Source of the DNA: Peribolospora baueri
Lineage: Eukaryota > Basidiomycota > Peribolosporomycetes > Peribolosporales > Peribolosporaceae
DNA: 64,000 nt
Assembly (NCBI GenBank): GCA_029717555.1
Contig: JAMDHS010000006.1
Coordinates: 248,001 to 312,000, forward strand
Reading direction: 5' to 3'
Shown here: positions 1 to 64,000 of the stretch, in pieces
Numbering within the stretch: position 1 is the first letter of the stretch
Layout of the letters: every line of letters begins with the position of its first letter
Position numbers and translations under genes: made by a program
Notes under the pieces: model-generated
What the model saw: only the letters and a program-made list of their open reading frames with translations
Databases searched by the model: none
What the model was told of the DNA's origin: nothing

Positions 1-382
1 GACGGCAGTTAATTTACGCGGTCGCGTCGTCCCTTTCACGCGTCAACGGTTATACGCAATCACGAGCCCGTCAGCTCTTCATGGTGGTTCTCTTTGTGAT
101 ACTTCGGGAGGAGAGCCATATAAGGTGAGTAGGTGTATTTCTTCTGAGAGGACGGACGCTCGGCGTGAATCCATCATCATCTGTCTCTTCACCGTCCTCG
201 AAGGAGCCGGCGAAGATTCGCTCTTGCTGCGGCGCCGATCATGATTATTGCACGCCCAAGTCGATCCCACGTTCGTCGTCGTCGAACCTGGTCCTGTTGA
301 CTAGGTGTGAGGAGGAGCTCTCCCTTCGGCCCGCGATCGTCTTGTTTCCCTCGGCAGCTAATCAGGCAGGCGGACAGGCACC
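1..382. other. upstream region of NAA35
   Basis: Non-coding sequence before the first NAA35 exon. I see no gene in it. The short open frames on both strands lack family motifs. It presumably holds the NAA35 promoter, but no clear TATA box stands out. Confidence 0.4.
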
Positions 383-3300
383 ATGGCGTGCGCCGGTCGA
401 GGCAGTTCGGATGCGACGGCTCTGCTCGACGAGGCATGCCGCGGTGAGTTAGTTAGTGGGCGCCTTGCCGTTCACGAAGACGGAGTCAGACAGACGCTCG
501 ACGTTTGCACGCGGACGGATAGGTGAATAAAAGGTAGATATGCCGGCGCTCAATCTTTGTCTTTCTTGTCCTCGCGGGTTGCTGTGTTTCATTCCGCCCC
601 TCAAGAGCTCAAGCTGGGCCAGATGGTTCATCCAGAAGGGTTTACTCTTTTGGATGCCATGGCCGCCATTGAGGTGAGTGCTTCGTGCGTCGCCGTTTTT
701 GTCTGCCTCTTCATGACACTATGTCATGGCGCGGAGCTTGGTCTGCGGATGTGTAGGAGCGATTATATTCGTAGAATGCTTTCTCATTGGACCGACCTTG
801 CCACCACAACCCTACCAGGTCATGGACCCTCGCATGGATACGGGTGTAGAGCCGGTGCTCGCGCCCGGACAGCCCGCGCCTCCCACGGAAGCGTTTGACC
901 CTCTCAAGCCTCTCCTTCCCGAGGAAGTGCTCTGGGTCATCGAGCGTTCCTTAGCTTGTGAGGTGAGCGCTCTACGTCCACATCTCCGTTTAGCGCCTTT
1001 CCAGGTCCGATCATGGATTTCACCGAGCCCTCTCCTCCCCTCGCTTATGCTCGTAGACGGAATGGCACGCGGGCGCCGCGCTGTCCCAAACGGTGTACAC
1101 ATGTCTCTACGTTCACGACTTTCACTCTCTCGTGCCTGAAGTCTTCGACCACCGAAGGCGCCGACAACGGCAAGGAGAAGGGTCTCCCTCGCACAATGAC
1201 TCTGCAGACAAGGAGACGCAGGACGTCGGTCGGCCTTCGGAGCTCGTGACTTTGGTACTACACTCGTATTTGCTCGCCATGATCAAGAGCTGTGACCTGG
1301 CATGGTGCGAGATGGTCAAGGGAAACATCTACGATGTGAGCTCGCCCCCTCTTAGCCTCAAAGTTGTCCCCTTGCGCCCTTCCATTCCACGCTGACGGGA
1401 GCGCTTGCATGGGCAGGGAGAGGACTTTTCAGGAGATAAGGCCGGTCTGTCGCTCCAGGAGCGTATGCTCGTTGAAGAGGTCGTAGGCGATTTGGAGGAG
1501 GCCCTGGAGTGGCTCGCGTTGTATCCCGGTGAGACTCGATCTGAGCGCCGCGCAGCTCATCCAGGTCGGCTTATCCAACTTATCCATAGTGATGATTTCC
1601 CCGAGGCGACTCTTGTTTGTTTATCTTGGCAGATATCGACGACACCTTGCGACAAAGCCTCACGCTGCACCTCGAGTTTCGCAGAGTAAGTATCTTTGTT
1701 CCTCAGTGCATGGCCACCGAGATCACGACTTCCACCTTCCATGCTCATTCAAAGCCCTTCCCCGCCTGATAAACAGTCCGTCTTGCTCATTTTCTCCGTG
1801 TTCGGCGAAGAAACGCTCACGCACTTCTCCCTCGTCCCTGCCCATCTCGACCGAGCCACTCGCTGCCTCTCCGTCCTTTCCGACCTTTCCATGGCGGGAC
1901 GTCCTCAGTCGAAGGAGGTACCAGGCGTGTTCGATCCCTTCGTATCGAGGAGGCTCGCCTCGCATGTCCCTCTCCAGCCGATCCACTTGCATGGCATGGA
2001 CAAGGCTTGGGACACTTGGAGGACGATGTTGAACGAGATGGCGATGGCGCTGTCTCTGCTCAATAAACCTGATTTCCTTTCTTGGAAGGTAAGTGGTCGG
2101 TCCTCGAATTGGGCAGATCCCGTCGAGTCAGAAGCTGGTCCCACGGGAAAGCTTGGCCGCTCGCATTGCAATCCTGACGGAGGCCGCGCTTTCGCGCAAC
2201 GCAGATGCTATTCAGCAGCAAATCTATCTCTTTGGATGGCGCTCCTCCTCCGCCGCCATTTACCCGCTCTCTCTTTCAAGTGAGCGCCCTTTTGGTAGTC
2301 TTCTTCGCTCAGCGTGTAATCTCTCACTAACATGTCCGGCGTGCCTCCCCCCTCCCCCGTGTTCCGCCCCATTCCTTCTCCCATCGATGTCTCTTTCCTC
2401 TCAGTCTGTTCTCTGCTCTCAGAATCGCGTCGCAGGTCACCTCTCCCTCCAATGGCTTGTAGACGCCTTTTTCGAAGAGACCGCCCTCGTTCCTCCCGGG
2501 CTGCTGACCAGCATCATGGACGGTCCTGATGCGGGAGCGGTCGAAGGCGGACGGCGTCCACCGTCATTAAACGCGCTGCCGGAGACGCTTCGTTTCTTCG
2601 TGCAGAGAGTCGCCGGAGTGAGTGGGCCGCCCTTTGCGCGTCCTGTCCCTGTATCCCGTCGCGTGTTCCGCCACGCTTCAAGCGTTTTTTCTTTTTTTTT
2701 CGTGAGACGTGAACGACTGACAACATCACGATCGTCGCACTCGTTCGTCGCCTGACCCGCCTGGCGCCTATTATAGCACCTCGTGAATTACTTGTCTACG
2801 TTCTGCTTCAACCGGCCCAGACAAAAGCGGGGCTTCGGCAGGTCCGTGAAGTACTGGCAGGGCCTGCTCGACGAGGTGAGCGATGGCGCGGTGCGCTTGA
2901 CATGAGGTTGTTGTTGAAGGCGCTGATTTTGTTCTACCCTGTGTGACTGTCGTACCGAAGGCTGAGGCGCTGGGAGTCGCGGTACAGAAAGCTGTAGCTG
3001 TGAGTGACCGACTCGATCAGCCGGCGCTCGAGTAGCACGACGAGCGCATATCATCGTTCTGACCTCTCCGCGCGCGTCTGTATCCCTACCGGCCTCCCCT
3101 TCTCCAGCCGCGGCCATTCAGCCCGAGCTGCCTGACGCTCCCGATCCGTCACATCCAGCTCTCGTCGATGGTCGAGATGCTCTTCTCCGGGTTCGAGCTC
3201 GAGCTGTACGCACTGCCGGAGTGGACGATGCTGTACTGGTTCGGAGGGGGCTATTTCGATCAGCAGGCGCAGGTGGCTGCCGAGCTGATGGGCAAGATCG

Positions 3301-4424
3301 AGTCGGGTGAATTGGGCTATCCTGGTGAGTTTACCTCAAAATGCGGGCGCGAAAAAGCCATCGCATGTCGGTACCGAGAGGAAGATGGTGCGACCGGGAA
3401 TAGGCTCAACGAAATTGGACCGACTCGCCCGCACAGACCCGGACAAGGTGCAGTCGGCGCTTGGGTACATGAACGCACAGCGGGAATACGCGCTCGCGTT
3501 ATGCGCCATGTGTCGCGGGACGATAGCGGCATTGGTTGCGAGCTCGCGTCCTTGCGCGAAGGACGAGGAGACGATCGGTTTTGAGCGTGCTCGTTACGAG
3601 AGGCGGTTCAAGTGGCTAGCCCCGCCGTCGCCGTCGTCGGCTTCCTCCGTGCTTGGGCAAGGACGAGGGGATCGCCGGTCGACGCGCTTTGAGGAGGATT
3701 GGGCCGTCTTCGACGCTACGAGGGAGGAGTGGGAGGCGAGAGGGGTGAGTCGTAGTCTGTCTTGAGTCCGCGTTCCTTCACCCCGTCGTGTTTGTGTTTG
3801 GCCGCAGCGCTTACGGACGTCGGCTGTTGGACGCGCGCCCGCTCGTCGGTTTTCGAACGTCTTCAATTGACGGATGGCGCGGGCATCCAGGCGATCCCAA
3901 ATCTCCAGGACGCGCGGGATCGCTTCGCAGAGGCCAGGGACGGTCTGAAAAGGTATCGGGCGCTATCGCCAAAGGCGAGTCGGACGGAGCTCTGCGAGGC
4001 GCAGGACGACGCGGTGAGTGACACATGTGGTGTGGGGAGTGAATGGCCTACGGAGGCATGTCGCAATCGTCTCATCCGTCCGCTCATCGTCCGCCCGCCG
4101 CACCTCCTGCCTTCCTATTTCATCTTCGCCCGACCGATCGATCGACCGACCGACTGATCACCGACGGCGCCCGGCCGCTGCGCAAAGACGGTGGGAAAGC
4201 TGGTCGAGACGTGCGACGGGAGCGTGCGCTCCCTCGATGACGCGCTGGTCAATGCGTCGTCGGAGAGGACGAGCAAAGGCGACGACGCGGACCTCCTCCT
4301 CCACCTCCTCCTCGTCCGTCGCCCGTGCGGGGAAGCAGACGAGCGCCACCACCCGTGGTTCCCGACGTTTGGCGCTGTCGTCAGAAGCTCGGTCGGCTCG
4401 GAGGAGGGACGGACGGATGGATAA
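383..4424 (+). CDS. NAA35: NatC N-terminal acetyltransferase auxiliary subunit Naa35/Mak10, about 15 exons
   Basis: Auxiliary, ribosome-anchoring subunit of NatC, which acetylates nascent proteins starting Met-Leu/Ile/Phe. Exons read: 383-443, 606-673, 819-962, 1057-1335, 1417-1528, 1633-1685, about 1773-2088, 2117-2279, 2436-2617, 2777-2875, 2961-2999, 3108-3324, 3437-3744, 3891-4013, 4188-4424. All but the start of exon 7 join in frame with GT-AG sites. Family landmarks appear in order: LKLGQMVHPEGFTLLDAMAAIE then VMDPRMDTG (the Mak10 MDPKMD signature) at 606-850, WHAGAALSQTVYTCLYVH in exon 4, NRPRQKRGFGR in exon 10, FSGFELELYALPEWTMLYWF in exon 12, and a final HPWFPTF. Product roughly 700-800 residues, as expected. 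The exact acceptor of exon 7 is uncertain. The gene looks intact. Confidence 0.9.
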
Positions 4425-4731
4425 AAAGAGTCTGTCCTGTCCGTACGGCGATCCGAAGACGCGGTGGAGCGCTTCTGAGTAGTGTAAAGAGATAGACGAG
4501 ACGAGACGAGACGAGACGATACAGACAGACGTACGTTCGCAAATCTAATCTCACGCACAGCACAGCGTCCCCGTTCCCGTCCCCGTTCGTTCACGCCCGC
4601 GTCCCCTCCTCGGTCCTCCTTTTCGACGGACGGCTCCGATTCTTTGCGTTTGGCTTGGTTGGACGAGTATTATTGGGATTTACACTACAGAGATGGAAAG
4701 ATAGACTATATAAATCATATTCAGTGCCACT

Positions 4732-4952
4732 TAATGGCATACAGAAAGAGGGGAATGGTCTGCTTAAGGGAGAATTGGTCTACTTAAGAGAAGATGGTTT
4801 AAGTGGGGAATGGCCTGCGTCACTTCTACTTATAGAGGGAATGTCTACTTATAGAGGGAATGGTCTACTTAAGAGAGGAATGGTCTGCGTCTAAGAGGCT
4901 GGTCCGCGTCCAAGAAGGGGGAGGGGAGGGGAGCGAGGGATGGTCTGCGTCA
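4732..4952. repeat. degenerate tandem repeat, unit about 20-25 bases
   Basis: The phrase GGAATGGTCTGCTTAAG or GGAATGGTCTACTTAAGAGA recurs about eight times with changes (for example near 4751, 4776, 4815, 4855, 4877, 4938). Units vary in length and end in TTATAGAGGGAATG or CTAAGAGGCTGG variants. The tract starts about 310 bases after the NAA35 stop, is AT-richer than its surroundings, and has no coding frame shared between units. Confidence 0.7.
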
Positions 4953-7169
4953 CTTGGGGCGTCAGAGGGTTCGGGCTCCATTTCATCCTTGGTCTCTTAG
5001 GAAGAGGATTCCTCCTGCCGTCCTTGGTCCCCTCGGGGAGAAGCCTGCTTCCATTCTCGTTGAGGGGAAGAAAGGGGAGGGGAGGGGCGGGTGTGAAGGG
5101 AGATGTCCAGACGACGAACGGGCGAATTGCTCATTTTCTGAGCCCCGCGGGTGTGCCGCAAACTCGCCTTTCCATCTTCGAGGACAACTATCGTTCACAC
5201 AAGTTTTTCACTCTCCAAGTCCCGGGACGTGGACAAACTTTTTTTCCGATTCCGTCCCGGACAGTATGAGTATAACTGATGTTTGCTCCCGTCGTCGCTT
5301 ACTGTGCACCAAAAGCCACCGCCCGCTAATGCCGCCGTTGCCCTCTGAACGGTTTGTTTTGTCCCACAGGTGGGGTTTTGTGACCGAGACCGTGGGGCGG
5401 GAGGGAAGGCATGAGAAGCCCGAGATTGTGCCGCAGGGTGGGAAATGAAGGTGTTCAGGGCAACGCATTGGTGGTAAGAAGGCCTCGTGTGCGGGAACGA
5501 TATCGGGAGCGACGGGCGGCAAGCAAGCTGAAGCGGTGGTGGTGCATGAGGGCGGCCCAGGCCCAAGATCTGTGTGAGAAGGGCGAACTGGCGGAAGCGG
5601 TAGCGGTGCGGTGATGGCGGCCCAGGTCGAGTTCTGTGTAAGACCATGGACGTTATACTGGTATAGTATGGACAAAGTCTTCGTTTCCAAGAGCGAAGTC
5701 CTGACTCGCTCAAAAACACTCACTTGATATGCAGCAGGTATGTATCCAGCCAGGAGCACGTCTCAATCAGGCGCGCTGCAGTGGTAAAGATGCCGAAGAT
5801 TCAGGCTTTGAGATGAGAGTAGGCGCAGGTTCTGATGGAGTGGGTGGAATGGTGTGCGGGTTATGGAAGGACGAGGGCGGCTTGCCGGTCATGGTTATGG
5901 AGTAGAAGGAGAACGGCTTGTGGAGAAGAAGGCTTGTGGAGTGGGGATGGAGAGAAGGGCGGGAAAGGGAGCCCTTCTTATCATTTCTCTCTCTGCCTCG
6001 ACGACCGCTCTTCGTCCATGGCGAGGACATTTGCTGAGTGTGAAGGAGACAACGTCTCTCGCCCGAATGCGAATGGGACGATATCCGACTCGGGGTAGAA
6101 TGACAAGGCCTCGACGTTAGTGAGCGCAAGCGAATCCGGAGTTCTCAATCCAAATGGAACATTGCAAGACAAGGTTGTTGAACCGAAAAGAGCGAGGGCC
6201 AGGTGCAACGAAATGAGGTTTCGCTGTACCGGAAGGAGCGACGAGAGGAGGAGTTTGCGTGTGCAAACAAAACAAGGTTGTTGTACCAGAAGGAGCGACA
6301 AGAAGACGTGCGCATGCGATTCCGTCACGCCTCGATCAGGCACATGCCAGCCGGTTCCGGAGGGCAACCCGGTTGTGATTGTGCAAGTGAGTACTAGGGT
6401 CGTTCTTGCCGCTTGCTAGCGTACCGCTCGTTCCAGACGAGCTAGGAAGACGAGGCGCCAGAGCCAGTCGGGGCCAACGTTGCGAGATTTTGCGTCCGGG
6501 ATGGGTATTTTTTTTTCCTATTACGCGGAGCAACAGAAACAACGATAAATGAAATTTAAAATGGGGCAGGTGAAGAAGACAGATGCCCGCCTGGGGCAAT
6601 GTGAAGAAGAAAAGAATGGGGCGGGCGGAAAGGAGCGCCGAAGTGCGCGAGACGAAGAGGAAGAGAGAGGGAAGGAAAAGAAGAGAAGAGGCGAGAGAGG
6701 GGATAATACCCCCCGGACAGCGAGGCGAGATGCTTCGGAGACGATTGAAACGTCTTGAATGAAACCTTGGTTCATCGGAAAATCAAGTTACGTTTTAAGG
6801 GAATTTTCTATTACAAGGAGTTGGCGCAGAAGTTGGGAAAATTCAGAGCCCCTTGAGCCGAACGGAACCCAAAGGCGAGCATTCCCTGCGTGGGGCTGGA
6901 CGCAGCGATGCCAGATGACACCCCTCTCGACGATCGTCATCCCTAGTGTCCTCATTCCAGACGGATCGCCCATTCCCCACAAGAGTGCTGAGCTCCAATG
7001 GGACCTCCAGGGCCCAGGATCCAGGGGCACCAATTGGTACCCGTTGCGATCTACTGAACGTAAGTAAGGAAGGCGAAAAAGAAAAGAAAGGCCAAGTTGA
7101 AAATCTTCGCTAGTGGACGGACGGACTCGACGGAATGGACGAGAAAAGAAAAGAAGAAGAGAAGAGGGC

Positions 7170-7207
7170 GGAAGGAAGGAAGGAAGGAAGGAAGGAAGGA
7201 AGGAAGT
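7170..7207. repeat. (GGAA)n microsatellite
   Basis: About nine perfect GGAA units followed by GTAAGGGCG. Ordinary simple repeat. Confidence 0.9.
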
Positions 7208-8675
7208 AAGGGCGAGCGGAGCAGGTTTGGAGACGCTGATGGAGACGGAGATCGGGGCAGGTACGTTTCCCGTCCAACGACCGCCCGCCAAGGATGATAA
7301 CCTCAACAACAACGCAAGTAAAGACGAAGAAAGGAAAGTCAAAAGGATAGGACGTTTTTCTCGTGACAACTTTTAATTTTTTGTGGTATTTTTCTTCCTT
7401 CGTCGGGAGACGTGTTTCTTCGAGGGAGAGGCAAACGATGAGCAAGTGTCCGGATACGTATACGACGAGAGCGACGAGCGAGCGAGCGAGCCAGGCTGGA
7501 GGAGAGCGATGGACGGACGGGGGCGAAGGGAGGATAGAACGAGGGAAGGAGCGACTGGAGCGACTGGGGGAGACGAGGAGGGGAAGAAAGAGAGAAGGAA
7601 AGCGGAAGGGAAAGAAAAAAAAAGAAATAGAGAGAAAAAAAAAGTTTCTGGACGGCGTCGAAAGGCGCGTGCTCCCTCGGCCTCTTTATCTCGCTCGTCG
7701 ACCGCATGCATCCGACCGACGTGACCGACGTGACCGAAGCCAAGCGGAGACGAGGGGGACGACGACGACGACGAGATTAGGCGGAAAAGAGGGAGACGTG
7801 CGAGGCGAGTGGAACAGAGCAGAACGCTCCACCTATCTCGCCAACTGACGACAACACACGTCCACGGGCTAGGAAGGCTGCCCGTCGCGTTCGAATTGCC
7901 CTCGGCAACCGAACCGACTCGCGTCGGTCGGCCAGAGAGAGGGCAAAGACGGCTGCTCGACGCCCCGCCACGCCCTTTACATCTCGGTACGCCCGTCCAT
8001 CCCCCATCTCCGCGCGTTGGCAGGAAACGGGAGCGGATAAGGGGAAGCGTACCGAGGCTTTCAAGAGGCGTGGACGTGATAGCGGAGACTGACGACCGAC
8101 AAACCCGACAGGCGAAGCCTCGGCTCTTGTCTCCCTTCTTTCCCCCTTCTCTTCCTCCTCCTCCTTCATCCGGGAAGGAAAGGAAAAAAAAAAAGGGGGA
8201 AGAAGGAAACAGGCACCGCAACCGAAGGTCCTCACGCACGCACGCGAAAGCGAAGAAAAAAGCAATCGCGCGCGCGCCCCCGCCCGGCCCACGCCAAACC
8301 CCCTTAACGGGTGGAGAGAGAAGGAGGCGGCGAGAGGCGATGGGGGTACGGGGACGGGGGAGAGGAGCAAGATCGTCGGGACGATCAAAGTCGCATCGGA
8401 TGCGCCCAGCCCGGCTCCGACGCTATAATTGTTCGTCGTCGTCCCGGGAAGGGGAAGACGATGATCGAACGAGCGTGTGCGGAGACTGGGGTTGGGGGTG
8501 GTGGGGGGGGTTGCGCCGCCTCTGTGAGAGAGGCATGCGCACCGCGGTGGAGAGGCTGTGGGGATACGAACGAAACGCCTCCGCGGTCAGCCTCGTCCTC
8601 GCGATCGACGGCGACCGACGACGGGAGGCGACTAACCATGTAATCTTCAGAAAAGAAGGATCATCGCGTGCCTCT

Positions 8676-10483
8676 TCAGCCGCCGGACTTTACGATCGAC
8701 GTGGCTCCTTCGGCCCGGTCAGCGGAGCCGGCGCCGGCGGCTTGCTTGGAGGAGCGCGGGACGTTGTGGATAGATTGGATGTGGCGATGGAGGTCGTGCT
8801 CTGCAGATGGAAAGGAGACCCAAAGTCAGCACGCGACTCGAAAGTGCGACGGACAATCGGCTCGGCTCAGGGGGCCGACTCACTGCGCGCGAATCCCCTA
8901 TTTCCGCAACCGCGGTGCTCGCACACGAACGGCTTGGCCCGGTTGGGATCGTGTGTCTCAAAATGGGTGCCGAGGTTAAACTGTCTCGCGAAGGCGCGGC
9001 CGCAGCCGGGGTGTGGGCAGGCGAAGCGCTTTGGCAGGCCGGGGCCAGCAGAAGGTTTGCGGTCCGTGGGGGTCGAGACGGCGGCCGAGTCGGTCGAATC
9101 GCCGTCGTCGCCGTCCGAGGGGGACGGCGAGGAAGAGCCGCTCGAGTGGCCGCCGGTGGCGGACGAGGAGGCGCGCTCACGGCGGCGCACGGCGAGCGAG
9201 GGCGGCGGCTTGGGCACAGCGGCGGTCTTGGCGATGGAAGAGTGGGAGGAGGACCTCTTCTTGCCGCCGTCGACGGACGCGGCGACACGCTTGTTGAGGC
9301 GGACGTTGGTCGCGGCGACGAGGTCTTCGGCGGTGGAGACGCTGTCGATGGTACTGCTCGGAGCGGGGCTGGGCGTGCTGCCGTAGCTGGAGGCGCCGTC
9401 TTCGGTGGAGCCGGGCTGACGGGCGGCCGGGGAGGTCAGGCTGGCCAGCAAGTCGGCCATCGCGGCGTCGTGAAAAAGCGGACGGAACGGACTCGGGCCC
9501 GCGGTCGCACCTGTGCCTCCGACGCTGGGCTGGCTTAGAGAGCGGGTGTGACCGTGGGGAGGAGCGTGGGAGAAGGGGACGCTGGCGGCGAAGGCGGCGA
9601 AGATTTCGGGCGAGAGACCGGAGAGGGAGAGAGAGCGTGAAGTGGCCATGGGCGCGAGCGAAGGGGCGGACGGGACGTCGGTGGGGACGTCGGACATGAC
9701 GTTGAGCGCAGCAGGATTGATGGGCATGGCGCCGGCGGAACGAGGCTGGGCGAAGGACGGGCCGAGGGCGAGGTGAGGCTGGAAGGCGGCATGAGCGGGG
9801 GCAGAAGGAAGGCCGTGGGCGGACATGGTGCCGAGGGAAAAGGGGGCCAAGCCGTGGAGCGGGGAGGGCACGGCGGCGGGGAGGGAGCGGGAAAGAAGGG
9901 ACATGATGTCGACGGAAGGGTCACCAGGAGGGAGGGCGCGATGGTGGTGATGGGTGAGGTTGGTGAAGAGGGAAGCGTCCGTGTTGGCGTCGTCGAGGTC
10001 GAGGTCGAGGACGGTGGTCACGTCGAGGTCGGCGTCGGCGTCGGCGTCGCTGGCACTGGAGGTTGATTGTCCGTCGGCGCTCGAGAGTGGGCTTTGAAGT
10101 ACGGGGGGGAAGGTCAAGGCGGAGGCGGTGTAGAGGTCTTCACCGAGGATGACAGGCTGGACGGCCGAGCTGAGCTGGCGATGGACGCCGGCGTGCTCGG
10201 CTGGCTGGGCGAAGGGGAAGGCGAGCCCGGCGGTTTCGTGGGCGGTGAGGAGGGCGAGGAGACGAGCTTGCTGGTCGTCGAAGGAGGTAGCGGAGGCGGT
10301 GGGCGGGGGAGGATGGGGTTGGTGGTGATGAGACTGGAGCAGGGTCGAGCGCGGGTGGTAGTGGTCTGGGTTCTGAAGCTCGGCGTAGGTGGGCTGGGCG
10401 TCGGTGCGGGCAGGTATAGGTATGTCGGGAGGATCCTTGCGGTGTTGAGCGAGGAGGAAAGGCTCAGTGAGGGTCCTGAACAT
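8676..10483 (-). CDS. C2H2 zinc-finger transcription factor, two exons
   Basis: Probable nuclear DNA-binding regulator of about 575 residues. Exon 1 is 10,483-8,884 and exon 2 is 8,800-8,676, with an 83-base GTGAGT...CAG intron. The N-terminal 450 residues are low complexity (Ser, Pro, Ala, a His-rich patch and an Asp-rich stretch), typical of an activation region. The C-terminus carries two fingers: FACPHPGCGRAFARQFNLGTH...H, and FVCEHRGCGNRGFAR joined across the intron to KHDLHRHIQSIH, so the second finger's histidines come from exon 2. The tail after the finger is about 30 residues. The paired-finger C-terminal layout is shared by many fungal regulators; I cannot name the orthologue. The first ATG of the open frame is used as start; an upstream exon cannot be excluded. 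Confidence 0.85.
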
Positions 10484-10534
10484 GTATGTGCCTGGGATGG
10501 TGGGAGCGGTGAGCAGAAGGGAGGATGGCTTGGA

Positions 10535-10578
10535 AGGTGGTGGTGTGTGTATGCGTATGTGTATGTGTATGTGTATGC
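10535..10578. repeat. GT/GTAT microsatellite
   Basis: TGGTGTGTGTATGCGTATG followed by repeated TGTATG units, just upstream of the zinc-finger gene start on the minus strand. Confidence 0.85.
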
Positions 10579-12432
10579 GATGGAAGGGTGGTGACGGGGA
10601 CGGGGATGGTGGCGAGGAAGAGAAAGAAAGGGAGAGATGAGGTTTTCTTTCTATCCCCTCGCTTCTCTTGCGATGCGAAGCGAAGCGAAGCGCCGGTCCG
10701 ATGTGGCACAGCGGCTAGCGGCTGGTCTCGGCCCCGCCTCGGGACCGTCGGCGGCGTTGTGAGCGCGGGCGTGTTTCTCTTCTTTCATCATTCATTCTGA
10801 GGGACGAGCGAATGGAGAGCGACAGCTAGCTGCCATGCAGCGGGCCCAGGGCGGTGCGACGCCGGGGATGGACGGGAAGGGCAGGCTGGATATCCAGGAT
10901 GGAAGAGGGGGAAGGAACAAGAAAGAGGGCGCACAGCCTCGGCGAAGAAGCACGCAAGACGACGGAGGGAACGAAGGATAGAAGGAAGGGACGGGTCGTC
11001 GTCGAACGGCCACTTCAACGCCCATTTGAATTCCATTCTAATCGGAGTCGTCATCTTTCTATTCTCGTCGCCCTCCCTCCTTTATTCGCCCTCCTGCTGC
11101 GCACAGGGACCAGGAACGCCGTCGGATCGTCGGAGACAGGCGGCGGCAAGACGGAGATAGACGGAGATAGACGGCCGACGGCGACGAGGAGCGGGCGGCC
11201 ATGACGACGCCCGTCCGCTCGCTCTCTGTCCGTCCCTGTCTCTGTCTCTTGGCGCCTCGGAGGGCGTCTTGGCGAGGGGCACCGCTGGGCTAGGACGAGC
11301 GCGACAGAGGGGACGAACGGACGGCTGTGCCAAGACAAATCGCTGGCTCGCTAGAACGCGCTCAGAAGATCTTTTTCTTCCCTCGGCCGAGGCGGGAGGA
11401 TATGTACGCAAGAGGCCAGCCAGCCTCCGTCCGTCTCGACCTCATCGACGAGCTACCGTCGTCCGTCATGTGCGTAGGATAGGGACCGGCCGGCCGTCTG
11501 CATGGACCGAGGCGTCTTGTCCTGCCCTGACCACGAACGACCACACGGGACAGGACTGCACTTCGCTGGACGGACTCGGCGTCGACGACGACGGCCCAGT
11601 GGACTCCTTCCACAAACAGGTGCGCCCGTCCCCGATCCATCCACCTATCTATCTATCAATCTATCAATCTATCAATCTTCCTGGCCTTGGCTTTCGTCGT
11701 TTCGGAGTCGTCGGCGTGAGCGTGAACGTGGACGAGAACGTGGGACGACGACGACGGGCGCTGTCAAAACGAGAAGACGGCGGGCCGAGTGGCGGCCGTT
11801 AGTGGGGCTCGCTAGCGATCCGCGCTCTAAGAAGAAGCCGCGACCGTCGCTCGACCTCGCCTTCGCATCCATCGCCTGGCCGAGCATGGCCAGAATAGAC
11901 TGAATAAAGAATAATAAAGAAGCTTTATATTGGAACATACACATCCGCGCGCACCATTGCCGCTCCTCTGTTAACAATACCGATCATGTTGAATAGACCA
12001 CCCAAACCATTATTAACGCTACGCTCCACGCTTTGTCCTCCCGCCGTCCGGGCCTAATGCCCAGCCGCAGCCAGTCTAGCGACGAGCCAAGGATCGTCGC
12101 CATCCGTCCATCCATCCGCCTTTCCTCCCTCCCGCCTTTCTTCCTCCTCCTCCTCCTTTCCACCGTCCGCCCGTCCGAAAGATCTCCATCTCGCCTTCAA
12201 GCCATCCACCCCGTCTTCCTTCTTCCTCCTCCCCCGACCCCCTCCACCCCCTTCCTCCTCCGCGTCCTCCAAGCGACCCCCACGCTCTTTTCCACCCCAC
12301 TCTCCCTCTCCCTCTGCCTCCTCGCCCTCCCCTCCCGTTCGGCCCTCTCTCCCTCGTAGCCCGTCAGCTCTCCCTTTCGCTTCTCATCGTGAGTACGCTC
12401 TTCCGACGCGCATGTCGCCCGGCGCGACGCAC

Positions 12433-12442
12433 GGATGGATGG

Positions 12443-12474
<32 letters not shown>
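12433..12474. repeat. (GGAT)n microsatellite
   Basis: About ten GGAT units with one GGAC interruption, lying about 80 bases before the DPBB start codon, so probably in its 5' leader. Confidence 0.85.
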
Positions 12475-12475
<1 letters not shown>

Positions 12476-12553
12476 CGCTCCCTCCAACGACAGTTCACTC
12501 ACACTGCTCCTACCTCGCACCACGACTTCACGTCCAGACACCCTTCAGCCCTC

Positions 12554-13603
12554 ATGAAGTTCAGCCTCTCTTTCGTCGCAGCCGCGCTCCTCGCACTCCC
12601 CGCGCTCTCGTTCGCGGGCGATGCCCACCACGTCGCCGCCCACCGCCGTCACCACAACAAAGTGGCCGAGAACGCGGTCGCAAGGCGCGCTTCCTCTGAC
12701 CTCGCAGAGCGCGGTCTCCCCGGCGGTAACAATGCGAGGGCTACCTTGTGCGTAAGAAGATCGTCGTTTTGATTTTGACTTTGCCAGGCAGATGGCCGGA
12801 TAAGGGGGCGAAGGAGGAAGGAAGCGGAGAGAGAGGGAGGGAGGGAGGAAAGGGAAGAGGGAGGGACGTACTGACGCACGCCGTCTCATCGGTCCCCGTA
12901 CGACAGCTTCGCCGTCGGCCTGGGCGCCTGCGGTATCTACAACAAGGACTCTGATTTCATCGTCGCCCTCAACGTCGCCCAGTACGGCGACACCGGTGTC
13001 GTCTCCCCGTACTGTTTCAAGATGATCACCATTACCTACAACGGCAAGACCACCCAGGTGCGTGCCCGTGATCGTTTGCCAGTCGAGCGAGCCAGCGAGC
13101 CAGCGAGACTGTACTCGGACATCTCATCACGCCTTGTTTCTAACCCTTTCTCCCCCCACCAGGCCCAGATCACGGACGCCTGCCCCGGCTGTCCCTACGG
13201 AGGCCTGGACATGTCTCCCGGTCTGTTCCAGTACTTCGCTCCCTCGTCCCAGGGCGTGTTCTACATGGATTGGTGGATAGATGGACAAGGCGGCGGCCAG
13301 CCGACGACCTCCAAGTGGACTCCCACCATCACCTGGTCGCCCGCCACCACCTGGTCCCCGTCGCCCACGTGGTCCCCGTCCCCGAGTTCGACTTGGCACT
13401 GGACCCCGACCTCGACCTGGTCCTCTACCACCTCCTGGTCCTCCTCCTCCAAGCACTCCTCTTCTTCCTGGTCGTCCAAGAAGTCGTCATCCAGCACGAC
13501 GACCTCCTCCACGCCCACGCCCACGCCCACGCCCCAGAACATCAACAACCTCAATGCCGCCCTCGTCGGCTTGGCCGAGCTCGTTCAAAACGCGGCGCAG
13601 TGA
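12554..13603 (+). CDS. secreted double-psi beta-barrel (expansin/RlpA-like) protein, three exons
   Basis: Small secreted protein with a barwin/expansin-type DPBB fold; such fungal proteins act at cell walls or plant surfaces, usually without a known catalytic activity. Exons 12,554-12,747, 12,907-13,057 and 13,163-13,603 join in frame. Residues 1-21 form a signal peptide (MKFSLSFVAAALLALPALSFA). A His/Arg-rich propeptide-like stretch follows, then the DPBB: GNNARATFFAVGLGACGIYN, DSDFIVALNVAQYG, and ITDACPGCPYGGLDMSPGLF. The C-terminal 90 residues repeat Trp-Ser-Pro/Thr units (TTWSPSPTWSPSPSSTW) and then Ser/Thr runs, a likely O-glycosylated stalk, ending NLNAALVGLAELVQNAAQ. The order and cysteine pattern fit the fungal RlpA-like group. 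Confidence 0.9.
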
Positions 13604-14313
13604 ACGGACGGGTGTTGCTCCCTTCCGCCGTGTCGTCGTCGTTATCTCTAGCCGCCGGACCGGCTCCGTCCCGCCCGTTCCGCCCGCTCGTTCTTTCATC
13701 CCCCGTCAAGGATCGTCCGCGTCGCGCCGTGCTAGCCGCATCGCATATACCCCTTCTTCTGTCCTGTCTCTCTTGCCTGTCCTGTCCCGTTCGGTTCGGT
13801 TCGGTTCGACTCGCTAGGATTCGCTCGTTCGTTTGTGCGTCCGTTCGTTTTGCCCCCCTCCCCGCTGCCCCTCGGCAGCTCGTCATTGCTCTTGGCAGCG
13901 GGGCGTGCTTGGACGCGCCCCGCACGTCGTCGGTCGCCAGGTGCTCGTTTGTTTGTTTGTTTTCCTCAGGAGGAAAGGGGGTGGTTCCCTCGTAATCGAT
14001 CTATTCGTCTCCTCGGCTTTGTTACCTTGTCTTTACCCCGGTCGTTCCTGCTTCTTGCCCTCCACGTACCGCGTTACTTAACCCATCAGCCAGCCGAGTC
14101 GAGTCGATTCGAGTCGAGTCGGTCCGTCCGGCGTCCGCAGCCGGCCGATCTCGATCAAAGCTATAATATCCCGGACCGATCAGAAGAAATTCCGAATCCC
14201 AACCCAACCCAACCCAACCTCCTTCCTTCCTCTCTACGACTCGACGACTCGACGACGTTTCTTTTTCCTGCCCCGCCGCCGCTCCGCTTCTTCGAGGAAA
14301 ACGCAAAGACAAA
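13604..14313. other. intergenic, DPBB gene to sirtuin
   Basis: About 700 bases with no gene seen. Pyrimidine-rich, with GGTTC and GAGTC short repeats (13,795-13,812; 14,095-14,125). Probably the 3' end of the DPBB transcript and the sirtuin promoter. Confidence 0.4.
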
Positions 14314-16690
14314 ATGCGCATATCCATCCCCTCCATCCCCGACCGGCCTTCGTCCGCGTCCGCCCATATCGCTCGACACGCCGCCACGGCTCATTATACC
14401 GTCCGACAGGCTGCTGACGCTGTTGTTCAGTTTCTTGAGCGTGCTAGGTATGGCTCAAGTTCGAGTTTCGGTTCGGGTTCGGGTTTCGGTTCGGGTTCGG
14501 GTTCGGGTTCGGATGCGGGTTTGGATGCGGGCGCCAAGGGAAAGGGCAAAGAGCGTGCGGGAAGGACGTTGATCATGACCGGTGAGCGAACGAACGGCCC
14601 CTGGTAGCTGTATCTTGCTTTCTTTCTCGACCTCATCTCCCTTCCTCCCCGTCTTCCTTCCTTCCTTCCTTCCGTCCTCCCCGCGCCCTCGTCCCATTTT
14701 CTGTGCGCAATCGCAGGCGCAGGCGTCTCTGTCGACAGCGGCATTCGAGCGTACAGAGGCGAAGAGGGCCATTACACCGTGCGTCCTACCCTCCCTCTTT
14801 CCGTCCGTCCGTACGTACGTCGTATCGCTTGTCCAGTGACGAGACCGACCTCGACCCTGTCCTCCTCCTTCTCGCGCTCCCCACAGGTCAACAAGACCTA
14901 CAGGCCCATCTTCTATCACGAGGTGTGTGAGCCGCCGCCTCGCCCCGTCGACGCTCGGCGACCGATGGCCGGTAAGCGAGCTCGTCGCTGACGCGCGCTG
15001 CCCTCGCACTCCCTTACCCCCTCTCCTCTCAGTTTGTCGATGAGACAGAGAGGGGCGAGTTGGCAAGGTGGGCATGTCGGCGTCGCGCTTTGACGACGAG
15101 GCTCAACTCGTCACCGTCTTTCTTCTTTCGCCCCTTGGCCCCTCTCGCAGGCGAAGATACTGGGCCAGGTCCTATCTGGTTCGTACACCCCCATCCACGG
15201 CTCCACTCTACCTTCCCTCTGACGTGTCGTTCCTCCACGCCTCGACCCAGGGATACCCTCCCGTACTGCGCGCCAAGCCGAACAAGACCCATTATGCCAT
15301 CGCAGCTCTCCAGCGACTCGGTTTCTCCCCGGATATCATCACGCAGGTGCGTGAGCGTGTCCCCTCCGCCTCACGACTCCGTTCCGTTGCCGGCGTCTGT
15401 ACCCACGATGTCACTCTCCTCCCCCTTTGTCTTCGTCTCGCGCCTGATAGAATGTCGACTCGCTCCATCACGCCGCGACGCCGTCCCCGTCCGTCGCCGC
15501 CTCGTCCATCCTCGAGCTTCACGGCACGCTCAGGAACGTCGTCTGCGTCGCCTCACCGCCTTCGTACCGGCATCCACACTCTCACTTTCCCAACCCCTTC
15601 CCCTCCTCCTCCTTCTCCTCCACGCTACCACCCCGCCCGTCGTCCCCCTCCGCCCCGAAACCCCAGAACACACCCACGCCGTCTACGTACCCGCGCTCCT
15701 GCGGGTACATCGGCGACAGGGTTCACTTCCAGGACGAGCTCACCAGGAGGAATCCCGTGTGGGCACAGCTCGCGATGAGGATGGCAGAAGAGGGTGTGGA
15801 GCCCAAGATGAACCCTGATGGAGACGTGAGCGTGCCGCCGTTCATTTGCTCCTCGTCGACTCGACGTCGACTTGGCGGGTCGGGCCGGCGCTCTACCATT
15901 CGTTCGACGTTGCTGACGCCCCCGCTTTTTTTCCCAACATCCTCTTCTCCCACGTCGCTCTTTCCCCTCTCCCCTTCTCTTTCTTTTCCGCCCCTCGATT
16001 CTGAATAGGTCGACCTGGCCGGCGTGGACTATTCGACGTTCGACGTGCCCAGCTGTCCGAACTGCGGCGGCATCGTCAAACCGGGCGTCGTCTGTGAGTC
16101 TAGGTGCCGGGCGAGGGATGCAGAAAGCCATTTCGCCGTCGGATTGGCATGGGCTCGACTGGCGGCAATGCAATGCGCTCACCCCCTCCGCTCTGCCCTG
16201 GATTTCTTGTCTCTCTCTCCTTCATTCCCGCACCCGCCTCCTCAAGTCTTTGGAGAATCCGTCCCCGACGCGCTCCGCGACCACTCCCAGTCGCTCGTCG
16301 CCTCCTCCAACGCCCTCCTCGTCGTCGGCTCCTCCTTGGCCACCTACTCCGCTTACCGCCTCGTCAAGCAGGCCGCCGAAGAGGGCAAGCCGGTCCTCCT
16401 GCTCAACGTCGGTCCGACGAGAGCCGACGCGCTCGCCGACGTCAAGTTGGAGTTGGGCAGCAGCGACGTGTTGGAGCTCGTCGCCAAGACGGTCTGGTGA
16501 GCGCGCCGTTTCCTCCCACCCATCCCACTTCGTACCTCGTCTGTCGTGACATGACGGGACGTGAACACCCATCGTCGATCCGCCTCCCACGCACAGCGGC
16601 TCGCGAGCCGATAACGACCAGATCCTCCACCGGTTGCTAAACTCGGGCGTCACCGTCCCGCCTGCAAAGGCGAGAGCGTACTCTTCGTAA
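14314..16690 (+). CDS. sirtuin, SIRT4/class II-like NAD-dependent deacylase, about nine exons
   Basis: NAD-dependent protein deacylase/ADP-ribosyltransferase, probably mitochondrial. Exons begin 14,314-14,581, 14,717-14,778, 14,887-14,922 and 15,033-15,067, then pieces through 15,830, 16,010-16,091 and 16,246-16,497, and a last exon about 16,597-16,690. Motifs: TLIMTGAGVSVDSGIRAYRG across exons 1-2, then HYAIAALQRLGF, ITQNVDSLHHAA, the catalytic histidine in ILELHGTLRN, a CPNCGG pair, VVFFGESVPD, VVGSSLATYSAYRLV and LLLNVGPTRAD. Reading past the TGG at 16,498 gives a stop at once, but the GTGAGC donor there joins to a final exon coding DNDQILHRLLNSGVTVPPAK, which is preferred. Odd point: the first zinc cysteine pair is separated by about 51 residues (see findings). 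The N-terminus MRISIPSIP is not a strong targeting peptide by eye. Confidence 0.9.
14452..14518 (+). repeat. in-frame TTCGGG hexamer repeat inside the sirtuin gene
   Basis: About eleven TTCGGG/TTCGGT units encode a Ser-Gly-rich linker between the N-terminal helix and the GAG motif. A candidate length polymorphism. Confidence 0.85.
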
Positions 16691-17244
16691 ACGGTAGGGA
16701 GAGAGAAAGCGAAAAGGGTCGCACGGCACGGCACGGCAACGGCAACGGCAACGGCAATGGCAAGGCAAGGTAGGGCAGGGCAGGGCATGGCCATGGAGAA
16801 TGTCGTTGTCACGCCGACGCTCTTTCGTTCCGTCTCGTCTCTCTCGCGGGTCCAACGAGGATCGTATCGTAGAACATTGAGTTTTTTAGAAGTTGGATGC
16901 TATTTGACACACGGACGGACGGACGGATGCACGGACGGACAGGCGGGAAGGAGGGCATGACATGGCATGGCATGTTCTTTCTGGACTGGACAGACGTGGA
17001 ATAGAACGGGATAGAAGGACCGACGACGTCGAAGCCTCGCCCGCCTCGCTTCCTTCCTTCCCATCGCACTGCATCGTCCGCGCCGACGAGTTTTTCCTGT
17101 GCCTCAGGCAAGCTCTCTCGCCCTCGTCTTTGCGTCTCAGGTTCGTCATGGCCGGCGGGCATCTATCCACCTATCTATCTGCCAGAGCTATCCTCCTGTA
17201 AGCCGCCGTCTCTGGTTGGACCCACTACCACCCGGGCAGCCGAT
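16691..17244. other. intergenic, sirtuin to GMC oxidoreductase (tail to tail)
   Basis: About 550 bases holding an ACGGC repeat (16,720-16,750) and a GGAC repeat (16,910-16,940). Both flanking genes end here. Nothing else seen. Confidence 0.45.
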
Positions 17245-20200
17245 TCAAGCGTGGTCATTCGAGGTGCCGCCTGTAGCGGCGCGAGCGTCCGCCTTGATGA
17301 TTTCCGCAGCGTGCTCGGCGATGGCGTACATGGTGGCCTATGTACGTGCGCCGGCAGGGGAAGGACGTGAAGGGTGGGGGGATGATAGGGAGCGATTCGT
17401 TAGGCGTTTGCCAACGCGTACCACCACCGTCTTGGTCCGCACGAGCGAACTCACCTGGAGGTGCGCGGAAAGGTGCAGGGGAATGATGCTGCGGAAACGA
17501 GAACCATCATGTGTCGTCGTTCAGCCACGGTCATCGAGCGTCTCTGCCGAGGATTTGAGACCTGAGGAAAGAGGTCCAAGCCGCGCTCACCTGGCATCAA
17601 CGACGCGCAAGTTGGAGGTCCTACGGGATGTCAGCGAAGAAGCGAAGTGTGGGTCAGATCCAAAGCTCGCCTGAACCAGGTGGTCTTTCCGGCCAACGGA
17701 CCGACCGACCGCCAAGCCCAGACTTCGACCCACCCGTACACCTTGCACTTGGGATCGACCACGCCGCCCTTCTCCCTCGGCAGCATCGAAGCCGTGCCGA
17801 TCTGCGTCGACAGGCGGAAAAGGGCGAAAGACGAGGCCCGCGTCATCGAGTCAGAAATTTGCCAAACTATGGACGCTTCGCACGATCTTTTACGAGTCCA
17901 TCGCCACTCCTTCGGCTCACCCAGTGAATGCCAGAGGCGGCCGTTTCGGTGAGGAACTTGTCGAACGCCTCGAGAGAGTCACTGTGCGGGCAAAGAGAAA
18001 CCATCCGCCGGCCTCAGAGACCGAACCAGAACAGCGTACGACCCTGTGTCGAATGGACGTGAAGATGACGGGCGGCGCTCACTCTCCAGGAGCGGGATCG
18101 ACACGGCTCTCGATAAACCCGGACAAAGGCTCTGTCTTTGCCGCCTTATCAAGCTCTTTCAGGCTGTGGACAAGGATGCGGCGATCTGTAAACGAGTGGG
18201 AATGGGAGGCATGGGGGCGCGATGGAGCGACGCCATGGTAAGTATCCCCCGCCGGCGGGGGACGAATCGAGGCCGAGTGACGACGCACCGAACTCGTTGG
18301 CCATGTAGTTGGGATCCTGAAGCGCGGGGGTTGGACCAAACGGCGGCAGATCATCATCAGAACACACGCCCTCGTGCCGAGCCAGGTCGCTACCCCCCTC
18401 ACGATCGACGCACCGAATCTGGTTCCGCCATCGGATCAGCGGTGGTGATGTGCGAATGGCCCCTCGAGAACGGGTGCTGCAGCGAGACCTTTACGAGAAC
18501 GGAGAAGCGGATTCATCAGGGCTTGATGGGACGGTGGGACCGGAGAGGGGAAGGAAACGCATCGGACATGGACGTAGGACGAACCATGAGCGAGATGTAC
18601 GAACGACCGGGCTCAGCCGGGGTCGGCGAGGGGAACTTGCGGGGGATGTAGACCCATCTGGTGCAGGGCGAGTGGAGTGCGATCAGCGACCGAACGATGA
18701 TCCAGCTCAGCTCAGCTTGGATTCCGAGGGGGCCAGACGACATTCACTCCATGGTCCCCTTATCCGGATCGTCCAAAGAATCAAGCTGGAACTGCAAGCC
18801 CTCTTGGGCGGCGTGGGACAAGGGCTGGGAGAGGAGCTTCTTCTTCATTGCCTCCAGCTCCTCATCCCTGATGTATTGCTTGAGGGGCGTGTACAGGAGC
18901 GCCGAGACGCTGACGCCCATCGGGCCAAAATTCTGATCACCTCCCGTCTTCTTGCTAGATGACGGAGGGAGGGGGCCGGGCCCAGGAAGAGGCGGGTCAG
19001 CAAAGTTGTGGATGGAAGGGAAGGAGATCAAACCCAACGAGACCCACTAGATCTCTCTCGCGTCGGCGGCAAACTTGCTGTCCAAATCATCCAATCCGTC
19101 CTGCGTGACACTTGAAGCCAAGATGGAAGTCTGGGCGTCAAGCGACCGCCGGCGTCTAGCCTACTCGTTCGACACTCACTGCTCGGACTTGGTGCGATAG
19201 ATCATGAAGGCCATGAGGTGATCCTGCATGTTCTCTCCTACGTTGGCATTGTCCACATTGACGTCGATGCCCAGGGGCTCGAGGATCTTGGGATTTCCGA
19301 TGCCAGAGAGCTCGAGCAGCTGTGGGGACTGAAAGGCGCCGGCGGAGAGGATGACCTCCCTCTTGGCCTCAACGACATACTTCTGCCCACCGTGGACATA
19401 CTCGACAGCCTTGGCCGTAAGGAGGCCCTCCGGCTTATCAAAGAGCACTTTCGACGCGTGGGCGCCACAGAGGACGGAAAGGTTCGGTCGCGATGCGTTG
19501 GGCGCATAGTATCCCTGTCGACGGACGCACGGACGCGAACAAGTCAGCGAGACCCCCATCCTGGACCTTCGTTTCCAGTCAAGCGAGTGGCAGTGGCCAT
19601 TATAGGAACATGGGCGGACGGACCAACTCACAGAAGCGGAAGAGGAACGCTTGCCAGTGAGCGGGTCAATGCTGTTAGTGGACGTTCGAATACCGGTATT
19701 GTCACCGTCATACCAGTCCTTGTTATCCACCAGGCCGAACTTGCGCATGACCTGCGCGGACAGGACGGGAGAAGACAAGAATGGAAGGATCAAAACGAGC
19801 ACAGCGCAGATGGACCGACTCCAGACCGACTCAAAGAAAGAGTGAGACCAGCGAGATGCGCACCTCAAAGAAAGCTGTGCCGATGCGAGGACAGGAAAGA
19901 TTCTAGACGTGAGACGCACGGCCGAGTGCTGACGGCGGACCATTTGGGCTTACCATTGTGAGACTCGTGGACCCTGAAGTGGAAGGAAAACTCGACTCCC
20001 GTCAGCGACTGACCGTGTCCTGTTCCTCTAGTGATGTGAAAAGGGACAAACTGACCATCCCGGGAAGCTCGTCTGAACGGGGCCTTGTTGACCGCGGGTA
20101 GCCTCGTTCCAGCCTGAGGGACAGAACAGAGCGGGTGAGACGAACTATGCGTGGGGAGATAGAATCACCGCTTAATCACGCCAAGCGAAAGACGACGCGA

Positions 20201-20881
20201 AAGAAGATAAAATATATCGGAAAAGAGAGAAAAGAGAGCAGCTCACTAGAGACGGCCTTTTGTGCCTCGTTGTTTGGCGCGGTGAACGTCTCACTTCTCA
20301 TACCCGCCCTTGAGAGGGTGTCCCAGTTCCAGCCGGGGTTTCCGAGCCTCTCGATGTCTGTAAGGCGAGCGTGAATGAAAGGCGAGTTAAGCGAAGGCAC
20401 TTGGGACAGACGAATGGAGAGGAAGAAATAGCCAGCCGGGCGCTCACCATCGTATTCCTTCTTGGAACCGCGGTGCCAGACCAAGAAATTGACCGCCGAG
20501 CCGCCGCCGAGGGTCCTGCCGCGCGGAAGGACTGGGACGGGACGCAATTAAGGCCAAAAGAAAGAGAGGCAAGAAGGCGGCTGCAGACAAGCACTCACGG
20601 ATCTTCCTGCCGCCGGCGTGCTTCTGGGGCACGGTGAAGCCGACGAAATGGTAATCGGGGTCGCCGACCATCTCCATCATGCGGTAGGGCGTGTTGATCT
20701 TTTCATCGTCGGGCCTCCACAGGCCCGACTCGAGCACGCCCACGCTCACGTCGGGGTCCTCGCTTAGGCGCGTGGCAAGGACAAGGCCGGAGAGACCTCC
20801 GCCGACGATGACGTAGTCGAAGCTTTTGAAGGTCGCTGGCGTCGAGCCAGTGTCCCTCGTCTGCGTCGTCGGGGTTGCCAT
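17245..20881 (-). CDS. GMC-family FAD oxidoreductase, about 15 exons
   Basis: Glucose-methanol-choline oxidoreductase, probably an aryl-alcohol or choline-type dehydrogenase/oxidase; substrate unknown. Clear exons: 20,881-20,599, 20,531-20,448, 20,357-20,247, 20,113-20,056, 19,973-19,954, 19,874-19,864, 19,751-19,632, 19,514-19,180, 19,110-19,048, then from 18,954 down to 17,245. Motifs: FAD dinucleotide fold DYVIVGGGLSGLVLATRLSE, GRTLGGGSAVNFLVWHRG (GMC signature 1), GPVQTSFPG, YYAPNASRPNLSVL, ILSAGAFQSPQLLELSGIG (signature 2), DPNYMANEF, GTASMLPREKGGVVDPK (active-site region), and the end NLRVVDASIIPLHLSAH...ATMYAIAEHAAEIIK. No signal peptide, so probably intracellular. An apparent in-frame TAG at 19,046-19,048 is removed by a GTGGGT donor. 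Exons between 18,760 and 17,640 are approximate. Confidence 0.88.
19864..19874 (-). other. 11-base microexon of the GMC gene
   Basis: The exon is CTTTCTTTGAG on the minus strand, with acceptor CACAG and donor GTGCGC. It turns WVHESHN...(G) into WVHESHNAFFE and restores the frame to VMRKFGLVDN. Without it the flanking exons do not join in frame. Confidence 0.7.
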
Positions 20882-22413
20882 TCCTGATTGGATGCTGCGG
20901 GTGGTCGAGAGTAGGACTGGGGGGATAAAAGAAGAATAGGAATTGAGGGACGGCGATGAGTGTGCTCTGAAGGCAGAGGAAGGTGGTAAAGGAAAGAGGA
21001 GGAAGAGGAGCGAGAGGGTAGGAAGATGAGCGGGATATTAAGCGCTGTCTGTCCGGCCCGGTGTCGCCCGCGTTGTTTCCCACGTAACTATTATGAGAGA
21101 ATCGCAGCACAGCCTGAAGATGGGACAGCAGTTAGACTTTGACTACGGGCGGGCGTTCTACTAGACCGAACGCAGGCGGTGATGGAAAGAGGGTGGTGCG
21201 ACTGGCGGCCGAGTCGGCGTGGGACGGCACGGAGGAAGACTTCGGGGAAAAGCCACTAGGCTCATCGCAACCGCCAAACATAATGGTGGCCAAGCAGGCG
21301 ATGACTTGTACTGTAAGGCAGCGAGCGCAGGCGGAGTTAGGAGAGTGGTCCAGCGAACTTGAGTGGCTGCAGAAAGTGTGGGTGAGAACGGTAAGGCACA
21401 GAGTGCGGTGAACTATCGTCTCGTAGCCTCCGTCGTTCTCATCCTACGTATCTAGCCTGGTTCGCAAATGAGGGGGCGGTTTCGACTCGCCCCAACCGAC
21501 TCGCTTTGCGCACCTCCAAGTATGTGCGGTACCTCGAGCAGTAGTTGCGTGCGAGGATACGCCATGCCACACATAATTATAGGTTTTACCGTCGATAGGC
21601 GCCGGGAAGGCTGTGCACGACACAGACAGGGATATTGTGGGGGAGCCAGTCAATCACTCCGTTCCTCCGTCTTGCTCCCGTGATTGCGATCGCTCTTCAT
21701 CCGCCACCTGCAAGGGCGACCTCATCTCGGCCGGGCGAGAGCAACTAGGGACGCCGGACGGCCCCCTCCTCCGTCTCCTGGGGACTACGGACGTCGTCTG
21801 CGGGCCCCATCCATTCGATCTACCTACAGTCCTTACTGTATGAGATGACCCTCCCTCGTGGTGCTCGCCGCTTGCTTCCATTCCCTCCACGTCCGTACGA
21901 AGCGCTGGAACGCCCCTTCCGACCCTCCTCGCTGCTCCCGGTCCTTCCACCGGCCTGTGCTGGAACCGCTTCGACAGACGAGAGCGACATACCGATGGCG
22001 AGATGATCTGGCGATCAGGGAATGTTCGTGCCGCTCGCCCAGCTGCCGGCGGCGGACCGGCCTATGAAGCCGATGCGGGTGAGTGCAATTGTGAGCATCG
22101 AGGAGCGGTTGGGGTTGATGAGCTGTGCAACGAGTCGGGTACGTACCGCTGCGAGCGACTCCACTCTCTTTATTGCACTCGGTCGAGAATGATGTTTGTT
22201 CTCTCCGTCCATCTCTCGAACCAGTGAATGAGGTTTCTCCCTCGACGGCCTGCGAATAGCCCCCAGCTGCCGCAACTCGCAAACGCCGTACGATGGTCAC
22301 GCGCCGTTATCTTATCACCGCTCACAGCGATCCGAGGTCCGTCACGTACGGCCACCAACGACAACCACCTCCACCTTCCACACGCCGTTCTTCACTTCGT
22401 TTTAGCCCGCGCA
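20882..22413. other. divergent intergenic, GMC gene to NmrA relic
   Basis: About 1.5 kb. The first 200 bases upstream of the GMC ATG are probably its promoter. The rest has short frames without motifs. I recognise no gene. Confidence 0.4.
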
Positions 22414-23071
22414 ATGGCCAGCAGCCGTCCCATCCTCGTTACTGGCGCTGGCGGGGGCATTGGTGGAGTGAGCTGCACGGTCACCCAACTCCTCCCCCAA
22501 CGCGACCTGCCCGTGCGGGCGATGGTGCACCGCGACGATGATCGCGCGGACGCGCTGCGCGCCCTCGGCGCAGAGGTCGTCGTGGGCGACCTCAGCCGCC
22601 CGGACGACGTCGCATGTGCTATCGACGGTGCGAGTCGGATGTTCTTCAGTATGAGCGTGTCGCCGGATTACCTCGAGGCGGCCACGGTCGTCGCGACGGT
22701 GGCCCGCGCAGCCGACACGCTCGACACCGTGGTCAACATGTCACAGATGACGGTGTCGCACATGACGGCGGCCGACACGGGCGAGTCCCACCAGCAACGG
22801 CTGCACTGGCTTTCCGAACAGGTCCTCAACTGATCCGGCCTTCCCCTCGTTCATATCCGGCCCACCATCTTCCTCGACAACCCGCTGTTCACCAGCCTCG
22901 CTGCGCGGTCCATCGCCGACAGGGGAACCATCGAGCTCCCCTTCGGCACCGGTCGTACCTCTCCGGTCGCTGCAGTGACGTCGCTAGCGTCGTCGCCACC
23001 GTCCTGCAGGACCCGCACCCACACCTCGGACAGGTGTACGAGCTGACCGGGCCCCGATCGCAGAACAGCCT
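22414..23071 (+). pseudogene. NmrA-like NAD(P)-binding protein, N-terminal two-thirds (broken)
   Basis: Rossmann-fold NmrA/HSCARG-like protein; relatives bind NAD(P) and act as redox sensors or reductases. Starts MASSRPILVTGAGGGIGG (the usual motif is GATGxIGG) and continues VRAMVHRDDDRADALRALGA, FFSMSVSPDYLEAATVVA, ESHQQRLHWLSEQVLN. A TGA at 22,831 stands where relatives have Trp (LNWSGLP), after which the same frame runs SGLPLVHIRPTIFLDNP to GRTSPVAA. A single-base shift near 22,972 then moves the reading to DVASVVATVL and YELTGPRSQN. Homology stops at 23,071. The missing C-terminus lies inverted at 26,074-26,310. There are no introns, and the sequence style is bacterial-like. Not functional as it stands. 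Confidence 0.85.
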
Positions 23072-23399
23072 AGCGTTGATAATCAGCGTGTTCTTTAGCA
23101 CGGCAGGACGAAAGAGAGTGGGAAGGTTAGGAAACCAGAAACAGGTCAGATCGAAGGATGACACTATCTTCTTCGCTACTGCCTCGCTCGCTTACCGCTT
23201 GCATAATCTCCTTGGCGGCAGCGCTGACAGATTCGTCGCTGGTGATGTCGAGCGGAATGATTTGAACGCCTTCCACTGGAACCGGCTTTCGCATCGTCGC
23301 AATTATATGATGTCTCTTGGCCATCAGCTCTTTCACTAGTGCAGGGCCGATTCCGCGAGAGGCGCCAATCACAACCGTGGTGGGGCCGTCTAAGGACAT
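23072..23399 (-). pseudogene. short-chain dehydrogenase, N-terminal fragment only
   Basis: Starts MSLDGPTTVVIGASRGIG (TGxxxGIG-type cofactor motif) and goes on LVKELMAKRHHIIATMRKP and IIPLDITSDESVSAAAKEIM. The first exon is 23,399-23,196, with a GTAAGC donor. Exon 2 opens at 23,092 with NTLIINA, the start of the SDR NNAG-type motif, and is cut off at 23,072, where the NmrA relic begins. The catalytic Tyr-x-x-x-Lys half is absent. I could not identify the missing half; the sequence at 26,311, where an inversion would have put it, has no clear SDR match beyond a possible glycine of NAG. Confidence 0.8.
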
Positions 23400-24001
23400 G
23401 GTCGTGACGAAGACGAACTTGGATGACGGTCAAAAGGTCGGTTGCCTCAATGAGGATAGGACACTGCTCTTTCTGCTGCTTCCCTGATCCTTTGCGTTGG
23501 CCATGTTCCTGGTTTCATATTCAATGCGACAACGCAGGCTGGCTTCGACAAATGCGTATCCATCCGCTGTATACATCTGTATTTCCTGATCACCTCCTGT
23601 TTATGCAGACAGAAGATGACGAAACGAAGCGTTCGTGCCTGGTTGGAGCAGATCTGCACTCTGCAGCGCAGAATTTCCGACGACGGTCTCGGCGGCGCCG
23701 GCCAAAACATAAGAATAAACGCCGTTTCTGATTTCAATTTCCCTTGCTACGCATGACCCCCGAGAAGGTCCACCAAGCGTCCGGAAACACGAACAACGGC
23801 TCGCAAAAAACATCTACAGGATGCGTCCGTTTAAGATCTCGAGATAAAATTTCAGGCGCGAATACTATAGAGCGAGAACGCCTATCGGTCCCTAGTCTCA
23901 TAGCTCGCTCACGATGACTCAGCGATCCACGACGAGATCAAAGAAAACATGGATTCTTTGGAGTTGAAATCGAAGCGCTAGTGAGCGATGCCCTCACTTC
24001 C
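23400..24001. other. intergenic, SDR fragment to intact SDR gene
   Basis: About 600 bases, AT-richer than average. Presumably the old promoter of the SDR fragment plus the 3' end of the next SDR gene. No gene seen. Confidence 0.4.
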
Positions 24002-25283
24002 TCAAAACGTCTGCCCAACGAGCTCCTCGCTCAGCTTCCATAGCTTGAGTGCATCCTCCTGTGTATGATTAATAGACATGATGAGAGGAGCGAGATGAGA
24101 TTTTATCTAAAGCGAAAGAAAAATGGCCTGAGACACCAACTCACGTCACTTCTCGCATGAGATGCCACGATGTCGTTGGCAAGGCTGCAGTCCACGAGGT
24201 AGGACCCTGGCTCGGAGTCGATCGATGGATCGAGCGCCGCTACCACGGTCCTGGGTAATGGATTGACCGAGTCGGGTATGGCGTATTAGCATTGAACGGT
24301 ATATAAAAGTCGATATGACACCGCTCTCCCGAACTTCACTCACGTAGCGGCGCCTTGAGGGACCGACTTGAACTTTTCGGGCCCGAGTGTCCCATCCTCA
24401 TTCAGAAGTCTAAGGGAGACCATCTCCTCCTTGCTCAAGTACCTCCCCAGATTAGTCCAGATTACGCCTGGGTGCAAACTGTACGACAGTATGCCATCGG
24501 CCTTGAGACGAAGGCAGAGAGCCTTGGAGAAGAGAATGTTGGCGGTCTTTGATTGGCCGTAAGCGACCCACTTGTCGTAGGTACTTCCGGAGGAGAAGCC
24601 GGGGTCGTCGAAGTGAATTCCTGATCTGGCGTGGCCCTGGGATGAGACGTTGATGATGCGTGGCTTGAAGCCTGAGGATGAAGATTCGGTAGCGGCGGCA
24701 CGCAACTTGGGCAAGATGAGGTTCGTAAACGTGAAGTGTCCCAAATGATTCGTGCCGAATTGGTTCTCGAAGCCGTCAGCCGTGGTCATGTAAGGGCACG
24801 CCAATACGGCCGCGTTGTTGATAAGGAGATGGATCGGCTCAGGCCAGCTCATAACCTCCGCCGCAGCCTTGTGGACGCTCGCTTGCGACGAAAGGTCGAG
24901 GATGAGGGGACGCATATTCGCGCTTGGGGTCTCTTGCCGGATCGAGGTGAGAACGGAAGAAAGCTTGGTAGCGTCGCGTCCCGTCGCAATGACGAGCCCC
25001 GCGCCGTTCTTTGCAAAGACGCGGGCCACTTCGGCACCAAGGCCACCTGGAGAACCGCCTGTGACGAGGACTGGGCGAGAAAGAAGATAGAATAGAAATT
25101 CACGAATTAAAGGGAAAAAGAACACGAAGAAAACAAAATTCAACTGGTTAGCGCTATACGTGCTCATCCTTCAATGTCCAAACTAGATTTTTCAGGATCA
25201 CCATTGAGCCCCTTCACCCTAGCGGCAAAAGCCGACGCGACTTCGTCCGCCGTGGTCTTCGCGCTGAAAGAACGAGCAGCCAT
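24002..25283 (-). CDS. short-chain dehydrogenase/reductase (retinol-dehydrogenase/WWOX-like), four exons
   Basis: Intact NAD(P)-dependent oxidoreductase of about 335 residues. Exons 25,283-25,202, 25,070-24,344, 24,250-24,145 and 24,058-24,002 join in frame. An N-terminal region (MAARSFSAKTTADEVASAFA) precedes the cofactor motif VLVTGGSPGGLGAEVARVFA, formed across the first intron. Then LILDLSSQASVHKAAAEV, LLINNAAVLACPY (NNA motif), NQFGTNHLGHFTFTNLILP, IINVSSQGHARSGI (catalytic Ser), YGQSKTANILFSKAL (Tyr-x-x-x-Lys), and HPGVIWTNLGRYL. The last exons give TTVVAALDPSIDSEPGSYLV and EDALKLWKLSEELVGQTF. Substrate unknown. It lies inside the inverted segment and would have pointed the same way as NmrA before the inversion. 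Confidence 0.9.
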
Positions 25284-26073
25284 GATGGTGTTGCTAATGC
25301 AATGGATATGTTCAACCGAACAAAGAGTTGTGAAGAGCTGTGCAGAGTAGTGAAGGACGGTTAAGAGAAAGTGTGGTGTGTAGTACAGGGTTCTCCGAGA
25401 CGACGAAAAGTTGGTCTGTTTTATACTTTCTCTGCTCGCTTCACTACACCATGGGATGCTGGCTGGAAGCAGCTGACGCAGCCCTGGCTCGCACGAACAA
25501 TTAATTGCGCGTCGTTTTGGCCGACTCGGCTCGTGCCGATGCCGCCCTGACGTCACGCGCTGCGGTCCTAAGCGGCTGTAAGCGGGGAATCGCGCTCCGT
25601 CGTGCGTCGTCTCGATTAACCATTGACAGCGGGTGCCTATCCTGTTTCCATCGTTTACACTCGGGCGGAAGCGAGCGGGAGACGATGTGCCGGAGTTTGT
25701 CGTCCACTCTTGGCACTCGACCGCAAGCTTGCGGCGTGTACATGTCGAGCGATGGGAGAGGAGAGGCAGTCGCCAGAAACGATGATCGTTCTTTTGCCGA
25801 ATGCCATCACATTATTGAAGAAGCGGCCTACCTGTCAAGTCGGGGATTATCCACTGCTCGGCGGAACGACGCACGGCAATTGCAAGTTAGCGCACCGATT
25901 CGGTCTTGCCAGATGGATAATGTATGAACGGCAGCAAAGGGAAGAGGCTGCCGAGAGTACCGGGGCGTCTCCGAGAACAGCAAGCGCACGTCTCGTGCGT
26001 ATTTCTTCGCCTTGTCGTCGGTTGGAATGGCTGCCAGTTATTTGTTGCGTGACGTCCTCTTTCCGGTCAGAAC
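25284..26073. other. intergenic, SDR promoter to NmrA C-terminal relic
   Basis: 790 bases upstream of the intact SDR. The leader near 25,300-25,430 is AT-rich. Beyond it I see only short frames without motifs. Confidence 0.4.
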
Positions 26074-26310
26074 TCATGAGGTGAACAGCGTGGCTCGTTC
26101 GGCGACAAATGCTTCGAGCGCGCGTCTTCCCGTGATCCGTTCAAAGTCCCCTGCCATGGTGGCGATGTGCTCCTGAGTGTGCGGCGGGAATTTTGCGGGG
26201 AAGAGGATGCGCTCGGCCCATGTGTCGAACGGTACATCTACGTAGGACACGGGCCTGTTGAGCGCGCGCGAGTATTCCTTTGCGACGTCGCTCGCGCATC
26301 CATTCAGGCT
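26074..26310 (-). pseudogene. NmrA-like protein, C-terminal third (detached and inverted)
   Basis: A 79-codon open frame running from 26,310 to a TGA at 26,076-26,074: SLNGCASDVAKEYSRALNRP, VSYVDVPFDTWAERILF, HTQEHIATMAGDFERITGRR, LEAFVAERATLFTS. This is the usual C-terminus of NmrA-family proteins (EYSxALGRPVxYVDVP..EW, then LTGRxxxxxxxFV). Relatives have about ten extra residues between ATMA and the LTG motif, so a small in-frame deletion is likely. It has no start codon of its own and no N-terminal domain upstream on this strand. It continues in frame from the end of the 22,414-23,071 relic. Confidence 0.85.
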
Positions 26311-26891
26311 GGCTGCTGCCTACGTCCTGAAGACACGGCCCCCGAGAACGGGCGTGCCAGCTTCTTCTCCCTCTTCTCCCTCTCCCTCGTCCGCTCCAGA
26401 TCCACAAGCTGCTCTGCATTGGTCGACTCTCCTTCTTCGCTGTACGATTGTACACGCATAGTCCCCGAGCGTCCCATACGCGCAGCATTTGCATTTGTCG
26501 CTCAGTCTGCTGTCCGTTGTCTACTACCGGTAGTGTGTATGCCCTGGTTATGACCGTGACAGGGAGAGTAACCGTAGCCTTGAAGAGAGGCCGCCATGAT
26601 CGAAGGCATGCCTTACGGCGGAGATCGATGGGCCCGCCCCACTTCTCGGGAGACGGGGATGAAAGTGAGAAAGGAGAGGTTACGACTGCCCGTAAGACGG
26701 TGGGGCGCCGGATCGTCAATTTCAAGGGTGATGATCGGAGAGCGGATTTTTCCAGGTGATATGATTATGTAAGCAACGTTGCACGCGTGGACCGCCGACC
26801 AAAGGTCCTCATATGTATGAGGGTAACTTGGTTTATCTCCACCATAATCACGTACTGTTGGCTAGGTATGGACTGGGCTCGCCTGTCCATG

Positions 26892-26909
26892 GAAGCCTCC
26901 AGAAGTTTC
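26892..26909 (+). promoter_or_regulatory. candidate heat-shock element (distal)
   Basis: GAAGCCTCCAGAAGTTTC reads as GAAnn(C)TCnnGAAnnTTC: four alternating units with one mismatch. It lies 289 bases upstream of the Hsp20 ATG. Confidence 0.55.
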
Positions 26910-26974
26910 CAGGGCCGTCGGTGCGAGGTCCAAGCTCCATCGGCGGTGACGATACGTGTTGCTGGGCCCCGCGT

Positions 26975-26987
26975 TTCGAGAATGTTC
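26975..26987 (+). promoter_or_regulatory. perfect three-unit heat-shock element
   Basis: TTCGAGAATGTTC is a perfect TTCnnGAAnnTTC site for heat-shock factor, 211 bases before the Hsp20 start and about 93 bases before its TATA box. Confidence 0.75.
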
Positions 26988-27078
26988 ATGTCTCATCTGG
27001 GGAGATCCAGAAAGGTCAGGCTCATCTCATCAACGTCAGTGCTCTTCTCACAGACGGCGGGACGCAAGGGCTCCAAAG

Positions 27079-27086
27079 TATATAAG
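27079..27086 (+). promoter_or_regulatory. TATA box of the Hsp20 gene
   Basis: GTATATAAG, 112-119 bases before the ATG and downstream of the heat-shock elements; the usual layout of a stress-induced fungal promoter. Confidence 0.7.
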
Positions 27087-27197
27087 CGCCACCTCAGGTC
27101 GTGTTGCTCACATCTCATCAGCTCAAAACAGGTCAAACAGACATCTCTTGCAGTTCACTCTCACCCATCTCTGATACCGATCCACCAACGACAAGCA

Positions 27198-27854
27198 ATG
27201 GCTCTCACCACCCGCGACCTCTTCGGCGACGAGCTCTTTGGCGACTTCTTTGCCACTGATCCTTTCGCCGTCTTCTGGCCCCAAGGCTACACTCGCAGCG
27301 AGCCCGCTGGTCAAGGCCAGGGCCAGGTTGCTCAGAATCAAGGCCGTATTTCGAAGTGGATGTCTCCTCGTACGGTAAGTTCCCTCACTTTTCTCCACCT
27401 CGGAGCGAGGAACATGAAAGAAGGATTACAAGTTGGTGTTGACTGATGTTTTGGTTGCATTTCTGAAATGAATTACCAGGACATCGTCGATCACGAAGAC
27501 AAGACCGTCTTCCACATCGATCTTCCTGGCATCCCTCGCGAGTCGCTGAAAGTCGACCTCGACGAGCGCACCCACCAGCTCACCATCTCTGGCGAATATT
27601 CGTCCGAGACGAAGACGGGCGGTGAACAGGAACAGAAGCAGGACGCAGGCAAGGAAAAGCAGAAGACGACGGGACCGAGGCACATCCTCCGTGAGAGGAG
27701 GTGGGGCAGCTTCTCGAGGACGTTCACCGTGCCCAAGGACACCAAGGGCGAGGACGTGAAGGCGGACCTCAAGAAGGGTGTGCTCTCCGTCGAGATCAAG
27801 AAGAGGCAGCCGGCCTTGCCTGCCGAGTCCGTTAAGTCGATCACCGTAGGATAA
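27198..27854 (+). CDS. small heat-shock protein, Hsp20/alpha-crystallin family, two exons
   Basis: ATP-independent holdase chaperone of about 184 residues. Exons 27,198-27,374 and 27,480-27,854, split by a GTAAGT...CAG intron. The N-terminus is short and Phe-rich (LFGDELFGDFFATDPFAVFW). The alpha-crystallin domain starts at the exon junction (DIVDHEDKTVFHIDLPGIPR) and continues SLKVDLDERTHQLTISGEY. A Lys/Glu/Gln-rich insert of about 30 residues sits where fungal Hsp20s often carry one. It is followed by RRWGSFSRTFTVPKD and the hallmark ADLKKGVLSVEI (usual A-x-x-x-n-G-v-L). It ends with a weak I-x-I-type tail (SITVG). Upstream heat-shock elements fit the call. Confidence 0.95.
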
Positions 27855-29494
27855 GCGAAGGGTCGTCTCGGTCGGTGCAGCGGGCCACCGATGCCAATGT
27901 GTTCCACGCACAAACACACAATCTTAGCGTCCACTTCATGACCATCTTTTTTCTTCCATGTTTTTTTTTTTCGACGCGTCCCCTTCCTTCCATCTGTATT
28001 CGCTTTAGGTTATGCACCTTGACCCTGTTTGAACCCCAGCATCTGTATTCTCGCTTTTATCTGTACCTTTTCTGCGCCGCTTTTCTTTCCACATCGGCCT
28101 TAACCTTCTCGTCCATGTCACCGTAAATGAATCAAAGCCATTGAGTATCATCTCTGTACGTCTGACGTCTCGTTCGTATCGATAGGTGATAGGAAGGAAA
28201 ACAAGGTCGGCTGAGTGGCAGGCCGACGACTCGAAAGTGGCAGATCGCCCTGACGGAATGACAGGCCTGTTCGCAGCCGTTAGCGTTCATCCAAGGCCAC
28301 CCGGTCCATTTGACCGTCTATGCAGCTCAGCACTCCAATCTCGCCTGCTCTCCATCCTTCGCCTTCCATTATGCCCTCCCCGGCCCATCTCGCCCCGCCT
28401 TCATGAGGAGATGAGATTGCGGCGCTTACTTGGATTCCTTACCGCGCAATCCCGAAACATTTCGACGAAAATATATATTTTCTCGTCATTCCCGTTGGCT
28501 CATAACCGACCGTGCCTTCTTAACACGAGCAGTAGATACCGCCGACGTGGCAGCAGTCCGATCGGCAGTCGAGGCGTAGCTCGAGGCGGTTTTGCCTCGC
28601 GTAGGACGCCTCGCGTAGGCACGTCTCCGGCCCGAGCACGAAAAGATGACCGGCGTTCTCCGCCGGGGTCCCTGCTCCCTCGGTTGCCAGATGGCAAGCG
28701 AGGCACCGGGTGATAAGGCTCGTCTGTGAGGCCGCCTTGGACGCTCCAGTTCGCGGTCGCTTCCAGCAAACTCCGTTGGATACCACATGGACAGCTCGAC
28801 GACGGCCTCAAATCAGACCAGTCGATGGGAGACAAGTGCTGGCGCAGATACGGACAGCATGTAAGGACGAATGGGGGCGATTCGACGTCGAGCTGACCTC
28901 GTACGAGCAGTGAAGGATCACGCATTGCGCGTGGAATCTCATTACGCCGGTCGAGATATCACGTGAGCGACTATCCCTTCCGTCGCTTATCCCCCTCTCT
29001 CTCTGTGCTCCATGCTCGCTTCTTCGTTTCTTCCGCTTGCTTGCCTACAAAAATATAACTCCACTTGCAACCGCGCTCTCCGCCGCCGTGCCTGAGCCGC
29101 TGATCCACATGCTCAGCGAAGGAAGAGAGATAAGAGCGGGGCGCCCGGCGTCTGCTCTTCCTTCTCTCCTGTCTTGCTGGGCCACTCTCTCTTCCGTCGT
29201 TCCGTTCGGACTCAAAAAGTCGGATTGCAGGTCGTGACATATCTAACCACGGCGTCTTCACAAGTCGTACGACTAGTTAGCGACGGGCGGGGGCCGAGGA
29301 GGACGAGTACAGATAAAAAAGGAAGCAAGGCTTCCGTCCTCCTTCCTTTCTTTCGTCCTCCCCTCCTTCCTTCTTCCCCCTTCAGGCGTTCATCCGCCCC
29401 TTCCCCGCTCCTCCAGGCGCTCATCCGCCCTCCTCCCTCCACATCGTCGCGCTTTTCCACCTTTCGGTCCTCTCTCCGGTCGTAGACATTCAAC
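27855..29494. other. intergenic, Hsp20 to FCY2-like permease
   Basis: About 1.6 kb. It contains the cysteine-rich minus-strand frame listed separately, an AT-rich stretch at 28,470-28,490, and a CT-rich leader (29,330-29,480) just before the permease ATG. No further gene supported. Confidence 0.4.
28520..28786 (-). other. unassigned cysteine-rich open frame, possible exon or gene fragment
   Basis: A minus-strand frame ending at a TAA. From an acceptor-like CACAG near 28,723 it reads TSLITRCLACHLATEGAG, HLFVLGPETCLREASYARQN, DCRSDCCHVGGIYCSC. Seven of the last 55 residues are Cys, clustered at the end, which is unlike random GC-rich frames here. I found no ATG-led upstream exon or signal peptide. 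It may be the last exon of a small gene, a relic, or chance. No function assigned. Confidence 0.3.
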
Positions 29495-31488
29495 ATGTCC
29501 CTCAAGTCCGACGACCCGGAAAAGGGCCTCGCCCACTCCGGCCGCCTCGCTTCCCCGTACGTAGTTGAGGCAGCCAAGGAGGGGGAGGAGCGTCAGCACA
29601 CCTTCAGCGACCGCCGCGCCCTCGAAGAGTTTCGCCCCGAGGAGGCCATCGCCTCGCGCTTTGGAAGCGCCGGCAAACTGCTCGCCAAGCTCTTCGACTC
29701 GGGCGTGGAGGCGCGCGGCGTGGAGAGGGTGCCAGAGGAGGAGCGCGATCCTCGGAACACCATCGGCAACTTGTTCTTGTGGTGGTCCGTCAACGCCGTG
29801 CTCACCACCCTGCCCATCGGATGCCTCGCCCAGCTCTACTTCACCCTCGCCCTACCCCACGCGATCGCCGTCATCGCCTGCTTCGCCGCCGTCGGCAGCG
29901 CATGTGCGGCCTTCATTGCTACCCTAGGCCCACAGACGGGCATGCGAACCATGATCATTTCCCGCTACGCCGCCGGTTGGGCGGGAGGATCGATCTTCGC
30001 AGTGTTCAATATTCTCACCGAGCTCGGCTTTTCCGTCACTTGCGTCATCCTCGGAGGTCAGACGCTTGCCAGCATCAACGACACCTTGCCGCTCACCGCT
30101 GCCATCATAATCATCGCCGTGCGTCTTCCGTGCCTCCTACTCTCGGCTGGCGTGACTCGGCGTCGCCGGTACTCCTTCTCTGACCTGTTTCGCACATCGC
30201 TCTTCTCTTCCCTCACTCCCCATTCATGCATCGCTCCCAGGTCTGCACACTCGTCATCTGCTTCTTTGGCTACTCAGCTCTGCACCGCTATGAGCGCTTC
30301 GCGTGGATGGTGCTCGTGGTCATCTTCTGCATGCTCTACGGTCTAGGCGGCAAGGCGGGCTACAACCTTTCGGCACAGAAGGCGAGCGAGGACACAGGAC
30401 GCAACTTGGCCGGCGACGTGCTCTCCTTTGGCGGCGTCGTCTTCGGCTCCGCCAGCGGCTGGGCGCCCGTCGCGGCGGACTACAACGTGAAACTGCCGTC
30501 CAAGACGTCGCCAGCGTACGTCTTCCTCCTCACCTGGCTCGGCCTGTTCATCCCCATTTTCTGGGTCGAGACGCTGGGCGCCTGCCTGATGACCATCCCG
30601 GGCGGCGAGGACGCGTACAACGCCGGTGGCGCTGGCGCGCTCCTCTCCCTCGTTCTCTCACCCTGGGGCGGCTTCGGCAAGTTCCTCCTCGTCATTCTTT
30701 CCTTGTCGGTCATCGGCAACAATATCCCAAACACGTACTCCACAGCCCTCTCCATCCAGGCCCTCGGCAGGCCCTTCCAACTCTTCCCCAGGGCGCTCTG
30801 GACGGTCCTCGTGGCCGTTGCCTACACCGTCGCCGGCGTCGCCGGAAGGGCACACTTTTCCGAAATCCTCAACAACTTTCTGTCCATCTTGTCTTATTGG
30901 ACGGGTGAGTGTCGCGAGCGATTCCAAGCCCGCTCCGTCAGATAGGTTCCCGCTGCTTTGACTCGATCAAAGTGCTGACGATTCCCTGTCCCCCCCCCCT
31001 CCCTCGGCCGCACCACAGCCTTCTTCGTCGTCATCGTCGCCGAGGAGCACTTCATCTTCCGACGAAAATCGGGCTATGACTTTGACGCTTATGACCAGCC
31101 GCGCAAGCTTCCCCTTGGCATCGCTGGCATGTGAGTAACGCCAACCGTAACCGCGACCGCAACCCCGGCGTATCGTCATCGTCCCATTGCTTCCCTTCCT
31201 TTTGTCGTTGAATCAATCCCTCGCTCACAACTCCATCCATCCCTCCCTCCCTCCCCGCCCCTCCCCTCCCCTTCCCTTTCCTTCCCCGCACTGGGAAACA
31301 GCCTCGCAACATGTTGCGGCATAGCAGGAGCAGTAGTAGGCATGTCCGAGACATGGTACAAAGGCCCCATCGCTCTCCTGATCGCCAATCCCTACGGAGC
31401 AGACCTCGGCTTCGAACTCGCCGCCGTCTTTGCCGCCGTTGCCTTTCCTCCGCTCAGATGGGCCGAGATTAGGTTGATAGGCAGGTAA
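29495..31488 (+). CDS. NCS1 purine/cytosine permease, FCY2-like, four exons
   Basis: Plasma-membrane proton symporter of the nucleobase:cation symporter-1 family (cytosine, adenine, guanine or related bases). Exons 29,495-30,118, 30,241-30,904, 31,019-31,130 and 31,302-31,488 join in frame. A 95-residue hydrophilic N-terminus ends ARGVERVPEEERDPRNTIGN, the usual NCS1 entry into TM1. Family features: FLWWSVNAVLTTLPIGCLA, GPQTGMRTMIISRYAAGW (the conserved G-x-R motif of TM3), NILTELGFSVTCVILGGQ, SGWAPVAADYNVKLP, LGLFIPIFWVETLG, SVIGNNIPNTYSTALSIQALG. About 12 hydrophobic segments can be counted over 528 residues. The last codons read LRWAEIRLIGR then TAA; CAG/GTAAGG at that spot could also be a splice donor, but FCY2 relatives end at this point. 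Confidence 0.93.
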
Positions 31489-32447
31489 GGGTGGGTGGCT
31501 GGCCGACGGATGGATGGGCCGGGCGGACTGGGTCTTTTCTTTTTTTGCCTTCGGTCGTCCGCCTTCATCCCTTGGCTGTATTTTGTTTTTCTTCTTTTGG
31601 CTCTTCACTTTCTTTCCTCCGACCTTCGACGCGCGGAAGAGAGAGGACATGGAGAAGTGATTGTAGGTGTGTTTTTGAAAGCGATAAGTGTTAGGATGTG
31701 ACCGTTGCGCGCGTAAGGTACGAACAAGTTGTTCGTGTCGAAGACCCCGTCTGCGCAAGCGGCCGACCATGGGCGAGTCGCGGCACGCGTCGTTGACGTG
31801 AAGGGAGAAGCCGTCTTTCTTAAGTTAAGCTTTTTTCTTCTAACAAACTCGCGCCCGTCCGTCTCTCTCCGTTGTCCCACCCCTTCCGCTGACAGAGGAC
31901 TCTTTTTCCCCTCATACATCTGGTTGAATAGCGCCAGCCACGAGATCCGCATTGCCGTCACAGCTGCCTCGTGTTTTGACAGGCCTGACTAAAGGTTGTT
32001 TTAGGTAGGTATTAGATATGAGTCTAGAATATCTCCTCTTGTGGTTAGGGCTCATGGATATGGTCTCAAGACACGAGGCGAACACGAGGACAACACGAGG
32101 CCGAGTAACACGAGGCCGAGTAACACGAGGCGGCGATCAACAGAACGTTAAAGGTACGTACAATGACCATGAGACACGGCCACGAGGCGAGTTCCGTGCG
32201 CTAGTATGTGACCTCGCCGGCTTGGCAGCCGCCATTGTCTGTGCGAGATCCATAATTAACTAAGGGTTCTGTCTCGCGCCAGCGGCGACTATCCGCATTT
32301 TCTCCCTCCCATCGTGCAAAGTATATACATCTCTCTACATTCCACCAGCCCCATAAAATGTGCCCTCCTTTCCGCTCTGGGACTGTCAGCCAGTCCGTCC
32401 GGATCAATCCACTTCGAATCCGTTGAGCTTTCACACCTCTATCGACG
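31489..32447. other. intergenic, permease to IFI6/27-like gene
   Basis: About 960 bases. No gene seen. Contains the short tandem repeat at 32,080-32,140. The last 200 bases are the likely promoter of the downstream gene. Confidence 0.4.
32080..32140. repeat. short tandem repeat, unit about 15 bases
   Basis: AACACGAGGCCGAGT and diverged forms occur three to four times (AACACGAGGACAACACGAGG, then two near-identical units, then AACACGAGGCGG). Confidence 0.8.
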
Positions 32448-33088
32448 ATGAAACTCCTCTCACCGGCCTCAAATGTCACCGATGCCCTTTCTCTCCAAGG
32501 CTCTCTTCTCGAGTTCATCGGCGACCGCGTGAGCTGGCTCTTGGATATGATCGGTCGCTGGCTGCTCGACACCGGTACTGCATTTATCGAGTGGCTTTCC
32601 GACACCGGTACTGCATTCACCGAGTGGCTTTCCCAGCCCCGTGCGTAGTTTCCGGACCCCGTCTTGACTTGGCCACAGAACAGGATCGCTAACCTGCCCA
32701 TTAAATTCCGGCAGATATCTGGATCCTACTCTTGGTCTGGGTGTGCACATTCACCGTCACAATTGTCATCCTCTTTGTCATCCTCTATTGGCTAGGTTTT
32801 GGACCAATAGGTGTCATCCTTGGTTCGTCCATATTGTCCCCAAGCTTGTGTTGAGTCAAATGTCACAATGCCGCTCACTCTGACCTGACCTGACAAACGT
32901 AAACAGGTTCTTGCGCGGCGGCCTTCCAAGCCTACATGTACGGTGGCTTCACCCCCGCCGGCGGCCTGTTCGCCACCTTGACCAGTATAGGCATGCTCGG
33001 CTGGGCGACGCCGACGGTAGCGGTTGTAGCGGCGGCCGTTGCGAGCATCGCAACGGCCATTGCGTGGGCTTGTGGGTTGGGGAAATGA
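32448..33088 (+). CDS. interferon-induced 6-16 (IFI6/IFI27) family membrane protein, three exons
   Basis: Small multi-pass protein of about 160 residues. Exons 32,448-32,640, 32,715-32,822 and 32,907-33,088 join in frame. The N-terminus has amphipathic helices, including an 11-residue direct repeat (DTGTAFIEWLS / DTGTAFTEWLS). The second exon is one hydrophobic segment (ILLLVWVCTFTVTIVILFVI). The third carries the family signature AFQAYMYGGFTPAGGLFATL followed by SIGMLGWATPTVAVVAAAVA. In animals the family sits in mitochondrial or ER membranes and affects apoptosis and innate immunity. Fungal members are known by sequence, but I know of no assigned role. Confidence 0.85.
32568..32633 (+). repeat. 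33-base in-frame tandem duplication in the IFI6/27-like gene
   Basis: Two adjacent 33-base copies (32,568-32,600 and 32,601-32,633) differ at two positions, giving one residue change (Ile to Thr). Recent origin is likely. Confidence 0.9.
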
Positions 33089-35084
33089 GTTATCGTAGGT
33101 GTGTCAAGAGCAAGAATTCCGAAGCGGATGTGCTCGTCTGTAACTTCCTTCTTGTGGTGAGAACCCGAAGCAGAAACAGCATCTCCATCGTTCTTTCGTC
33201 CGTCAGTGAGTGCAAATGGAAAACGAAGAGTTCCAGCTCAAAGTTACTCGCATTTGGGTCAGGCCGCCCTCAGTCATACTTGAAAACTACAACCCCTTGG
33301 CTCTGCGGCAAGATCTATGAGGAAGACGGTAGGAGGTGACGTTTCGAAGAGGATATGTGTCGTGACGAGGTCAGCGCCAACTTCCTTGTTCTCTTCGTTG
33401 TGCCACTTTCGTTTGTTGTATGACACCTTTCTCCTGCCGTTCTCCTTCACTCTCTCTTCTTGCTTTGCCTGTCCTATTGTTAAGGAAATGGGACCTGGCT
33501 CCCAATTCCCCAAGCGAGACTCACATAGGTAGAACTTATCATCCTCGCCTCCAGGAACGGAGCCCCATTTCTGACTCTCCGCTATGCCGGAAGTGATCGG
33601 ACGGTGTTTTATCTGAATCGACCCGCTCCCGGGGAACATCCATCTCGGCCATTACCACACCTGCCGCCGTTCAACTCCGCTTCTGCCCAATTGCACCTCC
33701 GTCGTTCGACGAGTCGACGCTACCCATACCATCACCACCAAGTCAAACCACCCTCCGCGAACACCCCCGTCGTGGTACTTCTTACCTTCCGCCGTCGATC
33801 AGCAAGTCCGCCTGCTCAGCGAAACTAGCGAGCGTAACGTCCGTCGCAATTGGTTCCTTTGTCGTTCTCTCACAGCACGTACATCCTGATAGAGTTTCGT
33901 TCCGTTCTGGATGGACCAGTAACTGACAACCCACATGCTTGCTCCGCATTAGCGAGCGTAACGTCTGTCGCATTCGTGTCCTTCTCTCACACCACAAAAA
34001 AAAGGCCTCTGTCCTCTTTCATCATGGAGTTCCGGCTGCTTCTTTATATAGGCAGGCAAATTAGTAAAGAGATAGAGCAGGGAAGAGGGGATCATCATGT
34101 TACCGACTGCGGCGCTCGCTGCACGTAAAAAACATCCCCACAACGGAGGTTTGTTGGTAGATGAAGATGGTCGGTAACTGAAGCCGGGGCGGTAACTAGA
34201 GACGATCAGTAACTGAATATCAGTAGCTGAAGACCTTTACAGCGAGAGCAGAACCACCGCCCCACTTCTCCACTTCCAGTCTTTCTTGCTGAACCCACCT
34301 GGCTCCCTCCCAGCGTGGCGATGGGAGCAACCGGAGAAACTCGAACCGGACAGAGGCGACCGGTGTTAATCTGGCGTGTTCACACCATTCTGGCAGGGCA
34401 CTGCTGTCACGCCATCCGCGGCCGCCAGGCTAGCGCACGCCAGTTGACTTGCGCATTGCGAGTCGGTGGCTCGATCATCTGCTGCTCTAACTGCCCGTCT
34501 CCGCAGCATGTAAGAGCTTCCACAGCTGATGGACAGGCCGAGACCAGATAAGGTCGCCGGTTGATCCAGTGGGAAGAAACTTCGCCTTTCCCTCCTGAGA
34601 TCGAACCCCGCCTATCAGCGTGCCCATGTCCTAGTCTCGAGCTTGGATAGACGCCTCCGCGTCACGATTGGGCCGTTCGTGGTCGAAAACGTTTTGGGAG
34701 ATGGGATCTCGCACGTCGAGGCGAGGTCAAGGTTCGCATCCAGTTATGAACTGTACCTCGGCGCAGTAAAGTAGCTCAGAGTGGATGGCCTACGCGGCTA
34801 AAGCTAGCATGTGGCAAGAAGTCACGGGCAGTTGGAGGCTCGTACCTTCTCTTGCGATAGTCGCGGTCCAGAACATTCTGCTTCCACCTTCGGATATTGA
34901 TGATATGGTTCTCCATCTGCTTCTTTGGCGGGGCAGGAATAGCGCCAGCTGGGGCAGTTAAAAGGGATCAACTCTCTTCTGCTATCTCGCACAAGAACCC
35001 CTACCGCCCTCCATCCCCTCACTCTCTCGTTCGTGGCACACCACCCATCTGCTCATAACTCGACGCTCGATACTCTTCAACGAT
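33089..35084. other. 2-kb gene-poor region between IFI6/27-like gene and UbiA-like gene
   Basis: No supported gene. It is AT-richer than the flanks. A direct repeat of about 25 bases is listed separately. Tempting tRNA-like boxes near 34,590 and 34,770 do not fold into a cloverleaf by eye. A minus-strand frame at 33,274-33,639 has a more protein-like composition than most but matches nothing I know. Confidence 0.4.
33824..33974. repeat. dispersed direct repeat pair, about 25 bases
   Basis: TAGCGAGCGTAACGTCCGTC at about 33,828 and TAGCGAGCGTAACGTCTGTC at about 33,951 match for over 20 bases, each followed by a diverged TCCTTTGTCGTTCTCTCACA or TCCTTCTCTCACA. This points to an old local duplication of about 120 bases. 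Confidence 0.6.
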
Positions 35085-35843
35085 ATGACCCTCTTCGACC
35101 GACAGCCGGGGACGCGCTGGCCTTCTCGGAAAGATCTGGTTCGAGATCTTCCTCAGCTGGCGATTTATGCGATCCAACTTCCTGGCCTCAGTCTTTCCCT
35201 GCCTCTTCTTCACCTTGGGCGCATGGCATCAGGCCCACGCCCGGCTCGATCGGCTGCCCATCGCGCTTGCGGAGGGATTGGTGTACTCGTGGCTGGTCAT
35301 TTACGTGCACGAACTGTTCAACCAGATCATCGGCGCCGAGGAAGACCACATTAACAAACCAAGCCGGCCCATCCCTCCGGACTGTGCACCGAAGAAGGAG
35401 CCCGTAAGCGAGTCCCGTACGCCGTGGCGGCGTTCGTGCTGTACGCTGCGCTCATTGGCGCAGTGTGGTGGTCTCTGCTATGGGTAGGGTCGATCATCGG
35501 CTACCACGTCGGAGGCCACAAGTTGTGGCATATCCGAATTCTATACGCTGCGACCGGCGTTGTGGTGTTCCTCGGAGGCGGCTGGGCAGCGGGATACCAG
35601 GGGCCGGAAACCGCCGTAGCATGGACCTGGTACGCTGCCAGTTCCTGTTGGACCGGAGTCGGTTGCATACAAGACCAGCGAGACGTCGAGGGTGACCGCC
35701 TTGTGGGACGCCGAACTCTGCCGATAGTCATCGGTGACCGTGTCACGCGCATCTTGGGCGCCGCGTTCCTCATCATCGGCTCACCCGCCAGCGTAGGCAT
35801 CCCGTTGCTAATGTGGTCCAGACGGCCCGTGCTCAAGCCGTAA
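35085..35843 (+). pseudogene. UbiA-family membrane prenyltransferase/terpene cyclase-like gene with a frame break
   Basis: UbiA-superfamily fold: integral-membrane aromatic prenyltransferases and, in fungi, some terpene cyclases. The reading starts IWFEIFLSWRFMRSNFLASV (no ATG upstream in that frame) and includes HELFNQIIGAEEDHINKPSR with the first Asp-rich-type motif. The conserved RPIPSG is broken: one base is missing at about 35,374, so reading moves from RPIP to SGLCTEEGARKRVPYAVAAF. The second frame runs on through several TM segments and the second motif IQDQRDVEGDRLVGRRTLP to LLMWSRRPVLKP at 35,843, where a GTAAGT follows. The final TM helices were not found. A sequencing error could explain the single shift, but the missing start and end also favour a decayed gene. 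Confidence 0.7.
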
Positions 35844-36786
35844 GTTGTACCAGCGCTACTCCGCCCTTTCCGCCATCCCGTGTGCAACTCTGCTTCTCGC
35901 CTAATGACGCGGTAGGAGATGAGGACGCGAGCTTTGATGTCGTAGGGATCCGTTGGGGAAAGATCGCGTCGATCAAAGCCAATCGCAGGCAACATCTCTC
36001 CTCGAAGATGCTCAGCACGATGGATGGACGAACGAGTGGAGGGAAGGAGGTGGGCGTTCAGAGCACCGCATACTCTTCCCTTCATATGGTGCGCACCTCT
36101 CCTATTGTTTCAGGTTGGCTCCGCCGCGCTCTCAACGTCGTGCTGCGGCAGCCTCCTAACACTAATCGCATCAGAAGGCGTTGCAGGAAAACCATTCGGA
36201 CAGGCAAGATGAACATTCGACAACTCAAGATTAATTTTTGGGTAAGCAAGATGAACATTCGACATCTCAAAATTTATGTTTGGCTAAACAAGATTTATGT
36301 TTGGGTAAGTATGATTCACATACGTCGTTATTTCAATAGTACTAGGCACGCACAGTCAGAAGTTCCTAGAGCCGAACCCAAAGCTTTCCGGCGACGACGA
36401 CGCTGTAGAAACAAGCGAGATGGGAGCGATAAAATAAAATACCACTTGGGGTGGGATTGCACGCGTTCTATTTCACGGGTCGTCATTACGATTGATTCAT
36501 CGGTAAAAAAAAAAAAAAAAAAAGTCGTTACGGGTCATGATCATGATATCATGGGCATCAAAAAGCCAGACAGACGGGGGGGAATACAGAGCGAGGACCG
36601 AGGTGCAGGCAGGTCTCGTCTCGTCTGCCGAGGCGGCGGCCGAGTGTTGACCTTTGGAAGCTCTACGGCGGACGGACGGCGAAGAAAAGGGGGTAAAAGG
36701 AACGAGAAAATATGGGAGAGACGGAGTACTAAGAAGAACAAGAAAAGAAGAAATCTACAGGTGACCTCCTCGAGAATCCACGGTGT
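35844..36786. other. intergenic, UbiA-like relic to GT4 gene
   Basis: About 940 bases. A stretch at 35,925-35,990 (DEDASFDVVGIRWGKIASIK) resembles protein but matches nothing known to me. The 36,200-36,320 repeat and a poly-A run at 36,503-36,522 follow. The GT4 gene ends at 36,787. Confidence 0.4.
36205..36318. repeat. degenerate AT-rich tandem repeat
   Basis: Units such as AAGATGAACATTCGACAACTC and AAGATTTATGTTTGGGTAAG recur four to five times with drift, in one of the most AT-rich spots of the window. Confidence 0.6.
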
Positions 36787-39355
36787 CTACAGAGAATAGA
36801 AAGGAAAGCCGATGCGACACCACACCCTCAACCACATGAAAACGATGGCGAGCAGGTACGCGACCACGAGGCTCACGCCGACGGGACCGCCCACGAAGAG
36901 CGCGCCAATCTGGCCGAGCCTCTCCTTCCTCTGCCTCCTCCTCTTTTCCCTCGCCGCCCTCGCCACCCTCGCCGCCTCCGTCACCTCCCTGTACCCCCTC
37001 ACGACGTTGCCCATCGCCTCGGACCACGTGTGCCGCAGAGCGGACTCGGCCGCGGCGACGCTCATCCGTCGCCGCAGGTCCGGCTCCGCGATGAGTGTCT
37101 CAAGCAGTTCCGCGTACCTGCGTGCAACGAGGGAGAACTGCGGCGAGGTGGGATTCATGAGGGAGTGGAAGAAGGAGGCGGAGGGGATGCGGGGGCGTTC
37201 TCGATCTGATGAGGCGAGCGGAGCCGTGTCGGCGGGAGCGTGGAGGTCGGTAACGTCCAGCAGGAGACCCGTCTCGCCGTGGCAGACCAGATCCGAGGTG
37301 CCCTCGGCCCAGAGGCCGACGACGGGAAGGCCCGACGCGAGGCCTTCGAGCGTCACTTGTCCGAAAGTCTCCGTGAACGAGGGAGAGCTGGCGGAAGGAG
37401 CGGATAGGCGAGCGAATGGAGTGGTATGTGAGTTGAAATCCGTCGCTCGACGCTCGCGGTGGTACGGACGGACGTCTCACCTTTTAACGTCTGCGCTGGC
37501 GTAAGCCTTTGCGAGCGCCCTTCCCCTCAAATGACCCATGAACACGGCGTCGAGACCATAACTCTTGCAGAGTCCCTCACACCCCTTCCTCGCCGGTCCA
37601 TCGCCGACCAAGACGAGTTTGGCGCGCTCCTTGGCGGCGGGGGAGAGAGCACGGAAGGCCTCGATGAGGAGACGGAGGTTTTTCTCCCAAGACAGTCGGC
37701 CGACGTAGAGGACGACGACCTTTTCCTCGGCCGCTGCCGCCGCTTTGGCCTTTGTCGTCGACCCCGTGGCGATCGCCCGGAATGCGGAACCGTCCGGCAC
37801 GGAAGAGACGGCGGAGGGCAGAGCGAATGGGGAAGACGGCAAGGGAGGCAGGGGAGGAGAGAGACTATCGTATGCTGGCGGCGGGGATGTTGAGGTGAAG
37901 AGGGGCGAGCAGGGTCGAGTGGTGTAACCCGGGATCGCTCCCCCCGTCGCGCTGTCGGTCGAGTTGGTGCGTCGCGCACGCGGCGTACGATCGAGCCGGA
38001 TGCCTTCTTCCTTCTCGGTCAAGCTATCCCCTTCGCCCTCAAAAGAGCAGGCCGAGGCCGGCGGGAGGACCATGGGAGACGGGCAATCGTTCGAAAGGGA
38101 AGCCGCCTTTTCCTTGAACGAGCAACCCCAGCTTTCTCTGAGCATCTGGTCACGGGCGTCAGGCTGCGAGCGGGCAGTTGGAGAGGAGCGAGGGAAAGGA
38201 TGAGAAAGCGGCCCACACAGACGGTTCCTCCTCCACCGACCAAGTCGGACGACTCACGTTGAACAGCCCGACATCGACGCCGCGTCCCCACACCCTCAAG
38301 TTACTGAACCCGTGCTCCTCAAGCATCCTGCGCGTGCTCGGGCTCGGACAAAACGTCACCTCTGTCTTTCCGTGGATCCACCTGCTGAGGCTCCACATCG
38401 TGTCCTGGAGCCAGGGAAGGCCGAAGAGGGCGGCATAAGTGGGCAGGTTGGTGTGGTAGCTGCTCACGCTGGGCGTGTCGGGGAAGAGGCGGGAGAGGAG
38501 GGGGAGTGATTGTGCGCCGAGCCAGATAGGGTCCACGTAATGGATCACGTCCGGCTGGAACTCGCGCAATTTCCGCAGGAATCGAGGGCGGAAGAAGTTG
38601 AGCTGGAGAGACGTTGGGAAGGCGATCGATTACGGTAAGCGTGTCTTGGTAGACGGTACGAAGCGGTGATCGGTCAGCGTACAGTGGGGCCACGTTCACT
38701 CACCTTGAGACCGGGGTAAAGGACGAGGGGAACACCAGCCGTGCCGACGAGGGCGTGTCCAGCATAGTGAGTCTGCCGTCGGTCCACCGGGATCGTGTCG
38801 GGTCAATTGCAAGATGAGCTAACGGTTCACGTCGCCTGTGCGCTCGCGCTGAGACAGGCTCGGCCGGCCTCAACGACTTGGAGGCGGCGGGCGGAAAGCT
38901 CACCATGCCGCTCTCGGGACCCAAGACGATGGCCTCGATGCTGCCCTCGCCGAGGTGCTCAAGCAGGCGGGCGAGGGTACGCGTCACGCCGTCGATCTTG
39001 GGTAGGAAGTTCTCTGTATGCGACGGTAGGTTGTTTAAAAGTGGGGCGGCGGCGTCCCGGTCAGCCGGAGCTTTTTGAAGGGCAAAAAAAATGCAGACGT
39101 CGACGCGTCGAAAAAACAAATTCATGCGCACGCACCGGTGACGATCGCGACTCTCAGCTTCCTCTTGCCCAATCCTTCCTTGAGGTCATTCTCCAAACAA
39201 GACCTCGATCGCAACCGCGCCTCCTCATCGGATCCTACTTGACCTCCGGTGGCGGGGTGGTCGAGGTCGATGATGCCGTCGTCCATGCGGAACTGCACCG
39301 AAGCGTCAAGAAGCGCCAAGCTGCGCTTCTCGTCCAAAGCGGAGGCGAAGGCCAT
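36787..39355 (-). CDS. GT4 glycosyltransferase, SQD2-like, with C-terminal membrane anchor; about six exons
   Basis: Retaining GT-B glycosyltransferase of the RfaB/SQD2 type; acceptor unknown, probably a lipid or glycan. Exons read: 39,355-39,137, about 39,013-38,906, about 38,780-38,702, about 38,604-38,262, about 38,165-37,481, and about 37,400-36,787. Motifs: KLRVAIVTENFLPKIDGVTR at the first junction, IEAIVLGPESGM, HYAGHALVGTAGVPLVLYPG, FQPDVIHYVDPIWLGAQ, SYHTNLPTYA, SNLRVWGRGVDVGLFN, VVVLYVGRLSWEKNLRLLIEA (start of the C-terminal GT domain), GDGPARKGCEGL, FMGHLRGRALAKAYASADV, SFTETFGQVTLEGLASGLPV (the E-x7-E type nucleotide-sugar site), WAEGTSDLVCHGETGLL. A Ser/Pro-rich insert of about 130 residues separates the two domains. 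The C-terminus has a basic stretch then a hydrophobic anchor (GVSLVVAYLLAIVFMWLRVW). Confidence 0.9.
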
Positions 39356-41877
39356 GTTTCGCGGAGCGTTGTTGGCTACGGGGTGACGACTTGAGGTGGC
39401 GACAGCGGTTCGCGTCCAGCTGCCCTGCAGCGCGACGTTGAAGATGTTCGCTCGCACGACGTCGGCAAGAACGGTCTGGGCCAGCTGACGAGCGTGCACG
39501 GGTCGGGGTGGGCGAGGCGAGTGCAAAGAGGCTGATTGGGTAGAGCTGGGTGGGGAAGGAGGAGGAGGACGGGGATGGATGCGAGGCGGTGATGACGGGG
39601 CCTGCTAGAGGACGACGACGGAGGTCGAGGGGCGGCGGCGGCGCGATCGCGGGTGCGGACGGCGGTGGCGATGGTGGTGGTGGTGGCGAGGAGAGAGGGA
39701 GGAGGGGGTCAGCGACGTCGGGGACGGCGAGCGACGGAGGACTCTGTCTGTCTGTATCTATAATACGGAGGGAGTCCGTGGACGGCTTAAGCCGGCGGGC
39801 TGAGCTGACGTCGTGGGAAGAACAAGGACAGGCGCTGGGGAGAGGAGTCAGTCGCGTTAGCCTCCTCTCCTCCTTCCTTCCTCCATCCGCCCCTCCCCCT
39901 CCTCCATCGCTCCCTCCATCCGCTTGCAAGCGTGGCGCGTGTGCACACGAGGCCATGCCATCGCCAGGGGCGGGCAGAGGGAAAGAGAGAGACAGACGCA
40001 GGCTGGGGTTCGAATCAAGTCAAGCGACCGTGCGGGCGTCGTTTCGTTCCAAATGGATGGTTAGCTTCACCCGTCCCGATTAGCCTCGTCCTCGTCGTCC
40101 GCCCCACGATTCGGGGGCAAGAGCGGGACGGGACGGTGGTTGGAAGAGAGTCTGCCGAAGCAAGCGCTTTCCAGGTCGCCGAACCGAGACGGGATGCGAT
40201 ATGATGCGATGCGATCCAACGGGCATGGGTGAAGAAATAAAGGACGAGAAGAGGAGCGGGTCGTGCACGAGGACAGAATGGATGGACGCACGTTCTCGTT
40301 CTCGTCGCGCACGTGCGCGGGGCAACGTCGCGGCCAGTCTCGATTTTGTTTCAACGCCGCCGTCGGCGCTTACATGCGACGTACAGAGGCAGTTACGGCA
40401 GAAGAAGACGAAGAAAAAAAAAAGGGATGCATTCGGTACGCCACGGCACGGCATGGCACGTACACAAGGCTTGCCTCGTCTCGCCCCCAGCGGCACATGC
40501 GCGAGGACGCCGGCGAGGTGGAAGCAAGCCAGGGCAAGGCAAGCCCCGGTTGGGTTGGGTCGACCGACGTGCAGCCCGAGCAACGACGGCCGGCGGCAGA
40601 AAACCGGAAAGGAAATCATCCATCCACCCATTCATCCATTCATCCATCCGTCCATGCCGAGCAAGCGAGCGAGAGCGAGCGCAGACGCCGCGTCGACCTA
40701 CCCACCCCGACGGCCGCCGGGGACGTGAGACGCGAGACGCGAGACGCGAGGAGATAGATCCCCAGACGTTGCTCCTTTGGTCGGCCCCCATCGCCATCCA
40801 TGTCCCCAGTTCTGCGAGCTCTCCGCTGCCAGGCACGGTGCCAATGCGCACCTGCGGACAAGTGCGAAGGGCGTAGTGTGGCGACACCGCGTTCGTTTCC
40901 TGGGGTAAGCAGAGAGCGAGATGGGTGGCCACTCGTCCCCGGCTTGTACCCGACCTTACGCGCATGGTCCCTTGAGTCTGTGCTCACATCTGCCAGCCCG
41001 TAAGGAACCAGCCCTCTTCGGATTTTCTAATCCTAATCACCCGGGTAATAATGGGAAACGACCGACCGCTAACACCGAGACGGCCGAGCCGGTAGGCATC
41101 GTGCGAACGATGATAACGTCGGTCGTCGCCAGGACTCGCCCCGAGGGCCGCTTGTAACGGCCTACTGCGGCGCCCGGGAGTCTGTCACGTGATGAAAGTA
41201 CGGACCTTCTTGCCGCAGCTCATCGCGAGGCGAGGGACGACTGGAACGCACTAGCTTGGACTACGACGGCGAGGCAACGTCGTCGTCGCATCAGCGGCCG
41301 GCATTCCAACTCGCTCCAACGGCAGCCATTCGAGTCTGAGTCTCGCCTCGCCGGCGGGTGGGCGCAGTGGCGGGCTAGCAGGAGGGGGAGGGGGAGGGGG
41401 AGGTGCAATGGACTCGGCCGTCCGTCTTACACACCGTTCCTCGTTCACAAGGACAAAATTACAGCGATGAAGCCCGCGCCTGCTGTACAGAGCCCGAGCC
41501 CGAGCCCCAGAACCTCCGGGACGGCTCAGCAGGGTCGGGCCCCCGGATGGATGCCGCGGCGCAGGGGCTCAGGGCGACTCTATCTTGGCTTAACTCGTGC
41601 GACCGACCGCCTGTTACAGATTCGTGAATGCTATCGCTCAAATCGGAATATATAGACGGAGGAATGGAGCGTCTCGTCCAGTGTTGGCCCTTTCCATCCC
41701 TCTTTCTTTCCTCCCTCCCCCGTCGCAGCCTCCCCCTTCCTTCCCCCGACCTTCTTTTTTCCGGTCCACTCACCTCTTCCAGTCCGACCTTGCCTAGTTC
41801 ATCTCCGCAGGGTCGACCCACGCTCTCTTTTACTTCTTTCGTTACCTCAACTCCTCTTCACGGTGCAGTGCAGCAAG
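39356..41877. other. divergent promoter region, GT4 gene and GH47 gene
   Basis: About 2.5 kb with no supported gene; both flanking genes start here and point outwards. Contains a CATC repeat (40,619-40,655), an ACGCGAG repeat (40,729-40,752), a GGGGA repeat (41,385-41,402), and a TATATA box at 41,648, about 230 bases before the GH47 ATG. The CT-rich tract at 41,690-41,870 is a typical strong-gene leader. Confidence 0.45.
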
Positions 41878-44800
41878 ATGAAGTCCTTCGCCCCCGCCTT
41901 CCTCACCGTCTCCCTCTCCCTCGCCCTCTGTTGTGCCCTTATCTCCTCCCCTCACGCCCAAGCAAAGTCTTCTCCCAACAGAGCGCACACCCACAACCAC
42001 ACCCACGCTGCCGCAGCTGCCCGCCGTGCAGGCGGTGGAGGTAACCAAGAGCGTGCGAACGCTGTCAAGGACGTCTTTCGGCAGAGTTACTCTGATTATT
42101 TCAAGTATGCTGCTCCTTCTGACCTGTGAGTTTGCACGCTGTCGGCCCCCGAGGCGGCGTGGGGAGCGTAGCATCCTATGGGAAAAAACGGGAAGGAATA
42201 AGGCGAAAAACACCGACCCGCTGGACTCTCTCTCTAACCCTCTCCCTCCCTGCTCCCTCCTCCGCCTTACAAGCCTTCTCCCCTGGTCTAAAACGGGAAC
42301 GAACAACAGCATCCTCAACGGATGGGGGGGTAGCATCGTCGACGCCCTCGACACCATGCTCATCATGGGCCTCGACGACCTTTATGCCCAGGCTCTTAAC
42401 CACACCGCCCAGGTCGACTTCAAAAAGACTTGCTGTGGAGATTTGAGCTTGTTTGAGACTACCATTCGTTACGTAGGCGGCATGATGAGCGCCGTGAGTA
42501 GTCTTGCGCGGGACGGGCGGCACGGAACCCGTGATGTGGATCGTTCAATGGCGTCCTACCTGTCCCTTCGGAACCTGCAGTACGAGCTCAACGGTCAAAA
42601 GGACGACATTCTCGTCAAGCGTGGGTATGCCGATCGGACCCCAATTCGCTCTGACGACGCTAACAAGTCGCTTCGTTTATCGTACCACAGAGGCCACCAT
42701 CCTCGCCGACGGCCTGAGCCACGCCTGGGTGAATAACAACAAGATCCCTTACAATGTAGGTTAGGTGTCTTCCAGCGCTTTTTCCTCTCGCACGGCAGGA
42801 CAGCACGGTTGACGATGGGTGCTCCCTTTTGTTTGTCGTCTTTTCAGAGCCTCAACCTCGCGAGCGGCCAGGCGAGCAACAGTCAAGGCCAGGTGAAGCT
42901 CGAAAACAGCGCGTCGTTCTGGACTGACGAGCGTCGTCCAACATGCCGTACTCATCGTCCCACATTGCTCGCCTTGTCTCGCCGCCACAGGGCATCGCCC
43001 AAGCCGGTTCGCTCATCCTCGAATTTGGCACGCTGAGCAAGCACACCGGCAACCAGACGTACTTGAACCTCGCGAACGAGGCCATGAAAGCCATCATCGA
43101 CAGCCCGGCCGTCTTCTCTGGTCTTTATGCGCAGGGCATCAACCCTGTGGGTCATCGTTCACTGCCGTCAGCACGCATCTCGAAACGTTTCGAGTTTCTG
43201 ACACATCTACTTGCCCGCACGACGGCCCACAGTCGACCAACCAGCCCACCGACGACTATGTCACTTGGGGCGGCGGGTGAGTTTTTCCTGCTTTTTGCCT
43301 TCCTTGACACCTCTTTTCCATCGCTTTTTCTTTTGCTTAATCCGTCGATTCTTCGGCTACAACAGGTCGGACAGCTTCTTCGAGTACCTCATCAAATGGG
43401 GCCAGCTCAGCGGAGGCCAGGACGACACGTACGTTTCGACCTGGAACAAGGCGGTGGAGAGCAGCATTGAGCACCTCATCGTCCGCTCGGGTGTCGGCAA
43501 CTACACCTACCTTAGGTGAGCTGAGGCGGTCCGGACCGTTCGGCTCTGCGATTACACGTCCGCTTTCGGGCGTTCACCCATTTCTATGTGCGCTTGACAA
43601 TCTCCGTAGCGACTATTCGGCCAGCAACGGTGGGAACATCTACACGTGAGTGCCGATGTCGTTTCTCTCCTCATACCCGTCGCGCATCCTCGCCCAACCC
43701 AACAGATTGCCTTCTTTCTTCTTTCCCCACCCCCCAGCTTCTCCCATCTAGGCTGCTTCGCTGCAGGTAACTGGGCCCTGGGCGGGCAGCTTCTGAAAAA
43801 CGCCGAGATTACAGAGTACGGCCTCGAGCTCGTGCGCTCGTGCGCCAACGCTTACAATTCGACCGCCACTGGCGTCGGGCCGGAGGCGTTCGGGTACGTC
43901 GACGCTCAGGGCAGGAGTCCCGGTAACAATATCAGTGCTGCGCAGGAGATCTTGTGAGTCTTCGTCTGGCCTTCCTTCGTGTTCGGTCGGGTGTGATCAG
44001 CTCTGACATGACGCCACGCATCCCGGACGTGTGCAGCTACAAGAAGCATGGCTTTTTCATCACCACGGCCGACTACCTCCTCCGTCCCGAGGTGCTCGAA
44101 TCCGTCTTCTATGCCTACCGCATCACCGGTGACACACGCTACCAGGACATCGCCTGGGACGCGTTTAACGCCATCAAGAAGTACTGCAAAGGTGAGTCGA
44201 TCCCTCGGTCCTACAAGCCGCTTCTGCGACCGACGCCTGCCGACTGACGGAAGCGGATTCCTATTCGTCCGCCGCCTCTCGCCCATGGCGTAGCTCCGGC
44301 TGCGTATGCTTCCTTGAACGACGTCAATACGATCCCGCCTCCCCAGCTCGATGACTCCGAGTCGTTCTGGTACGCCGAGACGCTCAAGGTGAGCTCAAGC
44401 TTGGCGGTATCTTTGCGTGCCACAGAGCCGAACGCCGCCAGATAACCCTTCCTAACTCCTTTTACGTACCCCCACTCCGCACGCGATTCGCACGCGCCCG
44501 CTTGCGCCTCGTTTAGTACCTTTACCTCACCTTTTCGGACTTTACCGTAATCGACCTCGACGAGTACGTTTTCAACACCGAGGCACACCCGTACAAGATC
44601 GAGTCGTCCAACCCGAACTTTGGGACCGTGCAGGCTTCCAACAACCACAACCCACCCCAGGGCGTGTTCGATGACATGTGGTGAGTCCGAACGGCTCGAC
44701 TTGGAGAACCGAAGAATCGCCTCGGTCATCGTCATCGTGTTCTAAACCGACTCCTCCCTTTCCTTGCCCCTGCCACTCTGCAGGGACTCGACCGCGCGCC

Positions 44801-44934
44801 CGTCGATGAACGTGGCGCCGATGCCGACGCAGGGCGCGACGGCGCTCAACCTCCCCTCCACCGTCCGCACTGCCCTCCACTCGGGTCTCTCCAGCGCGCA
44901 GGGAAGGGGTAAGGGCGCCGTCGGGTCGTTGTGA
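41878..44934 (+). CDS. GH47 class I alpha-1,2-mannosidase, secretory, about 12 exons
   Basis: Trims alpha-1,2-linked mannose from N-glycans in the ER/Golgi, or acts as an extracellular enzyme. Signal peptide [20 protein letters not shown] at the N-terminus. Family motifs across exons: [154 protein letters not shown] (conserved RPE), [20 protein letters not shown], and [12 protein letters not shown] (the NTEAHP calcium-site motif). Product about 600 residues. Joins such as 43,646 to 43,739 and 44,191 to 44,293 are clean. It is followed by a Ser/Gly-rich tail of about 40 residues to the TGA. Confidence 0.93.
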
Positions 44935-45577
44935 TCTCGCCCACCCCGATTCGGGCCGGATGCAGCCCAGCCCGTCACGAGCCCGAGCCTCGGCCGGGTT
45001 GGAATTGGTCGAGCGCGAAAACTTGTTGCGGAACGAAGCGTCGGAACCTATAATCTATCTGTCTGTCTGTCTATATAATTTTAGGAGGGATCGCACGGAC
45101 GCTGGATCACGCAGGTCAGTCGTCGATTTGTAATACTGATACCTTGGATAGAAAAGGCTTCTTCTCTCGGTGGTTGCGAAGACTGGAGCGCCCCCGCCAG
45201 GCGTCGGTCGGTCGGACAGGCCAGAAAAGGTGGGGTTGTGGGTGGGGCGACGAGGAGAAACGGTTCGTCTTTCGTTTTTTTTTTTTTGTCGTCGCACTCG
45301 CGACCAGGTTTTTCTTTTCGTTAACGTTAGGCCCGGGGCCGGAGCCGGGTAGGGTAGGGTAGATAGATCGCCGAATCGGTCTGTCCCAGTTGACGAGACC
45401 CGGAACAGTCACGGTGCTCGTGCGTGCGAGTTGGTGCAGCCGAGGGGACAACGTCATTGCATTTCACGATGCCGCGACGCAGCGGGAGAAACACGCCACG
45501 GCAGTAGCAGTTAACACGACGATGACGACGACGGATGGCTCCCCTTTCCGCCCCCACTCCTTGAGAAGGCCCGCTTG
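44935..45577. other. intergenic, GH47 to small secreted protein (tail to tail)
   Basis: About 640 bases. A TCTG repeat lies at 45,055-45,073 and a GGGTA repeat at 45,347-45,360. No gene seen. Confidence 0.45.
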
Positions 45578-46176
45578 CTACTCGATCAGCTCGATCACGC
45601 CGTTGAGGCTCCGGGTGGCCTTGTGGTGGGGGACTGCGGTGGGGGAACAAGCAGGACACGTTGCGGAAGAGGCGCGCAGGGAAGAAAGAAGAAAAGAGGT
45701 CGAGGGAACGGGCGTCGTGTGCTCAGCAAAGCAAGTCGCGATACATAAATACCAATATATCCTCCGCTGACCGTCGTTCGTGAAGGACACTCACTCATGT
45801 TCTTCTTGAGTAGGTCCCGCCTGGTGCCTCCAGAGCCGTCGTTGGAGAAAGCAACCTGGGAAGACGCAACGGGTGATGTCGAAGGGAAGTTAGGACGGAT
45901 AAGCGAGGGGAAATAGGGGTAAGGAAGGAGTGGAGAGGCGAGGGACTTCGGACGACTTACAATCTGGCCGTTTTTGGACATGGCCGCTTGCGGGTCCGGA
46001 ACTGAGGTTCAAAGGCATGACGCGCGAGCATGAAACTTCGGTAAGCGGGCTGAATGATATCCACCGCGGTAACCCAGTCTTCTGTGCTCCGTTCACAGAC
46101 CATTGTTAGTGGTGCCCTGGGCGCAAGCGGCGCCAGCGAAGAGGGCGGCAACGAAGAGAGCGCGGAAGGAGACCAT
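45578..46176 (-). CDS. 72-residue secreted protein, four exons
   Basis: Exons 46,176-46,101, 45,986-45,961 (26 bases), 45,855-45,795 and 45,633-45,578 all join in frame with GT-AG introns. It starts with a strong signal peptide (MVSFRALFVAALFAGAACAQ), and the mature part of about 50 residues reads AAMSKNGQIVAFSNDGSGGT, RRDLLKKNMIPHHKATRS, LNGVIELIE. No cysteine remains after cleavage, unlike most small secreted effectors. Four exons for 72 codons, each splice restoring frame, argues that it is real. I do not recognise the family. The KNGQIVAFSNDGSGGTRRDL stretch looks like a structured core. The promoter at 46,180-46,500 is followed by a far neighbour, the PEX22-like gene, pointing away. Confidence 0.72.
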
Positions 46177-47232
46177 CGTGAAGATGTTGACTGGGTAGGC
46201 GCGGACAAGCAGCGGGAATCTGGTGGTAAAGACTGTTGACGTTGGCAAATGGGAGCAAGGTCGACCTGCGACGAGACTAGCTTCGAGCGAAAGAGAAGAG
46301 TATGAGAATGAGATGAGGGTCAGCGGGAGAGAAAGAGTAAAAGAAGTAGGTCAATCCACGCACGCGGGCTCACTGAGGCTGAGTGGCGAACAGAGGACTC
46401 CTGGTGGGGGGAAGGGAAAGAAAAGACTCGCCGGGGAGGGTGAGAGTGCCTTTATACGACTTCTCTCGTTCTCCACTGCCCGATTCAGTCCTTGACCATG
46501 GCTGTCATGCCAGACGCGGGAGGAGATGAGAATGGGCAACCGCGAAGCAACGGAGAGTGAGCGAGCTGGATCTCAGAGCTCGGCTGTCAGTTGCTCATAT
46601 GATCACGCTCAACCAAGAAAAAGACTGAGTGGACAGAAGGGAGGACGTGAGACGGCAGCGGCAGCGGCGGCGACGACGATTGACCTTCATCAGCCATGCC
46701 TCCCCGCCATGAGGCTCCGCACGGCAACGCTGACTGAGGGCCAATCATCGTCCGGGATCTGGAGGAGAGAAACAAGCAATGTGTGTGCGGATGGAACAAC
46801 ACGGGCGCCGCTTGGCGAGGGTGCAAAGATCCCATGGTCGTGGAGATGGACGACTGTTGTGTCCTTCCGCAAGGCGTCCGTCGTCATGGCGAGCAGGGAG
46901 GGACCGGCGTCGCGACTGATCATGCGGGCGCGGCAGAGACTCAGCTGTTAGTAAGTGTCGTGCAAGCAACGTAACGTCACGATGGGCCTCCCTGAATGCA
47001 CACGACTGAGAATCCGAAGGTACGCTGGCAGCGAGCGGACGAGCAAGTGCGGAGGAGGGGAGAGACAGAGACGGCCGAGGAAGCGGAGGGACAAAGTTCC
47101 GATCCGGCAATGCTTGTCGCCCGAACCCGGTCACGCGCTCGGCGCGGGGTTGAGAGATCGGCGGCTCCAACGTTCACCTCGTTCTCCTCCAGCGGCTACC
47201 TCTCTTCGTCCTCTTCCCCTCCAACCCGAGAG
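46177..47232. other. divergent promoter region, small secreted protein and PEX22-like gene
   Basis: About 1.05 kb. No gene seen; frames on both strands are short and without motifs. Confidence 0.4.
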
Positions 47233-48410
47233 ATGTCTTCAAGAAGACACACCTGGACCCCGTACGTTCTGGCTGGCTCGGCGCTCGCGGGCGCTGCGCT
47301 GTCCTATCTCGCTTGGACGGCGATGGCGAGCGAGGGAGACGGCAGCAGGCATGGGAACGCGGGTTCGCAAAGAGCGAGGAGGTGGTGGTTGTGGTGGGGA
47401 CGGGACGGGGAGGCGGAGGAGGGCGTGGGCAGGACAGGACAGGTGAGTGTGGGCCGAGTCGGAAGGAGCGCTTTGCTGGACCATTTCCGAGCCCGTCGCG
47501 CGAACAGTGGTCATCGTCGACGTCTTCTGGCCAGGAACTAACCCCCCCCTTTCTCTCGCGTCCTCTCCACTACTTACTTGTCATTCGTCGTCCTTAGCTC
47601 GCCAACCGACCAACGCTCTCACTCTCCCTACCACCCAGCCCTTCCTCTGTTCTACCTCCTCAAGCTTTCATGCACCTCCTCAGCTCCCTCTACCTAGTCC
47701 ATCTCATTCTACCCTCCTCCTCCGCGACGCTAGGTGCTGAAGGGCCAACGGCGACAGGAGGAGATGCCGAAGCTCTCTTCGACGACGATGACGACGACGA
47801 CGACGACGACGAGAGAGCCGGACCGATGCCTAAGGCGAGCGAAGGCGCGGCTCGGGACGACTCATCGTCCACGTTGTCCGACCTTGCCGCCCTGCCGCAC
47901 TTTGACCGTCGACGGGTCCTCGAGTACTCGGCGGCTGCCGGACGCGCGGCCCTCGCTCGGTGCTTGGCGTGCGACGTGCACGTCGAGGCGGTATTCGACG
48001 ATGAGGAGGAGGCGGAGGTTGGAGGGGAGGACAAGGACGAGGAGAAAGACGAGACGAGGGCAGACCGCCTCAAGGCGCTCGAGCAGCTCTCGAGCGTCGG
48101 CACGCTCGTCTTCGTGCTCGTCTTGCCGTCTCCCCAGCCTCGTCGGTCCGGCTCCGTCTTCGACGACACCCACACCGCGGCCTCCTCTTCCGGCAAAGAC
48201 AAAGACAAAGACGAGCCGCCGACCTTTGTCCGGCTGGCTTCCGCCGCGGCCGCCTCTCCCTCGTCTTCCAGAGAAGGCCGAAGCAGACCACGGTGGAGGT
48301 ACCTAGACGTCCGACCCGTGGGGCACGGTCCCGGGGGGGTGCGAAGATCGAGATGGGAAGAGGCGTGGAGGAAAGCGGGGGAGGAGCTGAGGAGGCTCAG
48401 AAACAAGTGA
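47233..48410 (+). CDS. PEX22-like peroxin, two exons
   Basis: Pex22 anchors the ubiquitin-conjugating enzyme Pex4 at the peroxisome, for recycling of the receptor Pex5. Exons 47,233-47,442 and 47,598-48,410. An N-terminal hydrophobic segment (YVLAGSALAGAALSYLAWTA, about residues 12-31) precedes a charged linker. Exon 2 opens with RPTLSLSLPPSPSSVLPP and AFMHLLSSLYLVHLILPSS, like the first beta-strand and helix of fungal Pex22. Then RRVLEYSAAAGRAALARCLA, CDVHVEAVFDDEEEAE, GTLVFVLVLPS and WRYLDVRPVGHGPGGV, consistent with the Rossmann-like Pex4-binding domain. Unusual: an Asp run of about 11 residues and a second acidic insert. Length about 340 residues. Similarity is of pattern rather than strict motif, so the call is tentative. 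Confidence 0.55.
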
Positions 48411-49026
48411 CGCGCGCACGGTCCGACGCCGTCGAGACTTATGCTTGGCCCGCTGTCTGTATGTAGCATAGTCGTCCGCCCCCGTCCGTCCGTCGTCGCT
48501 AGTCATTCCGTGTACCGCACGGCGGGGCGGACGAGGTCGCGGAGGAAGAAGAAAAAACGGACAGCGAGACGGGTGGGGTGTCTCATCTCTGGTCACTCGT
48601 TCGCTCACTCATCCACCTCGCGTCTCGCCGCTGGATCGATTGACTTTCTCGATTCATTCTATTCAAACGCCCGTCTTTCTTCGGCCGACGGCGGCAAAAA
48701 CCAAGCGGCAAAAATGAAGAAAGGGAGGGCCTCGCGTGCGTGCGTGTGTTGTACGTGCGTTGCGTGCGCGTACAGAAGATCCATGACGATCATGAGGAGG
48801 AGGAGAAATGTGGATGGAAAGGGAGGGTGTTCACGTCGGCGTCGGTTGCTTCTCCGCGCGTTTCAGTCGTGCCTCGCTCGCTCAGCCCACTCGGAGGGAG
48901 GTCCGCGCGGCAGGCGAAATCAGATGTGCGAGTGGAGCCGATAGAAAAGGTACGAAGGGGCGAGGGGAAGCGGGAAGGAAGCAAGACGAGCTCGGCCGAA
49001 CCCCTCGGGGGCTGCTCGAACGCAGC
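48411..49026. other. intergenic, PEX22-like to ADK1 (tail to tail)
   Basis: About 600 bases. No gene seen; GT-rich (TGCGTGCG) and purine-rich patches only. Confidence 0.45.
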
Positions 49027-50324
<1,298 letters not shown>

Positions 50325-50856
50325 GGTACGGCGACTTGGGGAGTGAGGGGACGAAGGAAGGCGAAGCGGGGGGGGGAAGGGATGGGACCGAGGTGGTGGA
50401 TGAGAGGATGGTGACCGTCGGTTCGATTCGCCGGATCTGATCATCGTCCTGTCCGACCTTTTGCCTGCTTCTTCTTGCCGATCGGAGTGCGTCACGTCAC
50501 GTGCGCGCCCCAACGTCCTCGGCGGGGGCCGGAATGCCCCGCCCGCGCCTTCTCCACGCCGCCGGCGTCCAAGGCGGCCGACGAGGACAACGTGGGTTTT
50601 GTCATCGACGTTCTCTGAGGGCCTTCCCGAGGGAGGAAGGAAGGGATACAACCAATTTAGCCCTACGGTGCGTGGCGGACAGGCCAAGACGAGCACAAGA
50701 GAGCGTAGTACACAGAGCGGGTAGGTAGGTAGGTAGGTAGGTAGGTACATGGGGATACAGTGACACGCCGAGTGCGATGAGCACATACATACATACGCCA
50801 GACACACACAAAGAGAGAGAGAGGCAGGCGAGCCACCGGACGCGGCGACAGACAGT
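50325..50856. other. ADK1 promoter and 3' end of the small downstream-strand gene
   Basis: About 530 bases. Holds a CACGTG E-box at 50,498-50,503 (175 bases upstream of the ADK1 ATG) and the (GGTA)n repeat at 50,719-50,748. No gene. Confidence 0.5.
50719..50748. repeat. (GGTA)n microsatellite
   Basis: Seven GGTA/GTAG units in a row, followed by CATGGGG and by ACATACATACAT at 50,783-50,794. Confidence 0.9.
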
Positions 50857-51481
50857 TCACAACCCATCTTCTCCTTGCGTGTTGCGCCCTTGGCCACCAA
50901 GATGCTTGCTCAGGCCCTTGAGCTCGCCGACGCCCTTCCGGAACTCGGCCTGGCCGGTGGTGGCCACGTCGGTGTGGCGGTCGTGCGAGCGTGTCTCTGG
51001 AGCGTCTTGTGATGACCGCCCGCTAGCCCCAGCAAGCAAGAGAAAGAGAGAAAGGTGGCGTCGGTAAAAACAAAAAAAACGCGACGCGACGGGATGGGAC
51101 GGGATGCGACGCGATGCAAAACTCACGCAATACCGTTTCCAAGCCCGTCAAGAGCGTTATTGATGTTCCCCCTCAGCACGTCGCCGGCTCCGTGGATGGT
51201 GTTGAAGATGCCCCTGCGAGGGAGCGAGGGAGCGAGGAGAGAGGGAGGGAGGGAGAGAGGGAGGGAGACGAGAGTGGGGTTAGTTACTGTTGCAGTTTTG
51301 ATATCCTCCCGGAGACAAGCCTAGAGGACAACGAAAAACCTCACTTGACGCCTCCACTAGCTCCCTCTCCAACTTTCTCCGCCGACGCCGACGACGACGA
51401 AGAAGACGTCGTCGAAGCGCTGTTGACGTCGCCACGCGCCGTGGGCGTGGTCGTGGAAGTGGAAGGCTGAGCGTCTGACAT
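50857..51481 (-). CDS. small hydrophilic protein of about 127 residues, three exons
   Basis: Exons about 51,481-51,346, about 51,218-51,127 and about 51,033-50,857 join in frame. The N-terminus is Ser/Thr-rich (MSDAQPSTSTTTPTARGDVN). The middle exon codes a likely conserved core, GIFNTIHGAGDVLRGNINNA LDGLGNGIA, with no TM segment. The end is charged: HDRHTDVATTGQAEFRKGVG then ELKGLSKHLGGQGRNTQGED. Basidiomycete genomes hold similar small proteins with an IHGAGxxLRGxxN core, of unknown role; that is from memory of the pattern, not a search. The G/H/N-rich helix has a stress-protein or LEA-like look, but that is inference. Confidence 0.75.
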
Positions 51482-52143
51482 GATCGATTCGATCGATTTA
51501 GAGACGTCCGTCGGTATGGTATGATTGCGGGTTGGCGTTGGCGTTGACGTTCGGGTTGGGAGAAACGAAATGAAACGGAGAACGGGAAAGGAGAAAGGAA
51601 AACGGTGCGGAGGACGGCGAGAGGCTCCTTAAGGGACGGCCGTGAGGCGGTCGGTAGGCCAGCGCTCGGTCGGACATGCGTGCCACGCCACTCCTCTCTA
51701 CCCCTCTCCTCGACACGATACGATCGACACCTACCAATCCCTGGCGAATGGCGAATTAATGACGACGAGCGAGCAAGCCGAGCGTCTGTCGCTGTGACAA
51801 AGTTGGCCGATCAGTCAAAAACTGACGCAATCGAGATCGAAATCGAAATCGAGATCGAGTCCCCGATCATCGCCCCGGCCCGGCGGCCGGGGGCGGGAAC
51901 GCGGAGGCGGAAGGGAGGGTGTGGGATTCCAACCAAGGGTCCCAACCAACAGTATCCCAAAACAAACAGACAGACGAGACGAGACGAGACGATGAACCGA
52001 GTTCGGCAAGAAAGAACCGCATATGGACCATAAATACACTCATCAACGACTTCGCTCGCGTACATCAAACAGTCGGTATGAAAAAAGCCAAGCCGTCCCA
52101 AGAAAAAACGTTTGGGAGGCGATCCGCAAGATCGACCGTTCGT
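51482..52143. other. intergenic, small gene promoter and bHLH 3' end
   Basis: About 660 bases with a GCGTTG repeat (51,535-51,550), a GAAATC repeat (51,826-51,860) and a GAGAC repeat (51,976-51,993). No gene seen. Confidence 0.45.
51826..51860. repeat. (GAAATC)n hexamer repeat
   Basis: About six units of ATCGAA/GATCGA, imperfect. Confidence 0.85.
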
Positions 52144-54171
52144 TCAACGCGAGGACGAAGAAGACGAGGAAGAGACGGCCGTCGCATCGAGCACCAGCTC
52201 CGGTACTTCCTCCACCTCTTCTCCCGTCTCCTCCAACTCCCCCTCGTTCTCACCCCTCCTCGTCCCTCCGCCCTCCGCTCCATGACGCTTGGTGGACCAG
52301 CCCGCCACGGCTGGCTTGGCGCGAGGCAGAGTCGTCGCAGCGCCGACGGCCGGCATCGCGGCCAGCGAACAAGGCCGCTCTTGCTGGCCCTTGGCCACGA
52401 CAACGTTCCTCGGCACCTCGCCATGGACGCCGCCGACTCGGCCTCGATTTCCGGTTCCAGCGCGGGCAAAGCTCTGGGGCCGGAGGACCTCGGGAGACGA
52501 GAAGGAGAGCAAAAGCGACGCCGCGGATAGGTCCGGGTCTTCGTCCTCTGCGCGCGAGCTTGCGTTGTTGGCATGGACGTGGTCGCGGGCGTCGACGGCG
52601 GCGGGGCGGGACGACGAGGCGTCCCTGGCGTTCCTGGCGTCCCAGACAGGGTCGAAGGCGGGGCTTCTGATGATCCGGCGGGTGTCCGGCGAAGCGGATC
52701 GCTTGGGCTCGACGACGACGACGACGGCTCCCGCTGCACCGTTTCGAGGGCTCGTCGAAAGGTCTGCGCCATCGATCGCGTCCATGTCTTCGTCGTCGAC
52801 CTCTTGAAGCTGGTCGTCTTCATCGTCGTCGACCTCTTGAAGCTGGTCGTCTTCATCGTCGTCGACCGCGGTTTGGGGTACGCCCCGCTCGTCGAAAGGG
52901 GAGGAGGGCGAAGAGACCGAGGTGGATGTGCCAGGGGAGGCACCTCCGTCGTCCGCCTCCGTAACCGGGAGACGGCTCTCCAAGGCGGCAATCTTGGCGT
53001 GCAACTCGTAAATATAATCGACGGCATGCGTCAATATATCCAGCTTGTGCATCCCCGCGTCCTCCATGCCACAAGTTCTCTCTTGCGCCGGCGTCTCTAC
53101 AGCAGCGGCCCTCCGCCCATGGCTTCTCCTTTTCGACGACCGCTTCTTCTCCCTTTCCTCCACCTCCTTCTTACAAGCCGGCACGAGGTTCCTCAGCTGG
53201 ACGAGGCGGTCGTTGATCTTTTCGCGTCTGCGCCGCTCGATGAGACTGTGGGTCGTCTTGCGCCGCGACGCGGTGACGTTTGACGACGCGGCTTTGCCGG
53301 AGCCCTTGTCGTGGGCGCCGACGACGTCGGCGGAGCTGGCGCCGGCATGAGCGACGGCGGCCTTGGAAGAAGGGGCGGCCTTGCGCTTCTTGCGGGGCGA
53401 AGAGGAGGAAGGAGGGGGGGCGGAAGGGAAGGGCTTTTCGCGAGCGCCATCGCCGACGTCGGCCTGTTTCACGGCGGTCCGAGGGCGGAGGTCATGACGC
53501 TCCCGCTCAGGCTCCAGCGTGCGTCGACGTTTTTTGGTATTCGTGGCGGCGGCGGTGGCGGTCGTGGTCGCCGTCGTGGTCGCCGCCGTCGGGGCCCCGA
53601 CGCGATCGGTGACGTGCGACTTTGACCCGGGTGGCTTCGTTTCCTCCGGGGCGTCTTCGTTGGCAAAGGCGAGGTCGCGAACGCTGAGAGCGCGTCTCAC
53701 GACGCTTTGACCGGCCGGGTCGGCGTATACGAGGGAACTCGGACCGTCATCGGGGCCGTCGAAGCGAGGCGGGGCGCCGTCGCCACTGGGGCGACGCGAG
53801 TGGGGGGCGGAAAGCGGCAAGCTAGGCAAAGGGAGGCCCTCCCACTTGTCGGAGCTGCCTGCGGAGCCTCGGCGAGGCGCGTGGACAGGGGAGGCGGTGC
53901 TGAAGACGGATGCAGGCGTGGGTGGGAAGACGTTGGCGGGCGAGTAGAAGAGAGGAAGGTGGGGGCGGGCATGGGCGGGTGGGCAGCCGGGTTTGGCGTC
54001 GACGACGGCGGCCTCCTCGTCAAGGTGACGACCGGCGGAGGCGGAGGATGGATAGGCGGGCTGGCGGGCGGGCTTGTGGGCGTCCAGCGGAGGGGAGAGG
54101 AGACCAGTCCGGACGGCGGCGCGGACGGGGTCGAAGAAGGCGCCGGGGCTGGATTGGCCCGAGGCAGACAT
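52144..54171 (-). CDS. bHLH transcription factor, single exon, 675 residues
   Basis: Nuclear E-box-binding regulator. The first 310 residues are low complexity with basic patches (KKRRRTLEPERERHDLR; SSPRKKRKAAPSSK) that could be localisation signals. The bHLH lies about residues 310-405: basic part and helix 1 THSLIERRRREKINDRLVQL (His, Glu, Arg at the E-box-contacting positions), then a loop of about 45 residues, then helix 2 MHKLDILTHAVDYIYELHAK, continuing into a short leucine-zipper-like IAALESRL. After this come acidic residues with an 11-residue tandem repeat (DDDEDDQLQEV twice), a Ser/Ala region, and an acidic then poly-Ser end. The gene is unusual here in lacking introns over 2 kb. 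A CACGTG box sits about 670 bases upstream. Confidence 0.9.
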   Translation of the reverse strand: MSASGQSSPGAFFDPVRAAVRTGLLSPPLDAHKPARQPAYPSSASAGRHLDEEAAVVDAKPGCPPAHARPHLPLFYSPANVFPPTPASVFSTASPVHAPRRGSAGSSDKWEGLPLPSLPLSAPHSRRPSGDGAPPRFDGPDDGPSSLVYADPAGQSVVRRALSVRDLAFANEDAPEETKPPGSKSHVTDRVGAPTAATTTATTTATAAATNTKKRRRTLEPERERHDLRPRTAVKQADVGDGAREKPFPSAPPPSSSSPRKKRKAAPSSKAAVAHAGASSADVVGAHDKGSGKAASSNVTASRRKTTHSLIERRRREKINDRLVQLRNLVPACKKEVEEREKKRSSKRRSHGRRAAAVETPAQERTCGMEDAGMHKLDILTHAVDYIYELHAKIAALESRLPVTEADDGGASPGTSTSVSSPSSPFDERGVPQTAVDDDEDDQLQEVDDDEDDQLQEVDDEDMDAIDGADLSTSPRNGAAGAVVVVVEPKRSASPDTRRIIRSPAFDPVWDARNARDASSSRPAAVDARDHVHANNASSRAEDEDPDLSAASLLLSFSSPEVLRPQSFARAGTGNRGRVGGVHGEVPRNVVVAKGQQERPCSLAAMPAVGAATTLPRAKPAVAGWSTKRHGAEGGGTRRGENEGELEETGEEVEEVPELVLDATAVSSSSSSSSR
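52801..52866 (-). repeat. 33-base in-frame tandem duplication in the bHLH gene
   Basis: CTCTTGAAGCTGGTCGTCTT plus 13 more bases occurs twice back to back with no differences, adding 11 acidic residues. Perfect identity implies recent origin. Confidence 0.9.
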
Positions 54172-55262
54172 GTCGGGGCTGTGAAAGGGAGGGAGGCGAA
54201 AGAAAGATTTGAGAGGGAGGAGGGGGGGAGTGGAGGTTAAGCGGCTGGCTGCTGCTGGGAGGTGAGCGAGGGATGAGGAAAGATGGAGGAGAGAGAGAAG
54301 AAGGATGGATGAGGGAGAGAAGAAGATGGATGAGGGAGAAAGGGTTAACGACCGACGACGACAGACGAATGAATGAATGAACGACGAACGTGCTCGCGTG
54401 CGACGACCGCGGCCACTCGTGTGACTGCGACCGGCGAGTTAGCGACAGGCACGCGACCGCGACCACGACCGGGCGTCGTAGCGGGCGTCATGACGGGCGC
54501 GGCGTCGAGCGTCGGGCAGCGGGCAGCGGGTATGGGCATGGGCATGGGCATGGGCATGGATGAGCATCGAATGGGAATTGGGATTGAGAGCTGGACGGAA
54601 GGAAGAGCGACGTTGGTGAGAGCGTGCAATGAGAACGACGACGACGTGATCGCGCTTGTCTCGTGCGCGTGCCTCATCTCTCGTCGTTCTTCGTCGCCGT
54701 CCCAGACGCCGCCCACTCGCCCGCCAACCGGGGCGGAGGCGTGCGTTGATCGAGAACTAAGATAGAAAGATAGAAACAAAGAAAGAAAGAAGGAGGAGAG
54801 AAAGAAGAAAGAAAGGCTAGCGATAGAGCGGCCCCGCCGAGCACGTGGGCGGAGACCGGTCACGTTCTCCGATCTCATTGGCCCGCATCGATCGACGGCC
54901 GTGTCGCGCGACTCGCCCCGTCGTCCTCGTTCGTTCGCCCACATGGCAGACAACACGGGATCAGACTGGACCGCATAGACGTGACGTATCTATGCTGACG
55001 GCAAGGAAAGCCAAGACAGAGATGCTCGTGACGACGACGACGACCACCACCACCGGCGGTCGCCTTCTCACGCTTTCCTCGGTCGATGAATGAATCAAGG
55101 CACGGATCGTGATGGATTGTACACCAGCTCGTATCTATCCAGCTACCTTTCTTTACCAATGCTCCCTGTGCGCACGGACGATCTATGCATGGCAAAGCAA
55201 ACAACTCAGTGTGGCCGCTCAAGAAAGAAAGAAAAACACAGAAAACGACACTCTGCGAACAG
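54172..55262. other. upstream of bHLH gene; 3' flank of the large Ser-rich gene
   Basis: About 1.1 kb. Contains a GGATGAGGGAGA repeat (54,304-54,340), a GGGCAT repeat (54,533-54,558), a GAAAGAAAGA tract (54,770-54,815), and a CACGTG E-box at 54,842-54,847. No gene seen. Confidence 0.45.
54842..54847. promoter_or_regulatory. CACGTG E-box upstream of the bHLH gene
   Basis: A palindromic E-box 671 bases before the bHLH start; a candidate for autoregulation by the encoded factor, which has the residues that contact CACGTG. Position alone is weak evidence. Confidence 0.3.
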
Positions 55263-58200
55263 CTAGGCAAGCGCAGGCGGCAGCATCACTACAATCTTCT
55301 CCTTGCTCACCCCCTTCGCTGCCTTCTGCTTCGCCGTCCCCCTCGCTCCGACCGCCGGCTCAGCGGCCTTCTTCTTCGACCCCGCCTTGCCATCCGTCGC
55401 CGCCGAGACAACAGACAGGGTCACCCCGCCGCCGCCGCCGCCGCCTGGCGATGCCACCGCGGACGACGACGAGGACACGACCATCACCACCTCGTCTTCG
55501 TCGCTGTCCTCGTCGAACGCGCTCCCCACCGCCGCGCTGCCCAGCACGTCCGCCGAGTGGGGCGCCCTCGCGAGCGCCACTCTGCTCCCCACCGACCCGC
55601 CGCCGCCGCCAGCGCCAGTCTGGGCGACGCCGCTGCCGCCGCTCGCCAAGGACGATTCGACAAAAGGCCTCGACAGCGGCAAGGCCATCGCGTCCTTCGG
55701 CGTGTCGATCTCGATCACGTCCTTCCTCGGGTTGTCCGGCACCACAAAACACCGCCTTCGGCCTGCCTCGCCGTTCACCACCGCCTTCTTCCTCAGTCGC
55801 CCGCTCTTCGGAGGCGGTGGCGCCACGAGGACGGTGCGGAGACAGGTGCGCTCGAGCGTGCAAGACGCCGAGACCACCGTCTCCGTCGCTGACAGTTCCA
55901 GCTGCTGATATCGAGACACTTTCGTGTACGCCGCGTCCAGCACCGCGTCTTCGATCGTTCGTCGATGGTCCGAAGGCATCGAAGGGTTCGACGCGGCCAG
56001 AGCGATGGCGTCCGCCAATGACAAGCTCGGAAGCGCGACCGAGTATCTGAGAGTGGGTGACACGGGGCCGTGAGCGTCCCTCAGCTTCCCGACAACGACA
56101 TAAAAAAAAAAAAAGACCATCCATCGGACCCACCTGACCATGGAAACGAAAAAGCCCAGCTCGACCGTGCCGCGGCCCAGACAACTTCGGCACGGCAGAC
56201 GTTCTCGCATCGTCCGACACAGTTTGCACACGAAATCCGGACCCGTACCGGTCGGGCAGAGCGCGGTGGTGCACTTGGCCGTCGGGAAGTAGCCCCTCGT
56301 CTTGCACTCGGCGCACGCCACGCTCGACCTTTGCTGCAGCATCTCCACCTCCTCCTTCTGCGCCACCTCGCGCGACGGCGGCTTCGGCCGGATCGGCAGC
56401 TCCCACACGTTCGGCCCGCCCAACGCGCCGATCGCCCACACGTCCGGCACCCCGCCGTCGCCCACCACCTTCCACTTGCCCGTGCGCTCCTCGATGCCGA
56501 CGTAGATGCGCACCACCTCCATCTCTTCCGTCTTGAGTAGTACCACGTCCAGCAGGCTCGCTCGCTCCTCCCGCTCCCGCTCCGCCTTCTCGTTCGCCTG
56601 GATCGCGCTGTCGACCTTGATCGAAGTGTCAAAGCCCTTGTCGTGCTTCTGTATCCTTACCGGCAGCAGCCCCGGCACGCTCCGGGCCAGACGGAGCTGC
56701 AAGCGACCCACGTCGACGGTCCGCGACGAGCTGTGTCGACCAGTCGGGCGGGCGAGAGAGAAAGAGGACATCACGGATCGCGAACATGCTCAGCCTTTTT
56801 CCTTTCCTTTCACTCCCTCCAAATCCTACTGGCGCTCACCTCTCTTTCTGTCGAAACTTGATGCCGTCCCTCGTAATGAGAAGCGGGCCCCTGGGATCGA
56901 TCGAGTCCGGGCCCACGCGAGAGCCAGGCCCGCCGGACTTGAGTATGGGAGGCATGGGCGGGGCAGAGCCTTCGGGGCGGCCGTCGACAAAGCTGCTGCC
57001 GTTAGAGAGCATCCGTGCGTGCGTCGCCATCGTCGTCGCCGCGGAGCCTCTGGGCACCACGCTAGCGTTCGAGTCTGTCCGGTCCCTCGATGTCGCCCTG
57101 TCCGCGCGGCCGCGCGACGAGCCCATGACGTCCATGTCAATGCTCTCCCCCAGTACGCGCTCCGCCTTTGAAAGCATCCTCTTCAGCCCTCCTCCCGCCG
57201 CCGGTACCGGTACCGCCGTTCGCCTTTCCAGACCCGCCTCAGACAAAGGGTCGACGATCGACAACGTTCCGGTGCTCGACGCAGCACTTGGAATGTGCGC
57301 GTGCGCCGGTGAGTCGACGAACAGGGCCGTCGGCGCGCCTGGATGGACGTTGGTCGACGCGCTCTGGACGACGACCTTTTGTCCGTTTCGAACGGAGCCC
57401 ATCACCGCGCTGTCCTTCGGTGAGCGCATATTCCGCCCGTTTCCACTCGTCTCTGGTGGCCCGTCGCCGACCAGAGCGGATCCGAGGCGGGCAGGGCCGG
57501 TGCTGGGCCCACCTGAGCGCGGGTTGGCCGCGTCGGACCCAGCTCTAGCGTGCGCTCGGGGCGAGCGAGACGGGAAGGGGGAATAGGGGGCAAGCCCGGG
57601 GGTGGCCGGCATGGCGGCTTGTGCCGTCTGTGGACGTTCGCCGAGCGCAAACTTGACCGAGGGGGAGGACGACGGGGCACCAAAAGGCGAGCGCATGCCC
57701 TGCGGCACTAGAGCGGTCCCAGAACGCATGGGCGCTTGTTGTCGCGGAAGAGAGTAAGAGCGAGCACGCACGAATTGGCCAGGTGGCGAGGAGGGGATGC
57801 CAAAGCCACCTGTTGGCGCGGCCTGCGCGAACCGAGAGGCCTGAACGGCAGATGGCGGAAGGGGGCGAGCTGTGCTCGAAGGTGGTGGGAACGGTGGGAG
57901 ATAACGCTGGTGTTGCCACTGTGCGTGCGAGTCAGAAGAGATTGGGCTTAATATGGTCTTGGCTACGTTGGCCGAAGAGGACACGGGTGGGTGTCTTTCG
58001 CTCGGATATCGACGAAGACGGGAACTATGTCCGCCGTCCGACGCCGACGCCGGCCCATTAAGACCTGCACCGGCTCCGGTTCCGGTTCCGGCTCCAGTTC
58101 CAGTTTCCTCGAGCACGAGCCGAGGCGGACGGCCGGCGGCATGGTTACTCTCGCTCATCGTCCGCCGCCTTCCTGGACCGTCGTAGGAAGGCCCAGTGGC

Positions 58201-61041
58201 GCCCACGTTTCCCACGGCACTCGACGGAGCGCCGGAGCCAGCCGTGTCGGGCGGCCCCTCGGACTGGGATGGAGCGAGTTTCGAAACGTCGTTCCCGCCC
58301 GCGGGCTGTCTCGCCCTCCTCTCCTCTCGAGGTTGTGGGGGGATAGCGCTAGACCGCTTCCCTTCTTCGCCGTCCTTTGCGCCAGAGTCATGGCGCCCTG
58401 CCTCACGAGACTCAAAGGTGATCGTCTCCATCGCCTCGGGCTCGCTCATGGAAGCGCGCTCGCCAGCATGAATGTGGATATGTCCTTCCAAGTCGGCCGC
58501 GTCGTCGACATCATCATCCATCATTTCCACATGGTCGACGTCCCAACAACCACCGTAAAGATCGGAGTGCGAGCTCATGAATGAAGGCGAGCGATCCACG
58601 GCCAGAAGCGAAGGCGAAGACGAAGAGGCGTTGGGGGAGGAAGCAGGCGAGACTCGTGACGGGTCAGAACTCGAGGAGGGTGACTTGCCCGTCAGCTTGG
58701 CAGCGAAGGACTTCATCAAGCTACCCCTGCGAGAGGGAGACCGACCGGGCGAATCGTTCCCATCATCCCTCGGACTGGCCCTGTTGTCGGCTTTGATCGC
58801 GTCCCGACTGTGACTGCGAAATAGCGACGGCTTCTTTGGTAGCTCGCGGCGGCCCACAGATGACGAGGAGGAGGAAGACGGCCTACCGAGCTGGTCGCGA
58901 AGGTGGGAAACCGCTCTGGACGCGTCGACGCCATCGGCGCGAGTGGTGCGGAAGGGCGACGACGAATCGACGGTAGAAGCGGCGGAATAGGAAGAGGAGA
59001 AAGAAGATGAGCGGGTGTGGTTGCCAGAGTCGACCTTGAGGGGGAGCGCGTCCGTTGAGCTGCCTCGCTGTCGGTGCACGCTGGCATCTTCCTTATCGAC
59101 AGGTCGCAGCTGACCGGCATGGACGGGAGAGCGTCCGCCGGAGCGCGAGGCTGATGGGAACGGTGTCCTGTCGTTCAATTCTTAGGACCGGCGACAAGAA
59201 AGAGGCGTGCCCTCGTGAGCATGTCTGAACGCATTCTTCATGCAAATGCAAAAGAGATTGCTAGGACCGCAGCGATATGCAGACACTCACCGATACGCTT
59301 TTTCATGGTGCTCTTGCGGACATCGTCCAAGCTCACTTCGCTCCCCGCCGGGCTGCGACCGGTGGGGGTGAGCAAAGAGCGGTCAGTCTGTGAGGGCGAC
59401 GAAGCTGAGGATGATATAGGGTGTGGACACGATGTACAACGGCAAGGTCAGCGAGGAGGTCGGGCACAGGCCACATCGATTCCCTCAGGCACGCATCAGA
59501 AAGAAAGAACGAACGCAACGGCTCACCCAGTGAGTTACTCCTCCTCATCACGCTCGAGCTCTCGTCGTCACTGCCCCACAGATACCCTTCGAGATCGCTG
59601 TCTTTGCTCTCCTTCCTCGCCATCCCCTTCGAATGGCCCGTCGTCGTCCGGCCTACGACGGCCGTCATTGACGCGTCCACAGACGTGGACGCGGGCGCCT
59701 TGACCAAGCTCGTTTCGGCCGTGAAGGTGGCCTCCAGCGGACTCGGTGGGGCACTCCATCGGGGACTGCGCACCGGAGAGGAAGGCGAAGGGGCGACGGA
59801 GGTGAAAGAGGATGCCGAGGAGGAGGGGACGTTGAGAGAGGGCGCGTGCCTATGAAGAGAGGAAGAAAGTGAAGAAGAAGTGGAGGCGGTGCCGGGACGG
59901 GAAGAAGATGTTTCGGCGCCCGTTGGCCTCGTTCCCGTCGTCATCATCGGTGCTGCTACGGCCGCCGAGGCTGCCCGCGGCACGGCGGGTTGAGCGCCCG
60001 CACGCGGACGCAGACGGAGGGGAGCGGTGACGGGAATGCGTCCCGTCTCCAGCGACACGACCCGTTCTTCCCCAGGCGGCGGTGCGGATACGGGTTCAGA
60101 AACGTCAGAAGAAGAGGAGGGCGGCGGGACAAAGAGGAACTGTGGAGCCAGCCGACCTGGGGCCGTTTGGGGCGTCGGAGCGGTGGTCCTGCTCGGGTCT
60201 AGGAAATTGCCGTAAGAACCTGGAGTAATCTCGGACCTAAGCGAGGTCGCAGTGCTGGCGGTGTACGCCAAAGTGCCCTGGACGGGGATGGCTGTGTTCG
60301 TTGGAGAAGACGCAAAAGGGAGGAAGCGCCGGCGATGAGCGTTAGTCAATTCCCTGCGACCTGATCACCGCGACGTCATCACTCACCTTCGTCGCCGCTC
60401 AAAGCGACTCCGACGCCAACATCGTCGTCGTCAAACTCGAAAGCTGACCGATCGCTAGCAACCTCCCACATTCCGCTCTCCACGTCGCTCCTCGAAGCCA
60501 TCGAGAGCGGCTGCTCGAGTCTGAGATTGAGATTGGACCCGCGGAAGACGCGTCCGGTGGGCTTGCGGGCGATCGCGCCTCCGTCGTCGCCGTCGCGGCC
60601 CTCCATGAGCTTATCCTGCTCCAGCGTCGTCGGCACAAGACCCGCTGCAAGGTCGGAGGAAGAGGAACGGGAAGACGAGGATGCGGCGCGGGAGCTGTCT
60701 TCATCCTCGTGCACGCTGGGCACAAAGACGGGAGAGGGGTGCATGTGGTGGTGTTGGAGGAGACGATGGTGGGGAGAGAGATCGGGGGTAGCGGAAGGTG
60801 CGGAATGCGGGGGGGCGAGGCTTGTGGCCGCCGAAGAAGTGATCGAGCGTTGAGCCAAGCTCCGTCGTGGAGGACTCTGTAGAGAAGGGCCGTCGGCGTA
60901 CTTGGCCTCCGGCCCTCTTGCCGGCTGAAGGTGACGACGAGAAGAAGTGGAAGGTCCGCTGTATCGCTCCGTGTGCTCGTCCTCAATCTCGGACATGAGG
61001 GAAAGAAGGACGGAAGACGTGGAGGATCTGGCGAGCGGCAT
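55263..61041 (-). CDS. large Ser-rich protein (about 1,750 residues) with C-terminal DnaJ/SSUH2-like cysteine module, six or more exons
   Basis: Exons 61,041-60,387, 60,291-59,527, 59,404-59,291, 59,180-56,840, 56,730-56,134 and 56,046-55,263 join in frame (5,256 bases). The first 1,250 residues are disordered, Ser/Pro-rich, with short conserved-looking patches (EGYLWGSDDESSSVMRRSNS; SEVSLDDVRKSTMKKRI; DMDVMGSS; SGGPGSRVGPDSID). The C-terminal 500 residues are folded: RTVDVGRLQLRLARSVPGLL, ERASLLDVVLLKTEEMEVVR, then paired cysteines CAECKTRGYFPTAKC, ALCPTGTGPDFVCKLC, LPCRSCLGRG, as in the DnaJ/SSUH2 zinc-binding fold, and a beta-rich end. The function is unknown to me. The frame stays open upstream of the chosen ATG to an acceptor at about 61,160, so a further 5' exon is likely. 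Confidence 0.75.
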
Positions 61042-63018
61042 CCTGGAGCCAGCCGAGGCACGGCGCTCCTGAGCAGCGAAGGTCGGGGGCGACGGATGAG
61101 GACTCGGCTGAGCGCTGTCGTTTATCAGCGGGGGCGCAATCGTGTCGTCGGAACGAACTCTGTGCGAAAGTCACGTCGCTGCCCAGAGGCGGAGGAACAG
61201 CTGCAACAAGTCAATGCGCCGTCGACAAGCTGAGAGCTTTGACTCGCGGGACGCGAGAGGATAGGACGAGGGAGGCCGTTCCTAAAAAGATGAGTGTGCA
61301 AAGCGGAAAAGGGAGGGAGAGGGGGCGACCGATACGTTGAAGCGAAGGCGGGCGTGGTCGTATCAGGTGGGACACGGGGAGAGGATCAGTGGTGAGGACG
61401 AGAAGAAGTAAGAGCGGGAGAGTGGGCCCCAGGTCTACCCACCTCGAGAGAGCTCACGGGGAGAGTACGGCCGGGAGTAATGAGTGTAGAGCGATGAGGT
61501 AGGTGCAAAGTCGGTGCGCGTGTGGGGTAGACGACTGCGGGTGGTAGCAAAGGATGAGCGAAAGACAGGCGGGAGGGAGCGGGGAGGGATATGTGCTGCA
61601 GGGAGGCGAGGGGGACGAGGGTGATGGCCGGTGTGATGAAGGGGAGGGAGAAAGGAGGGAAGATAGAAAGAGAGGACGGCGCACGGCGCACGTTAGGGCA
61701 GGAGCGACGATGTGAGTGGGGGACAGGCAAACATGGACAAGGTCAACGTGAAGGTTGACGTTTGAGGCTGGGAGGACGGAAGATTGTGGCTGATGACCAG
61801 TTATTGGCCGGCCGGCGCCTCTCAATTTACATATGTGCCCGACTACTGTAACAGCACAGCCGACCAGAGTTGGGTATGGCGCCGTGCACGGCTGGAGAGG
61901 TCAACTGATCGCCATCGCCTATCGGCACCCGATTAAGTCATGCGCACAGGGACACACAAAGTCGTTCTGTTCTGGCCGAGCCGCCCGCCGCCCGGTCAAC
62001 CGAACAGGGTCGAGCGGGGCCACGCACGGGAAAGGACGATCGATTAGCTTGGGAATGCGGGTAAGCGGTGGCTACTACAACTGCAGATGAGGCCCATGAC
62101 GAGGAGCGAGGCGATGGCGGGATATGAGACAGACCAACGGCGGACGGCGGACGGTTCGCGACGGGTTATGCGAGTGGAAACGGACCGAACGGTGACGAGC
62201 GGAAATGCGGTCGCCGAGCGCCACTATGTGACCACCTAATCACAGTGATTACTTACTCGATCAGCATGTAAGCAAGGCTGAATGAGACGTCCTCCCAGTC
62301 GCTGCCAGCGAGCGGGCGAGACACGACGCCGGGGCTAACGAGACCAGCGGCGGGGCACGGTCGCGTGCGTAGGTTGGGTGGCGCCGCGTCGGCCATCGAC
62401 CCCACCCGCGGCGGTGAGACCGTGGAACGGCCCAGAGCGCCACGGAGAGCGACTGGGGCAAGACGGAGGGGATAAGGGCGGAAAGCAAGGCGAGCTGGGA
62501 CGGAGAGGTTGAGATGAGGTTGGTGAGGTTAGGCGGACCTGCCCATCTCGGCGTCGTTCCCACGGGCGCAGCTCATTCAGCCCGACTGCGGCAAGGCACG
62601 GATGCAGCGGCGGGGCGAGCGAGGGTCGCACAAGGAAGGGCCAGGGACTTAACCGGGTTAATAAGATAGCAAGCAGGACGAGTGGCAGCAAAATTAAGGA
62701 GAGTAATGGCGAGCGAAGGAAGGAGGGGTGTTCGAAATCAAGGCTCTAGTAGTACAACTCAAAACGCGCCCGGCCAAGCGTTCCACCTCATGAACGCTGA
62801 TCGGGTCAGCCAGCCGAGTCTGAAAGCGAAAAAAAAGGTCTCGCCTCGCCTTGCCTAGACCGGGTCGCCGGCGTGGAAAGGCGGTGCGACAGACGGCTTG
62901 GCGACAGGCAATCAAAGACGCCTGATGATGATCCGTGCGCGAGCGGCCACGGGCGTTATCCGACCTGGTACCGGCCCTTCCGTCCGTCCGACCGCACCGC
63001 ACCGTCGTATCGTGCCTG

Positions 63019-63076
63019 ACGGACGGACGGACGGATGGACGGACGGACGGATGGACGGACGGACGGATGGACGGAC
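63019..63076. repeat. GGAC/GGAT compound microsatellite
   Basis: About fourteen tetramers, pattern (GGAC)3 GGAT repeated, that is, a 16-base higher-order period. Confidence 0.9.
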
Positions 63077-63144
63077 GCACGTGCACGTTCCCGCACCCAA
63101 CCAAGTCTCTCCAAGTCAAACTCGGTGGAGAACAAAAAAAAAAG

Positions 63145-63175
63145 GAAGGAAGGAAGGAAAGAAAGAAAGAAAGAG
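63145..63175. repeat. GGAA then GAAA microsatellite
   Basis: Adjacent GGAA and GAAA tetramer runs following an A-run at 63,133. Confidence 0.9.
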
Positions 63176-63550
63176 ACCACCTGTCGCACACACCTCGACA
63201 CGTCGAAGCGACTTGCGTGCGCGTCACTTCGTCTCCTCACGTCATCCACCGGCGTTGAAGCGACCGCCGCGGAACTTGATCGATCGAGTGCTGGCCGGTC
63301 CGGCGTGCGGAATAGATGGGAATTCACCGGTGGATATGTAGCGACGAGGCTGTGGACATATGTATGTATGTACATCCATGGCATGTAAAAAGTAAGTGGG
63401 CCGATCCGAACGTGCACGCCGCCCCCGCAAGCCTTTCCAAACAATATTCCTCCGATCATACGCGGGCCCTCCACACTGGCTCCTCGAACGGGCGGCCAAG
63501 TATGTCCCCCTCCCCTTCCGCCCCTCTTCGAAACATGTCATCTCGCTCGG

Positions 63551-64000
63551 TCAGGCCGGCAACAGGTCGGCGGGGAAGCCGTTGAAATCGGCCTGTTCTT
63601 GCACCGGCCCTGAAGACGCGGTGCTAAAAGCGATGCGCAAGCGGAGGCGGATACGGCTCTGAAACGACGACGACGACGAGAGAAATGAGAGGGACATGAT
63701 CAGGATAAGGTCAGCGACGGCGCGTGCAGCCTGTCCGAAAGCTAACGCTGAACCATGCTCCACGGCGTGATCACTCACTCCTGCCGGGGCCATGACTCTC
63801 ATCTGTTGACTCTCCGTTGCTCCTACCGAGACTGTGGGGTTGGAAATGGCCAGCATCTGCAACTTTTGACTCTGTCCAATGGGACGACCGGCCAACGACG
63901 GGGCGAGAACAGAGGTTGGCATCAGTCTGTCAATGATCATACGATACGGGCTTGGCGGCCAACCGAACATCCTTTTTCCAGTCACAGCCGCAGCACCGAC
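63551..64000 (-). CDS. AP-1 complex subunit gamma (gamma-adaptin), C-terminal ear; 5' part outside the window
   Basis: Clathrin adaptor AP-1 large subunit; the ear domain recruits accessory factors at the trans-Golgi and endosomes. The last exon is 63,660-63,551, the one before is 63,871-63,779, and a further exon lies near the window edge. Motifs of the ear: QKLQMLAISNPTVSVGATES, QQMRVMAPAG at the GTGAGT donor, then SRIRLRLRIAFSTASSGPVQ and EQADFNGFPADLLPA before the TGA. This matches the gamma-ear ending (RLRLRIxYxxxGxxxQEQAEVxxFPPxL). Most of the protein, including the trunk, is off the window. The edge exon is not certain. Confidence 0.82.
   Translation of the reverse strand, partial: VGAAAVTGKRMFGWPPSPYRMIIDRLMPTSVLAPSLAGRPIGQSQKLQMLAISNPTVSVGATESQQMRVMAPAGVSDHAVEHGSALAFGQAARAVADLILIMSLSFLSSSSSFQSRIRLRLRIAFSTASSGPVQEQADFNGFPADLLPA

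What the first reader, a model, noticed from the sequence alone, without database searches (positions are those of the whole stretch)
22414..26310. An inversion of about 3.2 kb split one NmrA gene into two oppositely oriented halves
The + strand NmrA relic reads YELTGPRSQN and stops matching at 23,071. The minus-strand frame starting at 26,310 reads SLNGCASDVAKEYSRALNRP, exactly what follows in the family. Flipping 23,072-26,310 puts the two in the same frame with no bases to spare. This is seen directly; the inversion is the inferred cause. Later decay (TGA for Trp, one-base shift, small deletion) shows the event is not brand new.
Basis: partly seen in the sequence, partly recalled or inferred. 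Interest (0 to 1): 0.8.

Follow-up and report, generated by a model that had tools for sequence, protein, structure and literature searches.

The report
Small inversion split an NmrA-like gene
In a probable fungal genome, a stretch of about 3.2 kb seems to have been flipped around, which cut one enzyme-like gene into two halves on opposite strands and also cut a neighbouring gene; this is an ordinary kind of gene loss, caught fairly early in its decay.

Summary
A profile of 27 bacterial relatives finds four strong pieces in the window, in family order: columns 3-137, 139-186 and 186-217 on the + strand (22414-23069), then 218-268 on the minus strand from 26292 down. Each half was found at one place in the genome. 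Inversion is the best explanation, with corrections. (1) The literal flip of 23072-26310 is out of frame; a CAGCCT shared by both junctions must be counted once, leaving 5 surplus residues. (2) The same break truncates a second gene, SDR2': a 1-kb match to contig C14, where SDR2 continues, ends at the NmrA junction. (3) A plain two-break inversion predicts the rest of SDR2 from 26311 on; it was not found, so DNA was probably lost there. (4) NmrA decay fits neutral divergence of about 7% or less, younger than the SDR2 duplication. No long repeat lies at both breaks. No relatives or reads were available, so the inversion is inferred from one genome. Ordinary genome evolution; low interest.

The parts
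22414..22830 (+). N-terminal part of the NmrA-like relic (family columns 3-137)
   Evidence: Pfam NAD_binding_10 6.9e-12 and NmrA 2.1e-08; family profile 217.8 bits
22831..22833 (+). TGA where all 16 close relatives have Trp
   Evidence: Trp in 16 of 16 at this column; one search reports '1 TGA' inside its match
22834..22977 (+). second part of the relic (columns 139-186), same frame as the first
   Evidence: 68.3 bits
22974..23069 (+). third part of the relic after a one-base shift (columns 186-217), ends at the break
   Evidence: 34.7 bits; one search ends its match at 23066; frames read
23066..23071 (+). CAGCCT at the proximal junction, found again inverted at the distal junction
   Evidence: 13% of 5000 random pairs of 30 bases share 6 or more, so weak alone
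23073..23399 (-). SDR2': N-terminal part of a second short-chain dehydrogenase gene, cut at the NmrA junction
   Evidence: Pfam adh_short profile 3-75, 26.1 bits, just under its cut-off of 26.6; match to C14 stops at 23073
23073..24082 (-). 1-kb stretch with a 75% identical relative at G000:C14:41015-42057
24002..25283 (-). SDR1, short-chain dehydrogenase gene that appears intact, inside the inverted segment (exon ends read by eye)
   Evidence: Pfam adh_short 5.2e-24; NCBIfam NF004845 3.3e-65, 220.5 bits, below its cut-off of 414
26074..26310 (-). C-terminal part of the NmrA-like relic, with stop (columns 218-268 matched from 26292 down)
   Evidence: Pfam NmrA positions 224-282, E 0.01; family profile 43.3 bits
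26306..26311 (-). inverted copy of CAGCCT at the distal junction
26311..27200 (+). flank beyond the distal junction: upstream region of an HSP20 gene, no SDR2 remainder recognised
   Evidence: HSP20 domain at 27468-27851

Best explanation
The ancestral order was NmrA, SDR1, SDR2, all on one strand. Two breaks, one inside NmrA (between family columns 217 and 218) and one inside SDR2, released a segment that was rejoined the other way round by end joining, with loss of DNA at the distal end (the 3' half of SDR2), then or later. This left the NmrA N-terminal half on the + strand, its C-terminal half on the minus strand about 3.2 kb away, an apparently intact SDR1 between them and a truncated SDR2'. 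Both cut genes have since decayed. Shown: the pieces, their family columns, one place found for each half, the double truncation at one junction. Inferred: the ancestral order, the flip itself, end joining, and the loss at the distal end.
For: Four profile pieces follow one another along the family and switch strand once. Each half has one place in the 22.1-Mb assembly. The match of SDR2' to its C14 relative ends at 23073, next to the NmrA junction, so the break is marked independently from its other side. On C14 the SDR2 reading continues with adh_short profile positions 79-173, so SDR2' is truncated. No long inverted repeat lies at both breaks, which disfavours ectopic recombination. Relic decay is mild: 3 of 58 invariant residues changed plus one Trp-to-stop and one frame shift.
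Against: The 3' half of SDR2 was not found from 26311 on, where a plain inversion puts it. The joint has 5 surplus residues compared with 16 close relatives. No fungal relative with the uninverted order could be examined, and no reads.
Confidence: 0.78

Rival explanations
1. A more complex event of three breaks: the 1-kb stretch shared with contig C14 arose by staggered breaks in the same event that split NmrA, and the SDR2 remainder was carried to C14.
For: The shared stretch ends at the NmrA junction. C14 holds the last SDR1 exon (read by eye) but no earlier SDR1 exon in the 20 kb examined, and SDR2 beyond the point where the window copy is cut: the complementary pattern. Kilobase duplications from staggered breaks are described for Drosophila inversions (PMC3355041, passages).
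Against: The two copies differ by dS 0.33, about 0.165 per lineage if the lineages are equal. At neutral divergence 0.165 the NmrA relic would show about 18 of 58 invariant residues changed, but 3 are; 0 of 2000 simulations for each of three start genes had 3 or fewer. dN/dS of 0.32 hints that both SDR2 copies were constrained for part of the time, but its bootstrap range is 0.15-0.71.
Confidence: 0.08
2. The C-terminal piece is left from a second NmrA copy: an inverted duplication of NmrA followed by complementary deletions.
For: The 5-residue surplus means that the joint is not exact.
Against: No other copy of either half was found in the genome at E <= 10; the two halves do not overlap in family columns.
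Confidence: 0.07
3. Assembly misjoin: the order is an artefact.
For: No reads were available; the assembly has 178 contigs.
Against: Misjoins usually need repeats (general knowledge). Window 22000-27500 matched only itself and C14 at 75% identity, though that search skips simple repeats and very common words. Two gene halves in consecutive family columns would be a coincidence for a misjoin, and the relic is decayed.
Confidence: 0.05

Closest known systems
Inversions joined by non-homologous end joining, with gene alterations at the breakpoints (Drosophila; PMC3355041, passages read; PMC5080602, abstract and opening paragraphs)
   Same: Breaks without long repeats, genes altered at breakpoints.
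   Different: Those inversions are defined against an uninverted chromosome; here only one genome is available. Their duplications are inverted copies at both breakpoints; here only 6 bp are shared, and the 1-kb relative is on another contig.
NmrA-like / NAD(P)H-binding families (Pfam PF05368, PF13460), actinobacterial relatives L017-L022 and L043-L052
   Same: Same family over columns 3-268; N-terminal part 52-68% identical to these relatives.
   Different: Broken: a stop, a frame shift, a strand switch, small losses and a 5-residue surplus near the break.
TIGR03649, ergot alkaloid biosynthesis protein EasG type
   Same: Best NCBIfam hit of the bacterial relative L019 (58.4 bits).
   Different: Far under its cut-off of 256.4 bits, and not among the hits of the three window pieces scanned; not a member.

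Membership tests
Chromosomal inversion | Two parts of a once continuous sequence now in opposite orientation on one molecule | tested here: met
   Consecutive family columns on opposite strands of one contig, each half found once
Chromosomal inversion | Reciprocal junctions: the sequence cut at one end reappears beyond the other | tested here: not met
   Met for NmrA, not for SDR2, whose remainder was not found from 26311 on. Claimed only as inversion with loss.
Chromosomal inversion | Uninverted order in a relative | not testable with these tools
   The assembly 'has no relatives here'
Inversion by ectopic recombination | Long inverted repeats at both breakpoints | tested here: not met
   Only 6 bp shared at the junctions; the nearest longer pair (17 nt, 82%, 22598-22614 and 26281-26297) is not at the proximal break
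Inversion by staggered breaks | Inverted duplication at both breakpoints | tested here: inconclusive
   CAGCCT at both; 13% of random pairs do as well
NmrA-like family PF05368 | Score above the gathering cut-off | tested here: met
   N-terminal piece 34.5 bits against 27; C-terminal piece alone 15.9, below it
NmrA-like family PF05368 | Activity or co-regulator function | not testable with these tools
   A decayed gene; function not assayed

The most novel reading that the evidence does not exclude
One complex repair event split NmrA and SDR2, flipped SDR1 and moved or copied the SDR2 side to the C14 locus, so that three genes were remodelled at once.
Probability: 0.08. Interest if true: 0.35.

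Novelty: new member of a known kind. Interest (0 to 1): 0.22.

Why it matters
It is a clear single-genome example in which protein family columns map both ends of a small inversion, and in which a second truncated gene checks one of the breaks. It also shows that gene annotation could call two unrelated fragments where one gene was lost. It changes no general view of genome evolution.

Tried and rejected
Search for the SDR2 remainder from 26311 on. The best tblastn match of the SDR2 second part in the window is at 26958-27038 (E 0.75), on the strand and side that an inversion predicts; I take it as chance because it lies in the HSP20 upstream region over a heat-shock-element-like TTCnnGAAnnTTC (motif recalled) and no DNA match accompanies it. 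Over 26311-29310 the local alignment score of 26 exceeds the maximum of 20 shuffles, 23. It lies at 28202-28327, behind the HSP20 gene; a score of 30 on the minus strand elsewhere in the window exceeds it. Both taken as chance, neither strictly excluded.

A templated origin of the surplus bases: an 11-base match to C14 (ATGGATGCGCG) and 10-base matches elsewhere; not tested against a null, not claimed.

One event for both the C14 duplication and the NmrA break: disfavoured by dating. Caveat: this assumes neutral decay at equal rates in both lineages.

The Rfam 18S rRNA search that was to place the organism gave no answer twice. The organism was not identified; 'probable fungus' is inferred from genes that read as spliced and a SAM decarboxylase of Pfam PF01536, which I recall as the eukaryotic type.

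Literature: three searches, listings and abstract starts seen; passages of PMC3355041; abstract and opening paragraphs of PMC5080602. I did not search for this gene or locus by name.

Rows dropped: before the count of 58 invariant columns I left out the out-of-frame start of the third piece and the residues SLNGC at the joint; with them one search gives 7 of 65 changed (1 of 27, 1 of 14, 1 of 12, 4 of 12). Of the 27 relatives in the profile, the 16 closest were used for the invariant count. The loop pattern was found in 18 of 27 relatives (the 16 close ones, L055 and L056), all with the short loop; in 9 of 27 the pattern did not match.

Full report
Observation. The window is G000:C145:248001-312000 of a 22.1-Mb assembly in 178 contigs. 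The + strand frame from 22414 runs to a TGA at 22831-22833, continues in the same frame (SGLPLVHIRPT...), shifts by one base near 22971-22977 and ends ...YELTGPRSQN. The minus-strand frame from 26310 reads SLNGCASDVAKEYSRALNRP...TLFTS* and lacks 12 and 2 family columns in frame. Pfam places the N-terminal piece at NmrA positions 4-97 and the C-terminal piece at 224-282, the latter weakly (E 0.01).

Significance. I built a profile from 27 bacterial relatives: the 6 loci and L043-L063, 21 loci. That search found the family in 21 of 301 genomes at E <= 1e-20, the centre genome G003 included; a phylum sample gave 2 of 396, its centre G002 included. A scan of all 1626 window frames of 20 or more residues gave four strong pieces: 217.8 bits (columns 3-137), 68.3 (139-186), 34.7 (186-217) and, on the minus strand, 43.3 (218-268). 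The next score is 4.7, and the best in the reversed window is 4.8. The C-terminal piece therefore continues the family just where the + strand pieces stop. Each half was found at one place in the genome at E <= 10; those searches score only the best candidates. A Pfam NmrA search lists 13 matches, this one among them.

The joint. CAGCCT occurs at 23066-23071 and, on the minus strand, at 26311-26306. Counted once, the frame is kept. Between ELTGP and the end of EYSR the pieces then hold 19 residues, against 14 in all 16 close relatives (by eye). Most of the surplus (CASD) seems to lie inside the C-terminal piece, because LNG fits the relatives' MNG or DG. Whether it is ancestral, filler or later insertion is open. 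The shared 6 bases are weak evidence of mechanism: 13% of 5000 random pairs of 30 bases share as much. No long inverted repeat lies at both breaks, so I favour end joining; that is inference.

A second cut gene. Window 23073-24082 matches G000:C14:41015-42057 at 75% (77.8% without gaps), and the match stops at the NmrA junction. On C14 a SAM decarboxylase gene is followed by the last exon of SDR1 (by eye), with no earlier SDR1 exon found in the 20 kb examined, and then by SDR2, whose readings cover adh_short positions 3-75 and 79-173. In the window SDR1 appears complete and SDR2' is cut after its first part. One junction therefore breaks two genes, which supports a real break there. A simple inversion would put the rest of SDR2 from 26311 on. 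Lenient blastn, tblastn and local alignment did not find it: over 1 kb the score is 23, against a maximum of 24 in 60 shuffles, and 16 of 63 other 1-kb stretches do as well or better; positive controls scored 506 and 94. Two weak matches on the predicted strand, at 26958-27038 and 28202-28327, are judged chance for the reasons given under Tried and rejected. In the whole genome the second part of SDR2 (residues 81-195) has a strong match only at C14; the other matches that reach past residue 88 are C112 (4-91, E 0.14) and C143 (8-146, E 0.9). Loss at the distal end, during or after the flip, is the simplest reading.

Dating. Of 58 residues invariant in 16 relatives, 3 are changed in the relic, plus one Trp-to-stop. 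Relatives left out in turn change 0 to 12 of 55 to 70. Random substitution of three relatives' genes gives 3 or fewer changes in 78-82% of runs at 2% divergence, 31-32% at 4%, 3-4% at 7%, 0.2-0.3% at 10% and in 0 of 2000 at 16.5%. The two SDR2 copies differ by dS 0.33, about 0.165 per lineage if equal. So the C14 duplication is probably older than the NmrA break. dN/dS 0.32 (0.15-0.71) is too uncertain to date the SDR2' truncation itself.

Conclusion. Most likely a real, moderately young inversion with loss, cutting NmrA and SDR2' and carrying SDR1. It is a new instance of a well-known kind of event. The ancestral order is inferred, since no relative of this genome is held.

Noticed in passing
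window 23073-24082; G000:C14:41015-42057 (L016, L023): Partial duplicate of the SDR1 end plus SDR2 between a SAM decarboxylase gene and a possible coiled-coil gene (by eye); C14 keeps only the last SDR1 exon, so C14 is probably the derived place.
   Followed up: partly
window 22414-23069: The NmrA-like gene shows no intron in the parts read, was found once in the genome, and has actinobacterial relatives at 52-68% identity with patchy occurrence (21 of 301 genomes of one family; 2 of 396 of a phylum sample). Possible bacterial origin, but fungal relatives could not be searched.
   Followed up: partly
window 26975-26987: TTCGAGAATGTTC, a heat-shock-element-like motif (recalled) upstream of an HSP20 gene.
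   Followed up: no
L023:7313-7491: Open reading (by eye) between the SDR1 exon and SDR2 on C14, whose last part is better conserved in the window than its surroundings; perhaps another small gene, decayed in the window.
   Followed up: no
window 23073-24082: Against C14, the window copy has 108 GC-to-AT and 72 AT-to-GC differences; direction of change not polarised by an outgroup.
   Followed up: no
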